A stretch of 64,000 bases of DNA from Mediannikoviicoccus vaginalis (GTDB lineage: Bacteria > Bacillota > Clostridia > Tissierellales > Peptoniphilaceae), in assembly GCF_928097925.1 (NCBI RefSeq), contig NZ_CAKMRI010000001.1:1178001-1242000 (forward strand), in the 5' to 3' direction. The position numbers and the translations under genes are program-made. The notes under the pieces were generated by a model that saw only the letters and a list, made by a program, of their open reading frames with translations, was not told the origin of the DNA and did not search any database. Shown in pieces: positions 1 through 64,000 of the stretch; position 1 is the first letter of the stretch; every line of letters begins with the position of its first letter.

Positions 1-1113
1 AAACCTTCTAATATAGAAGAACACAAACATCTTATTGACGAACATAAGGCAGAAGGACTTTACATGGACGGAAAACTAGTTGGACTTGTTAAACAAGCTC
101 ACGACGTTGACGTTAACTTAAGTGCACATACAATGTTTGAAAACCTTGTTTCTAAGGCTTCAGCTGTACTATGTGCTGATTACATGTTCCAAACACATGA
201 TAATATTACTAAAGATGAGATAGATTATGTTATAGAATGTTCAGAAGAAGCCTGCGGGGATGTTAACCAAAGAGGTGGTGGAAACTTCGCAAAAGCTATC
301 GCTGAAAAAGTTGGATTAAACAACGCATCAGGTTCAGATACAAGAGGATTCTGTGCTGCACCTATCCACTCATTTATTCAAGCTGCTGCATTAGTTGAAG
401 CTGGTGTATATGACAACGTATTAGTTGTTGCTGGTGGATCTACTGCAAAACTTGGTATGAACGCTAAAGACCACGTTAAGAAGGACTACCCTGTTCTTGA
501 AGACGTTGTAGGAACTTTCGCAGTTGTTATTTCTAAGAACGACGGCGTTTCTCCTATCATCAAGACTCATGTTACAGGTAAGCATACTGTAGGTACTGGT
601 TCATCACCACAAGCTGTTATGACTTCTCTAGTTACTAACTGCTTAAATAAAGATAACCTAAAGATTACTGATGTAGATACTTACTCAGTAGAAATGCAAA
701 ACCCTGACATTACAGTTCCAGCAGGAGCAGGTAATGTACCAGAAGCTAACTACAAGATGATTGCTGCTCTTGGAGTTAAGGGTGGAGACTTACAAAGAAC
801 TGATATCCCAACATTTGCTACAACTTATGGACTACCTGGTTGGGCTCCAACTCAAGGACATATTCCATCAGGAGCACCTTATGTAGGATTCTGTATAGAA
901 GACCTTACAACAGGTGACAAGAACAGAGCAATGTTCATAGGTAAGGGATCTCTATTCTTAGGAAGACTTACAAATCTATTTGACGGTGTTTCATTCATCG
1001 CTGAAAGAAACCCTGGCGAAGAAGCTGAAGAATCAGGAGTATCAAGAGAAGAAATCAAGAAATTAATTGGAGAATCCTTAAAAGAATTAGCAACTAATAT
1101 GCTTGCAGAATAG
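1..1113 (+). CDS. grdC: Glycine/sarcosine/betaine reductase component C, beta subunit (3' part)
   Basis: The reading frame is open from base 1 and ends at TAG 1111-1113, so the N-terminal part lies outside the window; about 370 codons are visible of roughly 510 usual for the family. The protein resembles beta-ketoacyl-ACP synthase III-like enzymes, with a glycine-rich core (GGGNFAKA, VVAGGSTAKLG) and a cysteine in the GFCAAPIHS stretch. In the Stickland pathway component C works with GrdD to release the carboxymethyl group from selenoprotein GrdA as acetyl phosphate, giving ATP. It is cytoplasmic. grdD follows after 10 bp, so the two are one transcript. Recognised from overall similarity to GrdC; high confidence. 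The rest of the grd operon (including the selenoproteins) is presumably upstream. Confidence 0.93.
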   Translation, partial: KPSNIEEHKHLIDEHKAEGLYMDGKLVGLVKQAHDVDVNLSAHTMFENLVSKASAVLCADYMFQTHDNITKDEIDYVIECSEEACGDVNQRGGGNFAKAIAEKVGLNNASGSDTRGFCAAPIHSFIQAAALVEAGVYDNVLVVAGGSTAKLGMNAKDHVKKDYPVLEDVVGTFAVVISKNDGVSPIIKTHVTGKHTVGTGSSPQAVMTSLVTNCLNKDNLKITDVDTYSVEMQNPDITVPAGAGNVPEANYKMIAALGVKGGDLQRTDIPTFATTYGLPGWAPTQGHIPSGAPYVGFCIEDLTTGDKNRAMFIGKGSLFLGRLTNLFDGVSFIAERNPGEEAEESGVSREEIKKLIGESLKELATNMLAE

Positions 1114-1123
1114 GAGTGGTTAT

Positions 1124-2269
1124 ATGCCTAAGAATATTATTGCAGAAGCTCTTTTAGAAATCGCTGAAGGTATTGAAAGCGGTTCATTTGCTAAGAAACC
1201 TAAAATAGGTCTTACTATATTAGGAAGTGAACATGGTGTAGAAAACATGTTAGAAGCTGCAAGACTTGCTAAGTCTCCAGCTTACGACATTGTTCTAATT
1301 GGACCTAAACAAGAAGGATGCGATTTAGAAACTTATGAAGTTTCTTCTGAAGAAGAAGCTCACAAGAAAATGGAAGAGTTACTTGATAAAAAAGTTATAG
1401 ATGGTTGTGTAACATTACACTACACATTCCCTATTGGAGTATCTACAATCGGTAGAGTTGTTGCTCCAAGCACAGGAAGAGAAATGCTTATTGCTACAAC
1501 AACTGGTACTTCATCTCTAAACAGAGTTGAAGGAATGCTTAGAAATGCTATTGCTGGTGTTTCAGTTGCTAAGAGTTTAGGAATTGAAAAACCAACTGTT
1601 GGTGTTTTAAACGTTGACGGTGCAAAACAAGTTGAAAGAGCATTAGAAACATTAATCGAAAATGGATATGACTTAGAATTAGCTGAATCAGTAAGAGCTG
1701 ATGGCGGTGCTGTACTAAGAGGTAATGATATCTTAAGAGGCGTTCCAGATGTTTGTGTTACTGACTCATTAACAGGAAATATCCTAATGAAAGTATTCTC
1801 AGCTTTCTCAACAGGCGGAAGCTACGAAGCAACTGGATTTGGATACGGTCCAGGAGTTGGCAAAGACTTTGATAGAAATATTTGTATAGTTTCAAGAGCA
1901 TCAGGAGCTCCAGTAGTTGCTCATGCTATTAAATATGCTGCAGACCTAGTAATGGGTAACTTTAATAAAGTTAAAGCTGACGAATATAAAGCTGTTGAAG
2001 GTGCATCTTTCGACAAAGTTATAGAAACATTACAACCTAAGAAGGAAGCTGCTGAAGAAACTGAAACAGTAGAAGCTCCTCCAAAAGAAATTGTAACTGA
2101 CTCTATTTCAGGAATCGAAATTCTTGACCTAGAAGATGCAGTACAAGCTCTTTGGAAAGAAGGAATCTACGCTGAAAGTGGTATGGGATGTACAGGTCCA
2201 ATCGTAATGATTACTGAAGCAAACCATGCAAAAGCAGAAGAAATCCTTAAAGACAAAGGTTTCATTTAA
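1124..2269 (+). CDS. grdD: Glycine/sarcosine/betaine reductase component C, alpha subunit
   Basis: A 381-residue protein of the phosphate acyltransferase (PlsX/Pta-like) fold that completes component C of glycine reductase: an acetyl-thioester intermediate is attacked by phosphate to give acetyl phosphate. The C-terminal motif GMGCTGPIVM carries the cysteine that family knowledge assigns to the catalytic thiol. The start is ATG 1124, preceded by AGGAGTGG at 1112-1119; an in-frame ATG at 1103 would overlap grdC and lacks a ribosome binding site. An Ala/Glu/Pro-rich linker at about residues 305-325 separates the acyltransferase domain from the C-terminal cysteine segment. Last gene of the grd operon, followed by a strong terminator. 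Confidence 0.93.
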   Translation: MPKNIIAEALLEIAEGIESGSFAKKPKIGLTILGSEHGVENMLEAARLAKSPAYDIVLIGPKQEGCDLETYEVSSEEEAHKKMEELLDKKVIDGCVTLHYTFPIGVSTIGRVVAPSTGREMLIATTTGTSSLNRVEGMLRNAIAGVSVAKSLGIEKPTVGVLNVDGAKQVERALETLIENGYDLELAESVRADGGAVLRGNDILRGVPDVCVTDSLTGNILMKVFSAFSTGGSYEATGFGYGPGVGKDFDRNICIVSRASGAPVVAHAIKYAADLVMGNFNKVKADEYKAVEGASFDKVIETLQPKKEAAEETETVEAPPKEIVTDSISGIEILDLEDAVQALWKEGIYAESGMGCTGPIVMITEANHAKAEEILKDKGFI

Positions 2270-2271
2270 AT

Positions 2272-2309
2272 AAAAAAATTAAGGCAGGTTATCCTGCCTT
2301 AATTTTTTT
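2272..2309. terminator. Bidirectional terminator between grdD and trmB
   Basis: Inverted repeat AAGGCAGG (2281-2288) / CCTGCCTT (2293-2300) with a TTAT loop, extended by A-rich and T-rich flanks on both sides. It serves the converging grdD (+) and trmB (-) transcripts. Confidence 0.88.
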
Positions 2310-2311
2310 AT

Positions 2312-2953
2312 TTACTCTTTTTCCTTATTGTATCTAACTTTTAAATATTTTATTTTAATTCCTTGCTCCCTCCATTTACTTTCGTAATATGAAATAGCTT
2401 CGTCTTCATTTACATCTTTGTCCCTATCTAAAACTTCAATATCAAAGCCTTCCTTTTCAAAGTAATCTATACTATCTTCAAATAACTCGTCATTGTCGGT
2501 TTTAAACTCTATTTCGCCATTATCTTTTAATATCTTCTTATACACCTCTAGAAATATTGGGTGGGTGAGTCTTCTCTTCTTATGTCTATTCTTTGGCCAT
2601 GGGTTGCAGAAGTTAATATATATTTTTGAAATTTCCGATTCTCCAAAGATATCTAAAAGATGGTCCGCATCTCCTAGTATTCCAATTATGTTTGGAAGAT
2701 CTACCTCTTTTATTTTCTCCCCCGCTTCCACAAATGCATTTGCCTCTCTGTCCATGGCAATATAATTTATATTTGGAGTTTGCCTCGCCTTTTCAACTAA
2801 AAAGTCTCCTCTCCCCGCACCTATTTCCAAGTGAATAGGCTGTGTTTTAGCAAACTTTTCCTGCCACTTCCCATTTTCACCCTTTGGCTTCATATATATG
2901 TATGAATTTTCCGTTAACATAGGTATGGCCCAGTGTTTTTTTCTCATTCTCAT
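2312..2953 (-). CDS. trmB: tRNA (guanine-N7)-methyltransferase
   Basis: A 213-residue SAM-dependent methyltransferase that makes m7G46 in tRNA variable loops. The SAM-binding motif LEIGAGRGDF lies near residue 45, and the family signature INFCNPWPKNRHKKRR near residues 113-128. The N-terminus MRMRKKHWA matches TrmB proteins. The length is usual (about 210-220). The start ATG at 2953 has an AGAGGT ribosome binding site on the minus strand. Monocistronic, ending at the bidirectional terminator shared with grdD. Confidence 0.95.
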   Translation of the reverse strand: MRMRKKHWAIPMLTENSYIYMKPKGENGKWQEKFAKTQPIHLEIGAGRGDFLVEKARQTPNINYIAMDREANAFVEAGEKIKEVDLPNIIGILGDADHLLDIFGESEISKIYINFCNPWPKNRHKKRRLTHPIFLEVYKKILKDNGEIEFKTDNDELFEDSIDYFEKEGFDIEVLDRDKDVNEDEAISYYESKWREQGIKIKYLKVRYNKEKE

Positions 2954-2979
2954 ATTATTACCTCTTATTTCTTAAAGAA

Positions 2980-3003
2980 AGATCGCCAAAATGACGATCT
3001 CTC
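2980..3003 (-). terminator. Weak hairpin downstream of the zinc-ribbon gene
   Basis: A six-base inverted repeat AGATCG (2980-2985) / CGATCT (2995-3000). On the minus strand the hairpin is followed by TTCTTT, a poor U-tract. It may end the three-gene ABC operon; trmB transcription could also be partly fed from it. Confidence 0.4.
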
Positions 3004-3007
3004 CAAT

Positions 3008-4417
3008 TTATTTTACTCCATCATAAGCTTCATAGCTATAGTCTTTTAGTTTTGATTCTACCAAATCAAGCTTTAATTCATCCAATGTCTTATAGCTTCC
3101 ATAAACCTTCTTAATATTTTCATAGTCGATAATCTGTTCAGGTTTTTGATCATTTGATGAAACTTCACTTTTTATTTTTTCCTTTTCATCTGTCTCGTTT
3201 TCATCTGTTTCTTCATCTTCTAATGAGTTATCCTCTATCTTATCCTCTAAGAATTTTATGACCTCTACGGCAGTGTATTCCTTTACGGTTTCGTCTGACT
3301 TTTCAACATTGTAAGAGTATACCAAGTACATAACAGGAATATTGTAGTTTTCAAATAGTCCACTTGAGCTCCATCCACTTTCCTTTGGCATTAGAAAGTA
3401 AAAACCTTCGTAGTTTGGATTGTCGGAATTATTTCTTGATGCAAGGTCTGACTTAACTATGGACTGGGCCTGGTCTTTTATTTTATTGAAAAAATCAGTA
3501 TCAAGCTCTTCCTTTGATAAAATGTAAGCCCTTGCGTCCTTATTGGTAACTTTATATTCCTTCTCCAAAACACTTGGCTTATATGCATTTTCATGAAGCC
3601 TGTCAATACCATCTTGATTAAATTTAAATGTAATCTTGTCTCCAATTTTAACATCTTCGTCTTCATTCAAAAGTTTTCCGTCCCTATAAACATCGTAGTA
3701 GCCACTGGCTGAGCCAAGCGCCTGTTCAAGTTTACTTCCAACCTTTAGTTTTGTATTGGTTATTTTAATCTCTAACTTTGGAGAGATGCCTGTAAATTTC
3801 GGTTTGAATCCATCAAATGGATCCAATGAAAATAGGTCTTTTAAGCCAATTACTTTAAATTCTCTACTAGGGTTTGTGAACCTAATCCCCAAATGGTCTT
3901 GAATATTTTCTTTATTTCTCATCTCTACCATTACTGTTACAGTGTCACCATTTGTTAATTTTTCAATTGGGTCCGCTGACAGCGTGAAGTTATCGATTAT
4001 CTCCGATACATTAATGTCTTTATCTTCCCCAAGCTTTTCCCTAAGTTTATCTTCCAACATATCACGATTAATTTTTAAACTGTCTTGGTCCAGGGTTCCC
4101 TCTTCGTCATTGCCTTCAAATATGGGCTCTTCAATAAAGTCCGATATACTTATGGTCTTTACCATTGGATTTGAGTCGGAGTTTTTTACTTTGATTATAA
4201 TAAAAATTGCTATTAACGCTAATGCAATGCCAAGAATAAGCCATAATTTTGGTTTTGAATTTTTTTGATTAAAGCTCTTTCCCCTTTTTTCAAAGTCGTC
4301 GTAATCCTCGATTATAATTCTTTGATTTTCTCTATTATCCTCTACCTTGGTTCCACAAACTCCACAAAATTTATTTCCCTCTGGTACGTTGTTTCCACAT
4401 TTTTTACATTTATACAT
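3008..4417 (-). CDS. Zinc-ribbon, single-pass membrane protein of unknown function
   Basis: A 469-residue protein. Residues 1-26 form a zinc ribbon with two CxxC pairs (CKKC, CGVC). A linker follows, then one membrane segment near residues 58-77, then a long extracytoplasmic part rich in Lys/Asp/Glu with an acidic low-complexity stretch (about residues 395-420). This cytoplasmic zinc ribbon / TM / extracellular layout resembles TcaA/YvbJ-type Gram-positive proteins, but no clear homology can be claimed. It is the third gene after an FHA-ABC ATPase and a permease, 9 bp after the permease stop, so it probably works with that transporter. Cysteines are confined to the ribbon. Confidence 0.8.
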   Translation of the reverse strand: MYKCKKCGNNVPEGNKFCGVCGTKVEDNRENQRIIIEDYDDFEKRGKSFNQKNSKPKLWLILGIALALIAIFIIIKVKNSDSNPMVKTISISDFIEEPIFEGNDEEGTLDQDSLKINRDMLEDKLREKLGEDKDINVSEIIDNFTLSADPIEKLTNGDTVTVMVEMRNKENIQDHLGIRFTNPSREFKVIGLKDLFSLDPFDGFKPKFTGISPKLEIKITNTKLKVGSKLEQALGSASGYYDVYRDGKLLNEDEDVKIGDKITFKFNQDGIDRLHENAYKPSVLEKEYKVTNKDARAYILSKEELDTDFFNKIKDQAQSIVKSDLASRNNSDNPNYEGFYFLMPKESGWSSSGLFENYNIPVMYLVYSYNVEKSDETVKEYTAVEVIKFLEDKIEDNSLEDEETDENETDEKEKIKSEVSSNDQKPEQIIDYENIKKVYGSYKTLDELKLDLVESKLKDYSYEAYDGVK

Positions 4418-4426
4418 AATACTCCT

Positions 4427-5311
4427 CTATCTTTCGTCCTTGTCAATTCGTCCCAGCGCAAGCCTTGATATCCACGCTTGGATAACAATAAAAATAATAA
4501 GCACCAATAATACTTTTAATATATTAAAGAATACAGGCTTATAATCTGGAAGATACTTTTGTCTAGTTAATGCCAAAAACCTATTGATTACTTCCAAACT
4601 CTGTACATCATATCCCTTTGCATCTGCCTCTGCCAATGCGGTGGACATGGTGTTAAAATCTATTGAAATTCCCAAGGCCCTAAACCCCCATTTGGCAATT
4701 GTAAGGTTTGATAAATATCTCTTCCAGCCCTCCAGTTCAAATATAAAGTCTGAAAGAACCAGTTGAAAGATTAACGCAAAGGGCATTATGGTCATGGCCA
4801 TCTTGTTGTTTTTAACAATTGACGATATCATCAGCCCAAGCATATCCGCTGCATATATGATTAAAAACACCGACAATGTCAGGTTTATTACCCTTGCCAA
4901 GTCCAAGGTCTGTCCAACTTCAAGCCTCTTGCCATGAACAAATAATACCATTGCCGATATGATTAGAGCTTCAACAAAACATAATATTAACTCCACCAGC
5001 ATATGGGCAAATAAAAATACCGAATAGCTAACATTCCCCGATTTATGTTCCTGCTTTATAGAGTTTCTCTCAGAACATATAATTTCTATGGAGTTAAATA
5101 ACCCCGTCCATATACAGGCACAGACTATTGCAAATGCCGTCATTCTCGTTTCATCATAGCGTATAAAGGCAAGTTCGCTAGTTGCAGAAAGCACAATGGC
5201 TGTGATGATAAATGTGGAAAGTATTTTTAAAAGGCCATTGGAGTTAAAAAACACACGCATGTACTTTTTAAAATACACTTTTAATTGCAAGAAGTAAACA
5301 TCTCTATCCAT
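4427..5311 (-). CDS. ABC-2/ABCG-type transporter permease
   Basis: A 294-residue membrane protein with about six hydrophobic segments (near residues 28-46, 58-75, 100-125, 140-165, 170-195 and 268-288), arranged like the membrane domain of ABCG/ABC-2 exporters. It overlaps the end of the ATPase gene by 8 bp, so the two are translationally coupled and should form one transporter. Between the last segments is a long loop (about residues 200-260), probably extracellular. The substrate cannot be told from sequence. The downstream partner is the zinc-ribbon membrane protein. Confidence 0.82.
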   Translation of the reverse strand: MDRDVYFLQLKVYFKKYMRVFFNSNGLLKILSTFIITAIVLSATSELAFIRYDETRMTAFAIVCACIWTGLFNSIEIICSERNSIKQEHKSGNVSYSVFLFAHMLVELILCFVEALIISAMVLFVHGKRLEVGQTLDLARVINLTLSVFLIIYAADMLGLMISSIVKNNKMAMTIMPFALIFQLVLSDFIFELEGWKRYLSNLTIAKWGFRALGISIDFNTMSTALAEADAKGYDVQSLEVINRFLALTRQKYLPDYKPVFFNILKVLLVLIIFIVIQAWISRLALGRIDKDER

Positions 5312-6629
5312 TTAAATCACCACTCTTAAATTTATTTATAAAATAATCCGCCTTTTCTTGATTATTTATTAGCTTAACTATGTCTTCTAAGTGATTTACA
5401 CCAAAAAATTCTAACGACTCGTCAATACTTCCATAAAACGCCATCTGCCCACAGTTATCCACAGAGTCCTTGGCAATGACTAAGATTTTGTCATATAAAT
5501 CCCTAAGTCTGTCCGGCGAGTGGGATATGACTATGGCAATTTTATCCTCATCAACAATATTTCTAACCTGTTTCATAACCATCTCTGCAGATCCGGCGTC
5601 AAGTCCAGAGTCAGGTTCGTCTAAGAAAAATATTTCCGGTTCAGAAAGGTATTCCACAGCGATGCTAAGTCTCTTTCTCTGCCCACCACTGAGCTTACTG
5701 ACAAAATTATTTCTTTCCTTTTCCATACCAAAAATATTTAAAATATTTTCTAATTTTGCCTTTAGCTTTTCTTTATTCTTCACAACTTCCATGGGAAGCT
5801 GTATCATTGCAGCGTCCTTTAATGTGTGGTACACTGTGTCCTTGTCACGAAGAGTATCAAATTGTGGCACCAGTCTTACAAGTTTTCTAACCCTTGCAGA
5901 GTCTTCGTATAGGTCAATTCCCTTATAATGTATTTCAGCATTTGCCTTTTCATATCCCGACACCGCGTTTACAAAGGTAGTCTTTCCTGCCCCAGAGCCA
6001 CCAATTACGAGGACCATCTCCCTAGGTTCTATATCAAGGTTAACGTCTTTTAAAAGTTTTCTACTTTTTCCCTTTTCACTTCCAAGTCTCTCTTTTATTC
6101 TAATGGACAGATTTTCATCATAGTTAATCTTATTCACTTTTTCATTTGAATCAATCTTTTGATAAATGCAAAAGTTATTATGCTTTATATAAATTTCATC
6201 GCCATTAATAATGCATTCGCCAAGTTTCATACTTTTTGCTATTTTGTTGGACTTAATTTGCTTTTGATTTAAAACCTTCCAAGGATTGTTACATCTTTCT
6301 TTATCTCCAGTATAAAAAATAGAAATCATGTCCTTTTTATCATCTGTAAATAGTATATGGGTATTGTCCTTTAAAAGGATCCCAACATTTTTATCAAGAT
6401 GATTTAAATTAATCCAGGTGTCCATTCTTTCACTTAGATTTGTATAAATATAACCCTTTTCACTAAGCTCAAATGTCCCTATAACTTCACTTTCACCTTC
6501 TTTTTTTATAATTACATCTGCTATTGACTCGTCACTTCCAACTCCAATGGTAAGGCCATTTTTAGAGTTAAAACTCCTAACGCCATTTGAGTCAAAGACA
6601 AATATAAATTTTTCACTAGAGTTTGGCAT
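5304..6629 (-). CDS. FHA-like domain / ABC ATPase fusion
   Basis: A 441-residue protein. The first ~90 residues resemble a forkhead-associated fold (IGVGSDESIADVII near residue 28), though the usual phosphothreonine-binding Arg/Ser/His signature is not obvious. A linker leads to an ABCG-type ATPase: Walker A GGSGAGKTT near residue 208, signature LSGGQRKRLSIA near residue 314, Walker B IFFLDEPDSGLD, and switch His in VISHSPDR. The start ATG 6629 follows AAGGAG. It is the first gene of a three-gene operon with the permease and the zinc-ribbon protein. FHA-ABCG fusions are known in Firmicutes and cyanobacteria; the substrate is unknown. Confidence 0.85.
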   Translation of the reverse strand: MPNSSEKFIFVFDSNGVRSFNSKNGLTIGVGSDESIADVIIKKEGESEVIGTFELSEKGYIYTNLSERMDTWINLNHLDKNVGILLKDNTHILFTDDKKDMISIFYTGDKERCNNPWKVLNQKQIKSNKIAKSMKLGECIINGDEIYIKHNNFCIYQKIDSNEKVNKINYDENLSIRIKERLGSEKGKSRKLLKDVNLDIEPREMVLVIGGSGAGKTTFVNAVSGYEKANAEIHYKGIDLYEDSARVRKLVRLVPQFDTLRDKDTVYHTLKDAAMIQLPMEVVKNKEKLKAKLENILNIFGMEKERNNFVSKLSGGQRKRLSIAVEYLSEPEIFFLDEPDSGLDAGSAEMVMKQVRNIVDEDKIAIVISHSPDRLRDLYDKILVIAKDSVDNCGQMAFYGSIDESLEFFGVNHLEDIVKLINNQEKADYFINKFKSGDLNG

Positions 6630-6731
6630 CTTCTTCTCCTTGATTTCTAGAATTTATAATATTTTTTTATTCTTTAAAAATATTTCTTTAATAATAATTA
6701 TAGCCCAATTGGTGCTATTTTTCTATTAAGG

Positions 6732-6764
6732 TAAAAAAAAAGAGATGAGACTTTTCGTCCCATC
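6732..6764 (-). terminator. Terminator of the DAACS symporter gene
   Basis: Minus-strand hairpin GATGGGAC / GTCTCATC (6764-6757 with 6751-6744, one G-U pair), followed by TCT and a run of T (plus-strand A-run 6733-6741). Confidence 0.82.
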
Positions 6765-6777
6765 CCTTCAGCCTAGT

Positions 6778-8058
6778 TTAAGCGTTGTACTTTGTCATAT
6801 CTAGTTCTTTTTGAACTGCCGCTACCATAAGACCTGTTGATCCTGCAGCATGAACGTTTGTTGAAGTACGTCCCATATCAGCAACTCCCGCTATTGGGCT
6901 TAGTACTAAAATCATTTCCACAGGAAGTCCCATTGAAGCAAATAGTGCTGTTGCTTGGATTGTTCCTGTTCCTGGAACTCCTACTGTTCCAAGTGATGCA
7001 ACCAATGCTGAACCTATCATTACAATATATTTTGTTGTTGAGAAAGGTATATTAAGTGCATTGATTGTAAAGATTGCAAGTAGTACTGGCCATATTGCGG
7101 CACAGCCTGGCATACCGAAAGTTGTTCCGATGGATCCTGCAAAGGATGCAGTTTCTGTTGGAACGCCCATGTTTTCTTGTTCTCTAATATTAGCAGGTAA
7201 TGTGCCTAGTGAACTTTGAGTTGTAAATGCAATTAACCATGCTGGGAAGAACTTCTTTTGGAACTTGAATGGATTTACCCTTCCAATTAAACTTACCATA
7301 GCTGTTGTAGTTATGAATGTGTGGAATAAGCATGCAGCATAAACCATTAGTAATAGGAATAATAAATCTTTTACAAATGATAAATCTAATGTTGCAACTT
7401 GGTTTGCAAGTAGTGATAGAACTGCATATGGAGTAAATTCTATAATATCTCCAATTATTGTGTTCATAACTTTACTTCCTGCACGAACAAAGTCAACAAA
7501 TGGTTTTATCTCTTCCTTCTTGTTGTATTTTAGTACAACTATTCCGATTATAGTTGCAAATATTACTATTGGAACAATCTTGTTGTTCACCATGCTGTCA
7601 ATAATATTTCTTGGGAAGAAGGATACAAAAACTTCTGCAAAGGAAGGAACTTCCTTAACTTCTTCCGCAACTTCCATCTTGATTGTGGAGTTTAGTCCAA
7701 GTCCCACTAACTTACCAAGTAATAGGGCAAGTAAGGAACCTAAAATATTGTGTAATGCTAAAATTCCTATTGTATTCTTACCAAGGGATCTTAACTTTTC
7801 TGTACTTTCCAGTGAAGCAACTGTAGTTATAATAGAGAATAATAACAGTGGAATTACAAATGCTTGTAGAAGACTGGCAAATACATGACCGAATATTGCA
7901 ACATATTCTGTGTGGCCTTTAAAAATAATACCAACTAATGCGCCTAGCGCTGTAGCTAATAGGATTCTAATCATAAAAGAAACTTTTCTCTTCTTTAATT
8001 CATTGATTCCTAAGCAAAGCGCAAATGCAACAACTAAAGCTAATATGCTTTTAATCAT
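6778..8058 (-). CDS. Dicarboxylate/amino acid:cation symporter (DAACS family)
   Basis: A 426-residue membrane carrier of the glutamate/aspartate/dicarboxylate/cystine symporter family (DAACS, elevator type). Family features are visible: the serine/threonine-rich HP1 stretch (TTQSSLGTLP), the NHxDN-like region replaced by the cluster near MGRTSTNV, and multiple hydrophobic segments. Cystine or a C4-dicarboxylate are both possible substrates. The start ATG 8058 is preceded by AAAGGAG; an upstream in-frame ATG at 8127 would add 23 residues without a ribosome binding site. It stands alone, with its own terminator. Confidence 0.85.
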   Translation of the reverse strand: MIKSILALVVAFALCLGINELKKRKVSFMIRILLATALGALVGIIFKGHTEYVAIFGHVFASLLQAFVIPLLLFSIITTVASLESTEKLRSLGKNTIGILALHNILGSLLALLLGKLVGLGLNSTIKMEVAEEVKEVPSFAEVFVSFFPRNIIDSMVNNKIVPIVIFATIIGIVVLKYNKKEEIKPFVDFVRAGSKVMNTIIGDIIEFTPYAVLSLLANQVATLDLSFVKDLLFLLLMVYAACLFHTFITTTAMVSLIGRVNPFKFQKKFFPAWLIAFTTQSSLGTLPANIREQENMGVPTETASFAGSIGTTFGMPGCAAIWPVLLAIFTINALNIPFSTTKYIVMIGSALVASLGTVGVPGTGTIQATALFASMGLPVEMILVLSPIAGVADMGRTSTNVHAAGSTGLMVAAVQKELDMTKYNA

Positions 8059-8218
8059 TAAATAAACACTCCTTTTATTAAATATTTTTATCATACTTAC
8101 AATATCATATTTGTAGGATATACTCAATGATTTATTTAAATTCTAAACGATTTCCTAAATTTAGCTATATAATTTAATTAACGATTTTTTGCATATTTCC
8201 ATTATATTATTGAATAAT

Positions 8219-8263
8219 AAAAAAAGAATTCCTATTCTAGCTAGTTTAATAGAATAGAAATTC
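8219..8263 (-). terminator. Long hairpin terminator after the 8316-8834 gene
   Basis: Inverted repeat 8226-8239 (GAATTCCTATTCTA) with 8250-8263 (one mismatch). On the minus strand it is followed by seven T residues. The ~255-bp gap from 8059 to 8315 holds this hairpin, a poly-C tract and no credible gene. Confidence 0.75.
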
Positions 8264-8291
8264 ATTTAATTTGATAAATAAACTTTTAATT

Positions 8292-8299
8292 CCCCCCCC
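8292..8299. repeat. Eight-base poly-C tract
   Basis: A run of eight C residues, conspicuous in AT-rich intergenic DNA, 17-24 bp beyond the stop codon of the minus-strand membrane protein gene. It lies outside any coding region, so it cannot frameshift a protein. Confidence 0.9.
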
Positions 8300-8315
8300 A
8301 TAAAATTTATTACAT

Positions 8316-8834
8316 TTATTTAACAAACCACGCTGTTGGTACTAAAAATAAATATGGTGCCGTAATAAGTGCCATGTTTCTTGCAAGTATATACTTTTCA
8401 CATTCTGTTAAGTCCATGTCCTTGTAGATGAATTTTTTATTGAAATAGTATATTAAAAATCCTCCAAGGATAACGCAAATTAAAAGTATTATAACTGCTA
8501 TTATGGATTTATATGGCATATAGTTCATCGGGTCTATATTCTTTTGCCACCACTTTCCAAGGTCTGTGTCATATTCCGGAGAGAAGACTATATTTAGTAA
8601 GATAGGTGGAATTGACGCAATTATATCTGCTAAAAATCCAATTATTACAGTCTTTGCTAACACGCCATAAAGTACTTGCTTTTTATTTTCCACTTTAAGG
8701 TATTCTAATGTTCCATTTAAAACCAAGTAATCTATTATAATATTTGCTGGAATGACCACAAGCCAAACCGGTGGAAGCATCCAAAGCATCCAAATTGGAA
8801 ATATAACATTCCTAAGTTTAATATCTTTTTTCAT
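8316..8834 (-). CDS. Unknown multi-pass membrane protein
   Basis: A 172-residue protein with about four hydrophobic segments: near residues 10-35 (rich in Trp/Pro/Met), 55-85, 108-132 and 150-170. No family recognised. It has a good ribosome binding site (TAGGAGGAGTT region just upstream of ATG 8834) and a strong terminator at 8219-8263, so it is a real single-gene unit. A pair of Trp-Leu-Pro motifs in the first segment and a conserved-looking KWWQKN loop are the only marks. Function unknown. Confidence 0.75.
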   Translation of the reverse strand: MKKDIKLRNVIFPIWMLWMLPPVWLVVIPANIIIDYLVLNGTLEYLKVENKKQVLYGVLAKTVIIGFLADIIASIPPILLNIVFSPEYDTDLGKWWQKNIDPMNYMPYKSIIAVIILLICVILGGFLIYYFNKKFIYKDMDLTECEKYILARNMALITAPYLFLVPTAWFVK

Positions 8835-8900
8835 AACTCCTCCTAGTTATTAGATTGTGTATATTATATAAGCATTTTAAGGTTTTGGCAAATTCTCCAC

Positions 8901-8927
8901 AAAAAAAGAGGCTAAGCCTCTAATTTT
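8901..8927 (-). terminator. Terminator of apbE
   Basis: Hairpin AGAGGC / GCCTCT around 8908-8921 with A-run and T-run flanks. It overlaps the apbE stop codon (8920-8922), so terminator and gene end are fused. Confidence 0.85.
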
Positions 8928-10032
8928 TTGTATATTCTATAAAACCTTCTGTTTCTTTTGTAGTTCCATCTTTATAAACCCACATTGCCTCAGCTCCATC
9001 AAACTTTTCTAAAAGTTTCTGTCCCTCTTCTTGGTCCAAGATGAACAGTGTAGTTGAAAGATAGTCTGCAATGCCACTGTCCTTTGCAATTATGGTTACA
9101 GATTTAAATTTGTCCGCCGGCTGTAGTGTATCAGGGTTAATTATATGGGCGTATCTCTTTCCATCAACGGTGTAAAATCTTTGGTAGTCGCCACTGGTTA
9201 CAACGGAAATGTTATTTCCTCTAATAACTTCGATAGGCTCTTTGTCCTCTTCTCCATCAATATCTGGATCTTGAACTCCTATGGCCCAAATGTCTCTGCC
9301 TTCAATCATTGGACGGTCCAATGCAATGATGTTTCCTCCCGCTGAAAGGATGGCATATTTACATCCTGCTTCCTTTACTTTGTCCATGACAATTTGTGAT
9401 GCAAAGCCCTTTGATGTGGCACCAAGGTCTAAGGACATTCCCTTTTCTTCTAAAAACACTGTAGAATCTTCTTCGTTTAAGATTACTTTGTTGATATCAA
9501 TATGTTCCTTTGCCTTTTCAAGCTCTTCCATGGTTGGCACCTTTGCGCTATCTGGGTTCTTTAGTCCATCTTCCCTATATTTATGCCACACATCTAAAAC
9601 CGGTCCAAAGGCCATGTCTGTTTTATCAGAATAGTTTTCGGTCAAATCCTTTGAAAACTTTATAAGGTCAAATAGATCCTTATCAACCTTTACAGGTTCT
9701 ATTCCTGCGTTATCATTAATGGTCTTAATATTGTTTATGCCTTCATAGTCGTCAAAGTGGGTGTAGAGTTTGTGAAGTCTTTCAAACTCAGACTTAACAA
9801 GGTCGTAATACTTGTTATACTCCTCTTCACTCTCTGTATATGCAGCAAAGTCTATTACAGTATCAAATACATCAAAGAAGGTATTTGAATGTTTCTCTAG
9901 CTCTTCTGGAGCACTTTCTTCTGTTGCCACAGTGCATCTCACTTCACTATCTTTAATATTATCTTGCTTGCTTCCACAAGCTGTTAATGCAATTGTAAAA
10001 ATTAATAATAATGGTATTATTTTCCTTTTCAT
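8920..10032 (-). CDS. apbE: FAD:protein FMN transferase (lipoprotein)
   Basis: A 370-residue ApbE enzyme, which attaches FMN covalently to Thr residues of flavoproteins such as RnfG/RnfD or Nqr subunits. The N-terminus is a lipoprotein signal (hydrophobic stretch then LTACGS, lipidated Cys near residue 19), so it acts on the outer face of the membrane. Family motifs are visible: DTVIDF near the start, SLDLGATSKGFA in the FAD site and SAGGNIIALD. In an anaerobe of this type the probable client is an Rnf complex, not seen here. Monocistronic with its own terminator. Confidence 0.93.
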   Translation of the reverse strand: MKRKIIPLLLIFTIALTACGSKQDNIKDSEVRCTVATEESAPEELEKHSNTFFDVFDTVIDFAAYTESEEEYNKYYDLVKSEFERLHKLYTHFDDYEGINNIKTINDNAGIEPVKVDKDLFDLIKFSKDLTENYSDKTDMAFGPVLDVWHKYREDGLKNPDSAKVPTMEELEKAKEHIDINKVILNEEDSTVFLEEKGMSLDLGATSKGFASQIVMDKVKEAGCKYAILSAGGNIIALDRPMIEGRDIWAIGVQDPDIDGEEDKEPIEVIRGNNISVVTSGDYQRFYTVDGKRYAHIINPDTLQPADKFKSVTIIAKDSGIADYLSTTLFILDQEEGQKLLEKFDGAEAMWVYKDGTTKETEGFIEYTKN

Positions 10033-10077
10033 AAATTCACCTCCCTTTTATTATAGCTTAAAATCATAAAAAATCAT

Positions 10078-10105
10078 AAAAAAGAGCGTATCTCTACGCC
10101 CTTTT
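10078..10105 (-). terminator. Terminator of htrA
   Basis: Minus-strand hairpin GGGCGTA / TACGCTC (10101-10095 with 10090-10084, loop GAGA, one G-U pair), followed by a T-run. Confidence 0.85.
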
Positions 10106-11389
10106 CTAATTTTCAGTTTGCATAAATTCTTCAAATTTTAATTTTACTTTTTCTTTATTTCCATTTCTCAAAATTTCAAGTTCAACTTCGTCGCCAATTC
10201 TATAATCTAAAAGTGCCTTTCTAATGTCATTCATTCCACTTATGTCCTTGTCGCCAATTTTAAGGATTATATCATTTGCTTGAAGGCCTGCTTTTCCTGC
10301 TGGAGATGCTGGTTCTACTTTTATTATTACAGCTCCATTTTCTGCTCCGGTATTTACTTGGAAGTACTTTTCATAGATTTTTAAATCTACGCCTTGAATA
10401 CCAAGTTTTACGCTTTCAAAATTACCTTTTTCTTTGATTTCATTTACAATTGACTTTGCAATATTAATTGGAATGGCAAATCCTATACCTTCTCCACCAC
10501 TGGCCTTGGCAGTGTTTATTCCTATTAGTTGTCCCTTGGCATTTAGTAATGCACCACCGGAGTTTCCTCCATTTATTGCGGCGTCTGTTTGGATTAGTCC
10601 GTCCATTGACGAGCCGTTTTCCATATTTATGGTTCTATTAAGTCCAGAGATATAACCTGACGTTAGTGTAGATTGTAGATCTAGACCAAGTGGGTTTCCT
10701 ATGGCAACAGCCTTGTCCCCTACTGAAACCTTGTCAGAGTCACCAATGTCCATTACAGGAAGGCCTGTCTTTTCAACCTTTATTACAGCAAGGTCTAGGC
10801 TTTCGTCCTGCCAAATAAGTTTTCCAGGAGTCTTTTCTCCATCGCTGAAAACTACAGTCATCTCCTTTGCTCTTCCATTACCAACAACATGGGAGTTTGT
10901 AAGGATGTATCCATCAGAGCTTACAATTACTCCAGATCCTACCCCTTCAACATATTTATTCATGTTAAATATATCGTTTGATTGGGTTATGGTAGTAATT
11001 CCCACAACTGAAGGGATTGCCTTTTTTGCAATGGCATTTTCAACATTTTCATCGCCCTTTACATTTATGGTAGTCTTTGTAGCTTCTCCACTTTGACTTG
11101 TCCTTCCATATTCCGCTTCAACAATTTCCTTTACCTTTACAGCTGTGCCCATGGAGGACAACACTGAAAATAATAGCGTAATAATAATTATTCTAAGCCA
11201 TGGAGTCTTCTTTTTAGGAACTCTCTTTACTTCTTCTCTTACAACTTTTCTAATATCATCCATAGTAGGAGAGGGGTCTCCATAATTTCCATTGTAATAT
11301 TCAGACTCTCCCGTATTATAATAATATCTGTTTTCATCTCTTTCGTTATTGAAATCATATTCGTCATTTCCGAATCTATCATCATTCAT
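10106..11389 (-). CDS. htrA: HtrA-type membrane-anchored serine protease
   Basis: A 427-residue trypsin-like protease for surface protein quality control. The first ~70 residues are cytoplasmic, rich in Asn/Asp/Tyr/Glu. One membrane segment lies near residues 68-85. The protease domain has a catalytic triad in NSHVVG, SLDLAVIKV and GGNSGGALL. A C-terminal PDZ domain starts near residue 325 (ASPAGKAGLQANDIILKI). Chosen start is ATG 11389, with GAGGTG nine bases upstream; a GTG at 11398 lies within that site and is rejected. Monocistronic. Confidence 0.93.
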   Translation of the reverse strand: MNDDRFGNDEYDFNNERDENRYYYNTGESEYYNGNYGDPSPTMDDIRKVVREEVKRVPKKKTPWLRIIIITLLFSVLSSMGTAVKVKEIVEAEYGRTSQSGEATKTTINVKGDENVENAIAKKAIPSVVGITTITQSNDIFNMNKYVEGVGSGVIVSSDGYILTNSHVVGNGRAKEMTVVFSDGEKTPGKLIWQDESLDLAVIKVEKTGLPVMDIGDSDKVSVGDKAVAIGNPLGLDLQSTLTSGYISGLNRTINMENGSSMDGLIQTDAAINGGNSGGALLNAKGQLIGINTAKASGGEGIGFAIPINIAKSIVNEIKEKGNFESVKLGIQGVDLKIYEKYFQVNTGAENGAVIIKVEPASPAGKAGLQANDIILKIGDKDISGMNDIRKALLDYRIGDEVELEILRNGNKEKVKLKFEEFMQTEN

Positions 11390-11473
11390 TCTTATCACCT
11401 CATTGACTTTAGTTTATATTAGTTTCCTTTAACTTGTCTTAAACATTTATACCCATTGATTCTGATTTTAGTT

Positions 11474-11502
11474 TTAACATATGTATTAAATTGATGTACA
11501 AT
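11474..11502 (+). promoter_or_regulatory. Sigma-A-like promoter of pepD
   Basis: TTAACA (11474-11479), 17-bp spacer, TACAAT (11497-11502). It sits 32 bp before the pepD start codon. Confidence 0.65.
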
Positions 11503-11533
11503 AATATTAAGAAATAAAATTATAGGAGATAAT

Positions 11534-12964
11534 ATGTTAGAAGGTATAGAACCTGAGGATGTGCTTCACTGGTTCGAAGAGATAAGTAATATTCCCAGGG
11601 GATCAAAAAACGAAAAAGAAATAAGCGAGTATATGTTGAACTTTGCAAAAAAGAGAGGCCTTTATGCAAAGAGGGACGATGTGTACAATGTAATAATTAA
11701 AAAGCCTGCAACAAAGGGGCTTGAAGATGGCCCCACAATAATACTTCAAGGCCATATGGACATGGTCTGTGTAAAGACTGAGGACTCAAAGCATGACTTT
11801 TTAAAGGACCCTCTTAAGTTAAAGGTTAAGGATGGATGGCTTTCTGCAGATAACACCACCCTTGGCGCAGATAACGGCATTGCCGTTGCCTATTGCCTTG
11901 CTATTTTAGATAGCGACATTCCCCACTCAAACCTAGAGATACTTCTCACCACCATGGAGGAACTTGGTATGGGTGGAGCATCAAAGGTTAAGGGTGAAGA
12001 CCTTGACGGAAAGTATCTTATTAATATGGACGGCGAGCTTGAAGGGGATTTATTTGTTGGTTGTGCCGGCGCCTATACAATGACTTCCACTAAGGAACTA
12101 AAATTTAAAGAGCCAACTCTAAAAGACCTGTACACCATGCATATATACGGATTAAAGGGCGGCCACTCTGGAATGCAAATAGAAAACTTTAGGGGAAATT
12201 CTATTAAATTTTTTGCAAGGCTATTTCATGGCGTTGAGGGTGTAGAAATTGCCCATGTTAAGGCGGGATATAAGAGAAATGCCATTCCTTCATATGGAAA
12301 GGTATATTTTTATGCTTCTCCTGACGCGGTTAATGAAATAGAAAAAAGGGCGAGGACCCTTGTCTTTGAACATAGAAACACAGACCCACTTACAAAGATA
12401 GATATTGAAAGGTCTGAAGAAGTTTTTGAAAAGGTATGGACTGTTGAATGTCAGAAAGATATCTTAAACTGCCTAATGGCGGTTCCAGAGCAAGTAATCT
12501 ACATGGACCCAGAATTTAAGGGCCGTGTCCAAACGAGCATCTCCAATGGGGTTTTAACGCAGGATGGAAATTCCATATCCCTTGTGGCGCTCCTTCGTTC
12601 CACAGTGACTTCTTCCCTTTATGAATATAGAAAAACCTACGAAATCATTGTAAATGCCTTTGGTTTTACACTTACGGATGACGGAGGCTACCCTGTTTGG
12701 GAACATGACGAAAACTCGAAATTAAAAAACATTGCCATTGATGTATATAAGAAAATTTATTATAAAAATCCTACCATCCATACAATACACTGTGGTCTAG
12801 AATGTGGCATTTTGAAAAAACATCTTCCAGATGTGGATATGATAAGTTTTGGACCAACCATGCATGACGTGCATACTCCAAAGGAAAGGGTGGATATAAG
12901 TTCCGTAAATAGAGTGTGGAAATTTTTAAAGGAACTGGTAACAACTTTAAGTTATGCAAAATAA
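11534..12964 (+). CDS. pepD: Aminoacyl-histidine dipeptidase (M20C, Xaa-His dipeptidase)
   Basis: A 476-residue zinc peptidase that cleaves dipeptides in the cytoplasm. The metal-binding motifs are visible: ILQGHMDMV near residue 77, TTLGADNGIAVA near residue 113, TTMEELGMGG near residue 139 and the C-terminal IHCGLECG and GPTMHDVHTP. The lid (dimerisation) domain lies about residues 190-390. The length is normal for PepD. The ribosome binding site TAGGAG lies just before ATG 11534. In an amino-acid fermenter it feeds peptide-derived amino acids to Stickland pathways. Confidence 0.94.
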   Translation: MLEGIEPEDVLHWFEEISNIPRGSKNEKEISEYMLNFAKKRGLYAKRDDVYNVIIKKPATKGLEDGPTIILQGHMDMVCVKTEDSKHDFLKDPLKLKVKDGWLSADNTTLGADNGIAVAYCLAILDSDIPHSNLEILLTTMEELGMGGASKVKGEDLDGKYLINMDGELEGDLFVGCAGAYTMTSTKELKFKEPTLKDLYTMHIYGLKGGHSGMQIENFRGNSIKFFARLFHGVEGVEIAHVKAGYKRNAIPSYGKVYFYASPDAVNEIEKRARTLVFEHRNTDPLTKIDIERSEEVFEKVWTVECQKDILNCLMAVPEQVIYMDPEFKGRVQTSISNGVLTQDGNSISLVALLRSTVTSSLYEYRKTYEIIVNAFGFTLTDDGGYPVWEHDENSKLKNIAIDVYKKIYYKNPTIHTIHCGLECGILKKHLPDVDMISFGPTMHDVHTPKERVDISSVNRVWKFLKELVTTLSYAK

Positions 12965-12966
12965 AG

Positions 12967-12996
12967 AAACTGTTGGGGAATACCTCAACAGTTTTT
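12967..12996. terminator. Bidirectional terminator between pepD and comFC
   Basis: Stem AAACTGTTGGGG (12967-12978) with CCTCAACAGTTT (12983-12994), followed by T. The minus side has a TTTCTTT tail. Shared by the convergent pepD and comFC transcripts. Confidence 0.82.
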
Positions 12997-13651
12997 ATCT
13001 TCCACTTTTAAAAATACTTTCCGGTTTTGCCTTACCAATTACCATTGCATCAATATTTTTATAACCTGCTTTTTTAAGTGTAACTATGGCCTCTTGCAGT
13101 GTATAGCCAGATGTTAGTAAGTCGTCTACAATTAAAATTTTCTTATTTAGTAATTCTTCTATTGTCCTTGCTTCAAAGGCGGAATTTAAATTCCTGCTTC
13201 TCTCTGACTTTGAAAGGAGATGTTGGTCCTTGGTGTCTTTTACCTTAAATAAAATCTCTTTATTTACAGGAACTGATATACGTTTTGACATGAAGTCACA
13301 GATTAACTCACATTGATTAAAGCCTCTTTTTAAATACTTCTCCCTAGATAATGGCAGTGGAACTAATATGTCATAGTCTAAATTCTTGGAAATATAAAAG
13401 TCAGCAAGAAGCTTTGCAAATAATTTTCCATAATATTTTTGCTCCTTAAATTTATAGGCCTTCAACATTGTCTCAATATGGCCTGCATAGAGGTAGGGGC
13501 TGTAGCAAGTGGAGCCTTCAATCGTCTTAAAGTCTTCTACTTTCTCCAATGTCTTTATGCAGTCATGGCAAATATAGTCGTTAGTTTCTTCCTCTTTACA
13601 ACAATAACAGGTGTTTTTTGGAAGAAATAAAAGGTCGATTAAGTTAAACAT
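12995..13651 (-). CDS. comFC: ComF-family phosphoribosyltransferase-like protein
   Basis: A 218-residue ComFC-type protein. The N-terminus has a zinc-finger (CYCC and CHDC, residues 16-31). The C-terminus has the type I phosphoribosyltransferase signature IVDDLLTSGYT near residue 170. ComFC is needed for DNA uptake in transformable bacteria but is widespread in others. It starts one base after the recD2 stop, so the two are coupled. Linking a DNA-uptake type protein with a RecD2 helicase fits a role in DNA processing, though this is inference. Confidence 0.88.
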   Translation of the reverse strand: MFNLIDLLFLPKNTCYCCKEEETNDYICHDCIKTLEKVEDFKTIEGSTCYSPYLYAGHIETMLKAYKFKEQKYYGKLFAKLLADFYISKNLDYDILVPLPLSREKYLKRGFNQCELICDFMSKRISVPVNKEILFKVKDTKDQHLLSKSERSRNLNSAFEARTIEELLNKKILIVDDLLTSGYTLQEAIVTLKKAGYKNIDAMVIGKAKPESIFKSGR

Positions 13652-13652
13652 A

Positions 13653-15875
13653 TTATTTTCCTATCCCCGCATAAACACTGTAATACTCTTCAATCCTCTT
13701 TTTTAGTGTGGAGTTTCTATTGACCACATATTCGTTTTGTATCATTGCGCCTAAGTATCTCCTGTCTCCCACCATTACAACAAGTTTTTTTGCCCTTGTT
13801 ATGGCTGTGTAGATTAAATTTCTCGTCATTAGCATATATGGCCCTGGACCAACTGGAATAACAACCACTGGAAACTCGCAGCCCTGGGACTTGTGTATGG
13901 TTATGGCGTAAGCTAAGGAAAGCTGATCCACTTCGTTGTAGCTATAGGAAACTGTTCTGTCGTTGTCGAATAGGACTTCTATTTTGTCATAGTAGCTGTC
14001 TATGTGTTTTATCATTCCAAAATCGCCGTTAAACACTCCCTGGGTGACCTGGCCCTGCAAATTTTTACATTCTTTTTCGTAGTTGTTCTTTATTTGCATA
14101 ACCTTGTCCCCTTCACGAAATATCCTATCTCCCTTAACAAACTCTTCTTTGTCGGGAGTCTTTGGATTTAGCACTTCTTGAAGGCTGTTGTTGAGTTCCA
14201 CTGTCCCTATGTTAGTCTTTTTCATTGGCGTAAGCACCTGTATGTCTTCAATACTCTCAATATTGTAAAAGTCGGGAAGCCTTTTTGATACCAGTTTCAG
14301 TAGGGATTTTTTTATATTTAGCTGATTATTTTCTTCAATAAAATAAAAATCCTTTCCCTTTTCATTTAAGATTGGAAATTCTCCCTTATTTATCTTGTGT
14401 GCGTTAAGAACTATATTACTCTCTTGTCCCTGTCTGAAAATCTTTTTTAATTTTACCGTCTTTATTAAATTTGAGTCGATTATATCCTTTAAAACATTAC
14501 CTGCTCCAACGGATGGCAGCTGGTCAATGTCACCTACAAATATTAATTTTGTCTCTGATGAAATTCCCTTTAATAAATTTTCCAAAAGGATTAAGTCTAT
14601 CATGGAAGCTTCGTCAATTATAAGTATGTCCCCTTCTAAAGGATTTTCCTGATTATGTTCAAATATCATTCCTCTGCCGGAATCCACTGGAGTGTAACCA
14701 AGTAATCTATGGATTGTCTTTGCCTCCACGCCAGAAGTCTCTTCCATTCTCTTTGCCGCCCGACCCGTTGGTGCTGCAAGTAAAACCTTTAACTTGTGCT
14801 CGTTGTAGATGTCCACAATACGCTTTACAATGGTGGTCTTTCCAGTTCCCGGCCCTCCTGTAATTACAAGAATATTTTCAGTGCAGGCATATTTAATTGC
14901 ATTTATCTGCTCTTCATCATAGGTAATGGATTTGTCTTTTAAAATCTTTTTCTCTTCCTTCTCCCAGTCTATTCCCGTAAAGATGTCTTCGTTCGTCAAA
15001 AGCCTTCCGAAGGATTCTCCCACCTTTAGCTCCGACTCGTAGAGATGTGGGGTGTAAAGTATCTTTTCCCCATTGTATTCGTCTAAAACCATTGTTCCAT
15101 CAAAGACAGCCGGTGCAATATGTTCTTCCACTTCCTCCCTTGGAAGGTCAAGTAGGGCACATACTTTTGAAAGGGTAAATTCATAGGGCATGTAGCAGTG
15201 GCCATTTGAATTAGCCTCGTTATTTAAAAAGTACGAAAGGCAGGCCTTTACCCTAAATGGAGAATCTTTTTTAATATCCGTCTTTAGGGCAATCTCGTCT
15301 GCCCTTTTAAATCCAATTCCCCAAACATCATTAATCAGTGCATAGGGATTTGTCTTAATCTGCGTAGTAGTGTCATCGCCATATTCCTTTATGATCCTTT
15401 GGGCCTGTGTTGGTGTAATTCCCAGTCCCTGCAAAAACATAATGGTCTCTTGGCTCTTTGCTTGCTCATTTATGGCACGCTCAATATCTTCAAACTTCTT
15501 CTTGCCTATCCCTTCAATTTCAAGAAGTCTTGACGGCGTTTCGTTGATTATGTTTAGCGTTTCCTTGCCAAATCTATTTACGATTCGCTTTGCCATAACG
15601 GGGCCAATGTGAGGAAAGGCGCCGGAGGATAGATATTTTATAATTGAAACTTTGGAAGATCCTTCCGTAACATGACAACTATTTACACTTATTTGCTCAC
15701 CATATTTGTCGTGGTAAATTAGTTCTCCTTCCACTTCAAGGCTGTCTCCAACCTTAATATTTTCTATATACCCAACGGCAACTATTTCTCCATCGTCGGT
15801 CTTCATCCTTAAAACCGTATAGTTATTCATTTGATTTTTGAATATAATATTTTCTACTATGCCTTCAAATTCCAT
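13653..15875 (-). CDS. recD2: RecD2-type 5'-3' DNA helicase
   Basis: A 740-residue SF1B helicase of the RecD2/YrrC group, which lacks RecB/RecC partners and acts in DNA repair and recombination. An N-terminal OB-like segment is followed by helix-hairpin-helix motifs (LEIEGIGKKKFEDI, WGIGFKRADEIA, about residues 110-215). The helicase core has Walker A GGPGTGKTT near residue 340, Walker B LIIDEASMID near residue 421, motif III VGDIDQLPSVGAG and motif V/VI region TIHKSQGCEFP and TAITRAKK. Length typical. It is the first gene of a two-gene operon with comFC. Confidence 0.93.
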   Translation of the reverse strand: MEFEGIVENIIFKNQMNNYTVLRMKTDDGEIVAVGYIENIKVGDSLEVEGELIYHDKYGEQISVNSCHVTEGSSKVSIIKYLSSGAFPHIGPVMAKRIVNRFGKETLNIINETPSRLLEIEGIGKKKFEDIERAINEQAKSQETIMFLQGLGITPTQAQRIIKEYGDDTTTQIKTNPYALINDVWGIGFKRADEIALKTDIKKDSPFRVKACLSYFLNNEANSNGHCYMPYEFTLSKVCALLDLPREEVEEHIAPAVFDGTMVLDEYNGEKILYTPHLYESELKVGESFGRLLTNEDIFTGIDWEKEEKKILKDKSITYDEEQINAIKYACTENILVITGGPGTGKTTIVKRIVDIYNEHKLKVLLAAPTGRAAKRMEETSGVEAKTIHRLLGYTPVDSGRGMIFEHNQENPLEGDILIIDEASMIDLILLENLLKGISSETKLIFVGDIDQLPSVGAGNVLKDIIDSNLIKTVKLKKIFRQGQESNIVLNAHKINKGEFPILNEKGKDFYFIEENNQLNIKKSLLKLVSKRLPDFYNIESIEDIQVLTPMKKTNIGTVELNNSLQEVLNPKTPDKEEFVKGDRIFREGDKVMQIKNNYEKECKNLQGQVTQGVFNGDFGMIKHIDSYYDKIEVLFDNDRTVSYSYNEVDQLSLAYAITIHKSQGCEFPVVVIPVGPGPYMLMTRNLIYTAITRAKKLVVMVGDRRYLGAMIQNEYVVNRNSTLKKRIEEYYSVYAGIGK

Positions 15876-15889
15876 AATAATCCCATCTT

Positions 15890-15912
15890 AAAAAAGCGGG
15901 GTTTCCCCCGCC
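15890..15912 (-). terminator. Terminator of murA
   Basis: GC-rich hairpin GGCGGGG / CCCCGC (15911-15905 with 15901-15896, loop AAA on the minus strand), followed by a T-run. It separates murA from recD2. Confidence 0.88.
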
Positions 15913-17177
15913 TATTCATTAATTCTTTCTATTTTTGCTCCAAGATTTTTTAACTTGCCTTCAATGTCTTCATATCCTCTGTCGATGTGTTCAACACCAG
16001 ATACATAGGTCTTTCCCTCTGCATAAAGCCCTGCAAGTATTAGCGCCGCACCAGCTCTTAGGTCGGTAGCTTTAACTTCAGCTCCCTTAAGGGTTGGAAC
16101 ACCTGCAATTCTGGCTTCTCTAGCGTCTGTTGCAATAATTGCGCCCATCTTTAGAAGCTCATCCACATGCATAAATCTATTTTCAAACACGGTTTCAGTA
16201 ACCATGGACTGGCCCTTAGCTGTGGTTAGAAGTGCCATAAACTGTGCCTGTGCGTCGGTAGGGAAGCCTGGATATGGCAGAGTTTTTATATCTGTACCAA
16301 CTAGGTCTTCAGTTCCTATTATCCTAATAACTCCCATGTCCTCATTTACATATACCTTACATCCAACTTCTTTAAGCTTTGCCACAATTGGCATAACATG
16401 GCTTGGAATACAGTTTTCCACCGTAACGTCGCCCCTTGTCATAGCCGCCGCAATCATATAGGTTGCCGCTTCTATCCTGTCAGGTATGATGGCATGTTGC
16501 CCGCCACCGAGCTTTTCAACACCTCTTATTCTAATCGCTGAAGTACCTGCGCCCTTTATATTTGCACCAAGTTTATTTAAAAAGTTTGCAAGGTCAACTA
16601 TCTCTGGCTCTTTAGCAGCGTTTTCGATAATTGTTTCGCCCTTTGCCAAAGTCGCCGCCATCATTATGTTTTGTGTTGCCCCAACTGAAGGGAAGTCGAT
16701 ATAGATAACATCTCCCTTAAGTCCATCTTCTGCAACGGCTTCTATTCTGTCTATGCTATCATTTATTTTTGCACCTAGTGCCTTAAAGCCCTTAAGGTGT
16801 AGATCTATAGGTCTTTTACCTATGGCACATCCGCCAGGTAGATAGGTCATTGACTCTCCTCTTCTTGCTAGTAATGGTCCCATTACTAAGAATGACGCTC
16901 TCATTCTATTCATAAGTTCCATAGGTGCCTCGTGGCTTATTAAGTTTGAAGAGTCTATTTCAACGGTGTTTTCATCTAAATATTTAACTTTAGAACCTAA
17001 TGATTCTAATACTTTTAAAATTACTCCAATATCACTTAATTTTGGTACATTTTCCAAAATAATTGGCTCTGTTCCTAAAAGCGATGCCGCAATAATAGGT
17101 AGTGCAGCATTCTTCGCTCCAGAGGCCTTTACGCTTCCGGATAATGGACCACTATTACTTACTACTATTCTTTCCAC
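15912..17177 (-). CDS. murA: UDP-N-acetylglucosamine 1-carboxyvinyltransferase
   Basis: A 421-residue enzyme for the first committed step of peptidoglycan synthesis: transfer of enolpyruvate from PEP to UDP-GlcNAc in the cytoplasm. The active-site Lys is in GAKNAALP near residue 22. The catalytic Cys is in PGGCAIGKRPID near residue 117; because it is Cys rather than Asp, fosfomycin sensitivity is expected. Length typical (about 420). Firmicutes often have two murA genes and only one is visible here. Monocistronic, with extended -10 promoter and terminator. Confidence 0.96.
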   Translation of the reverse strand: MERIVVSNSGPLSGSVKASGAKNAALPIIAASLLGTEPIILENVPKLSDIGVILKVLESLGSKVKYLDENTVEIDSSNLISHEAPMELMNRMRASFLVMGPLLARRGESMTYLPGGCAIGKRPIDLHLKGFKALGAKINDSIDRIEAVAEDGLKGDVIYIDFPSVGATQNIMMAATLAKGETIIENAAKEPEIVDLANFLNKLGANIKGAGTSAIRIRGVEKLGGGQHAIIPDRIEAATYMIAAAMTRGDVTVENCIPSHVMPIVAKLKEVGCKVYVNEDMGVIRIIGTEDLVGTDIKTLPYPGFPTDAQAQFMALLTTAKGQSMVTETVFENRFMHVDELLKMGAIIATDAREARIAGVPTLKGAEVKATDLRAGAALILAGLYAEGKTYVSGVEHIDRGYEDIEGKLKNLGAKIERINE

Positions 17178-17212
17178 TTTTCCTCCAAAAATTATCTAAT
17201 TAACTTCTAATA

Positions 17213-17222
17213 TTATACCACA
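17213..17222 (-). promoter_or_regulatory. Extended -10 promoter of murA
   Basis: Minus-strand TGGTATAAT-type element (TATAAT at 17218-17213 with TG upstream), 36 bp before the murA start. No good -35 is seen. Confidence 0.5.
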
Positions 17223-17372
17223 TAGACTAAATAATAACACATTAGCCCTTGTTTATCCTTTAAATATCATTATATTTATGTTAATTTTTCATCCAATTAA
17301 ATGTTTTTAAATTTTTTTCAAAGGATATCTGCTATAATATTTTATGAAATTATTTCTATTATAGGAGGCAAA

Positions 17373-17945
17373 ATGAAAAAATTATCCACAAAAGACTTAA
17401 CAATACTGGGACTTCTTTCAGCAATAACAATTTTATTTGGACTAACTCCACTGGGCTATATTCCATTTGGGGTGATTAGAGTAACCACATTACATATACC
17501 AACCATAATCGGCGCCATAGTTTGTGGCCCTCTCATAGGTGGCTTGGTGGGCCTTGTATTTGGACTATTTTCACTCTTCACAAACCTTACGGCTCCTTCA
17601 TCCATTCTCTACTTCATGTTTATAAATCCACTGGTATCGGTTTTACCAAGGATTTTAATTGGAGTGATTACTGGATTTGCATTTAGAGGTTTAAATGCAA
17701 AGTTTAAGGAAAAATTCTTTGTTCCCTTTATAGTTGGAGGCCTTGGTGCCATTGTAAACACTGTGTTTGTCCTTGGCATGGGCTATATTTTATATGCTCC
17801 AAAAATCGCAAAGGCCTTTAACTCCGCAAGCGCAGGCAAGGTATTACTTGGCGTTGCAGCTTCAAATCTACCTCTGGAAATACTTGCCACATCGGTAATA
17901 GTTGGTTTTATAGTTCCACCATTAAAAAAATCTTTAATAAAATAA
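17373..17945 (+). CDS. ECF transporter substrate-binding (S) component
   Basis: A 190-residue, six-helix membrane protein of the ECF vitamin-transporter S-component type (PF12822-like). Marks are the N-terminal segment with LTILGLLSAIT, the LHIPTIIGAIVCGP loop and the glycine-rich GLVGLVFGLFSLF helix. It would capture a vitamin or metal and use shared EcfA/A'/T subunits encoded elsewhere. The substrate cannot be assigned. Start ATG 17373 follows AGGAGG. A near-consensus -10 TATAAT lies at 17333-17338; no riboswitch was recognised in the leader. Monocistronic. Confidence 0.85.
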   Translation: MKKLSTKDLTILGLLSAITILFGLTPLGYIPFGVIRVTTLHIPTIIGAIVCGPLIGGLVGLVFGLFSLFTNLTAPSSILYFMFINPLVSVLPRILIGVITGFAFRGLNAKFKEKFFVPFIVGGLGAIVNTVFVLGMGYILYAPKIAKAFNSASAGKVLLGVAASNLPLEILATSVIVGFIVPPLKKSLIK

Positions 17946-17977
17946 AGTTGGTATGGCTATCCATGCCAACTTTTTAT
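17945..17977 (+). terminator. Terminator of the ECF S-component gene
   Basis: Inverted repeat AAGTTGGTATGG (17945-17956) / CCATGCCAACTT (17961-17972, one G-U pair), followed by TTT. Confidence 0.88.
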
Positions 17978-18048
17978 TTGTTTGTAACAGAATATTATGT
18001 TATAGTAAAGTAAAGCAATGTGCTTAAATTATTATAAAGAGGTGTGTT

Positions 18049-19239
18049 ATGAAAGAGAAAAAATTTCAGCTGGGTTTATTACCTAAACTCATTATTGGTG
18101 TAATTGCAGGAATTATAATTGGAACATTTGCTCCAGAAGTGCTTATGCGAGGCATTATAACAGTTATAGATATCTTCGGTAACTATCTTAACTTTATAGT
18201 TCCTCTTATTATTCTTGCATTCGTGGTTACAGGTATTTCTGACCTTGGTAGCGGATCAGGAAAAATACTTGGCTTTTCAGTATTTATGTCCTATGGTTCC
18301 ACAGTGCTCTGGGGAGTTGTGGCATATATAGTGTCTAAACTACTATTCCCTAAGATGTTAAATCTTTCTGGAACTTCAGCTATCTCAGAGATGGGAGACC
18401 TTTTACCATTCTTTGAAATAGAGATGCCACCCCTTGCAAATATAACTTCCATCCTTATTCTTGCATTCGTTTTAGGAATTGGAATTTCTGTATTAAAGGC
18501 GGAAAAGATAAAGGGTATCTTCAATGAATTTCACGAAATTATAAATATGATACTTGAAAAATCCATTATCCCATTTCTACCTTGGTATATAGCAGGAATA
18601 TTTGCTCACTTGACTTTCAGTGGCAATATAGGAGAGATTTTAAAGTCATATGGAACTGTATTTATTGCAGTAATAGTATTCCAAATAGTCGCTAACATAC
18701 TTGAGTATATTATTGCAAAGGCGTATAACAAAGAAGCTCCAACCCTTGCACAGTTTATTAAAAATCAAATTCCGTCATGGGTAACAGCCATTGGAACACA
18801 GTCATCATCGGCAACAATCCCAATTACACTACAAACTGCAGAGGCAAATGGTACTTCAAAGGACATTAGAGATTTCTTTATACCACTATCTGCAACTATT
18901 CACTTCCCTGGAAGTTCAATTGCAATTACAATGTTTGCAACGGCAGTTATGTTAATGGATAACATGACTCCAAGTATTGGATCCATCGCAATCTTCATAT
19001 TGCTAATGGGTGTAACCATGGTTGCGGCGCCGGGAGTTCCTGGAGGTGCCATAATGGCGGCCCTTGGACTATTAAGCGTTCACCTTGGCTTTAACGACAC
19101 TCAAAGTACACTTATGATTGCCCTTTATCTAGCACAAGACAGTTTTGGAACGGCATGTTCAGTTGCAGGTAACTGTGCAATAGTAACTATAATAGACAAA
19201 AAGGCTAAAAAAATGGAGGCAAATAATGCAAAGAATTAG
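18049..19239 (+). CDS. Dicarboxylate/cation symporter (DAACS family)
   Basis: A 396-residue sodium- or proton-coupled carrier, only distantly like the DAACS protein at 6778-8058. It has about eight membrane segments, the serine-rich hairpin TQSSSATIPITLQ near residue 250, and APGVPGGAIMAALG for the second hairpin. The ribosome binding site is AGAGGTG before ATG 18049. Its last 14 bp overlap the acetamidase/formamidase gene, so transporter and hydrolase are made together and the hydrolase probably acts on the imported compound or a product of it. Confidence 0.87.
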   Translation: MKEKKFQLGLLPKLIIGVIAGIIIGTFAPEVLMRGIITVIDIFGNYLNFIVPLIILAFVVTGISDLGSGSGKILGFSVFMSYGSTVLWGVVAYIVSKLLFPKMLNLSGTSAISEMGDLLPFFEIEMPPLANITSILILAFVLGIGISVLKAEKIKGIFNEFHEIINMILEKSIIPFLPWYIAGIFAHLTFSGNIGEILKSYGTVFIAVIVFQIVANILEYIIAKAYNKEAPTLAQFIKNQIPSWVTAIGTQSSSATIPITLQTAEANGTSKDIRDFFIPLSATIHFPGSSIAITMFATAVMLMDNMTPSIGSIAIFILLMGVTMVAAPGVPGGAIMAALGLLSVHLGFNDTQSTLMIALYLAQDSFGTACSVAGNCAIVTIIDKKAKKMEANNAKN

Positions 19240-20134
19240 TTCAGAAAATGTAATTTATAAATTTACAAATGACCTTAAAGAGGTTGCAAAGGTTAAACAA
19301 AATGAAGAGTTTATAGTTGAAACAAACGACTGCTTCTATCAACAAATTACAAATAGTAATCAAGTTCTTGATGAAATAAATCACGACAACTTAAACCCGG
19401 CAACGGGGCCTATCTATATTGAAGGCGCTGAAAAAGGTGATTTGTTAAAAGTAAAGATTAAAAAAATCGACGTTTCAAACAAGGGCTGTTCCTTGGCAAT
19501 TCCTGGCTTTGGCGTACTTGGAGGCAAGGTTAAAAACCCAGCTACAAAGATTATCGAAGTGAAAGATGAATATGCGTACTTTACTGAAGATATAAAAATT
19601 CCAATAAAGCCAATGATTGGTGTTATTGGTGTTGCAACACATAAGGAAGACGGCGAGTGGACCACCGACACTCCATATAGACATGGAGGAAACATGGACA
19701 CAGCTGAAATAGTTGAAGGTTCTACATTGTATTTTCCAGTGGCAGTAGAAGGCGCAATGCTTGCCCTAGGAGACTTACATGCTGTAATGGGAGATGGAGA
19801 GGTTAGTGGAACAGGGCTAGAAATTCCTGGAGAAGTTACTTTAGAAGTTGAAGTTATAAAAAACAAGAGCTTTAACTGGCCAATCCTTGAAACGGAAAGT
19901 GAAGTAATGGTTCTTGCAAGCGAGGAAAATATAAACGAAGCAAACGAACAGGCCCTTGAAGGAATAATGACAATTATGGAAAAGTCACTTGGACTTTCAT
20001 GGGAAGATGCGCTAATCCTTTCCAGTCTAGCTGTGGATATGAGAATATCTCAACTAGTTGATCCTAAGATAACAATAAGGGCGGCTATTTCAAAGGAAAT
20101 TCTTTCAATGGAAAGAGTTTTAGAAAATCTATAA
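19226..20134 (+). CDS. Acetamidase/formamidase family hydrolase
   Basis: A 302-residue cytoplasmic protein of the FmdA/AmdA family (beta-rich metal-dependent amidases that release ammonia from formamide, acetamide or related amides). Family marks are GPIYIEGAEKGDLL near residue 53, the PYRHGGNMD stretch near residue 150, the GDLHAVMGDGEVSGTG motif near residue 181 and the C-terminal VDMRISQ. The length fits the short bacterial branch (about 300). Overlaps the upstream symporter gene by 14 bp; this fixes the start at ATG 19226, with GGAGG nearby in the symporter 3' end. Exact substrate unknown. Confidence 0.9.
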   Translation: MQRISSENVIYKFTNDLKEVAKVKQNEEFIVETNDCFYQQITNSNQVLDEINHDNLNPATGPIYIEGAEKGDLLKVKIKKIDVSNKGCSLAIPGFGVLGGKVKNPATKIIEVKDEYAYFTEDIKIPIKPMIGVIGVATHKEDGEWTTDTPYRHGGNMDTAEIVEGSTLYFPVAVEGAMLALGDLHAVMGDGEVSGTGLEIPGEVTLEVEVIKNKSFNWPILETESEVMVLASEENINEANEQALEGIMTIMEKSLGLSWEDALILSSLAVDMRISQLVDPKITIRAAISKEILSMERVLENL

Positions 20135-20140
20135 TAATAA

Positions 20141-20174
20141 AAAGGTAGTAGGGTTATTCTTACTACCTTTTATT
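20141..20174 (+). terminator. Terminator of the symporter-amidase operon
   Basis: Perfect ten-base inverted repeat AAAGGTAGTA (20141-20150) / TACTACCTTT (20161-20170), followed by TATTAA. Confidence 0.82.
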
Positions 20175-20195
20175 AATCTCTATTCTAATTTTTTT

Positions 20196-20309
20196 GTTAT
20201 TTCAGTAAGTCAATTTTAATTGAAATAAGGAGCCATTTTTTTAATTCTTATTTCAATTACTTGGCTCTAATTGAAATAACACTCTCTAATCTCCGTTCTT
20301 ATTTCATTA
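20196..20309. repeat. Cluster of five alternating 12-bp repeats
   Basis: Copies of the 12-mer GTTATTTCAATT and its complement alternate in orientation: 20196-20207 (+, variant), 20218-20229 (-), 20247-20258 (+), 20269-20280 (-), 20298-20309 (+, variant). The second and third are a perfect inverted pair. GAGCCA (20230-20235) and TGGCTC (20262-20267) form a further inverted pair inside. It lies between converging genes with their own terminators. Nature unknown: a protein-binding array, or the remnant of a small palindromic element. Confidence 0.7.
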
Positions 20310-20310
20310 A

Positions 20311-20331
20311 AAAAAGCCCCTATGGGCTTAT
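20311..20331 (-). terminator. Terminator of the aldo/keto reductase gene
   Basis: Hairpin AAGCCC / GGGCTT (20314-20319 with 20324-20329), followed on the minus strand by a T-run. It overlaps the end of the gene. Confidence 0.8.
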
Positions 20332-21452
20332 TTTAAATATTCATGGGCATCCTTTAATCCCTTAATAATTTCAAGATGTTGTGGGCAGATGTCTTCACAC
20401 TTTCCACATTCTATACACTCCTCTGGACTAACTCCATCTTTTAAATACTCTTTATAGTCCTTCTTACTCTTATCCTCTTCGTCATATAAAAAGGCCTTGT
20501 TCCACAGGCTAAACACCTTAGGTATATTTATTTCCACGGTGCATGGCATACAGTATTCACAGGCAGTGCAGCCTATTCTTTCCCTATCTTTGTAGACTTT
20601 TCTTGAAACCTTGTAAAATTCTTTTTCTTCGTCAGTCAGGCTATTATATTCTACACTGTCCGCCATTTCACAGTTTTCTTCAACTTGCTTATGGCTATTC
20701 ATTCCGCTTAAAACCGTCATTACATTTTGAAGGCTTAGTGGAAATTTTAATGCAACTTGTGAATATGAAAGTGGTTCAAACTTTTTAGACATTTCTTTTA
20801 TCTCTTCCGGTGGGTTTGAAAGTCTACCTCCCTTAAGTGGCTCCATAATAATTACTGGAACATTATTTTTTGTTGCCAGTTCGTAGCCTTTCATCCCCGC
20901 TTGGTAGTCAATATCTAGATAGTTTAACTGAATTTGACAAAAGTCCCAGTCATAGGCATTAAAAATCTCCTCAAATGCAGGGTATTCGTCATGGAAACTA
21001 AAACCAATATGCTTTACAATTCCCTTCTCCTTAATCTTTTTACAAAAGTCTAAAACTCCAAGATCCACAATTTTTCTAAATCTCTTTATATCAAGAGAAT
21101 GTAGTAAATAAAAGTCGATATAATCTGTTTGAAGTTTTTCCAGTTGTAAATTTAAAAGCCTTTCAAAGTCCTCTTCCTTTTTCACTAGCCAGCATGGTAG
21201 TTTTGTGGCAAGTTGTACCCTATTACGAAGATTATGTTTTTGTAAAAATTCCCCTATAAAATCTTCAGAGGTCTCCTCGTGATATGGATAGGCTGTGTCT
21301 ATGTAGTTAAGTCCTCTTTCAATGGCGTCTAAAAGTAGCTTCTCCGACTCTTCCTTATTAATCTTTCCATTATCACCATCAATTACTGGAAATCTCATGC
21401 AACCAAATCCAAGTCTTGAAACTTCCACTTCTCCTATGTCAAAATATTTCAT
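20328..21452 (-). CDS. Aldo/keto reductase with C-terminal ferredoxin domain
   Basis: A 374-residue protein. Residues 1-280 are an aldo/keto reductase TIM barrel with the catalytic Asp/Tyr set (DTAYPYHE near residue 53; HSL for the His). The last ~90 residues carry [4Fe-4S] motifs: CTACEYCMPC near residue 295 and CIECGKCEDICP near residue 342. This group of Fe-S oxidoreductases is common in clostridia; its substrates are mostly unknown. The start ATG 21452 has a GGGGGA ribosome binding site. Monocistronic. Aldehyde or quinone-type reduction using ferredoxin-linked electrons is an inference. Confidence 0.9.
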   Translation of the reverse strand: MKYFDIGEVEVSRLGFGCMRFPVIDGDNGKINKEESEKLLLDAIERGLNYIDTAYPYHEETSEDFIGEFLQKHNLRNRVQLATKLPCWLVKKEEDFERLLNLQLEKLQTDYIDFYLLHSLDIKRFRKIVDLGVLDFCKKIKEKGIVKHIGFSFHDEYPAFEEIFNAYDWDFCQIQLNYLDIDYQAGMKGYELATKNNVPVIIMEPLKGGRLSNPPEEIKEMSKKFEPLSYSQVALKFPLSLQNVMTVLSGMNSHKQVEENCEMADSVEYNSLTDEEKEFYKVSRKVYKDRERIGCTACEYCMPCTVEINIPKVFSLWNKAFLYDEEDKSKKDYKEYLKDGVSPEECIECGKCEDICPQHLEIIKGLKDAHEYLK

Positions 21453-21582
21453 AATAATCCCCCTTCATTATTTTGAAAATTCATATCCCCCTATAAACCA
21501 TTATACATGAGTTTCATTTTTTAATAATTGGCAAATTAAAAGCGACATTTTCATGCCGCCTTATATTCCAATAAAATTTCAA

Positions 21583-22509
21583 CTACTTTCTAGAATTTAT
21601 AAATTCATCAATCTCTTCTCTTGTAGGCATTGACACTGTGGTTCCAACTTTTTGTACCGAAAGGGCACCTACTGCATTTCCAAACTTAGAGGCTTCCCAA
21701 ATATCCATACCTTGGCTAAGTCCTGCTAGAAGTCCTCCATTGAAGGCATCACCAGCTCCAGTTGTGTCTATGGCTTCCACTTTAAAGGCCGGGATAATGT
21801 CGGATTTTTCTCCGTCATTTACATAGACTCCATTTCGTCCAAGGGTTATAATGACTTTTTTTACGCCTCTATCGAAAAACCATTTTGATGCTTCATCTGC
21901 AGAGTTTAAGTCTGTGACCTTTACTCCAGTAAGACTTTGTGCCTCAACTTCATTTGGAGTAACCATGTAAATGTGCTTCAACATATTTTCGTCAATTTTT
22001 TGAATTGGCGCTGTATTAAGTATAACTTTGGCATTTGCATCCTTTGAAATTTCCACCAATTTTTCAACGGCTGAAATATTTGTCTCCAATTGTGTTAAGA
22101 CATATTCCACATCTTCCAAGGTCTCTTTTAAACCTTCAACCTCTTTATCTGTAATTTTTTCACAGGCTCCTGGAACCACAAGAATTTGATTTTCTGCGGT
22201 GTTTTCGTCCACCATTATAAGCGCAGTTCCCGTTGAGCTCTCCTCTGTTATTATTACATGTCTTTTATCCATTTTAAGTGAGTCCATAATATTAAGACAT
22301 ACTTTTGAAAACTCATCCTCACCGAGCTTTGTCATCATAGTTACATCAGCACCAGCCTTATGGGCTGCCACACATTGATTAAAACCCTTTCCTCCAGGGC
22401 CCATTGTAAAACTCGTTCCCTTTACAGTTTCTCCAGGACTTGGCAAGTGTGGTCCCCTGGACATTAAATCAACTACAAAACTTCCAAATACGACTGCCTT
22501 TTTACCCAT
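21583..22509 (-). CDS. Ribokinase-like PfkB sugar kinase
   Basis: A 308-residue PfkB/ribokinase protein, with the N-terminal GPGGKGFNQ motif near residue 38 and the C-terminal DTTGAGDAFNGG motif near residue 248 holding the catalytic Asp. It begins 7 bp after deoC, in the same operon, so ribose or deoxyribose is the likely substrate. Phosphorylation of deoxyribose would supply deoxyribose 5-phosphate to DeoC. Deoxyribokinase or ribokinase cannot be told apart by eye. Start ATG 22509 has an AGGTG ribosome binding site. Confidence 0.88.
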   Translation of the reverse strand: MGKKAVVFGSFVVDLMSRGPHLPSPGETVKGTSFTMGPGGKGFNQCVAAHKAGADVTMMTKLGEDEFSKVCLNIMDSLKMDKRHVIITEESSTGTALIMVDENTAENQILVVPGACEKITDKEVEGLKETLEDVEYVLTQLETNISAVEKLVEISKDANAKVILNTAPIQKIDENMLKHIYMVTPNEVEAQSLTGVKVTDLNSADEASKWFFDRGVKKVIITLGRNGVYVNDGEKSDIIPAFKVEAIDTTGAGDAFNGGLLAGLSQGMDIWEASKFGNAVGALSVQKVGTTVSMPTREEIDEFINSRK

Positions 22510-22516
22510 TTCGCAC

Positions 22517-23155
22517 CTACTTTACTATATTTATTCCAGAGCTTGCTCCAATTCTTGAAGCTCCTGCATCTATCATATTCACGGCGTCTTCCTTAGTTCT
22601 AACTCCACCGGAAGCCTTTACTTTAAGTTCCTCACCAACAACGGACTTCATCAATCTAATATCTTCCACCTTTGCTCCCCCTGTTGAAAATCCTGTTGAA
22701 GTCTTTACAAAGTGAGCCTTTGCTTCCTTTGCGATTTCACATGCTTTTTTCTTCTCGTCTTCATCAAGTAGACATGTTTCTATAATCACTTTTACAACTT
22801 TGCCATTTGCAGCCTTTACAACCTCTTCAATATCACTTTTCACATAATCATAGTTTTTATCTTTTAACGCACCAATATTTATTACCATATCGACTTCATC
22901 TGCGCCATTTTCCACACAGTGCTTTGTTTCAAAGGACTTTGCCTCAGTTGCCATGGCACCTAGAGGAAAACCAACTACACAGCACACCTTTACATCGGAA
23001 CCTTCTAGCTCTTTTTTTACAGTTTTAACATGGCAGCTGTTTACACAAACTGACATAAAGTCATATTCCCTTGCTTCCTTGCAATATCTTACAACATCTT
23101 CCTTTTTTGCATCTGCCTTTAAAATTGTATGGTCAATGTATTTGTTAAGTTTCAT
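22517..23155 (-). CDS. deoC: Deoxyribose-phosphate aldolase
   Basis: A 212-residue class I aldolase that splits 2-deoxyribose 5-phosphate into glyceraldehyde 3-phosphate and acetaldehyde. The Schiff-base Lys lies in HFVKTSTGF near residue 150, with the second Lys in KVKASGGV near residue 180. The N-terminus [13 protein letters not shown] is typical. Start ATG 23155 is chosen for AAGGAGAG upstream; an ATG at 23179 lacks one. It is first in an operon with the PfkB kinase, which fits deoxyribose or deoxynucleoside breakdown. Confidence 0.94.
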
Positions 23156-23282
23156 CTTCTCTCTCCTTTTAAATTTCAATAACTTATCTCTATTTTAACA
23201 TTAATTTTATACCCTGTCTTTCTTGTGTTTATCACAAGAGTGTAATAAACTGGTTTTAACGAAGTATAGAAAGGAAGATAAA

Positions 23283-24443
23283 ATGTTACTTATAAAAAAT
23301 ATAAATATTCATACAATGGCAGAAAAAGATTCTAAAGAGGGATTTTTAGGTTCTATTGTAGTTGAAGAAGGTAAGATTAAAGATATTATTAAAGGCGATT
23401 TCAAAAAGGAATTCTCCGGAGAAGTCATTGATGGAAATGGCCTTGAAGTCTATCCCGGATTTATTGACTGCCACAGCCACCTTGGCCTTGACGGCTCTGG
23501 CATTGGCTATGAAGGGCAGGACTATAATGAACTTAATAAGTTTTTAACTCCAGAACTAAGGGGACTTGATGGACTAAACCCAATGGATCCATCTTTGAGA
23601 AAAGCATATGAAGGCGGTGTTACAACTGTCGGTACTGGCCCTGGCTCTGCAAATATAATTGGTGGAACTTTTGTGGCTATAAAAACTTATGGCAAACGAA
23701 TAGATGATATGGTTGTTAAGGATCCCGTTGCAATGAAATGTGCATTTGGAGAAAATCCAAAGAGAGTATACCGTGAAAAGGGAATTAGCACAAGAATGTC
23801 CACCGCTGCAAACTTTAGAGATATTTTAAATAAGGCAAAGGAATATATGGAAAAGAAAGAGAACGCTTCTGATAATAGTAAAAAACCTGAGTTTAATTCA
23901 AAATACGAAGCCCTTATTCCAGTTTTGAAAAAGGAAATTCCTCTAAAGGCCCATGCACATCAAGCAAATGACATCTTTACCGCCCTTAGAATTGCAAGGG
24001 AATTTGATTTGAATATAACTTTAGAACATGTTACTGAGGGCCATTTAATTTCTGAGGAACTGGCAAAGGAAAATGTAAGGTTAGCAGTGGGACCGTCTCT
24101 AAGTCACCCTGTTAAGTTTGAAATGCAACATGTTACCTTTGAAACTCCTGGAGTTTTATCAAAGGCAGGATGTGACGTTTCCATAATCACCGATGCGCCT
24201 GTAATTCCACAAGAATATCTTCCACTTTGTGCAGGTCTTGCAGTTAAGTGGGGCATGGACGAATACGAAGCCTTAAAGGCAATAACTATAAACCCTGCTA
24301 AGCATCTTGGTATTGAAGACAGAGTTGGTTCAATTGAAATTGGAAAAGACTCAGACCTTGTAATTACAAATGGAAATCCAATGAAGCTTGAAACGGAAGT
24401 AAAGTATGTATTAATTGATGGGGAAGTGGTTTTTAATCGTTAG
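23283..24443 (+). CDS. Metal-dependent amidohydrolase (imidazolonepropionase-like)
   Basis: A 386-residue amidohydrolase-superfamily TIM-barrel enzyme. Metal ligands are visible in DCHSHLG near residue 61, KAHAHQAND near residue 222, LEHVTEGH near residue 245, and a catalytic Asp in IITDAPVIP near residue 302. It belongs to a broad group with uncertain substrates (cyclic amides, isoaspartyl or dipeptide-like compounds). Start ATG 23283 has an AAGGAAG site; a start at 23223 lacks support. Monocistronic with its own terminator. Confidence 0.87.
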   Translation: MLLIKNINIHTMAEKDSKEGFLGSIVVEEGKIKDIIKGDFKKEFSGEVIDGNGLEVYPGFIDCHSHLGLDGSGIGYEGQDYNELNKFLTPELRGLDGLNPMDPSLRKAYEGGVTTVGTGPGSANIIGGTFVAIKTYGKRIDDMVVKDPVAMKCAFGENPKRVYREKGISTRMSTAANFRDILNKAKEYMEKKENASDNSKKPEFNSKYEALIPVLKKEIPLKAHAHQANDIFTALRIAREFDLNITLEHVTEGHLISEELAKENVRLAVGPSLSHPVKFEMQHVTFETPGVLSKAGCDVSIITDAPVIPQEYLPLCAGLAVKWGMDEYEALKAITINPAKHLGIEDRVGSIEIGKDSDLVITNGNPMKLETEVKYVLIDGEVVFNR

Positions 24444-24454
24444 ACTCAAAAATA

Positions 24455-24487
24455 AAAGCACCAGGCGTGATGGCTTGGTGCTTTTTA
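24455..24487 (+). terminator. Terminator of the amidohydrolase gene
   Basis: Stem AAAGCACCAGGC (24455-24466) / GCTTGGTGCTTT (24473-24484), followed by T residues. Confidence 0.87.
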
Positions 24488-24498
24488 GTGACCAATAT

Positions 24499-24684
24499 TT
24501 AAGGAATAAAAATTCCTATGCTTGATGCAAAACCTATAAGGCCTATCCCCAATAGTATTAAGTTCAATAAAAATATTATATTGTCCTCTGGAGTTTTCAT
24601 ATCTCTGTTTTTAAATAAGTGGGATCCTCCAAGGCCTATGGCTATTAGGGAATAAATAAGTATAAACACTATTAAAATTTCCAT
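24499..24684 (-). CDS. Small two-helix membrane protein
   Basis: A 61-residue protein made of two hydrophobic helices (residues 2-22 and 38-58) joined by a short charged loop (HLFKNRDMKTPED). It is believable as a gene because it has an AAGGAGG ribosome binding site right before ATG 24684 and a near-perfect promoter at 24769-24796. No family recognised. Its neighbours (amidohydrolase, unknown protein, glpK) give no strong hint of function. Confidence 0.72.
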   Translation of the reverse strand: MEILIVFILIYSLIAIGLGGSHLFKNRDMKTPEDNIIFLLNLILLGIGLIGFASSIGIFIP

Positions 24685-24768
24685 ATTATCCTCCTTCTAA
24701 TCAAAACATACTCCCTTATCTCTGCTTCCAACTTAGACTTATCCAAATTATCTACCTTGTTTATATTT

Positions 24769-24796
24769 ATTATAATCCCCTGTGTTTTTTTGTCAA
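24769..24796 (-). promoter_or_regulatory. Consensus promoter of the 61-residue membrane protein gene
   Basis: Minus strand TTGACA (24796-24791), 16-bp spacer, TATAAT (24774-24769). It lies 85 bp before ATG 24684. Both hexamers match the sigma-A consensus exactly. Confidence 0.8.
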
Positions 24797-24822
24797 CATA
24801 AATACAACTTAATTTATCATAT

Positions 24823-24854
24823 TAAAAAGCACTGGATATCCCAGTGCTTTTTTC
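24823..24854 (-). terminator. Terminator of the 24855-25397 gene
   Basis: Near-perfect palindrome AGCACTGG / CCAGTGCT with flanking A- and T-runs, just beyond the stop codon. Confidence 0.9.
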
Positions 24855-25397
24855 TTATTTTTCTAGTAATTCAATTAATTTTTCTTCAATATAGTCGTCC
24901 ATTGGTTTTCCTGCAATTGTAATCTTTTCGTTATCGAAAATATCAACCATTATCTTGAAGAAGTTTATAATTAGACGGTTTTCGTCAATATAGTACTCAT
25001 CTAAATGTCCTGGTACAAATACAATTTCTATTTTTTCGTATCTGTCTTTATTAGGATGGTTATTTACAACTTCTAGGAATTTGTCTGAGTGAAGTTGCTT
25101 TACAGGTGTTACCATAAGATCTGTAAATCCTAAGTCTTCCATCATCCACATATTGTTGTTCCAGAATTTTCTTTCTGGCTTTGTAGTGTCTGATAAAAGT
25201 TCTCTGTTTGAAATTGAAGAAAGAACTCTTCTAGCTTCTTCTTCAGTAAACTCATCGTTGTAAACATATTTCATGTCATCCATAGAAGCTACTGATCTAA
25301 TGTAGTCTTCTCCTGTCTTTTCTCCTTCACTACTTGCTTGCCAAAAATATAATAGTGATTCTATTATATCTAAGTTTGTCTTAATACTCTTTGCCAT
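24855..25397 (-). CDS. Unknown 180-residue soluble protein
   Basis: A soluble, acidic protein with no signal peptide or membrane segment. The N-terminal region includes ESLLYFWQASSEGEK, and the middle has an aromatic KFWNNNMWMMEDLGF patch. No domain is recognised. The start ATG 25397 follows AAGGAGAGG. It ends at a strong terminator and does not share a transcript with the 61-residue gene. It could be co-transcribed from glpK, whose stop lies 59 bp upstream of nothing but its start, so this is uncertain. Confidence 0.7.
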   Translation of the reverse strand: MAKSIKTNLDIIESLLYFWQASSEGEKTGEDYIRSVASMDDMKYVYNDEFTEEEARRVLSSISNRELLSDTTKPERKFWNNNMWMMEDLGFTDLMVTPVKQLHSDKFLEVVNNHPNKDRYEKIEIVFVPGHLDEYYIDENRLIINFFKIMVDIFDNEKITIAGKPMDDYIEEKLIELLEK

Positions 25398-25456
25398 TTT
25401 TTCCTCTCCTTATCAAATCAAATATTACTTCACTTTATATTATACTACTAATTTTC

Positions 25457-26950
25457 TTATTTTTTAGCCCAAGATAGAGAATATGTCACGGCTTTTCTCC
25501 ATCTTTCTATTTTTTCCATTCTAATTTCATCACTCATATTCGGTTTAAATGAAACTTCTTTAATGTCCGCCTGCTTTATCTCTTCAAGATTTTTATAATA
25601 TCCCTTGCCAAGAGCTGATATTAAAGCTGCTCCCAGTGCTGTAGTTTCCGTAAGATTTGGCCTAATTACATCGACTCCCAAAATATCCGCTTGAAACTGC
25701 ATTAATAAATTATTGTTGCTGGCTCCTCCATCTACCTTTAATATATGGAGTTTGTCATTTAAATCTTTTTCCATTACTTCAATAACATCCCTTGAAAGGT
25801 ACGCCATTGATTCAAGGGTTGCACGGATAATGTGATATTTATTTACGCCTCTGGTTATTCCAACTATTGCGCCCCTTGCATATTGATCCCAATACGGCGC
25901 TCCAAGTCCTGTAAATGCAGGAACCACATAGCAGTCATTGGTGTCTTCTACTTTTGACGCCATGTACTCCGAGTCTTCTGATGTATCAATAATTCTAAGT
26001 TCGTCCCTAAGCCACTGTATGGCTGACCCCGCAACGAAAATGGAACCCTCTAAGGCATAGTCCACCCTGTCTTCAAGTCCCCATGCAATTGTGGTAACCA
26101 GTCCATGGTCTGAGTACACTGGAGTATCTCCAGTATTCATAAGTAAAAAGGCACCTGTTCCATAGGTGTTTTTACAATCTCCCTTTTGGAAACAGTTTTG
26201 TCCAAATAGGGAAGCCTGTTGGTCGCCAAGAACTCCAGTTATTGGAATCTCCCCTCCCATATATGACTTGTCAGAGTATCCAAAGTCTCCGGCGGATGTT
26301 CCAACCTCTGGAAGAATTGCCCTTGGTATGTCCAGTAGCTCCAATATTTCGTCGTCCCATTTAAGTTCTTTTATATTGTATAGCATAGTCCTTGATGCAT
26401 TTGACTTCTCCGTCTTGTGAACCCTTCCTCCCGTAAGTTTCCAAACAAGATAGCAGTCCACTGTTCCAAATAAAATGTCCCCACTCTCCGCCTTTTTTCT
26501 TGCACCTGGAACATTATCAAGAATCCATTTTATCTTTGTTGCAGAAAAGTATGCATCGGGAACAAGTCCAGTCTTTTCTTTAATCATCTGAGCATGGCCC
26601 TGTCTTTTTAATTCATCGCAGTAGTCGGCGGTACGTCTACACTGCCAAACTATGGCATTATACACTGGCTCTCCCGTATTTTTATCCCATAGTATTGTAG
26701 TCTCCCTTTGGTTTGATACGCCAATGGATATAATATCTCTCCAAGTTATTCCAAGTTTCGACATGGCTTCCACGCAACAACCTACCTGGGTGGACCATAT
26801 GTCCGTAGGGTCTTGTTCCACATATCCAGGACGAGGAAAAATCTGTCTTATCTCCCTTTGAGAAACCGACTTTACCTCTCCACTTTCGTTAAATAATATG
26901 CATCTGCTGCTAGTAGTTCCAGCATCTATCGCCATAAAATACTTTTCCAT
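25457..26950 (-). CDS. glpK: Glycerol kinase
   Basis: A 497-residue FGGY-family kinase converting glycerol to glycerol 3-phosphate. Marks are the N-terminal DAGTTSSRCILF nucleotide motif, the glycerol-binding WQCRRTADYC region near residue 103, GVLGDQQASLFGQ near residue 240 and the C-terminal KVDGGASNNNLLMQFQAD signature. Length typical. It is an isolated gene; no glpF or glpD is seen nearby. A minus-strand -10 (TATAAT) lies just upstream near 26970-26984. Confidence 0.95.
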   Translation of the reverse strand: MEKYFMAIDAGTTSSRCILFNESGEVKSVSQREIRQIFPRPGYVEQDPTDIWSTQVGCCVEAMSKLGITWRDIISIGVSNQRETTILWDKNTGEPVYNAIVWQCRRTADYCDELKRQGHAQMIKEKTGLVPDAYFSATKIKWILDNVPGARKKAESGDILFGTVDCYLVWKLTGGRVHKTEKSNASRTMLYNIKELKWDDEILELLDIPRAILPEVGTSAGDFGYSDKSYMGGEIPITGVLGDQQASLFGQNCFQKGDCKNTYGTGAFLLMNTGDTPVYSDHGLVTTIAWGLEDRVDYALEGSIFVAGSAIQWLRDELRIIDTSEDSEYMASKVEDTNDCYVVPAFTGLGAPYWDQYARGAIVGITRGVNKYHIIRATLESMAYLSRDVIEVMEKDLNDKLHILKVDGGASNNNLLMQFQADILGVDVIRPNLTETTALGAALISALGKGYYKNLEEIKQADIKEVSFKPNMSDEIRMEKIERWRKAVTYSLSWAKK

Positions 26951-27025
26951 ATTTCACCTCTATTTATATTATACAGGATTTGCAATTTAATTTATATCCA
27001 AGGTCCTTTATTGACGTAAAGGTAG

Positions 27026-27056
27026 TTGATAAATATCGCAATTTGTGAAATAATAT
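27026..27056 (+). promoter_or_regulatory. Possible promoter of the formate dehydrogenase operon
   Basis: TTGATA (27026-27031), 19-bp spacer, TAATAT (27051-27056). TTGTGAAA at 27043-27050 touches the -10 and a matching TTTTCACAA lies at 27108-27116. TTGTGA/TCACAA words are used by redox regulators such as Rex or CRP/FNR, but the two are ~58 bp apart, so this is only a hint. The leader from 27057 to 27132 shows no recognised riboswitch. Confidence 0.4.
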
Positions 27057-27132
27057 AAGTAGTGAGTAGAGGCTAAACGAGGCATGAATACGTTTACTTT
27101 GAAAACATTTTCACAATCTAGGAGGGGTGTAT

Positions 27133-27639
27133 ATGAGCTTTGCGTTTGATTTTGAAGCAAATGCCGATAAGTTGGTAGAGTTTGAGAGCTTTATCGACGA
27201 ACAAAAGAAACAAAAAGGTTCTCTTATGACCATATTACATAAGGGCCAACATCTATTTGGATACTTGCCTATAGAAATTCAACAGATAATTTCAAAAAAG
27301 ACAGGTGTTCCAATTGCAGAAATATATGGTGTAGTAACTTTCTACTCCCAATTTTCTTTAATTCCAAAGGGTAAACACGACATAGGAGTTTGCCTAGGTA
27401 CAGCATGTTACGTTAGAGGTGCTCAAAATATATTAGATGAAGTTTGTGACCATCTAGGTATTGGAGTAGGAGGAACAACTCCTGACTTAAACTTCTCTAT
27501 CCAAGCTACAAGATGTATAGGGGCTTGTGGACTTGCACCTGTTATGACCATAAGCGGTGACGTTTACGGTAAATTAAAAAGTTCTGACGTAAAAAAGATT
27601 TTGGATTCATATAAAGAAAAAGAAGAGGTGAACAGTTAA
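27133..27639 (+). CDS. NuoE-like [2Fe-2S] subunit of NAD-linked formate dehydrogenase
   Basis: A 168-residue thioredoxin-like ferredoxin of the NuoE/HydC family. The four cluster cysteines are visible as CLGTACYVRG (pair near residue 88) and ATRCIGACGLAP (pair near residue 130). It passes electrons to the FMN/NADH subunit. The start ATG 27133 follows AGGAGG; a GTG two codons upstream is rejected. The stop overlaps the next start by one base (TAATG), so the genes are coupled. First gene of the operon. Confidence 0.92.
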   Translation: MSFAFDFEANADKLVEFESFIDEQKKQKGSLMTILHKGQHLFGYLPIEIQQIISKKTGVPIAEIYGVVTFYSQFSLIPKGKHDIGVCLGTACYVRGAQNILDEVCDHLGIGVGGTTPDLNFSIQATRCIGACGLAPVMTISGDVYGKLKSSDVKKILDSYKEKEEVNS

Positions 27640-29510
27640 TGAACTTAAAAGAATTATTAGAAATTAAGGATAGGACATTACCTCAAATGGCTTTAAGGTC
27701 CAATCTTTTTGAAGATGTTAACAGTATCTATGAAAAACAAGTTCTTGTTTGTGGTGATACAGGATGTAGATCTTCCCATTCAGAAGTGATTGAAAAAGAA
27801 ATAAGAGAAGCTATTAAAAAAGCTGGCAAAGAAAAGTCCATAGACGTTGTAAGAGTTGGATGTTTCGGTCTTTGTGAAGCTGGTCCAATTGCAATAGTTT
27901 ATCCTGGTGGAAAATTCTATGCATACCTTAAAGAAGGAGACGGAACAAGAATAGCTGAAGAGGACTTAATTGGTGGAAATACCATAGAGGAACTAATCTA
28001 TAAGGAAACTTTAACCGACGATATTTTAAAGTCAATATATGAAACCTCATTTTATAAAAAGCAAAAGAAAATCGCCCATAAAAACTGTGGTTTAGTAAAT
28101 CCTAACTCTCTAGAAGAGTACATAGCTTTAGACGGTTACAGAGGTTTAGAAAAGGCTTTAAATAATATGACTCCTCAAGAAGTTATAGACGAAATCAAGG
28201 AAAGTGGACTTAGAGGACGTGGAGGCGGTGGATTCCCTACTGGATTAAAATGGCAATTCACTCGTGATGCACAAAATGATACAAAATATGTTATCTGTAA
28301 CGCCGACGAAGGTGACCCAGGTGCATTTATGGACAGATCCATCCTTGAAGGTGACCCATATTCAGTTATAGAAGCAATGACAATTGCAGCTTATGCTATT
28401 GGTGCGCACCAAGGTTATATCTATATTAGAGCAGAATATCCATCTGCAGTAGCTCTACTTGAAAAGAGTATTGAAAAGGCAAAAGAGCTTAACTTAATGG
28501 GAAAAAATATAATGGGAACAGAATTCTCCTTCGACCTTGAACTTAGACTAGGTGCCGGAGCTTTCGTATGTGGTGAAGAAATGGCCCTTATCGAATCTAT
28601 TGAAGGTAAGAGAGGTATTCCTAGAAATAAACCACCTTTCCCTGCAAATGAAGGACTTTGGGGTAAACCAACCCTTATTAACAACGTTGAAACCTATGCC
28701 AATGTGGCTCAAATCATATTTAGAGGCGCAGACTGGTTCAACAAGATTGGTACTGAAAAGTCTAAGGGTACAAAAGTATTTACTCTAGGTGGAAAGATTA
28801 AGAGAACTGGTATTATCGAAGTTCCTATGGGAACAACTTTAAGAGAGATAATCTACGATATCGGTGGCGGTATTATAGATGACAAAGAGTTCAAGGCTGT
28901 TCAAACCGGTGGACCTTCTGGTGGATGTATCACTAAGGACTATCTTGACACTCCAATTGACTACGATAACCTAACAGCTCTAGGTTCCATGATGGGTTCT
29001 GGTGGAATGATCGTAATGGACGAAGACACTTGTATGGTGGATATTGCAAGATTCTTCCTTGAATTTACCGTTGATGAATCATGTGGTAAATGTACTCCAT
29101 GTAGAGAAGGTACTAAGAGAATGCTTGAAATCTTAGAGAAGATTACTGAAGGAAATGGAACTTTAGAAGACATTGACAGACTGGAAGAACTTGGAAATAT
29201 AATTAAAGTTTCTTCACTTTGCGGTCTTGGTCAATCAGCTCCAAACCCTGTTCTATCTACTTTAAGATACTTTATAGACGAGTATGAAGCCCATGTTGTT
29301 GACCACACATGTCCGGCTCATCACTGTAAAAACCTATTAAACTACTTCATCACCGATGCATGTATAGGATGTACTAGATGTAAGAGAGAATGTCCTGTTG
29401 ACTGTATAGAGGGAGAAGTTAAAAAACTTCATGTTATAGACCAAGAAAAATGTATTAAGTGTGGCAATTGTATGGAAGTTTGCCCTAAACACGCAGTTGT
29501 TTTTAAATAG
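27639..29510 (+). CDS. NuoF-like NADH/FMN/Fe-S subunit
   Basis: A 623-residue diaphorase subunit (NuoF/HydB type). Order: N-terminal [2Fe-2S] thioredoxin-like domain with CGDTGCRSS and CFGLC (residues 38-85); FMN/NADH-binding core with GLRGRGGGGFPTG near residue 192 and NADEGDPGAFMD near residue 223; the [4Fe-4S] motif ESCGKCTPCREG near residue 481; and a C-terminal 2x[4Fe-4S] ferredoxin (CIGCTRCKREC, CIKCGNCMEVC). This extended form is typical of electron-bifurcating hydrogenase or formate dehydrogenase complexes. It reacts with NAD(H). Confidence 0.94.
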   Translation: MNLKELLEIKDRTLPQMALRSNLFEDVNSIYEKQVLVCGDTGCRSSHSEVIEKEIREAIKKAGKEKSIDVVRVGCFGLCEAGPIAIVYPGGKFYAYLKEGDGTRIAEEDLIGGNTIEELIYKETLTDDILKSIYETSFYKKQKKIAHKNCGLVNPNSLEEYIALDGYRGLEKALNNMTPQEVIDEIKESGLRGRGGGGFPTGLKWQFTRDAQNDTKYVICNADEGDPGAFMDRSILEGDPYSVIEAMTIAAYAIGAHQGYIYIRAEYPSAVALLEKSIEKAKELNLMGKNIMGTEFSFDLELRLGAGAFVCGEEMALIESIEGKRGIPRNKPPFPANEGLWGKPTLINNVETYANVAQIIFRGADWFNKIGTEKSKGTKVFTLGGKIKRTGIIEVPMGTTLREIIYDIGGGIIDDKEFKAVQTGGPSGGCITKDYLDTPIDYDNLTALGSMMGSGGMIVMDEDTCMVDIARFFLEFTVDESCGKCTPCREGTKRMLEILEKITEGNGTLEDIDRLEELGNIIKVSSLCGLGQSAPNPVLSTLRYFIDEYEAHVVDHTCPAHHCKNLLNYFITDACIGCTRCKRECPVDCIEGEVKKLHVIDQEKCIKCGNCMEVCPKHAVVFK

Positions 29511-29519
29511 GTGATAAAT

Positions 29520-30485
29520 ATGAAATTTATTAGTTTAACTATTGATGATAAACCTGTAAGAGTCTTAGAGGGAACTAATTTGGTAGAAGCCGCAAAAAAG
29601 GCTGGAATAAAGATACCTACCCTTTGCTATAGCAAAAATCTTCCAGTAGTTTCTTCATGTCGTATGTGCCTGGTTGAAATTGAAGGTTTCAACAAACTTG
29701 TAACTGCATGTTCAACCGCCGCAACTGAAGGTATGGTTGTTCATACTGAAACTGAAGAGATTGTACAAATTAGAAAGAACCTATTAAGACTATACTTAGA
29801 CAATCACCCTTCTGACTGTTTAACCTGTTCAAGAAATGGTAATTGTGAACTCCAAGACCTTGCATATAGATATGATGTTAAGTTTAGAGTTCATGACGGG
29901 GCCAGAAGAGGTAGTGAAAAGGCAGGTTTCACCGACACTTCCAGTCCATATATACTAAGGGACGAATCAAAATGTATTCTATGTGGAAGATGCGTGAGAA
30001 CTTGTGCTGTGGTTCCTGACAGAAATATTCTACAGTTTGGAAACAGAGGTTTTGATACAAAGATAATTGCAGACTATGACACCAGCCTAGAAAAATCTGG
30101 TTGTGTATCTTGTAATAGATGTGTTGTAGAATGTCCTGTTGGTGCTCTCGTTGACAGAAGAGCTTACCGCAAGGGAAGAACTTGGGAAAGAACTATTAAA
30201 GAAGTTAAATGTAAATCATGTGACTATGGTTGCAATATGAAACTTATCATAGACAAGGATAAGGTTGTTGCCGTTGAAGCTGCAAACCCTCAAAATGGTA
30301 GACCTCTTTGCTTAAGGGGAAGACTTTTAACAGAACTTGAATATGTTGACCTTCCTGAAAAGCCATATAAGAAGATCTATCACGAAGATGGTAACGAATT
30401 CGAACAAGTTACTTGGGCAAAGGCTTTAAATTTAGACAATGTTTATGAAAAGATGAATAGACTTGATGAGGTAGAAAATGAATAA
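29520..30485 (+). CDS. Truncated NuoG/FdhA-like iron-sulfur subunit
   Basis: A 321-residue protein holding only the electron-wire part of NuoG. Domains: [2Fe-2S] ferredoxin (residues 1-80, CYSK then CRMC), His/Cys [4Fe-4S] site (HPSDCLTC), two ferredoxin [4Fe-4S] sites (CILCGRCVRTC, CVSCNRCVVEC) and the first cluster of the molybdopterin fold (CKSCDYGC ... CLRG). No molybdopterin domain follows. The start ATG 29520 has AGGTGAT upstream; the GTG at 29511 is rejected. It is a close copy of the N-terminal third of the FdhF two genes later, suggesting duplication. Confidence 0.88.
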   Translation: MKFISLTIDDKPVRVLEGTNLVEAAKKAGIKIPTLCYSKNLPVVSSCRMCLVEIEGFNKLVTACSTAATEGMVVHTETEEIVQIRKNLLRLYLDNHPSDCLTCSRNGNCELQDLAYRYDVKFRVHDGARRGSEKAGFTDTSSPYILRDESKCILCGRCVRTCAVVPDRNILQFGNRGFDTKIIADYDTSLEKSGCVSCNRCVVECPVGALVDRRAYRKGRTWERTIKEVKCKSCDYGCNMKLIIDKDKVVAVEAANPQNGRPLCLRGRLLTELEYVDLPEKPYKKIYHEDGNEFEQVTWAKALNLDNVYEKMNRLDEVENE

Positions 30486-30933
30486 AGAAGATTTTAAAAA
30501 AGTAATAGATTTTGCAATCGGCGAAGAAGAAAATTCTTATGAATTCTACATGAAAGCCGCCGAAAAAATAGAAGATAAACTCCTTCATAAAACTTTTGTA
30601 GACTTGGCAAATGAAGAACTTGAACACAAAAAGTTTTTAGAAGCCTACAGAGACAATGAAGGCGAGTCCATGAGTTTAAGTGAACCTGTCGATTATGAAA
30701 TTGCAGAAACACTTGACGCACCAGAGCTAAGCGTCGACATGAGTTTCCCTGATGCAATAGCCCTTGCTATAAAGAGGGAAGAAGATGCAATGATAATGTA
30801 CGGAGCTTTGTCCGATTCTGCTCATGAACCGGAAAAGAAGGAAGTCTTTACAAATTTAAAGAATATGGAAAAACTTCATAAGACAAGACTTGAAGAAATG
30901 TATATAAACGTAGGTTATAGAGAGATTTGGTAA
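30478..30933 (+). CDS. Ferritin-like diiron protein (rubrerythrin-type, no rubredoxin domain)
   Basis: A 151-residue four-helix ferritin-like protein. Metal ligand sets are visible: EEENSYEFY near residue 16, the ExxH in EELEHKKF near residue 49, KREEDAMIMY near residue 100 and the ExxH in NMEKLHKTR near residue 130. There is no CxxC rubredoxin tail. It overlaps the preceding gene by 8 bp and ends 9 bp before fdhF, so it is a true member of the operon. A role in removing peroxide or oxygen near the oxygen-sensitive formate dehydrogenase is an inference. Confidence 0.87.
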   Translation: MNKEDFKKVIDFAIGEEENSYEFYMKAAEKIEDKLLHKTFVDLANEELEHKKFLEAYRDNEGESMSLSEPVDYEIAETLDAPELSVDMSFPDAIALAIKREEDAMIMYGALSDSAHEPEKKEVFTNLKNMEKLHKTRLEEMYINVGYREIW

Positions 30934-30942
30934 GGTGAGAAT

Positions 30943-33684
30943 ATGATAAAACTCAATATTGATGGAGTGGATATCCAGGTTAAGGAAGGCACTTTACTGC
31001 TTGATGCCTGTAGACAAGCCGGTGCGAGAATTCCTACTCTATGCCACGACGACAACCTTTCCCACTTCGGTGGTTGTAGAATGTGTGTCGTTGAAGTAGA
31101 GGGCTTTAGAAATCTCGTAGCCACATGTTGTACTACAGCAACTGACGGAATGGTAGTTAGAACAAATACAGACCTTGTAAATAAAACAAGAAGAACCGTA
31201 CTTGACTTACTACTTTCAAACCATCCAGTTGAAGACTGCCTAACCTGTGATAAGACAGGCCACTGTGAACTTCAAAACTTGGCTTATGAATTTGATGTAA
31301 GACCAACTTTTGAAGGCGAAAAGAAACATTACGAAGTAGAGGCGAGAAACCCTGTACTTTTAAGAGATCAATCAAAATGTATACTATGTGGTAAATGTGT
31401 AAGAGTATGTAAAGAAGTACAAGTTACCACTGCAATAGACTTTGTTTCAAGAGGCTTTAACTCAAAGATAGCAGCAGGTTTCGACCTACCGCTTTCAGAC
31501 GACAACTGTAGACTATGCGGTCAATGTATATCCGTATGTCCTACTGGAGCCATTGTAAACAAGCACTTTATAGGAACAAGACCTTGGGAAATTGACAAAA
31601 AGGTTAGAACAACCTGTCCTTTCTGTGGTACAGGATGCACTTTTGACTTAAATGTTAAAGATGGTAAGGTAATTGGCGTAACTCCAGCAGCTGACGCAGT
31701 TGTTAATGGCACTTCACTATGTGTTAAAGGACGAAGCCATATTGACCTAATAAATAGTCCCGACAGATTAAAGACACCTCTTAAAAAAGTTGATGGAGAA
31801 TTTGTGCCAATATCTTGGGATGAAGCAATAAATACAATAGCAGATAAATTCTTAGACATAAAAGAAGAATTCGGTGGCGACGCATTTGCAGGACTTTCAT
31901 CTGCAAGAACTACCAACGAAGACAACTACGCTTTCCAAAAGTTTATGAGAGTTGCCCTTGGTACCAATAACGTTGACCACTGTGCAAGGACCTGACATGC
32001 TCCTACAGTTGCAGGTCTTGCAACAACACTTGGTAGTGGAGCCATGACTAACTCCATTGAAGAAATCGAAAACGCCGATGTGCTTTTCGTAATAGGTTCT
32101 AACGCAACAGAAGCCCATCCTATTATTGGTAATAAGATGAAAAGAGCCGTTAAATACAATGGCTGTAAGCTTATTGTAGTAGACCCTAGAAGAACCGAAC
32201 TTGCCTCCATGGCAGATGTTTGGCTACCTTTAAACTCAGGCTCTGACGTAGCTTTAATCAATGGTCTTATGAAGATTATCATTGACGAGGACCTAATTGA
32301 CCATAAATATATCGAAGAGAGAGTTGAAGGCTTTGAAGAACTAAAAGAAGTAGTTTCAAAATACGATAAAGAAAAAGTAGAAAAGATAACTGGCATAGAC
32401 TATGACAAGCTAGTAGAAGCTGCCCATATCTATACATCATCTAAAAAAGCTGGAATCTTCTATACATTAGGTATTACAGAACATACAAATGGTACAGAAA
32501 ATGTTATGTCCCTTTCAAACCTTGCCCTTATTACAGGCCATGTAGGATTTGAATCAGCAGGAGTTAACCCTATAAGAGGACAAAATAACGTACAAGGTGC
32601 CTGCGATATGGCTGCACTTCCTAATAACTTCCCAGGATACGCCAATGCATACGATGAAGATACCATCCAAAAATATGAAAAGATTTGGAATGCAAAATTA
32701 ACTAGAAATAGAGGATATAGAATACCTGAGATGTTTGAAAATGCCCATGAAGGCAATGTTAAGGCAATGTATATCATGGGAGAAGATCCAGTGTTATCAG
32801 ACCCTAATGCAAACCATGTAAAAGCGGCCCTTGACAGTCTAGACTTCTTAGTTGTACAAGATATCTTTATGACACCTACAGCAACACATGCTGACATCGT
32901 CCTTCCTGCAACTTGCTATGCAGAAAAGGATGGAACCTTCACCAACACAGAAAGAAGAGTTCAAAGAGTTAGAAAAGCTGTAAATCCTCCTGGACAAGCA
33001 AGACTTGACTGGAAGATTATTAGTGACATTGCAAAAGCCATGGGAGTAAACGGATTTGACTTTAAGACATCAGAAGATGTATTCAATGACCTAAGAAAAG
33101 CTGCAGTATCCTATGCAGGTATGACCTATGAAAGAATAGACAAAAACGGTCTACAATGGCCATGTCCAACAGTTAAACATCCTGGAACAAAATATCTACA
33201 CAAAGGTATCTTTGCAAGGGGCGTTGGTAAATTAATGCCAGCAGAACACAGGGACCCTGCAGAATTAGTTTGCGACGAATATCCAATCTTACTTGCAACA
33301 GGTAGAATGTTATATCACTACAATGTTATGACTAGAAAGTCAGACACATTAAACAACATCAGGCCATGTGAACTTGCAGAAATTCATCCAAAAACTGCTA
33401 AAGAATATGGACTAGTTGAACATGATGTAATAGAAGTTAAGTCAAGAAGGGGTAAACTTTGGACAAGAGTTACAGTTACAGACAGAGTTAAACCAGGTAT
33501 GCTTTGGATGACATTCCACTTCTGGGAATCTCCAGTTAACGAACTTACAAACGACGCATACGATCCAATTACAAAGACTGCAGAATATAAGGTTGCAGCG
33601 GTAAATATTAAAAAGTCCGATCATGAACCAGACAATTTAGTATTACCAGATTATTTGGACGACGTTGAACTTGTAACAGAATAA
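30943..33684 (+). CDS. fdhF: Selenocysteine-containing formate dehydrogenase, catalytic subunit
   Basis: A single 913-residue protein if the in-frame TGA at 31993-31995 (codon 351) is read as selenocysteine. The frame continues unbroken to TAA 33684. The context CART-U-HAPTVAGL is the classic formate dehydrogenase active site, where Sec binds Mo or W. Order: [2Fe-2S] (residues 1-80), His/Cys cluster (~90-110), two [4Fe-4S] sites (CILCGKCVRVC near 147, CRLCGQCISVC near 190), molybdopterin Fe-S site CPFCGTGC near 226, then the MGD-binding domains, with the C-terminal MGD domain from ~790. It oxidises formate or reduces CO2 with the NuoE/F/G-like partners, probably NAD-linked or bifurcating. Start ATG 30943 follows AAGGTGAG. 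Confidence 0.96.
31993..32042 (+). other. Selenocysteine UGA codon with SECIS-like hairpin
   Basis: UGA at 31993-31995, then 12 nt, then a perfect six-base stem GTTGCA (32008-32013) / TGCAAC (32019-32024) with loop GGTCT. An outer stem GCTCC (31999-32003) / GGAGC (32038-32042) closes it. Spacing and the GGUCU loop match the known E. coli fdhF SECIS layout, bound by SelB. The hairpin is inside the coding region. Confidence 0.88.
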
Positions 33685-33686
33685 AA

Positions 33687-33722
33687 TAAAACTGTCGGGA
33701 ATCTTCTCGACAGTTTCGTTTT
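33687..33722 (+). terminator. Terminator of the formate dehydrogenase operon
   Basis: Inverted repeat AAACTGTCG (33689-33697) / CGACAGTTT (33708-33716), followed by CGTTTTATT, directly after the fdhF stop. Confidence 0.85.
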
Positions 33723-33727
33723 ATTAT

Positions 33728-33756
33728 TTGATAAATTTTATTTATTATGATAAAAT
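33728..33756 (+). promoter_or_regulatory. Promoter of the secreted peptide cassette
   Basis: TTGATA (33728-33733), 17-bp spacer, TAAAAT (33751-33756). It lies 45 bp before the peptide start and right after the upstream terminator, so the cassette is a separate transcription unit. Confidence 0.6.
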
Positions 33757-33765
33757 TTAATTAAT

Positions 33766-34134
33766 GGTAGTGAGTAGGAAGTATATATAAGGAGAAAAAA
33801 ATGAAATCTAAATATAAAATTTTATTATTAGCTGCAATACTGTTATTACCATTGCAAACATTTTCATTTGCTGGTGAAACAACTCTTAACGAAAATAAAT
33901 CTGCTACTGCAGCATATCAAAAATGGATCGTTGTAGAAAAAACATATAGAAAAGGCACAAAGATTCCTGAATATATAAGCTATAATGATGGATTTCTTGC
34001 AGGTAGATTAAAAAGACGAAACATAGTAAATTTAAATAATACTTGGGTTACTTACAAATTTAGTGGTTACTGTCACTGTATAAGTGATTGTCCAAGTATG
34101 AGATAGTATATTTAAACTTCCTACTCTTACCACC
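33766..34134. repeat. Inverted repeat flanking the secreted peptide gene
   Basis: GAGTAGGAAGT at 33772-33782 and its complement ACTTCCTACTC at 34116-34126, with weaker similarity beyond (GGTAGT / TTACCACC). One arm lies just upstream of the ribosome binding site of the peptide gene, the other just upstream of that of the membrane protein gene. It could form a long mRNA stem or be paired operator sites. Confidence 0.5.
33801..34106 (+). CDS. Small secreted cysteine-containing peptide, bacteriocin-like
   Basis: A 101-residue protein. Residues 1-25 are a clear Sec signal peptide (KSKYK, then hydrophobic LLLAAILLLPL, then AGET cleavage region). The mature part is basic and ends in a short cysteine cluster, CHCISDCPSMR. 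The stretch SYNDGFLAGRLKR ... TWVTYKFSGYC resembles beta-rich repeat units of Gram-positive secreted proteins. The ribosome binding site AAGGAG lies before ATG 33801. It is followed 42 bp later by a large ABC-type membrane protein and an ATPase. The layout resembles lactococcin-972-type loci (small secreted protein, large membrane protein, ATPase), but sequence identity to that family is not seen. Toxin, signal or immunity-linked peptide: unproven. Confidence 0.72.
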   Translation: MKSKYKILLLAAILLLPLQTFSFAGETTLNENKSATAAYQKWIVVEKTYRKGTKIPEYISYNDGFLAGRLKRRNIVNLNNTWVTYKFSGYCHCISDCPSMR

Positions 34135-34148
34135 AATAAGGAGAAATT

Positions 34149-36647
34149 ATGATTGCAAAAAGATTTTTTCAAAACAAGCTACATATCTATCTTCTAATAA
34201 TATCTGTTATTTTAAGTTCTTTTGTGTTCACTTTAGCAAAAAATAATTTTGCTTCTAAAGAAAGCGAAGTCTATTTATTATTAGAAATTGAAGTTTATAA
34301 TTTCCTTCAAGAAAATCTGTCCCAAAATGATTTAAACTCCATTGTCTTTGAGCAATATGAAAATGTTATTCCTGACTACAAAAAAGAAGATAGTAAAACA
34401 ATTGAACAAATAGATTATTATTTAACTCTAAAAGAGATGTTATCAAATATTCAATCCTCTTTTTCTGGTGAGGAAGTTCCTGAGTCTAAATTTGCTGATG
34501 CTGTTCCAGCATCGGATATGGATAAGGAAGATTTCATAAAGGGACAAGAAAAGCTTATTAATCTTTACAAAGATACTTCTAAAAAAGATTATAATATTCT
34601 TGATGCAAGCTTTATGGACTTTGTCATAAAGAGATATGACAATCTAGAATCAAATGATTTTCAAGTTATTGATGAGAATAAATTATACTTTAACTCATTG
34701 ATTGCTTCAAAATCTAATAAAATATTTAATATCCCACTTTTAATACTATTATCATTGATTGGCGCCTATGTGTTGAATCAAGACAAAATTTCACTAAGGC
34801 TTAATAATAATTTGTTTTTACTTAAACTGAAATCCCTAATATTTTATATAATTACACTTATTTTGTTTAGCTTAAGTGTGTTGTTTTTTATTCTAATTTT
34901 GACATATATTTTTGGAGATGGACTTGGAAAATTTGATTACTACTATTTTAATCCACAGAGTATAAATGGAAGCACTGTGTACATAACCGAAAAACCATTT
35001 CATATATTTTTATATAAAGGGACAATATTCATAATTTTTACCACTATCTGTTCAATATTTCTTAACTTCCTTTTTAAACTTTTAAATAAACTATATTTTA
35101 AAGTTTTGGTTTTGATTTTTTCAGCTTTAATAGCAATTGAACAGATATCCAAATCTAAGTTACTGAACTTTTCTTTAATCAAACTAAATCTCTTTAATCT
35201 TTCGAATAATTATAATTTTTCAAGTTTGAGTAGAGGAGATATTATTACTATTATTTTATGCTTTACTTTTGCAATAATCATCTTATTTGTATCTGTTAAG
35301 CTTGAAATTAAAGACTTTATGTCAAACTTAAAGGGCATTTATTTGAAGAATCCTTTTACCTTAAGTTATTATATAAAATATCCTATTGTTAAAAGTTTTC
35401 CATATTTGTTATTAATATCCCTTCTTTTTATACGAGGAGTTTCTTTAAATAACGAAAAATATATTGAAAACTTCAACCATTACTTTAAAATAAATTTTAA
35501 ACTTTATAATAATACCTATAATAATGAAAAGAAAAATCTTGATAATTATCATGAATTATTCAACTCTTCTCGTAATCTAACTGATGAAGAAAGAGAAAAT
35601 CTTGATGAATATAGCAAATTGGAATTGGATTACTATGAAGAAGGTGAAATACAAACTCAAAAAGCTATAGTAGAAGATTCAAAAATGAGTCTGGATCATT
35701 ATTTATCTTTTAAAAATCGATTTAATGACCCAAAAAAGTATTATTATATGGAAAAGGTCACATTGAATAAAGATTCTAATAGCAAATTTAACCCTTATTT
35801 AAAAGATATGACTTCTTCTGAGCATACTCTAAAATTAAATGAAAGTTTTGTTAGCGAATATGAGAAGAGGAAAGCTCCTGTTCCTGATACATTTTTAACT
35901 CCAATATTTTCTAACTTTGACTCTAATAGGTATTTGAGTTTAGATTATTTATTTAAAGATTATTTAGACTATGGTACTATTAAGGATAATTCTTCCTTTG
36001 GAAATCTTTATAATTTTTACCATCTAAAGCTAAGCTTGTTATTAGTACTAACTATTCCTCTGTTTACTTCCATATTTTTATGGAGAAAGAATCATATAGT
36101 CTTCAACATCTCTTTGAAAAAAGATTTTACAAAAAGTTATGTAGAAGCTTTTGTTGGAAGTTTTATTCCTGGAGTTGTAATATATTTTATCATTATGGGA
36201 TTAATATTTATATTATCAGGAATATTTTATAAAATAGGATACTTTAATTATCCTGTAGCAATAACTTTTAAAGACAGCTTCAAATTTTATTCTATTGGAA
36301 AGTACATCTTGCTAAATGCTTTATTTTCCACCATAGTAATTTTAGCGATTAACTCATTGCTTGTATTTTTTAGCTTAATTTTTAATAATAAAACTACTAT
36401 TGGAATCTACTTTTCCATAGTTCTTATTGGGATAATTATAAGCTTTTTAACAAAATATTCTCTTATACTGCCTACAACTTACTTAGATAGTGACTTTGTC
36501 CTTTCAGGTTTCCTAAGATCATATCATGGTACAAATGGATATAGTTTTATTCTAGGTTTGATTATACTTATATTTTGTTCAGCTTTATTGAATCTACTTA
36601 GCATTAAAAAATTGAGGAGAAATGTATGCTTGAAATTAGAAATTTAA
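34149..36647 (+). CDS. Large ABC-type membrane protein with two extracellular domains
   Basis: An 832-residue protein built as two similar halves: a membrane helix (residues 12-30), extracellular domain (about 32-190), several helices (190-430), second extracellular domain (about 435-630), then five helices (635-825). This resembles FtsX/MacB-like or bacteriocin-associated (DUF1430-type) membrane proteins that work with an ABC ATPase. Its last 22 bp overlap the ATPase gene. Ribosome binding site AAGGAG before ATG 34149. Base use is visibly more AT-rich than in the adjacent fdh operon, which suggests transfer. It may export or give protection against the upstream peptide. Confidence 0.78.
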   Translation: MIAKRFFQNKLHIYLLIISVILSSFVFTLAKNNFASKESEVYLLLEIEVYNFLQENLSQNDLNSIVFEQYENVIPDYKKEDSKTIEQIDYYLTLKEMLSNIQSSFSGEEVPESKFADAVPASDMDKEDFIKGQEKLINLYKDTSKKDYNILDASFMDFVIKRYDNLESNDFQVIDENKLYFNSLIASKSNKIFNIPLLILLSLIGAYVLNQDKISLRLNNNLFLLKLKSLIFYIITLILFSLSVLFFILILTYIFGDGLGKFDYYYFNPQSINGSTVYITEKPFHIFLYKGTIFIIFTTICSIFLNFLFKLLNKLYFKVLVLIFSALIAIEQISKSKLLNFSLIKLNLFNLSNNYNFSSLSRGDIITIILCFTFAIIILFVSVKLEIKDFMSNLKGIYLKNPFTLSYYIKYPIVKSFPYLLLISLLFIRGVSLNNEKYIENFNHYFKINFKLYNNTYNNEKKNLDNYHELFNSSRNLTDEERENLDEYSKLELDYYEEGEIQTQKAIVEDSKMSLDHYLSFKNRFNDPKKYYYMEKVTLNKDSNSKFNPYLKDMTSSEHTLKLNESFVSEYEKRKAPVPDTFLTPIFSNFDSNRYLSLDYLFKDYLDYGTIKDNSSFGNLYNFYHLKLSLLLVLTIPLFTSIFLWRKNHIVFNISLKKDFTKSYVEAFVGSFIPGVVIYFIIMGLIFILSGIFYKIGYFNYPVAITFKDSFKFYSIGKYILLNALFSTIVILAINSLLVFFSLIFNNKTTIGIYFSIVLIGIIISFLTKYSLILPTTYLDSDFVLSGFLRSYHGTNGYSFILGLIILIFCSALLNLLSIKKLRRNVCLKLEI

Positions 36648-37462
36648 ATTTTAACTATGAAAATAAAAAAGTTTTGACAAATGTATCTTTTAATTTAGAT
36701 AAAGGTATTAAAGCTCTAGTAGCTCCAAATGGCGCAGGTAAAACAACATTACTAAACTGTATCTCTCAGAAACTTTCAGCTAAGGGAAATATTATGATTG
36801 ACGGAAAAGACTTTAACAATAGAGAAATCCTAAAGCATTTGACTTTTTTAGGTGACCATACAATTTTGGATAGGGAAATGACTTTATATGATTATTTGAA
36901 TTATATTGCTAAGATCTATGGAATATCTAAAAATAAAATTAAGGAGATAATGGACCTAACAGATGTATCACATTTTTGTAATGATAAGATTAAAACCTAT
37001 AGTTTAGGCATGAAAAACCGATCTATGATAGCATTGTCAATTCTTCCAGATACAAAATTTGTTTTATTGGATGAACCTCTTTCTGGTCTAGATCCAGGAT
37101 CTGTAAAGAAAATGAAATCTCTATTGCTAAAATTAGCTGAAACTAAAGGAATAATTTTATCCTCACATATTTTAGATGATGTAAATGATTTAACTGAAGA
37201 TATACTTTTTTTAAAGGATGGAGAAATAATAGAATATCACTCTTATGCATTAGATTCTTTAAAATTAATTACAGATAATGATTTAAAAGCTATTGATTTG
37301 CTTAAGTCAAAGGATTTGTTGAAAATAGGAAATGAATTAATAATAAGTAATAAGAATTTAAATGATGTATTGGGGATACTTGTCGAAAATAATATTGAAA
37401 TTTCTAGTATTTTAAATCTAAGAGACTCTTTAAAAAATGAATATTTTGAAATGTTTACTTAG
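36626..37462 (+). CDS. ABC transporter ATPase of the peptide cassette
   Basis: A 278-residue ATPase. Walker A is APNGAGKTTLLN near residue 33. The signature motif is atypical (YSLGMKNRSMIA near residue 128, lacking the usual LSGGQ). Walker B is FVLLDEPLSGLD near residue 150, and the switch His is in LSSHILDD. The last ~80 residues are a C-terminal extension. Translation is coupled to the membrane protein by a 22-bp overlap. It energises the same complex. Ends at a strong terminator, closing the cassette. Confidence 0.88.
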   Translation: MLEIRNLNFNYENKKVLTNVSFNLDKGIKALVAPNGAGKTTLLNCISQKLSAKGNIMIDGKDFNNREILKHLTFLGDHTILDREMTLYDYLNYIAKIYGISKNKIKEIMDLTDVSHFCNDKIKTYSLGMKNRSMIALSILPDTKFVLLDEPLSGLDPGSVKKMKSLLLKLAETKGIILSSHILDDVNDLTEDILFLKDGEIIEYHSYALDSLKLITDNDLKAIDLLKSKDLLKIGNELIISNKNLNDVLGILVENNIEISSILNLRDSLKNEYFEMFT

Positions 37463-37492
37463 GGAGATAGCGATTATCTCCCTAAGTTTTTT
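37458..37492 (+). terminator. Terminator of the peptide/ABC cassette
   Basis: Perfect 12-base inverted repeat CTTAGGGAGATA (37458-37469) / TATCTCCCTAAG (37475-37486), then six T residues. Confidence 0.92.
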
Positions 37493-37493
37493 A

Positions 37494-38699
37494 TTATTTT
37501 TCAAGAACTTTTTCAGCCATTTCCTTAGCCATTTTTCTTAGTCCTTCTAGGTCTTCTTCGTGCATTGTTCCTCTTGCTTCTACAATGGTTTCTGTTAAGT
37601 CAAAAGCACTTCCTTCTGCAAAAGCCTTTAGGTCCTTAACTGCTCCACCGCTCCATCCATATGAACCGAATATTCCAAGAGCATGGTTTTTAATCTTATT
37701 GTGTTTCAATAGATTTAGTAGATTGTACATATTTGGATATACTGAGTTGTCATATGTTGCTGAACCTAGTATAAGTCCTTTGTACTTCCAGATTTCTGAA
37801 ATTATATACGAGAAGTGAGTCTTTGAACAGTCGTATACCTGTACATTTCTAACTCCTTCTTCTGCTAAGAACTGTGCAAGGTGGTCTGCCATGGATTCTG
37901 TATTTCCATACATTGAACCATAAACTATAACAACTCCTTCTTCTGTTTCGTAGTTTGACCATTTTCTATAATCTTCTATGATTATTTCTGGGTTCTTTCT
38001 CCATACGAAACCATGAACAGGACAAATTATATCAATATCTAGTCCTTGAACTGCCTCCACTGCCTTTGCAGCAACCATTGAATACTTTCCAACGATATTT
38101 GCATAGTATCTTCTTGTTTCTGATTGGTAAACTGAATAGTCCGCTTGGTCGTCAAATATTGCTCCGTCCAATGTACCAAATCCACCAAATATATCTTGTG
38201 AGAACAGCACTTTGTCAGTTGGTTCATAACTTACCATGGACTCTGGCCAGTGTACCATTGAAGTCATTACAAAGTTAAGTTCTCTCTTACCAAGTTTTAA
38301 TACGTCTCCATTATTTACTTCCATAAACTTTTCGTCTGAAAGTTCTAGTTCTAGTAAATCGTATAACATTGTTCTAGTTCTCTTATTTCCAACGATTACA
38401 ACATCGGGATAAGCTTCCAAAACTTCTTTAATGCAACCTGAGTGGTCAGGTTCCATATGTTGCACTACAAGATAGTCTAGGGTTCTTCCATCTAAAATAT
38501 TTCTAATATTTTCAATGAATCCACCGGACTTATTAATTCTAATAGTGTCTAAAAGAGCTGTCTTTTCATCTTTAATCAAATAGCAGTTATATGATACCCC
38601 TCTAGGTAGTGGTAACATATTTTCAAATAACTCTGTTTCCCTATCGTTTGCACCTATATAGTACAAATCTGATAGGATTTCTTTGCATATACTGTTCAT
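37494..38699 (-). CDS. fprA: Flavodiiron protein (FprA, A-type flavoprotein)
   Basis: A 401-residue protein. The N-terminal metallo-beta-lactamase fold has the diiron motif HMEPDHSG near residue 81. The C-terminal flavodoxin domain has the FMN motif YGSMYGNTESMA near residue 258. Such proteins reduce O2 to water or NO to N2O in anaerobes, using rubredoxin or NADH-linked donors. Ribosome binding site AGGAGGG before ATG 38699. It follows the ttcA-like gene by 9 bp, so the two may be co-transcribed; the gene ends just beyond the cassette terminator of the opposite strand. Confidence 0.93.
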   Translation of the reverse strand: MNSICKEILSDLYYIGANDRETELFENMLPLPRGVSYNCYLIKDEKTALLDTIRINKSGGFIENIRNILDGRTLDYLVVQHMEPDHSGCIKEVLEAYPDVVIVGNKRTRTMLYDLLELELSDEKFMEVNNGDVLKLGKRELNFVMTSMVHWPESMVSYEPTDKVLFSQDIFGGFGTLDGAIFDDQADYSVYQSETRRYYANIVGKYSMVAAKAVEAVQGLDIDIICPVHGFVWRKNPEIIIEDYRKWSNYETEEGVVIVYGSMYGNTESMADHLAQFLAEEGVRNVQVYDCSKTHFSYIISEIWKYKGLILGSATYDNSVYPNMYNLLNLLKHNKIKNHALGIFGSYGWSGGAVKDLKAFAEGSAFDLTETIVEARGTMHEEDLEGLRKMAKEMAEKVLEK

Positions 38700-38708
38700 A
38701 ATACCCTC

Positions 38709-39575
38709 CTAATAATTATCTAAAAATGAATGTTTTCCATCTTCATTTATATACCCAAGTATTCTGTCCATATCTACATTTTCGCAAGATCTAAATATAT
38801 TTATTGCAACATTTGTGAAGCCGTCATCCTCAAGTTGTTTAATAAGATCTTTAATTTTATGTCTTGTTGAACCAATCTTTTTTGCAGCCACCATACATGC
38901 ACAGTTCATTGGCATAAGGCCTGTATAGGTCATCCATCTTATAATACTCTCTTCTCTTACAAGGTACATTGGCCTTATAATTTCCATATCGTCAAAGTTT
39001 TGAGCCTTTAGTTTTGGCATCATCGTCTTAAAATTACCTGCACAGAGTATGTTTAACATATTTGTCTCTATAACGTCGTCAAAGTGATGTCCCAGGGCAA
39101 GTTTATTGCATCCAAGTTCCTTTGCCTTTGCATATAGTGAACCCCTTCTCATCCTTGCACACATGTAGCATGGATAGTCTGAAGAGATTTTATCTGCCAC
39201 CTTGAAAATATCCGAGTCGTAAATAGTTACAGGAATATTTAGGTATTTGCAATTTTCTTCTAAAAGAACTCTTATGTCCGGATGATATCCAGGGTCCATT
39301 GCAAGAAATTCCAGCTCAAAGTTGTTCTTACCATTCTTTTGTAACTCTTGAAATAACTTTGCCAAGAGCAAGCTGTCCTTTCCACCGGATATGGCAATGG
39401 CGATTTTATCATTGTCCTGAATTAAATCGTATTCCTTGATTGCCTTAATAAACTTGGACCATATATGTTTTCTGTATCTTTTAATAATGGCTCTCTTTAT
39501 GTCTTCCAATGATTTTAACTCTTCCGTTACAACCATTTGAGGACAAAAGCCATTTTGTAAACCATTTTCTGCCAA
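38709..39575 (-). CDS. ttcA: TtcA-family tRNA 2-thiocytidine synthetase
   Basis: A 288-residue PP-loop ATPase (SGGKDSLLLA near residue 64) with the paired cysteines expected to hold an Fe-S cluster (CYMCARMRRG near residue 136) and a third Cys downstream in NCACM. The family adds sulfur to C32 of tRNA, though clostridial relatives are not all tested. It starts with TTG at 39575, preceded by GAGGTG. It lies directly upstream of fprA in the same orientation. Confidence 0.82.
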   Translation of the reverse strand: MAENGLQNGFCPQMVVTEELKSLEDIKRAIIKRYRKHIWSKFIKAIKEYDLIQDNDKIAIAISGGKDSLLLAKLFQELQKNGKNNFELEFLAMDPGYHPDIRVLLEENCKYLNIPVTIYDSDIFKVADKISSDYPCYMCARMRRGSLYAKAKELGCNKLALGHHFDDVIETNMLNILCAGNFKTMMPKLKAQNFDDMEIIRPMYLVREESIIRWMTYTGLMPMNCACMVAAKKIGSTRHKIKDLIKQLEDDGFTNVAINIFRSCENVDMDRILGYINEDGKHSFLDNY

Positions 39576-39614
39576 ATTAACACCTCAACATTAGTATACC
39601 ATGAATTGTTGCTT

Positions 39615-39644
39615 AACTAAATAAGCCCTACTTGTGGTAGGGCT
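39615..39644 (-). terminator. Hairpin at the end of rlmH
   Basis: Stem AGCCCTAC (39644-39637 on the minus strand) / GTAGGGCT (39631-39624), followed by TTATTT. It overlaps the rlmH stop codon at 39628. The T-tail is weak, so read-through into ttcA is possible. Confidence 0.6.
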
Positions 39645-40104
39645 CGTTTTTAGAAATTTTAATCCATCTATAAATTTGTTCAAATAATATTAGCTTCATC
39701 AACTGATGTGGAAAAGTGAACTTAGAAAAAGATAGCTTTAAATCGGCTCTATTTTTGATTTTCTCACTTAGTCCATATGATGAACCGATTATATAGACGA
39801 AGTCGTTATAACCGTCAATTTTAAGCTCCTCAAGCTTTTTAGAAAAATCTTCGCTGTCATATTGCCTTCCTTTAACATCCAGTGCAATAACATAGTCTCT
39901 GTTGTTAATCTTTGATAATATTTTTTCAGCTTCGTCATCTAATGCCTTTTCAATATTGGAACTACTTTCATCAGTTATTAATGTTTCTTTTAATTCAATT
40001 TCCTCTAGATTAGCATATGACTTAATTCTCTTTTTAAACTCAGCTATACCATCTTTTATATAGTTTTCCTTTATGCTTCCAATTGTGATTATTTTAACAT
40101 TCAT
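39628..40104 (-). CDS. rlmH: 23S rRNA (pseudouridine1915-N3)-methyltransferase
   Basis: A 158-residue SPOUT methyltransferase. Marks are the SAM knot region YIIGSSYGLSE near residue 104, SKFTFPHQLMK near residue 127 and the C-terminal FEQIYRWIKISKNEPYHK. Length exactly as usual. It starts 3 bp after the yycJ stop, forming an operon. Confidence 0.96.
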   Translation of the reverse strand: MNVKIITIGSIKENYIKDGIAEFKKRIKSYANLEEIELKETLITDESSSNIEKALDDEAEKILSKINNRDYVIALDVKGRQYDSEDFSKKLEELKIDGYNDFVYIIGSSYGLSEKIKNRADLKLSFSKFTFPHQLMKLILFEQIYRWIKISKNEPYHK

Positions 40105-40107
40105 ATT

Positions 40108-40896
40108 CTATAACTCAATCCTATTACTAACACCATTTCTATCTGCAACATTTAAAGAAATATCTCTATTTATATCTAGTCCTAAATCAGTCAAATGATC
40201 TGAAACCGTGTTATAGGCTATACTTGCTGTATTATTTTCTCCACTTAAATGTGCAAGAATCACTTTTTCTCCATTTCCAGTAAGAACCTCTTCAAGGGTG
40301 TATGCGCAGTCTAAGTTTGAAAGATGCCCTTTTGTTGAAGCAACCCTTCTCTTTAAAGCTGGTGTATAAGGTCCATTCATAAGCATAATCGGATCGTGAT
40401 TTGACTCTATAAACAGTACATCTGAACCAAGCAGCTGTCTCTTTATCCGTTCATTTACAGTACCGGTGTCCGTCATTATAGAGATTTTCTTTTTCCCATG
40501 ATTAATTGCAAAGCCACAGCTGTTGGCAGCGTCATGAAAAGTACTAAATGGATGAATATCCAAATCTCTTAGAGTAAAATCATAATCATTTTTAAAGACT
40601 AAAATATTATTGTCTTTAATTGGACCTATCTTTTTAATCATAGCTATCCAAGTCTCTTCATTTGCAATAATCGGTATGTTGAAGCGTCTACTCATAACGC
40701 CAGCTCCCTTTATATGATCATTGTGTTCATGAGTTACAAGGATTGCATCTATTGTCTCAGGTAGTACACCTGCATCTTTAATTAAAGCTTCCAGTCTTTT
40801 TCCTGTAAAGCCTGCGTCTACTAAAATTCTTGTTTTATCAGTTTCAATTAATAAGGAATTTCCTGAAGAGCCACTGGAAAGTGATGTAAACTTCAT
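40108..40896 (-). CDS. Metallo-beta-lactamase-fold hydrolase, YycJ/WalJ type
   Basis: A 262-residue MBL-fold protein. The zinc motif VTHEHNDHIKG lies near residue 58, with FHDAANS near residue 136. The N-terminus SLSSGSSGNSLLI is typical of YycJ. In many Firmicutes it belongs to the WalRK region; here it stands upstream of rlmH, without walRK visible. Start ATG 40896 has AGGAG upstream; a TTG at 40905 lies within that site and is rejected. Likely a phosphodiesterase or nuclease-like enzyme, by family. Confidence 0.88.
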   Translation of the reverse strand: MKFTSLSSGSSGNSLLIETDKTRILVDAGFTGKRLEALIKDAGVLPETIDAILVTHEHNDHIKGAGVMSRRFNIPIIANEETWIAMIKKIGPIKDNNILVFKNDYDFTLRDLDIHPFSTFHDAANSCGFAINHGKKKISIMTDTGTVNERIKRQLLGSDVLFIESNHDPIMLMNGPYTPALKRRVASTKGHLSNLDCAYTLEEVLTGNGEKVILAHLSGENNTASIAYNTVSDHLTDLGLDINRDISLNVADRNGVSNRIEL

Positions 40897-41003
40897 TTGT
40901 ATCAACTCCTATTTTGTCCATTCACCATTATATAACATGCCAGTCAATATAACAAAGGTTTTTAAATTAAAAGAACTGAGTTATAATCTAATTGGGTGAT
41001 AAA

Positions 41004-41546
41004 ATGAAATACACAATATTAAAGGAAATAAAAGAATTTGAAAGTTCATTAAATTTAGAAGAATCTTTTGTTCCTTTTTTAATAGATAATAAAATAACCG
41101 TTTCAACGGGAGAGTCATTAACCGCAGGATTAATAACAGCTTCCATAGCAAATATTGCTGGAGCAAGTAGTGTATTGGAAATGGGAGCTATAACTTATAC
41201 AGAAGAAGTTAAAATGAAACTATTAAATGTTTCACGTGAAACATTAGAGAAACATACTGCTGTAAGTTTTGAAGCTGCCGTAGATATGTTACGAGGACTA
41301 ACTGCAATCTCTAAGTCTACTTTAAATATTGTTGCAACAGGATATGCTGGACCTGGTGAAAATAGTGGATTGGTATATCTTGGAATAGGATATAAAGACT
41401 CAGAAAATATTTATCGACTAAGGATTAAAGGGTCGAGAAATGAAGTAAGAAGAAAAGTTGTTAATCTTTCTTTTTATTTAAGTGAAAAAATAATAAAGAA
41501 TTATGAAGGAAGTAAATTAAATGTAGGCAAAGTGTTTCTTGTCTAA
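41004..41546 (+). CDS. pncC: CinA C-terminal-type nicotinamide-nucleotide amidase
   Basis: A 180-residue stand-alone CinA C-terminal domain (PncC, deamidating NMN to NaMN). The motif STGESLTAGLI lies near residue 33, and the TGYAGPGEN loop near residue 114. Start ATG 41004 has GGGTGAT just upstream; a TTG at 40992 is rejected. A parS-like site (41228-41243) lies within the gene and encodes part of the NVSRETLEK stretch. Its 3' neighbour is the parS/DnaA-box region, so it is the last gene before the origin-linked DNA. Confidence 0.84.
   Translation: MKYTILKEIKEFESSLNLEESFVPFLIDNKITVSTGESLTAGLITASIANIAGASSVLEMGAITYTEEVKMKLLNVSRETLEKHTAVSFEAAVDMLRGLTAISKSTLNIVATGYAGPGENSGLVYLGIGYKDSENIYRLRIKGSRNEVRRKVVNLSFYLSEKIIKNYEGSKLNVGKVFLV
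41228..41243. promoter_or_regulatory. parS site inside pncC
   Basis: TGTTTCACGTGAAACA, a perfect 16-bp palindrome identical to the ParB-binding consensus TGTTNCACGTGAAACA. It lies within the pncC coding sequence. Confidence 0.9.
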
Positions 41547-41554
41547 TCTATTTA

Positions 41555-41648
41555 TGTTTCACGTGAAACATTTGGTGGAGAAAATTAATTATTGTTTCAT
41601 GTGAAACATTTAAATAATTTTTATATACTTTTTGTTTCATGTGAAACA
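41555..41648. promoter_or_regulatory. Three clustered parS sites
   Basis: 41555-41570 is perfect (TGTTTCACGTGAAACA). 41593-41608 and 41633-41648 are TGTTTCATGTGAAACA, each with one change in the centre. They are spaced 38 and 40 bp start to start, in a non-coding gap. ParB/Spo0J would load here for chromosome segregation. Confidence 0.88.
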
Positions 41649-41728
41649 TTTTTTTAAATTAAGAAAATTATTCTAAAATGCAAAATATTATCTTTCAAGT
41701 TTTAATCTTTTTATCTAACTTCTGATTT

Positions 41729-41981
41729 TTATCCACAAATTTGATGTATGTAAAAGGTAATTATCCACATAAAAATAAATGTGAATCTTAGTCAAAATAA
41801 ATCAAATTTTTTATCGTTATTTTTACGATTATCACAAATGTGTATTTTTAGCTCTTTGTAGCTCCTTTTATTTAATTGAAATTATAATCAGTTTTTATAT
41901 GTTTGAATCACACTTATCAACAAACTTATCCACATAGTTATCCACATGGTTATGCCTTGATTATCCACATACTTATCCACA
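41729..41981 (+). promoter_or_regulatory. Phased DnaA-box array distant from dnaA
   Basis: Six perfect TTATCCACA boxes at 41729, 41761, 41926, 41938, 41961 and 41973 and one TTATCAACA at 41914, all in the same orientation. Within 41914-41981 the starts are 12, 12, 23 and 12 bp apart. No CTA-rich DnaA-trio follows. The gap 41547-42049 (about 500 bp) contains this array and the three parS sites and no gene. Possible roles: part of a split origin, or DnaA titration. The remainder is AT-rich. Confidence 0.85.
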
Positions 41982-42049
41982 ATTTAATCTTAATAATTTT
42001 GTAATATCTTAAAACATCAATATATGATATCCTTTAATGGGTGATACAT

Positions 42050-43147
42050 TTGAAAAAGAAAAGATTTTTATTTGTCGGAGCTCTATCTCTTATAATTATA
42101 GCTGGCTCCCTTTATATAAATAAACATGATTCAATTTATGATAAGAAAAATAAAATAGTTAATGTTGATTCAAGTGAATCAAAAATTGAACCTACCAATG
42201 TTTCTCCAACCGAAGAAAAGGATTATGTAGGATCTAAATTAGTCAACGAGGGTCTTTTATTAAATGCTTCTAATCATTTAGATATTCCAACTTATGTGGA
42301 GACAGACAATCAGTCTATACATCCGTCAATTATCCACGATGGAACTCGAAAATTTGGTTATGAATACATTATGGCATTTACACCATATAGTTTTTTAAAT
42401 GACTCTACTGAAAACCCAAGTATTGTGGTGTCTGATGATGGGGTGAACTTTAAACCACTTCCCAATGTGAAAACACCTCTTGCAATGCCAGGACAAGACT
42501 GTCATCTTTCAGATGTTTGTCTATTTGAAAAGGACGATACTTTAGAGCTTTGGTATAGGGAGTCTAATAAGAAAACGAGACTTTCAAGAATTTTAAGGAT
42601 GACTACTAAGGATTTAAAAAGTTTTACAGATCCTGAAGTTATAATGGACTTTGGTACAAGTGGCTATGGCCTTGGAGCACCTTCTATCATATACGAAGAT
42701 GACACTTACAAAATATACTATCGTAAGAATATGAATATAGGGGAGGATGCCTATGTCTATACTGAGTCCAAGGATTTAAAAACTTTTACTCCCGTTGTTC
42801 CCATGAATATGGAAAAGGGGTCTTGGACTAACTATAATCCTTGGCATTTGGAAGTACAAAAGATAGGGGATACCTACTACTGCTTAACCATGGATTGTCC
42901 CGATGGAAAAATGGATACATCTGCATTATTTGTCCTTACATCGAAGGATGGAATAAATTTCACAAATCCAATTAAAATATTGGAACCTTCTGAATCGGGT
43001 TTTGATAACTGGCTTATATATAAATCTACTTTTATGGTAAAAGACGATACAGTATATTTATATTATTCATCCATTGATAAGTTGAAGCGTTCTTTTATTT
43101 CACTGCTTAAGGGACCTGACTTCAAACATCTTTCTCCCATAGAATAA
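42050..43147 (+). CDS. Membrane-anchored beta-propeller (glycoside hydrolase-like) protein
   Basis: A 365-residue protein. One N-terminal membrane anchor (residues 5-23), then a linker, then a region of repeated blades with D-G/W-Y motifs (HPSIIHDG, SDDGVNFKP, LELWYRES, YKIYYRKN, SKDGINFTNP, VYLYYSS) typical of five-bladed GH43/GH32-like propellers. No confident catalytic set can be named. The start TTG 42050 is preceded by GGGTGAT; a GTG at 42041 would lack a site. It lies beside rsmG, where parA/parB are common in Firmicutes. Confidence 0.72.
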   Translation: MKKKRFLFVGALSLIIIAGSLYINKHDSIYDKKNKIVNVDSSESKIEPTNVSPTEEKDYVGSKLVNEGLLLNASNHLDIPTYVETDNQSIHPSIIHDGTRKFGYEYIMAFTPYSFLNDSTENPSIVVSDDGVNFKPLPNVKTPLAMPGQDCHLSDVCLFEKDDTLELWYRESNKKTRLSRILRMTTKDLKSFTDPEVIMDFGTSGYGLGAPSIIYEDDTYKIYYRKNMNIGEDAYVYTESKDLKTFTPVVPMNMEKGSWTNYNPWHLEVQKIGDTYYCLTMDCPDGKMDTSALFVLTSKDGINFTNPIKILEPSESGFDNWLIYKSTFMVKDDTVYLYYSSIDKLKRSFISLLKGPDFKHLSPIE

Positions 43148-43151
43148 AATA

Positions 43152-43188
43152 ACCCTCAAGGGCACGCCTTTGAGGGTCTTTTTTATAA
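43152..43188 (+). terminator. Terminator of the propeller gene
   Basis: Inverted repeat ACCCTCAA / TTGAGGGT with an intervening GC-rich loop, followed by CTTTTTT. It overlaps the 3' end of rsmG on the other strand. Confidence 0.85.
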
Positions 43189-43890
43189 TGGTTTATTTTT
43201 TGGTTTTCCTCCACCTCGTGGATATTTCTTTGGGGTAGGGGATATCTTTTTTATTACTACAAGAGTTCTATCCGAGTCTTCATAGTCAAGTTGATACTCT
43301 ATTATATCTGCAATCTCTCCACCTAATAATTTTATAGCATTTTTCGCTTCTTCAGCTTCTTCCTTTCCACTTGGCCCCTTCATGGATATAAAGTATCCAC
43401 CAACTTTTACAAATGGTAAACTATACTCTACCAATGTATTAAGTCTTGAAACTGCCCTTGATATGGCGTAGTCATACACTTCACGATACTGTTTTTGTCT
43501 ACCAAGTTCTTCAGCTCTTCCATGGATTGCTTCTATATTCGATAATTCCATTTTATATATAGTATCTTTTAAAAACTTTATTCTTTTATTAAGTGAATCT
43601 AAAAGTGTTATATCAAGATCCTCTCTATAAAATTTCATAGGAAGTCCTGGAAATCCTCCTCCAGTACCTATATCAATAACTTTGGCATTTTCCTTAAATT
43701 CTATTTTCTTCATTGGAAGAAGGGAGTCTAAAAAGTGTTTATAATTTACTTCTTCCTCTTCGGTAATTGAAGTTAAATTTAAATACTTATTGGTTTCAAG
43801 AAGAGTCTGTCTAAACTGTTCAAACTTTTCTGCGCATTTATCTGTTAGCTCTATGCCTTCACTTTCCATTACTTTAATTAGGCTGTTCAT
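43183..43890 (-). CDS. rsmG: 16S rRNA (guanine527-N7)-methyltransferase
   Basis: A 235-residue methyltransferase (GidB). The SAM motif [10 protein letters not shown] lies near residue 67, preceded by HFLDSLLP near residue 48. The C-terminal tail is basic and Pro-rich. Start ATG 43890 has AGAGGA upstream, overlapping the mnmG 3' end by 17 bp. An ATG at 43914 lies further inside mnmG and is rejected. Confidence 0.95.
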
Positions 43891-45781
43891 TTTTGTTCCT
43901 CTTTCTACTTTCAAGATATATAAGGATTACATTTATATCTGCCGGGCTAACTCCAGAAATTCTGCTAGCCTGTCCCAATGAGTCTGGTCTTATTTGATTT
44001 AACTTCTGTACAGCCTCGTTGGAAAGCCCCTTTAGCTCAGAATAATCATTAATAAAGCTTATATCTTTTCTCTCAAGCTTTTTAAATCTTTCGATTTGTT
44101 GCTTTTGCTTTTCAATATAGCCTTCATATTTAATATGGGTTTGCACTTGAATCTTTATTTCCCTATCAAGTTCAGGCGCTTTTTTGTCAAAGACTCTTAC
44201 CTTTTCATAATCAAGCTCTGGTCTTCTTATAAGCTCTGTTAAGCTAAGGGATTTTTGAAGTTTTGTAGAACCAAGGCTTTCGATTATTTTATTATTTTCT
44301 TCACTTGGGTTTACCCTTATGGAGTCAAGCCTTTTAAGTTCGTCTTCAACTGCCTTAAGTCTACTGTTGGTCTTTTCCATTCTCTCTTCTGAAACAAGGC
44401 CTATGTCATAGCCATACTTGGTAAGTCTAAAGTCTGCATTGTCCTGTCTAAGTGTTAGACGATACTCCGCCCTTGATGTCATCATTCTATATGGTTCGTT
44501 GGTTCCCTTTGTAACTAAGTCGTCAATTAAAACTCCTATATAGGCATCGGAGCGGTCTAATATAAATGGTTCTTTGTCATTTAACTTTAAATATGCGTTT
44601 ATTCCAGCCATAAGTCCCTGTGCCGCCGCCTCTTCATATCCTGATGAGCCATTTATTTGTCCAGCAAAGTACAGTCCATTTATATCTTGGTGTTCCAAAG
44701 TTCTCTTTAAGATTGTAGGGTCGATGCAATCGTACTCTATTCCATAGGCAGATCTCATAAATTTCATATTTTGAAATCCTATAATGGTCTTATACATCTC
44801 TTTTTGAACATCTTCTGGTAATGTTGAAGACACACCTTGAATATACATTTCCTTAGTATCAAGGCCTTCAGGTTCAACAAATACTTGATGCTCGTCCCTT
44901 TCGCTAAATCTAACGACTTTATCTTCAATTGATGGACAATATCTTGGTCCAACTCCCTTTACAATACCTGCATACATTGGGCTTCTATGCAAATTGTCCT
45001 CAATTATCTCCTTAGTTTCCTTTGTGGTGTAAGTTAAATAGCAATGCTCTTGCTCTCTACTCATATCTTTGCCAAAGTTCATAAATGAAAATGGTATTAT
45101 CTCTTCATCTCCCGGCTGAACTTCCATTACAGAAAAGTCTAAACTATCTCTGTGAACCCTTGCTGGAGTTCCCGTCTTAAATCTTCTAAGCTCTATGCCT
45201 AGTTCTTTTAATGAATCGGAAAGTAGCTTTGAAGATTTTAAGCCATGGGGTCCCGACTCTGTTTGAAGTTCTCCTTGGAGAATAAGTCCCTTAAGATATG
45301 TGCCCGTTGCAAGGATTACTATCTTTGTTTCATAAATGGCACCATTTAGTGTCTCCACTGAAACAACTCTTTTATCTTCCACATTTATCTTGGTGATTTC
45401 CCCTTCCACAAGGTCTAAGTTCTCTGTGTTTTCAAGCACCTTTTTCATTTCTCTATGGTAGGCTGGTTTATCAGCTTGCACCCTCAAGGAGTGTACCGCC
45501 GGCCCCTTTGAGGTGTTTAACATTCTAGACTGAATAAAGGTCTTATCTATAATTAGAGCCATCTCTCCACCAAGTGCGTCAATTTCTCTAACTAGATGAC
45601 CCTTGCCAGTACCACCTATATTTGGATTACATGGCAGGTCCGCCACGGAATCCAAACTCATTGTCATTATTACCGTTTTAAGTCCAAGTCGTGCCGTTGC
45701 AAGGGCTGCTTCCGTTCCCGCATGGCCTGCACCTACAACAATCACGTCTACTGGTTCTTCTTTATATTTTTTTATTTCCAT
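43874..45781 (-). CDS. mnmG: tRNA uridine 5-carboxymethylaminomethyl modification enzyme, FAD subunit
   Basis: A 635-residue FAD protein (GidA) that, with MnmE, modifies U34 of certain tRNAs. FAD motif [12 protein letters not shown] near residue 13; family signature [13 protein letters not shown] near residue 50, and [12 protein letters not shown] near residue 275. Start ATG 45781 is one base after the mnmE stop; a TTG four codons upstream overlaps it. Length normal. Confidence 0.96.
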
Positions 45782-45782
45782 C

Positions 45783-47147
45783 TTATTTCCCAATACAAAA
45801 ATCTCTAAATATTTTATCTAATACGTCATCTTCAATGGTTTCTCCAGTGATTTCTCCAAGAATTTCCCATGAAGATCTCAAATCAAGTTCTATACAGTCA
45901 ATTGGAACTTCCATCTCCAAGTCATCAAGGGATGACTTTAAATAGTCCATTGCCTTTTTAATTATATCCCTATGTCTTACATTGGTAACCAAAAGGTCTG
46001 CAGAGGATTTAATATCCCCTTGGTAAAACATATTAATAATCTCTTTTTCCAATTCCTCAATTCCCTTGTTTTCCTTAATGGAAACTTCAACCACAGGAAT
46101 ATCACTGTCAATATCTAAATGCTCTATGTCGAACTTTCTTTCCAAATCCGACTTGTTTAGTAGAACTATGGATCTGCGTTTTGAAAGTAATTCCATAATT
46201 CTCTTGTCGTCTTCTTCCACCTGCTTTGAAAGGTCAAATATTGCAATTATAAGGTCCGCAGTCTTAGCATAGTCCAAAGATCTATCCACACCGATTTGCT
46301 CAACAATATCTTCACTGTGTCTAATACCTGCGGTGTCTGAAATTTTTAACATTATGCCATCAAGGTCAATGTACTCCTCAATAACATCTCTTGTAGTACC
46401 TGGAATATCTGTAACTATGGCCTTGTTCACCTTTGCCAGGGAGTTTAGTAGTGAAGACTTACCAACATTTGGCTTTCCTATAATGGTGGTGTTAATACCA
46501 TCCCTTATAATCTTTCCCTTATTGGATGAATTATATAACTTTTCAAGTCTTTCTAAGACTTCCCTGCCCTCTTTTAAGATAATATTTTTGTCCGGCTCTT
46601 CCTGCCCATCTTCTGTAAAGTTTATGGTGTATTCCACCCTTGCAAGTTGATCTAGTATCTTATCTCTAATTTCCTTAATCTCTTTTTTTAGAGAACCTCC
46701 CAGCTGGTTCATAGAGGCTTCGTAGGACTTGTCGGTCTTTGCCTTAATCAAATCTATAACCGCCTCCGCTTGTGATAGGTCAAGTCTTCCATTTAAAAAG
46801 GCCCTTTTAGTAAATTCGCCTCTATCCGCAATTCTTGCACCTTCTCTAATGGTTAAGTCAAGCACCTTTCTAACGGCGATAATACCACCATGGGTGTATA
46901 TTTCAACCATATCCTCTCTAGTGTAAGTTGAAGGTCCCTTCATAAAGCTGATTAGTACTTCGTCTATAATTTCGTCTTTGTCATAAATATGACCATAAAT
47001 AAGTTTTCTATTTTCAAAATCTCTATTTGTAGACTTAGGTTTAAAAATTTTATTAGCTACTTCAAATGCCGTTTTACCGCTCATTCTTACAATTCCAATG
47101 CCCGCTTCTCCAGTAGCTGTTGAAATAGCTGTAATTGTATCTTCCAT
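45783..47147 (-). CDS. mnmE: tRNA modification GTPase
   Basis: A 454-residue GTPase (TrmE). The N-terminal tetrahydrofolate-binding domain is followed by an inserted G domain with [12 protein letters not shown] near residue 226, DTAGIR near 273 and NKSD near 336. The C-terminus is FCIGK, whose Cys is the expected functional residue. Partner of MnmG, encoded next to it. Confidence 0.96.
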
Positions 47148-47168
47148 TTAGTCACATCCTTTTTTATG

Positions 47169-47178
47169 ATTATACCAT
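47169..47178 (-). promoter_or_regulatory. Extended -10 element upstream of mnmE
   Basis: Minus-strand TGGTATAAT-type element (TATAAT 47174-47169), 22 bp before the mnmE start. No good -35 seen. Confidence 0.5.
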
Positions 47179-47190
47179 ATGAAAAAGGCT

Positions 47191-47217
47191 AAAAGAAAAG
47201 CCTGCAATAGCAGACTT
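47191..47217 (-). terminator. Terminator between jag and mnmE
   Basis: Minus-strand hairpin GTCTGC / GCAGGC (47215-47210 with 47205-47200, loop TATT, one G-U pair), followed by TTTTCTTTT. It divides the rpmH-jag and mnmE-rsmG units. Confidence 0.72.
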
Positions 47218-47224
47218 ATCTTTT

Positions 47225-48070
47225 CTAATCTCTTTTTATTTTAATTACCACTCTTCTGAAAGGTTCATTACCTTCACTCACAGTGTAAATTCCATCAAAG
47301 GACTGAAGACTTGAGTGAATTACCCTTCTTTCAAATGGATTCATAGGTTCCAATCTCATATTTTTATTGTACTTAATAGCCTTGTTAGCCATTTTTCTAG
47401 CTAGAGATTTTAAAGAGTTAATTCTCTTGTCCCTATAGCCATTGCAGTCCACAGAAATCCTAATGTATCTGTCAGTGTTTCTGTTGGCAACAAGGTTTGC
47501 AATATATTGGATGGCATCAAGAGTTTCCCCTCTTTTTCCAATAACAATTCCAATATCATTTTCATTCACAGGAATTATATTAAATTTGATACCAAAGTCA
47601 TCAGTAAAAGTTTCTATATTTGATTCGATACCCATCTTTTGAATAACAGAATTTAAAAATGACTTAATCTTTACCTTAAATTCTTCGTCTATTTCAACAG
47701 GTTCTATCTCTTCATCTTTAACCTCTTCAGTTGTTTCTACCTTTGGCTTTTCAACTGGTTTTTCAGTTTTTGAAACTTCAACAGGTTCTTCTTTTTCTTT
47801 TCTAGAAGCTCTTTCTGGTTTAGTATCCTTTTTAATATTATTTTCAACTTTGGAGCTGTTATCTAATATAACTTCATCTAAAAGTTTACTTATATCTTCT
47901 TCACATGAAACTCTAACCATGGCATCTTTTGAACCAAAAAGTCCAAATATCCCGGATTTAGGTTCCTCTATTACTTCTATAACAGCTTCTTCCTTTGAAC
48001 AATTTAGTTCCTTAATAGCAAGTTCAACCGCTTCATCAACGGTTTTTGCCACTTTAACTGTCGATTTCAT
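47225..48070 (-). CDS. jag: RNA-binding protein Jag (KhpB/EloR)
   Basis: A 281-residue protein. N-terminal Jag-N domain (KSGIFGLFG near residue 38), a charged Lys/Glu/Pro linker (about residues 75-125), KH domain (IVIGKRGETLDAIQ near residue 179) and C-terminal R3H domain (NPFERRVIHSSLQ near residue 245). It is thought to regulate cell elongation via RNA binding. Encoded directly after yidC, as in most Firmicutes. Confidence 0.94.
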   Translation of the reverse strand: MKSTVKVAKTVDEAVELAIKELNCSKEEAVIEVIEEPKSGIFGLFGSKDAMVRVSCEEDISKLLDEVILDNSSKVENNIKKDTKPERASRKEKEEPVEVSKTEKPVEKPKVETTEEVKDEEIEPVEIDEEFKVKIKSFLNSVIQKMGIESNIETFTDDFGIKFNIIPVNENDIGIVIGKRGETLDAIQYIANLVANRNTDRYIRISVDCNGYRDKRINSLKSLARKMANKAIKYNKNMRLEPMNPFERRVIHSSLQSFDGIYTVSEGNEPFRRVVIKIKRD

Positions 48071-48082
48071 CTAAGCTCCTTC

Positions 48083-48811
48083 CTATTTCTTACCTTTCTT
48101 AATTTCCTTATTGCTTTCTACTTCCTCGTCCTCGTTTCTGTTGATGAAAAATCTAAATATCATTTCAATGATATTACCAGTTATCCAGTAGATGGATAGG
48201 GCTGGTTGATAATTTCTTGCAAAGAAAAAGAACATTATAGGCATTGCATATTGCATTGCAAAGTTCATTCCTTGCATAGGATTTTTTTCATCCTGAGGCA
48301 TTTTTGGAGTCATCATCTTCGTAAATAAGAACTGAGTAAGAGCCAGTGCTATAGGAAGGATTAAATCTCCTGAATTAGCAACTGTAATGTCCTTAATCCA
48401 AAAGAAATTAAGGTTTATATCCTTACTTAACTCCAAATACTTAAGAGGTTCTCTCATTACAGGGAAAAGTGCCCAAATAATAAGAATTTGTATAAGCATA
48501 GGCAAGCAGGAAGCTAGCGGATTATAACCCATCTCCCTTTGAAACTCCATAACCTTTTGTTGATAGAGTTGAGGATCATGTTTATATTTCGCTTCAAGCT
48601 TTTTAAGTTCCGGTTGGAACTTTGCATTTAGCTTTTGCATTTTAATATTGGAAATTGTAACCGGAAGCATTACCAACTTGTATATCAATGTAAGTATAAG
48701 AATTGATATTGCAAAGTAGGAAATATTCTTTGGCTCATTTCCAATTTTCGATACAGTAAGATAAATTACTTCAAGTATCTTACCAATTATCGAACTCAGT
48801 AATTTTGTCAT
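48083..48811 (-). CDS. yidC: YidC/Oxa1 membrane protein insertase
   Basis: A 242-residue insertase (SpoIIIJ type). It has five membrane segments and the conserved hydrophilic-groove loop between helices 1 and 2 (QKVMEFQREMGYNPLA near residue 85). There is no lipoprotein Cys at the N-terminus. The C-terminus is charged and ends in KEIKKGKK, which may contact ribosomes. Part of the rpmH-rnpA-yidD-yidC-jag operon. Confidence 0.94.
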   Translation of the reverse strand: MTKLLSSIIGKILEVIYLTVSKIGNEPKNISYFAISILILTLIYKLVMLPVTISNIKMQKLNAKFQPELKKLEAKYKHDPQLYQQKVMEFQREMGYNPLASCLPMLIQILIIWALFPVMREPLKYLELSKDINLNFFWIKDITVANSGDLILPIALALTQFLFTKMMTPKMPQDEKNPMQGMNFAMQYAMPIMFFFFARNYQPALSIYWITGNIIEMIFRFFINRNEDEEVESNKEIKKGKK

Positions 48812-48825
48812 ATACTCTCCTAATC

Positions 48826-49038
48826 TTATTTTAATGGATCATAGCCGCCCTTACTGAAAGGATTACATCTTAAAATTCTCCATACAGATAATAAAGTGCC
48901 TTTGAATACACCATATTTTTGATAGGCCTGTATGGCATAGTTTGAACATGTAGGATAATACTTACACTTGTTTTGTCCTAGATATGGCGAAATAAATATC
49001 TGATATAGTCTAATTAGAAAAATTGGTATTTTTCTCAC
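48826..49038 (-). CDS. yidD: Membrane protein insertion efficiency factor YidD
   Basis: A 70-residue protein. Family signature [11 protein letters not shown] near residue 23 and GYDPLK at the C-terminus. Start GTG 49038 overlaps the rnpA stop by one base (TAGTG), with AAGGTG upstream; this makes the longer reading from 49080 unlikely. It aids YidC-dependent insertion. Confidence 0.92.
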
Positions 49039-49376
49039 TACTTCACCTTCTTTGATATTTTCCTTATAAGATGCATACAAGATTTTTCAAGCTCTATATA
49101 ACTTAACTCTTTAGTGTTTTGTTTTGGTATTACTACAATGTCGTAGCCTTGAATCAAAGAGTCAAAATTCAGTCTGAAAATCTCTTTAAGTCTTCTCTTC
49201 ATCTTGTTTCTAGTAACGGCATTTCCAAATTTTTTAGTAATGGAGAAACCAACACGAGATCCAGGTAAATTATTCTTTTTTACAATAAAGGTGAAGTTTC
49301 TGTTGAAATATCCATCGCCCTTTTTGTAAACACTTCTAAAATCCCCATTACTTCTCAATCTTTTATCTTTTTCCAT
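49038..49376 (-). CDS. rnpA: Ribonuclease P protein component
   Basis: A 112-residue basic protein, with the RNR motif [13 protein letters not shown] near residue 55 that binds the RNase P RNA. Typical length and position between rpmH and yidD. Confidence 0.95.
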
Positions 49377-49404
49377 AAATAAATTAAAAGACCATTAAAA
49401 TGGC

Positions 49405-49539
49405 CTAAGCTGAAATAACTTTTCTACCTCTTTTTCTTCTTCTTGCTAAAACTCTTCTACCACCCTTAGTAGACATTCTCTTTCTAAATCCGTGGTCTTT
49501 ACTTCTTTTTCTTCTATTTGGTTGATATGTTCTCTTCAA
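49405..49539 (-). CDS. rpmH: 50S ribosomal protein L34
   Basis: A 44-residue very basic protein, [17 protein letters not shown] ... KGRKVISA-type, standard L34 length. Start is TTG 49539, six bases after GGAGGTGA; longer readings add residues not found in L34. First gene of the operon, with a near-consensus promoter at 49579-49607. Confidence 0.96.
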
Positions 49540-49578
49540 CTTCTTCACCTCCATAAAATAATACAAAACACTATGATG

Positions 49579-49607
49579 ATTATATAGACGAGAGGCGAAA
49601 CTGTCAA
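49579..49607 (-). promoter_or_regulatory. Consensus promoter of rpmH
   Basis: Minus strand TTGACA (49607-49602), 17-bp spacer, TATAAT (49584-49579). Both hexamers are perfect. Confidence 0.88.
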
Positions 49608-49664
49608 GAAAATCATGAAAAAAATAGTACTTTTTAATCAATTTTTATCTTTTCGTCAAATCAT

Positions 49665-49980
49665 TGTGGATAAATCAAATATTCATTGAAAAATCAATAC
49701 CTTAACATAGTTTTTTATTTGAAGTAAAACCTTCTATTTGATATAATAATAGCAGTAAAAAATAATTTTAATTCACAATTTTAAAAAAGCTTTTGTGGAT
49801 AACCCCACATTGAAAAGGGAATTTGTACAATTAAAATGGCTAATTCTCTCTTTTTTTAAGTAATTTTGGCTTTTTTCTATTTTTTTTTGTGGATAACTTC
49901 ATGTTTTTGTGGACAAGTATACGTAACATGAAAATAACAATGAAAAGTTATCATAATATTGTGGATTAATATGTGTATAA
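49665..49980 (-). promoter_or_regulatory. DnaA boxes upstream of dnaA
   Basis: TGTGGATAA (complement of TTATCCACA) at 49665, 49794 and 49888, with near matches at 49908 (TGTGGACAA), 49960 (TGTGGATTA) and 49972 (TGTGTATAA). They flank and follow the dnaA promoter, suggesting autoregulation and origin function. The 450-bp gap 49540-49992 holds these and both promoters, no gene. Confidence 0.88.
49719..49747 (+). promoter_or_regulatory. Promoter of dnaA
   Basis: TTGAAG (49719-49724), 17-bp spacer, TATAAT (49742-49747). The leader of about 235 nt carries several DnaA boxes. Confidence 0.75.
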
Positions 49981-49992
49981 CGGAGGTGAATA

Positions 49993-51381
49993 ATGGATCT
50001 AAATACCTTATGGTCTGAATTGCTTTCTGTTCTTGAAGTAAATATGGATGCGGTGGTCTTTGAAACTTGGATAATGGCATTAAAGCCAATAAAACTTACA
50101 TCTTCTGAACTTGTACTCTCCGCTCCCAATGGTTTTACCAAAAAGATGATTGAAAAGAGATACTTAGATGATATTGTGGAAATACTTAGTTTTATAATGA
50201 AAACTGAAGCTTCTATAAAAATTGTGCTTCCAACCGACTCAAACTACAGTCAATATCAAGTTAAAGTTCAGCCTGGAGGCCAACAGTATTTCTATGACAA
50301 TAAACAGGAAGTAAGCACTACCAAAGAAGATATTGAAAAACTTAAAATAGAACAGATGCTAAACCCAAAATATACATTTGAGTCCTTTGTAAAGGGAAAG
50401 AGTAATGAGTTTGCACTTTCTGCGGCAATGGCAGTTGCAAAAAATCCTGCAACAGCTTACAATCCATTATTTATATATGGTGGTCCAGGACTTGGAAAGA
50501 CCCACTTGATGCAGGCCCTTGCCCATGAGATTATGGATAACTATCCTGAACTGAAAGTGATGTATATAAGTAGTGAAAAATTTACAAACGAACTTATTTC
50601 ATCAATAGGTGATAAGTCAAGTAAAAAAAATATTCAATTTAGAGATAAATACAGAAATATAGATGTGCTTCTAATTGACGATATACAGTTTATTGCTGGA
50701 AAAGTTGGAACACAGCTGGAGTTCTTCCACACATTTAATGATCTATATGCTCAAAATAAACAGATAATACTATCTTCCGACAAACCTCCTAAGGAGATTG
50801 AAACCTTGGAAGAAAGACTTGTATCACGCTTTGAGTGGGGACTTATGGCTGACATTCAAATGCCCGACTACGAAACAAGAGTTGCAATCCTTAAGGCAAA
50901 ACTAAATATGGAACATGCCTATGTGTCAGACGATATATTGGAGTATATTGCAATGAATGTGAAATCCAACATAAGGGAACTTGAAGGTGCGCTTATGACG
51001 GTACTTGCCCATGCACAGCTCTTAGAAGGGGAAATAGACTTAGACCGTGCAAAGCTTGCACTAAATAAAGTTATAGAAGAAAGTGAAAAGAAACCAGTAA
51101 CTTTAGAATACATTCAAGAAGTGGTATGTGAAAAGTACAACCTTGAAATGAAGGACATGTCATCAAAGACTAGGGCAAGGCAAATTGCATACCCAAGGCA
51201 AATTGCGATGTACTTGTGTAGACAACTTACGGATCTTTCACTAATTATGATTGCAGAGTCCTTTAACCGTGACCACTCCACAATTATGCATGGGGTTGAT
51301 AAAATAACTAAAGATATTAGCGAAGATATGTCTTTTGCTGAAGAAATAAATAGTTTAGTTCAAACTATAAAGGGTGAATAA
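49993..51381 (+). CDS. dnaA: Chromosomal replication initiator DnaA
   Basis: A 462-residue AAA+ protein. Domain I (1-80), linker (80-115), AAA+ core with GGPGLGKTHL near residue 162 and LLIDDIQFIAG near 227, and the C-terminal DNA-binding signature RDHSTIMHGVDKI near residue 430. Ribosome binding site GGAGGTGA before ATG 49993. It opens the plus-strand replication operon. Confidence 0.97.
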   Translation: MDLNTLWSELLSVLEVNMDAVVFETWIMALKPIKLTSSELVLSAPNGFTKKMIEKRYLDDIVEILSFIMKTEASIKIVLPTDSNYSQYQVKVQPGGQQYFYDNKQEVSTTKEDIEKLKIEQMLNPKYTFESFVKGKSNEFALSAAMAVAKNPATAYNPLFIYGGPGLGKTHLMQALAHEIMDNYPELKVMYISSEKFTNELISSIGDKSSKKNIQFRDKYRNIDVLLIDDIQFIAGKVGTQLEFFHTFNDLYAQNKQIILSSDKPPKEIETLEERLVSRFEWGLMADIQMPDYETRVAILKAKLNMEHAYVSDDILEYIAMNVKSNIRELEGALMTVLAHAQLLEGEIDLDRAKLALNKVIEESEKKPVTLEYIQEVVCEKYNLEMKDMSSKTRARQIAYPRQIAMYLCRQLTDLSLIMIAESFNRDHSTIMHGVDKITKDISEDMSFAEEINSLVQTIKGE

Positions 51382-51405
51382 TCCACATTTTTATGTTGAT
51401 ATCTA

Positions 51406-51590
51406 TGTGTATAAAATGTTGATAAGTCCAAAAAATTATTTTTATTATTTTTTCTGTGGATAATGTTCATAACTTCCAAATTATGAAGATTTTATTCACA
51501 GGGATATAAATATCAAAAAACAATTAAATATCAGTAAAATCACACTTATCCACATAATGCACAGTACTACTACGACTACTACTAAATTCT
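51406..51590. promoter_or_regulatory. oriC unwinding region between dnaA and dnaN
   Basis: DnaA boxes at 51406 (TGTGTATAA), 51417 (TGTTGATAA), 51455 (TGTGGATAA), 51492 (TTATTCACA) and 51546 (TTATCCACA). The last is directly followed by TAATGCACA (51555-51563) and then CTA CTA CGA CTA CTA CTA (51567-51584), a DnaA-trio run as in the B. subtilis basal unwinding system. AT-rich DNA follows. Strand opening is expected here. Confidence 0.85.
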
Positions 51591-51614
51591 TATTATTGTT
51601 ATTAGGAGAAAAAA

Positions 51615-52715
51615 ATGAAATTTGAAATAAACCAAAGAGAATTATTAAAACATATTAACATTGCTCAAAAGGCAATTTCTGCAAGAACAACTCTTCCTAT
51701 ATTAGAAGGAATTCTATTTGAAGTAAAAGACAACAAATTAACTCTTAAATCAACTGATTTAGAGCTTGGAATAAAAACTACTACAGATTGTATTGTAGAA
51801 GAAGAGGGAAATATTGTTATAAATTCATCCATGATTGGAAATATAGTCAGAAAGCTACCTGATTCTACTATAAAATTCAATATTACCGGTGAAAATATAC
51901 AAATTCGTTGCGCAAACTCAGAATTCAACCTTATTGGCTTCGATTCCTACGATTATCCTCCACTTCCAAATATAGATGTGGAAAAAAAGATAGAAATTCC
52001 TGTGGAGGTTATGAAAAAGGCCATAAGAAATACGGTATTTGCAGCTTCAATAGACGAATCAAGGCCTTCACTAACTGGAGTTATGATAGAAGTTGAAGAA
52101 AATTACTTGAACTTTGTTGCACTTGATGGCTTTAGAATTGCTCTTATGAGATATGACAGTGAAATAACTGAAGAGATAAAAGAGATTGTGCCTTCAAGAT
52201 CATTAAATGAATTAAGTAAAATAATGCCAGAAGATGGAGATATTACTCTTAGTTTTGTAAAAAACAATATAGTATTTGACTTAGGCGACACTTTAATCTA
52301 TTCAAGACTTTTAGATAGAAACTTCTTTGACTATAAGGGAATAATATTTTCACCTTCAACTTGCAAGGTTGATGTATCAAAAAAAGATTTTCAAGATGCC
52401 CTTGAGAGAGCTTCACTATTAGCAAGGGAAGAAAAGGCAAATCTTGTAAAAATGTCCATAACTGACAACAACATACACATTACATCAAACTCTGAATATG
52501 GAAATGTGTCTGAAAATATATATTGTGAAAAAGATGGAAACGACTTGGAAATAGCTTTCAACGCCAAGTATCTACTGGATGGATTAAAGGTAATTGACTC
52601 GGAAGAATGTACACTTAATTTGAACGACAGTTTAAAACCTTGTATCATCAATCCTTTAGATTCTGAAGATGAGTACTCATATTTGGTACTACCGGTTAGA
52701 TTGGGGAGACAGTAA
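51615..52715 (+). CDS. dnaN: DNA polymerase III beta subunit (sliding clamp)
   Basis: A 366-residue clamp protein made of three similar domains, with the N-terminus KFEINQRELLKHINIAQKA and the C-terminus YLVLPVRL typical of DnaN. Ribosome binding site AGGAG before ATG 51615. Its stop overlaps the next start by one base (TAATG). Confidence 0.96.
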   Translation: MKFEINQRELLKHINIAQKAISARTTLPILEGILFEVKDNKLTLKSTDLELGIKTTTDCIVEEEGNIVINSSMIGNIVRKLPDSTIKFNITGENIQIRCANSEFNLIGFDSYDYPPLPNIDVEKKIEIPVEVMKKAIRNTVFAASIDESRPSLTGVMIEVEENYLNFVALDGFRIALMRYDSEITEEIKEIVPSRSLNELSKIMPEDGDITLSFVKNNIVFDLGDTLIYSRLLDRNFFDYKGIIFSPSTCKVDVSKKDFQDALERASLLAREEKANLVKMSITDNNIHITSNSEYGNVSENIYCEKDGNDLEIAFNAKYLLDGLKVIDSEECTLNLNDSLKPCIINPLDSEDEYSYLVLPVRLGRQ

Positions 52716-52921
52716 TGGAAGAAGTAAAAATAGAAACTGAATTTATAAAACTTGAACAGTTATTGAAGTATGTAAACATAGCTTCTTCAGGTGGCATTGC
52801 AAAGGAAATAATCCAAAATGGAGAAGTTTACGTAAATGGCGAAGTTGAAACCAGAAGGGGAAAAAAATTAAGACAGGGAGATAAGGTTCAGTACGAACAA
52901 TATGTCTATGTAATAAAATAG
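52715..52921 (+). CDS. S4-domain RNA-binding protein (YaaA/RlbA-like)
   Basis: A 68-residue protein consisting of one S4 domain (SSGGIAKEIIQNGEVYVNG near residue 26; KLRQGDKV near 50). Always found between dnaN and recF in Firmicutes. It is linked to ribosome or replication-coupled functions that are not well defined. Starts by 1-bp overlap with the dnaN stop. Confidence 0.92.
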   Translation: MEEVKIETEFIKLEQLLKYVNIASSGGIAKEIIQNGEVYVNGEVETRRGKKLRQGDKVQYEQYVYVIK

Positions 52922-52930
52922 GTGAAAGTT

Positions 52931-55971
<3,041 letters not shown>

Positions 55972-55982
55972 GAGGTGGTAAA

Positions 55983-58415
55983 GTGAGTGAATTAATAAAA
56001 GGACATGACAATGTTATAGATGTTGATATAGATAGAGAGATGAAAAAATCCTATTTGGATTATTCAATGAGTGTTATAGTTTCAAGAGCTTTACCGGATG
56101 TTAGAGATGGACTTAAACCCGTTCATAGAAGAATAATATACTCTATGCAACAACAAAGTATGTTCCCAGACAGAGGATTTACAAAATCTGCAAGACTTGT
56201 AGGGGATGTAATGGGTAAGTTTCACCCCCATGGTGACTCGGCAATCTATGACGCAGTAGTAAGACTTGCACAAGACTTCAACATGAGATATCCACTTGTA
56301 CAGGGCCAAGGTAACTTTGGTTCAATTGACGGTGACGGAGCGGCGGCACCAAGATATACAGAACTTAGAATGAACAAACTTTGCCTTGAGATATTAAGGG
56401 ATATTAATAAAGAAACTGTAGATTTTCAAGAAAACTACGATGGTAGAGAACTTGAACCAGTAGTGCTTCCATCAAGATTTCCAAACCTAATTGTAAATGG
56501 TTCTTCAGGAATTGCAGTAGGTATGGCAACTAACATGGCTCCTCATAACCTTGGAGAAGTTATAGATGGTATAGTTTCATACATTGACAACAGAGATATA
56601 ACAATAGACGAACTTAGGGAACATATAAAAGGACCTGATTTCCCAACGGGAGCACATATTATGGGAAAACAGGGGATTACCGATGCATACAACACAGGTA
56701 GAGGAAAAGTTGTACTAAGAGCGGTTGCAAATATAGAAGAATATCACAAGAAGGAAAGAATTGTAATTACAGAAATTCCTTACCAAGTAAATAAGTCCAA
56801 TCTCATTATGAAGATTGCAGAGTTAGTAAAGGACAAGAGAATAGAAGGCATTTCAGATTTAAGAGACGAATCAGACAGAAAAGGTCTTAGAATTGTAATT
56901 GAATTAAAGAGAGATGCAAATGCTCAAATAGTTCTTAACAATCTATATAAATATAGTCAGATGCAAGTTACCTTTGGTATAATAAACCTTGCACTTGTAA
57001 ATGGAGTTCCAAAAGTATTAAACTTAAAAGAACTTATTAAGTACTATGTAGAGCACCAAGAAGAAGTAATTACAAGAAGAACAGAGTTCGATCTTAAAAA
57101 AGCCAAAGACAGAGCCCACATTGTAGAGGGACTTTTAAAGGCAATAGACAATATTGACGAAATAATAAAAATAATAAGAGAGTCCTACTCAGACGCTCTA
57201 GAAAGACTTATGGAAAGATTTGGATTTAGTGAAGTTCAAGCTCAATCCATTCTAGATATGAGACTTAGAAGACTGCAAGGCTTGGAAAGAGAAAAGCTTA
57301 AGGATGAATACGAAGAGTTAATAAAAGAGATTGCAAGACTTGAAGATATACTTTCAAATAGAAATTTACTTCTTGATATAATTAAGAATGAACTTATAGA
57401 GATAAAAGAAAAGTTCGGTGACAGTAGAAGAACAAAGATAAAACCTAACTACGACGAAATAGACATAGAAGAGCTTATTGAAGAAGAGGATGTTCTTATA
57501 ACAGTAACAAAACATGGTTATGTAAAGAGAACCCCTGCAAGTTCTTACAGAGTACAAAATCGTGGAGGAAAGGGTGTAATCGGACTTAATCTAAAAGACG
57601 GTGACTATGTTGATTCACTATTTGTAACATCAACACATAGTAACATTGCATTCTTTACAAATAAAGGTAGAGTTTATACTCTTAAGGCCTACGAAATTCC
57701 AGAAGGAAGTAGACAGGCGAGAGGACAGGCCCTTGTAAATCTAATCCAGATTTCAAAGGGAGAAATTGTACAAGCTGCAATACCATTTGACGAGGATGAA
57801 GATGATAAATATCTACTAATGGCAACAAAATCTGGACTTATTAAAAAGACTAAGATAAAATTGTTTAAAAATCTTAGAAAATCTGGACTAATAGCAATAG
57901 TTTTAAGAGATAATGACGAACTTATTTCAGTAAGGTCGATTGGAAAAGATGAAGAGGCCATGATTGTAACTAAAAAGGGACAATGTATAAGATTTAAAGT
58001 AAAGAACATTAGACCTATAGGAAGAGCGGCCCAAGGTGTAAAGGGAATCACTTTAAATGAAGGTGATGAGGCCGTTTCCATGGATATTTTAAAGGACAAC
58101 GAATATTTATTAATCGTTTCAGAAAATGGATATGGTAAAAAGACTTTAGTAGATAAGTATAAGGTTCAAAATCGTGGAGGAAAGGGAGTTATAACCTACA
58201 AGATTTCAAAGAGAACTTCAGACATTGTATCTGCAAAACTTGTAAAGATTGATGACGAAATAATTTTAATGTCTGCAAAGGGAGATGTTATCAGACTTAA
58301 AGTTAGACAGGTTTCAACAAAGGGAAGAGACACCATGGGAGTTAAAATCAGAGAAGTAAATGACGAAGGTGACAAGATTGTTGCAGTTGCAAAATATATT
58401 GAAGAAATCGAATAA
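55983..58415 (+). CDS. gyrA: DNA gyrase subunit A
   Basis: An 810-residue subunit. Catalytic Tyr in [10 protein letters not shown] near residue 123. The quinolone-determining region reads HGDSAIYDA, with Ser and Asp at the usual resistance positions, so no classic resistance change. C-terminal beta-pinwheel with two GyrA-box-like QNRGGKGV motifs. Start GTG 55983 after GGAGGTGG. Confidence 0.97.
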
Positions 58416-58426
58416 TGGAGGTACAA

Positions 58427-58735
58427 ATGGGTTTAAATTACGATATTAACGAAGAAAAAGATCTAATTAAAATTTCCTTAGATGGAGATTTAGATGCCTA
58501 TTCAAGTGACGAATTCAAAGATGCAGTACTAAAACAATTACCTGGTTCAAAAGACATACTAATAAATGCAAAAAAATTGAATTTTATTGACTCTACAGGA
58601 CTTGGTAGTTTAATTAGTATTTACAACACTATAAAAGAACAAGAAAAAACCATAAGTATTGAGGAGATAAAACCAAATGTCAAACAGATATTTGAAATAA
58701 CTGAACTTGACAAACTCTTCAATATTAAGGAGTAA
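58427..58735 (+). CDS. STAS-domain anti-sigma factor antagonist (RsbV/SpoIIAA type)
   Basis: A 102-residue STAS protein. The phospho-acceptor Ser is in FIDSTGLGSL near residue 52. It would free a sigma factor from its anti-sigma partner when unphosphorylated. Start ATG 58427 has GGAGGT upstream; an ATG at 58415 overlaps the gyrA stop. Forms a three-gene module with the next two genes, directly behind gyrA. Confidence 0.9.
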   Translation: MGLNYDINEEKDLIKISLDGDLDAYSSDEFKDAVLKQLPGSKDILINAKKLNFIDSTGLGSLISIYNTIKEQEKTISIEEIKPNVKQIFEITELDKLFNIKE

Positions 58736-58738
58736 AAT

Positions 58739-59083
58739 ATGGAAAAATATTATTTATCATTTGAATACACTCCAGAAAATATTGCCCTTGCAAGACTAAA
58801 TGTGTCATTTATTGCAAATAAAATTGGATTTGACATTGAAGAAGTAGAAGATATTAAAGTTTCACTTAGTGAAGCTTTAAATATCTTACTTGGAAGTGCA
58901 AAAGAGGTTAAAATAGTATTTTTATCATCAGAAGACAGACTAGATATTGAAGTTGTAGCAATAAGACCAAATGGCAATAAAAAAGAAATAAATAAATTTG
59001 CTAAAATTATCTTAGAAACTCTTATGGATGAAGTCACAATAGAGGAAGGACTAATTAAACTTAGTAAAACGCTTAAGGATTAG
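58739..59083 (+). CDS. RsbW/SpoIIAB-like anti-sigma factor, degenerate
   Basis: A 114-residue GHKL-like protein in the position of the anti-sigma kinase. It keeps the helix EDIKVSLSEAL near residue 39 but lacks the usual DxGxG ATP-lid motifs and the second glycine-rich box; the N-box is altered (EALN spacing). It is shorter than RsbW (about 160). It may bind sigma without ATP-dependent kinase activity. Role assigned from context. Confidence 0.7.
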   Translation: MEKYYLSFEYTPENIALARLNVSFIANKIGFDIEEVEDIKVSLSEALNILLGSAKEVKIVFLSSEDRLDIEVVAIRPNGNKKEINKFAKIILETLMDEVTIEEGLIKLSKTLKD

Positions 59084-59088
59084 AAATT

Positions 59089-59871
59089 ATGACCAGAGAT
59101 AAAAAAGAACTTAAAAATATTGATACAAAAGAACTTTTTAAAGAATATGATAAAACTAAAGACATGGCCATAAGGACAGAACTTATAGAAAGACATATCT
59201 ATATTGCGGAAATCCTTGCGAAAAAATATGCCAACAGAGGAATAGAGTACGACGATTTATTCCAAGTTGCAAGCCTTGGACTAATCATGGCTATAGACAG
59301 GTTTGATGTATCTAGAGGATTTGAGTTTTCAAGTTATGTTACCCCTACAATAGTCGGGGAAATAAAAAAGTACTTTAGAGACAAGGGATGGGTTATTAGA
59401 GTACCAAGAAGAATCCAAGAGATGTCAAAAAAAGTTAATAATGCAAAGACTCAACTTTCACAACATCTTCAAAAGACTCCTACAATTGGAGATATTGCAG
59501 ACTATCTGGAGGTTTCAGAAGAAGAGGTAATAGAAGCCATAGAAGGTAGTAAGGTCTATGCACCTTCATCACTTGAACTGACTTACGACTCACAAAATGA
59601 TGATAAGGAAGTAAATATTCAAGAACTAATCGGAGTTTTAGACGAAGATTATGAAAAAATTGAATTAAAAGATTTGATAGACAGAGTTATGGAAAGACTT
59701 AATGAAGTTGAGAAAAAAGTTATCATAGAGAGATACTTTGAAAAAAGAACTCAAATTTCCATAGCAAATTCGCTGGATATAAGCCAAATGTCCGTTTCTA
59801 GAATTGAAAAGAAGGCTTTGGAAAAGTTTAGAGAAGAATTTGAAAAGGATGGAATAAATGATAAAGAATAA
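59089..59871 (+). CDS. SigB/SigF-family RNA polymerase sigma factor
   Basis: A 260-residue sigma-70 group 3 factor. Region 2 (YDDLFQVASLGLIMAIDRFD, FSSYVTPTIVGEIKKYFRD near residues 56-105), region 3, and a C-terminal region 4 with a helix-turn-helix (TQISIANSLDISQMSVSRIE near residue 222). It is controlled by the two upstream proteins. Ends overlapping the CWB2 gene by 14 bp. It may drive stress, envelope or sporulation-like genes; which is unknown. Confidence 0.9.
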   Translation: MTRDKKELKNIDTKELFKEYDKTKDMAIRTELIERHIYIAEILAKKYANRGIEYDDLFQVASLGLIMAIDRFDVSRGFEFSSYVTPTIVGEIKKYFRDKGWVIRVPRRIQEMSKKVNNAKTQLSQHLQKTPTIGDIADYLEVSEEEVIEAIEGSKVYAPSSLELTYDSQNDDKEVNIQELIGVLDEDYEKIELKDLIDRVMERLNEVEKKVIIERYFEKRTQISIANSLDISQMSVSRIEKKALEKFREEFEKDGINDKE

Positions 59872-60889
59872 GAAAATTTTATTATTACTCTTAGTTTGTC
59901 TAATGAGTTTACCTACAAAAGCTCTTGCAAACAACAAGGTATATCTATACAGAATTTCTGAAAGAAGTAGATATGGTACAGCGGTAGAAACCAGTAAAGT
60001 AGCTTATAAGAAGACGGTAAATGCAGTTTTAGTAAGTGGAGATAACTTTGCAGATGGACTTGCTGGAGGAGTATTAGGTTCTGTATTAAACGGTCCAGTT
60101 CTACTTATGTCAAAGACAGAAGTACCACAGGAAGTTAAGCAAGAACTTAAGAGATTACAAGTTAAAAATGTATATATCGTTGGTGGAACAAGTGCAATTT
60201 CAGAAAGTGCTTTAAAAGGACTAAATGGGTATAATGTAAAGAGAATTGCAGGTAAAAACAGAGTGGACACTGCAGCAAAAGTTGCAACATTTATAAAAAC
60301 ATCAGGTAAAAACTACGACAAGAGATATTTTGCAATTGCAAATGGACAAAACTTTGCTGACTCACTTTCAGCAAGTGGATACCTTGCAACAACAAGAATC
60401 CCACTACTACTAACAGGTGGAAACACTTTAGAAAAAGAAAATCTTGGCTATATACAAAATTCTGGAAGCACAAAGGGAATTATTGTAGGAGGAAAGGGTT
60501 CTGTTAATCCTAATATTTTATCTAACAATAGTCTCAACAAGATAGAAAAGACCAATTTTTCAGGTAAAAACAGATATCTAACCTCTTTAGATGTAGCTAA
60601 AAAGGGCTTTAGTGATGTTCGTACAGTAATTCTTGTTAGTGGCGAAGACTTTCCAGACGCACTTTGTGCATCAAATGTTGCAAAGTATGTAAGTGGACCA
60701 ATACTACTATCATCATCAAAGGCAATAGATAAAGAGATAGTAGATTATATTAAAGGTGGCGACATCACTAGATTAATTGTAGTTGGTGGAACAAAATCAC
60801 TACCTGATAAATTGTTAGAAGTAATAAACAAAGATCAAATAAGAGGGCCGGAAGAAATAGGAAATCCTAAGGAAGATCCGGTAGGTTAG
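59858..60889 (+). CDS. Cell wall-binding repeat 2 (CWB2) surface protein
   Basis: A 343-residue secreted protein. Signal peptide (residues 1-25), then three CWB2 repeats (about 35-130, 135-230, 235-330), each with a VSGxxFxD...PxLL pattern. These anchor proteins to the wall polysaccharide in clostridia. There is no other domain. Overlap with the sigma gene by 14 bp implies coupled expression with the partner-switch module. Confidence 0.9.
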   Translation: MIKNKKILLLLLVCLMSLPTKALANNKVYLYRISERSRYGTAVETSKVAYKKTVNAVLVSGDNFADGLAGGVLGSVLNGPVLLMSKTEVPQEVKQELKRLQVKNVYIVGGTSAISESALKGLNGYNVKRIAGKNRVDTAAKVATFIKTSGKNYDKRYFAIANGQNFADSLSASGYLATTRIPLLLTGGNTLEKENLGYIQNSGSTKGIIVGGKGSVNPNILSNNSLNKIEKTNFSGKNRYLTSLDVAKKGFSDVRTVILVSGEDFPDALCASNVAKYVSGPILLSSSKAIDKEIVDYIKGGDITRLIVVGGTKSLPDKLLEVINKDQIRGPEEIGNPKEDPVG

Positions 60890-60909
60890 AGAATAGAAAG
60901 AAGGTAAAG

Positions 60910-62295
60910 ATGAATTTAAATTATGAAAAGAAAAATATCTGGGAAGAACTTTCTGAAAAAGAAATCGAAGAAATCTTTGAATATGGTGAAAGATATAAAA
61001 ATTTCTTAGACCATGCAAAGATTGAAAGAGAAGCTACAGTTACAATAATTGAAAAAGCTAAAGAAAATGGATTTGTAAGTCTAGAAGAAGCTCTAAAGGG
61101 CAAAATAAAAAAAGGTGACAAAATCTATTTAAACAACAAGAACAAATCAGTTATTATGATGGTTGTTGGAGAAGACATAACCGAAGGTATGAATATACTT
61201 GGTTCCCATATAGATTCACCAAGACTAGACTTAAAACAAAATCCTGTTTATGAAGAAGGGCATATGGCATACTTCAAGACCCACTACTATGGTGGAGTTA
61301 AGAAATATCAATGGGCTACAATTCCTCTAGCGCTTCATGGAACAGCCTTCACAAAAGATGGAAAGAAGCTAAATATTGTAATTGGAGAAAAAGAAGATGA
61401 TCCAATATTTTATATTTCAGACCTTCTAATTCACCTTTCAAAGGACCAAAGAAAGAAGACAATGGACGAAGGAATTACAGGAGAACAATTAAATGTAATC
61501 ATCGGCCACAGATCATATAAGACTAAAGATGAAGACAAGAGTCCTATTAAAGACAGTATTTTAAAATACCTAAACAAGGAATATGGACTTGTGGAAGAAG
61601 ACTTTTTAGTTGCAGAACTTACAATAGTTCCTGCAGGAAAAGCAAGAGATGTTGGATTTGATAGATCTCTAATAGCTTCATATGGTCATGATGACAAAGT
61701 GTGTGCATATGCATCCCTTGAAGCAATGTTAAAAGTTGAAAGCCCTAAGAGAACAGCAGTTTCACTATTCGTTGACAAAGAAGAAATAGGTTCCGTTGGT
61801 AATGCATCCATGGGAGCAAACTACTTCCACAATATGGTTGCAGAAATATTAAATAATCAATTTGAAAACTATTCAGATGTACTTTTAAGAAGAGCATTTG
61901 CAAATTCAAAGGTTCTTTCAGCAGACGTTACAGTTGCATTTGACCCTAACTTTGCAGAAGTTACAGAAAAGAATAACGTGGCACTTATGGGCCATGGAGT
62001 GGCAATTGCAAAATACACTGGTTCCGGTGGAAAGTTTGGATCAAACGATGCAAATACAGAATTTTTACAAGAACTTAGAACGCTATTCAATGAAAATGGA
62101 GTAATTTGGCAAACTGGCGAACTTGGAAAGATTGACCAAGGTGGCGGTGGAACAATTGCATTTATCCTTGCAGGATATGGAGCAGAAGTTGTTGACATTG
62201 GAACAGCAATGCTTTCAATGCACGCACCTATAGAGCTACTTTCAAAGGCAGATGCGTATATGACTTCAAAGGCATATGAAGTATTTGTAAAATAA
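60910..62295 (+). CDS. M18-family aminopeptidase
   Basis: A 461-residue zinc aminopeptidase (aspartyl aminopeptidase-like). Metal ligands in GSHIDSPRLD near residue 97, VDKEEIGSVG near residue 289 and the C-terminal MLSMHAPIE. The catalytic domain is interrupted by a lid domain. Ribosome binding site AAGG before ATG 60910. Follows the CWB2 gene by 20 bp and ends at a terminator. Confidence 0.9.
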   Translation: MNLNYEKKNIWEELSEKEIEEIFEYGERYKNFLDHAKIEREATVTIIEKAKENGFVSLEEALKGKIKKGDKIYLNNKNKSVIMMVVGEDITEGMNILGSHIDSPRLDLKQNPVYEEGHMAYFKTHYYGGVKKYQWATIPLALHGTAFTKDGKKLNIVIGEKEDDPIFYISDLLIHLSKDQRKKTMDEGITGEQLNVIIGHRSYKTKDEDKSPIKDSILKYLNKEYGLVEEDFLVAELTIVPAGKARDVGFDRSLIASYGHDDKVCAYASLEAMLKVESPKRTAVSLFVDKEEIGSVGNASMGANYFHNMVAEILNNQFENYSDVLLRRAFANSKVLSADVTVAFDPNFAEVTEKNNVALMGHGVAIAKYTGSGGKFGSNDANTEFLQELRTLFNENGVIWQTGELGKIDQGGGGTIAFILAGYGAEVVDIGTAMLSMHAPIELLSKADAYMTSKAYEVFVK

Positions 62296-62300
62296 TAATA

Positions 62301-62332
62301 GACCCTCTTTCAGTCTATGGAAGAGGGTTTTC
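62301..62332 (+). terminator. Terminator after the M18 aminopeptidase gene
   Basis: Inverted repeat ACCCTCTT (62302-62309) / AAGAGGGT (62321-62328) followed by TTT. It ends the gyrA-downstream block. Confidence 0.8.
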
Positions 62333-62424
62333 TTATGTAATAAATTAAATGAAAGATAATTGACAGGGATTATAAAAAATAATTTATTAAAATTTACAAT
62401 GATTTTCCAATAATCAACATTTAA

Positions 62425-62433
62425 TGGTATAAT
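62425..62433 (+). promoter_or_regulatory. Extended -10 element before the activase gene
   Basis: TGGTATAAT (62425-62433); the leader to ATG 62450 would be only about ten bases. No good -35 seen. Confidence 0.5.
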
Positions 62434-62449
62434 ATAGATGGTGATGCAT

Positions 62450-63208
62450 ATGTATAATGTTGGAATCGATATAGGTTCAACAGCTTCAAAAGTTGTTGTA
62501 CTAGATGATTCAAAAAAAGAAATAGTTTTTAAGAAAGTCATGCCTACTGGCTGGAGTTCAGTCCAAGCAAGTAGAGATATTGAAGAATGGCTTTTAGCAA
62601 ATGGAGTAACTGAAGACAACAGAAAAGTTGTTGCTACAGGATATGGTAGAGTTTCTGTACCTTTTGCTGACAAAGTTATAACAGAAATAACTTGTCATGG
62701 AAAGGGAGCTAGTTTCTTTAATCCTGGAAAAGATATCACAATCATAGATATTGGTGGACAGGATACAAAAGTTATAAGCTTTAGAGACAACTTTGTAGAT
62801 GACTTTAAGATGAACGACAAATGTTCAGCGGGAACAGGAAAGTTTTTAGAGGTAATGGCAGGTAGACTTGGTGTGGACCTTGACGAAATGTTTGCGCTTG
62901 CAAGAAAGGGAAAAGATATAAAGATATCATCCATGTGTACAGTATTTGCAGAAACTGAAATTATTTCGTTAATAGGTAAGGGAACACCAAAGGAAGACAT
63001 TGCATGTGGAGTTATTCACTCAATAATCAATAAAGTAATAATTCTAGTAAATAGAATTCCAAAATCAGACCAATACTTCTTAACAGGTGGTTTTGCAGGC
63101 AATGACTACATGGTAGAACATTTACAAGAGCTTTTAAAAGCGGATGTTAGCACCCATGAAGACGGTAGATTTGCAGGTGCCATAGGAGCTGCAATGCTTG
63201 CAAAGTAA
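62450..63208 (+). CDS. CoA-dehydratase-type activase (BadF/BcrA/HgdC family)
   Basis: A 252-residue ASKHA-fold ATPase with a bridging [4Fe-4S] site. GIDIGSTASK near residue 5, IGGQDTKVI near residue 102, cluster Cys in NDKCSAGTGK near residue 125 and SSMCTVFAE near residue 163. Such proteins activate 2-hydroxyacyl-CoA dehydratases or benzoyl-CoA reductase by ATP-driven electron transfer. Start ATG 62450 preferred for GGTGAT; 62438 and 62444 are possible. Overlaps the next gene by one base. Confidence 0.9.
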   Translation: MYNVGIDIGSTASKVVVLDDSKKEIVFKKVMPTGWSSVQASRDIEEWLLANGVTEDNRKVVATGYGRVSVPFADKVITEITCHGKGASFFNPGKDITIIDIGGQDTKVISFRDNFVDDFKMNDKCSAGTGKFLEVMAGRLGVDLDEMFALARKGKDIKISSMCTVFAETEIISLIGKGTPKEDIACGVIHSIINKVIILVNRIPKSDQYFLTGGFAGNDYMVEHLQELLKADVSTHEDGRFAGAIGAAMLAK

Positions 63209-64000
63209 TGGAATATTTAGATATAAGAAAAAATGCATATATTGAAGCACTAACTTTAAGTGAAACAGAAAAAGTTATTTCGCTTTGGGGGAGAGTTCCA
63301 TGGGAGATAGTAGAAAGCTTTGGCTATAAAGGAATATACTCCTATGGAATTGACAGACATGTTACTGAAGGATATGACGACAACAACTATTGTGACATGT
63401 TAAACTCTTCCTTTGCATATTTGGAACTTGGCAAATGTCCATTTATGTTCTCTTCAAAGTTTTTCATAGTTGATGACAGCTGTAAAATAAGATACGAAAA
63501 ATTAAAAGAGAAAACAGACAAAGAAGTTTATCTTTATAAGGACAACGATTACAAATCCCTAATTAAGTTTATGGAGGAGAAGTCAAAAGAGCCTTTTAAT
63601 ATGGATAAATTTGTGGATATTGTGGAAAAATCTAAGCAGATTTCAACTGCAATAGGTAAGCTTCGACAATGTGATATTGACGTAAAAAGGATATACGAAG
63701 TAGAATACTTTTCTAAGTTTATTTTTGATGTAGATGAAAGACTTTCATTTATAAGGGGACATATTGATGAAAGTTTTAGAGAGAAGAAAGTAGCAAAAAT
63801 ACAAGCGGGAGCTGGAATTTATAAAAAAGTACTTCAATTAATCAATGAGGGTTACTTTTGTGAAGGAGAACTTCATAAAGACTACGAAAGTAGTGGTTTT
63901 GAATTTATTGAAGAAAAATATGGAAAATTTGATTTAAAACCCGACTACATAATTCGAGGCTGTAACCAATTTGATATTGAAAATAGATCCATTGAATATT
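63208..64000 (+). CDS. Probable 2-hydroxyacyl-CoA dehydratase-like protein (5' part)
   Basis: Open from ATG 63208 to the end of the window; 264 codons are visible with no stop. Begins in the TAATG overlap with the activase. Cys-containing stretches (NNYCDMLNSSFAYL, LGKCPFMFSSKF, DDSCKIRYE) and later CDIDVKR recall the Fe-S ligands of HgdB/HgdD-type dehydratase subunits, but the match is loose. The protein is cut off, so family and role are inferred mainly from the activase next door. Confidence 0.65.
   Translation, partial: MEYLDIRKNAYIEALTLSETEKVISLWGRVPWEIVESFGYKGIYSYGIDRHVTEGYDDNNYCDMLNSSFAYLELGKCPFMFSSKFFIVDDSCKIRYEKLKEKTDKEVYLYKDNDYKSLIKFMEEKSKEPFNMDKFVDIVEKSKQISTAIGKLRQCDIDVKRIYEVEYFSKFIFDVDERLSFIRGHIDESFREKKVAKIQAGAGIYKKVLQLINEGYFCEGELHKDYESSGFEFIEEKYGKFDLKPDYIIRGCNQFDIENRSIEY

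Follow-up and report, generated by a model that had tools for sequence, protein, structure and literature searches.

In Bacillus subtilis, six clusters of DnaA boxes lie outside oriC, and initiation is early when all six are deleted jointly (PMC5295017; PMC13220808); restoring a single cluster to the strain that lacks all six partly relieves this early initiation (PMC5295017). The E. coli locus datA carries an IHF site and essential boxes and stimulates hydrolysis of DnaA-ATP (PMC10950094). In Caulobacter, ATP-DnaA is required for segregation of the centromere region, as stated in a review (PMC6399470).

Here, we describe a phased array of DnaA boxes beside parS in Lagierella (Peptoniphilaceae, Tissierellales), located in a 64,000-nucleotide stretch of genomic DNA (the window; C1:1178001-1242000). 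The array is real, conserved within the genus, ordinary in kind, and unusual in its place and regularity.

Structure and setting of the array

Positions 41729-41981 of the window contain six exact TTATCCACA boxes and one box with a single mismatch, all on the plus strand (Table 1). The last five occupy 68 bp (41914-41981) at steps of 12, 12, 23 and 12 bp, and the box list and spacings of the original prediction were thus exact. A degenerate unit, TTATGCCTT, at 41950 divides the 23-bp step into 12 and 11 bp, and a 12-bp repeat of 6.0 copies is called by TRF in the core. This decayed unit suggests that the core was originally regular, with steps of 12/12/12/11/12 bp.

The array had also been placed next to parS and about 8 kb from dnaA, which agrees with the map: parS sites are found at 41228-41648, and 8,012 bp separate the end of the array from the dnaA start (49993). 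Across the 2.0-Mb genome, matches to TGTTTCAYGTGAAACA are confined to these four sites near the array. The exact parS at 41228-41243 lies inside the CinA-like coding sequence, and a counterpart occurs in the congeners at a matching distance from dnaA. The parA-parB pair (L148:4518-6210) is 146 kb from dnaA, distant from the sole parS cluster.

Table 1. Positions of the array, its neighbours and the two oriC parts in the window
Feature	Position	Strand	Basis
parS, exact, within CinA-like ORF	41228..41243	.	consensus match
parS, exact	41555..41570	.	consensus match
parS, one mismatch	41593..41608	+	consensus match
parS, one mismatch	41633..41648	+	consensus match
CinA-like protein gene, holds one parS	40992..41546	+	CinA-like ORF
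DnaA box TTATCCACA, distal group	41729..41737	+	exact match
DnaA box TTATCCACA, distal group	41761..41769	+	exact match
DnaA box TTATCAACA, one mismatch, first unit of phased array	41914..41922	+	sequence match
DnaA box TTATCCACA, phased array	41926..41934	+	exact match
DnaA box TTATCCACA, phased array	41938..41946	+	exact match
Decayed array unit TTATGCCTT, 4 mismatches, 12-bp register	41950..41958	+	TRF period 12, 6.0 copies
DnaA box TTATCCACA, phased array	41961..41969	+	exact match
DnaA box TTATCCACA, phased array	41973..41981	+	exact match
Promoter-like TTGTAA-N18-TATGAT	41999..42028	+	consensus match only
GH43-like gene, N-terminal hydrophobic segment	42050..43147	+	Pfam match over residues 211-344 only
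oriC part 1, upstream of dnaA: exact boxes 49665, 49794, 49888 and weak 49972	49665..49980	-	context, outside array
oriC part 2, dnaA-dnaN: boxes and trios CTACTA/CTACTACTA	51406..51600	.	context, outside array

The number of boxes was compared with chance by applying 2,000 dinucleotide shuffles to the 503-bp intergenic region that hosts the array (22% G+C): exact boxes averaged 0.01 per shuffle, with a maximum of 1, against the 6 observed. The 2.0-Mb genome holds 45 exact TTATCCACA boxes (12 for a reversed control pattern), and 6 of the 45 fall within the 253 bp of the array; nowhere else in the genome are exact DnaA boxes so densely clustered, and both oriC parts combined hold 5. As in non-oriC clusters of the B. 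subtilis type, near-consensus boxes are therefore intergenic and well in excess of chance, with oriC 8 kb away. A BLAST comparison of the array region with plasmids returned no match, and a comparison with Rfam returned no RNA family.

Conservation in Lagierella and beyond

Evidence for conservation comes from only three Lagierella genomes, namely that of the window, L. massiliensis (G083) and G084, one of which is 65% complete. When named relatives were sought with RsmG, L. massiliensis was the single close one obtained. All three share a common order: a CinA-like gene with parS, further parS, one or more distal boxes, the phased same-strand array, the promoter-like sequence, the GH43-like gene and rsmG. 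At the same place and on the same strand, L. massiliensis has four boxes, of which three form the array at 12-bp steps, and G084 has eight, of which five follow exact 12-bp steps. The last parS and the start of the first box are 81 bp apart in the window and 92 and 117 bp apart in the congeners. The alignment of the window with G084 is poor in the intergenic sequence that separates the features.

Departures from consensus were counted at 9 of 126 core positions of the array, compared to 9 of 30 positions in the 3-bp spacers (Fisher p = 0.0017), a comparison of few and non-independent units that is supporting rather than decisive. Because the box cores vary less than the spacers, the array does not appear to be merely a drifting minisatellite; an origin of this kind, free of selection, was judged unlikely on these small numbers.

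Beyond the genus, the comparison covered 60 oriC-side regions of the family, a number that includes the two congeners; rsmG or dnaA is lacking from some of them. In these regions, no comparable array was found beside parS in other genera with oriC-side parS, nor was one found beside parS in the sister genus g30, where the rlmH-walJ-cinA block is placed elsewhere with no exact boxes nearby. In g30, the 1.5 kb or so around the homologues of the GH43-like gene is free of DnaA boxes. Since the array is missing from the parS regions of other genera and boxes are missing from these homologues, the array belongs to this particular locus of Lagierella, and not to parS or the GH43-like gene in general. 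A lack of conservation in relatives had been named in advance as a refuting result; the array is kept in all three Lagierella genomes but was not found in the regions read beyond the genus. In some other genera, groups of boxes are located 8-12 kb upstream from dnaA (e.g., L056, L059 and L066), which we do not claim as a homologous cluster, as both parS and the arrangement are missing.

DnaA-box clusters elsewhere in Tissierellales

A 12-bp box pair was searched in 249 genomes of the order. Besides the window, this search led to G130, G133 and G192, in which tsaD (gcp) and an ABC-F gene flank a box cluster, and to G216, in which a BioY gene separates such a cluster from tsaD (loci L168, L170, L176 and L178). 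Same-strand 12-bp pairs also occur within the tsaD-side clusters of other Tissierellales. Similar box patterns were seen in G193 and G217, and the tsaD-side clusters (L168, L170, L176-L179) come from several Tissierellales families, with the tsaD/ABC-F setting in several genomes. Their neighbourhood is shared with a region of B. subtilis, between gcp and ydiF, to which DnaA binds strongly (PMC4447404). At 30 Peptoniphilaceae tsaD loci, those of Lagierella included, the 1.5-kb flank that was read contained no box cluster. One may speculate that the family lost the tsaD cluster and that Lagierella then gained its oriC-side one.

Several smaller clusters were also encountered. In the genome of the window, three tandem DnaA boxes at steps of 12 and 9 bp (L210:5027-5056; G000 C1:1670026-1670055) lie upstream of a gene that resembles, by eye, a ribosome hibernation factor, and in another genus boxes are found upstream of a Pfam-confirmed S30AE gene (L150:5148-5180). 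Four genomes of genus g34 (L137, L138, L139 and L142) have a similar same-strand three-box cluster, which in L137 lies between the genes for ATP synthase subunit D and a DUF1292 protein, far from dnaA. At L143:5203-5332, four same-strand exact boxes lie between a RecU-like gene and a sequence that weakly matches a replication-associated protein; the locus may belong to a mobile element.

Possible functions of the array

The original prediction, which is partly supported, offered three readings of the array (a second origin part, a DnaA-titrating site or a reactivating site), among which the titrating site is the best-supported on sequence grounds. On balance, we favor the view, with modest confidence, that the array belongs with the oriC-proximal DnaA-box clusters known from B. 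subtilis and would act mainly as a DnaA reservoir. A DnaA with both an ATPase and a DNA-binding domain is encoded in the genome, and would bind the strong boxes, six or seven in number and all on one strand, whose 12-bp steps would suit head-to-tail binding; head-to-tail oligomers on same-direction boxes have been proposed for oriC and DARS2 (PMC8682772). At usual fork speeds, an array 8 kb from oriC would be copied seconds after initiation, so that strong competing sites would double at once; free DnaA would consequently drop, and untimely re-initiation would be damped. We infer each of these steps (binding, oligomer formation, titration and the effect on timing) from the arrangement of the boxes. 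A secondary effect on the adjoining ParB/parS complex or on the GH43-like promoter is possible. If it binds DnaA, the array would have more consensus boxes than the origin and would double right after initiation, so that the extent to which titration of the initiator governs the timing of replication in Bacillota could be examined in a natural setting.

The neighbours of the array, parS on one side and the promoter-like sequence on the other, are constant in all three genomes, which suggests that more than titration has perhaps been selected. With regard to the first neighbour, for which the original prediction had suggested a link of initiation and segregation, DnaA bound at the array might influence the ParB-parS complex at a distance of some 80-120 bp, either licensing segregation or blocking ParB clamps that slide toward oriC; this is a serious alternative, although we regard it as rather unlikely. 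As in the Caulobacter parS region, boxes lie beside parS, at the three distances given above, and the only consensus parS sites of the window's genome are those adjoining the array. In Caulobacter, DnaA binds around parS, and a low level of ATP-DnaA moves parS even when replication does not occur, according to the same review (PMC6399470); furthermore, bound proteins halt the sliding of ParB clamps in vitro (PMC8299390). However, in the regions read, g30 and the other genera with oriC-side parS have no comparable adjoining array, the control of DnaA by ParA in B. subtilis is independent of parS position (PMC7614844), and the proximity may merely reflect that both elements favor the vicinity of oriC. 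Somewhat more doubtful still is a composite replication-segregation element, in which the phased array would be fixed with the sole parS cluster to one side of it and the origin to the other, and bound DnaA would act on ParB sliding or license segregation, the initiator level thereby setting centromere behaviour. The constant 81-117 bp between the parS cluster and the array makes a direct link between DnaA and the centromere testable outside Caulobacter.

About equally possible is a role for the second neighbour, whereby the array would control the GH43-like gene from upstream, with expression sensing the DnaA level or replication stress. The array ends 17, 20 and 23 bp upstream of the promoter-like sequence in the three genomes, and both congeners have a similar TTGTAA...TATGNT counterpart. 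In B. subtilis, several clusters are likewise found at promoters, and genes such as sda, ywlC and the ywcI operon seem to be under DnaA control (PMC4447404). This array-promoter spacing is nevertheless variable, promoter-like matches in the region are no more numerous than in shuffles, nothing evident connects the GH43-like protein with replication, and its g30 homologues, as described above, have no boxes nearby.

Unlike the titrating site, a second origin or third oriC part, at which DnaA would open the DNA or from which looping would join the array to oriC, is very improbable. The many boxes of predicted high affinity and the low G+C content of the region would suit such a role; however, the minimum of cumulative GC skew, computed over 340 kb, is at 49808, just upstream of dnaA, and no skew switch occurs at the array over the same distance. 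The sole DnaA-trios (CTACTA and CTACTACTA, 51567-51584) start 12 bp past the box at 51546, within the 10-13 bp after a DnaA box at which trios peak in the unwinding system (PMC8287927), and no CTA/TAG runs follow the array boxes, as had been correctly noted from the start. A bipartite oriC, complete with trios and two box regions, is already present at dnaA. Because the skew minimum and the only trios sit at dnaA, the replication origin is there and the array is not an origin, and the reading as a second origin part was abandoned.

A DARS- or datA-like site that would alter the nucleotide state of DnaA is scarcely credible: the array is an intergenic, non-oriC cluster of strong boxes, but DARS requires a three-box core in which boxes I and II are opposed (PMC8682772) and all array boxes share the plus strand, which leaves the predicted reactivating site unsupported, while datA requires an IHF site (PMC10950094), and both DARS and datA are described as absent from B. 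subtilis (PMC13220808).

Comparison with known systems

The array can be compared to four described systems. Like rctA/parS2 of V. cholerae, it is an initiator-binding locus (by prediction) associated with a centromere near an origin; rctA/parS2 is titrating, with the centromere embedded in it (PMC6399470), but its initiator is RctB rather than DnaA and it belongs to a secondary chromosome. Like datA, DARS1 and DARS2 of E. coli, it is a DnaA-box locus outside oriC, although the opposed box pair of DARS is missing. The parS region of Caulobacter likewise has initiator boxes beside parS near the origin, whereas the Lagierella locus belongs to a member of the Bacillota with a bipartite oriC of the B. 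subtilis type and consists of a phased array of strong boxes so far seen in one genus. Finally, the oriC-proximal clusters of B. subtilis (for example upstream of yydA, ywlC, ywcI and trmE, and at gcp/ydiF) resemble the array in being intergenic groups of strong boxes outside oriC, some of them near promoters. One of these clusters precedes yydA (rlmH); rlmH is near the Lagierella array as well, but walJ and the CinA-like gene intervene, and the two clusters need not be orthologous. Compared to the B. subtilis clusters, the Lagierella array is distinguished by adjoining the only parS cluster of its genome and by boxes that lie on one strand at 12-bp steps.
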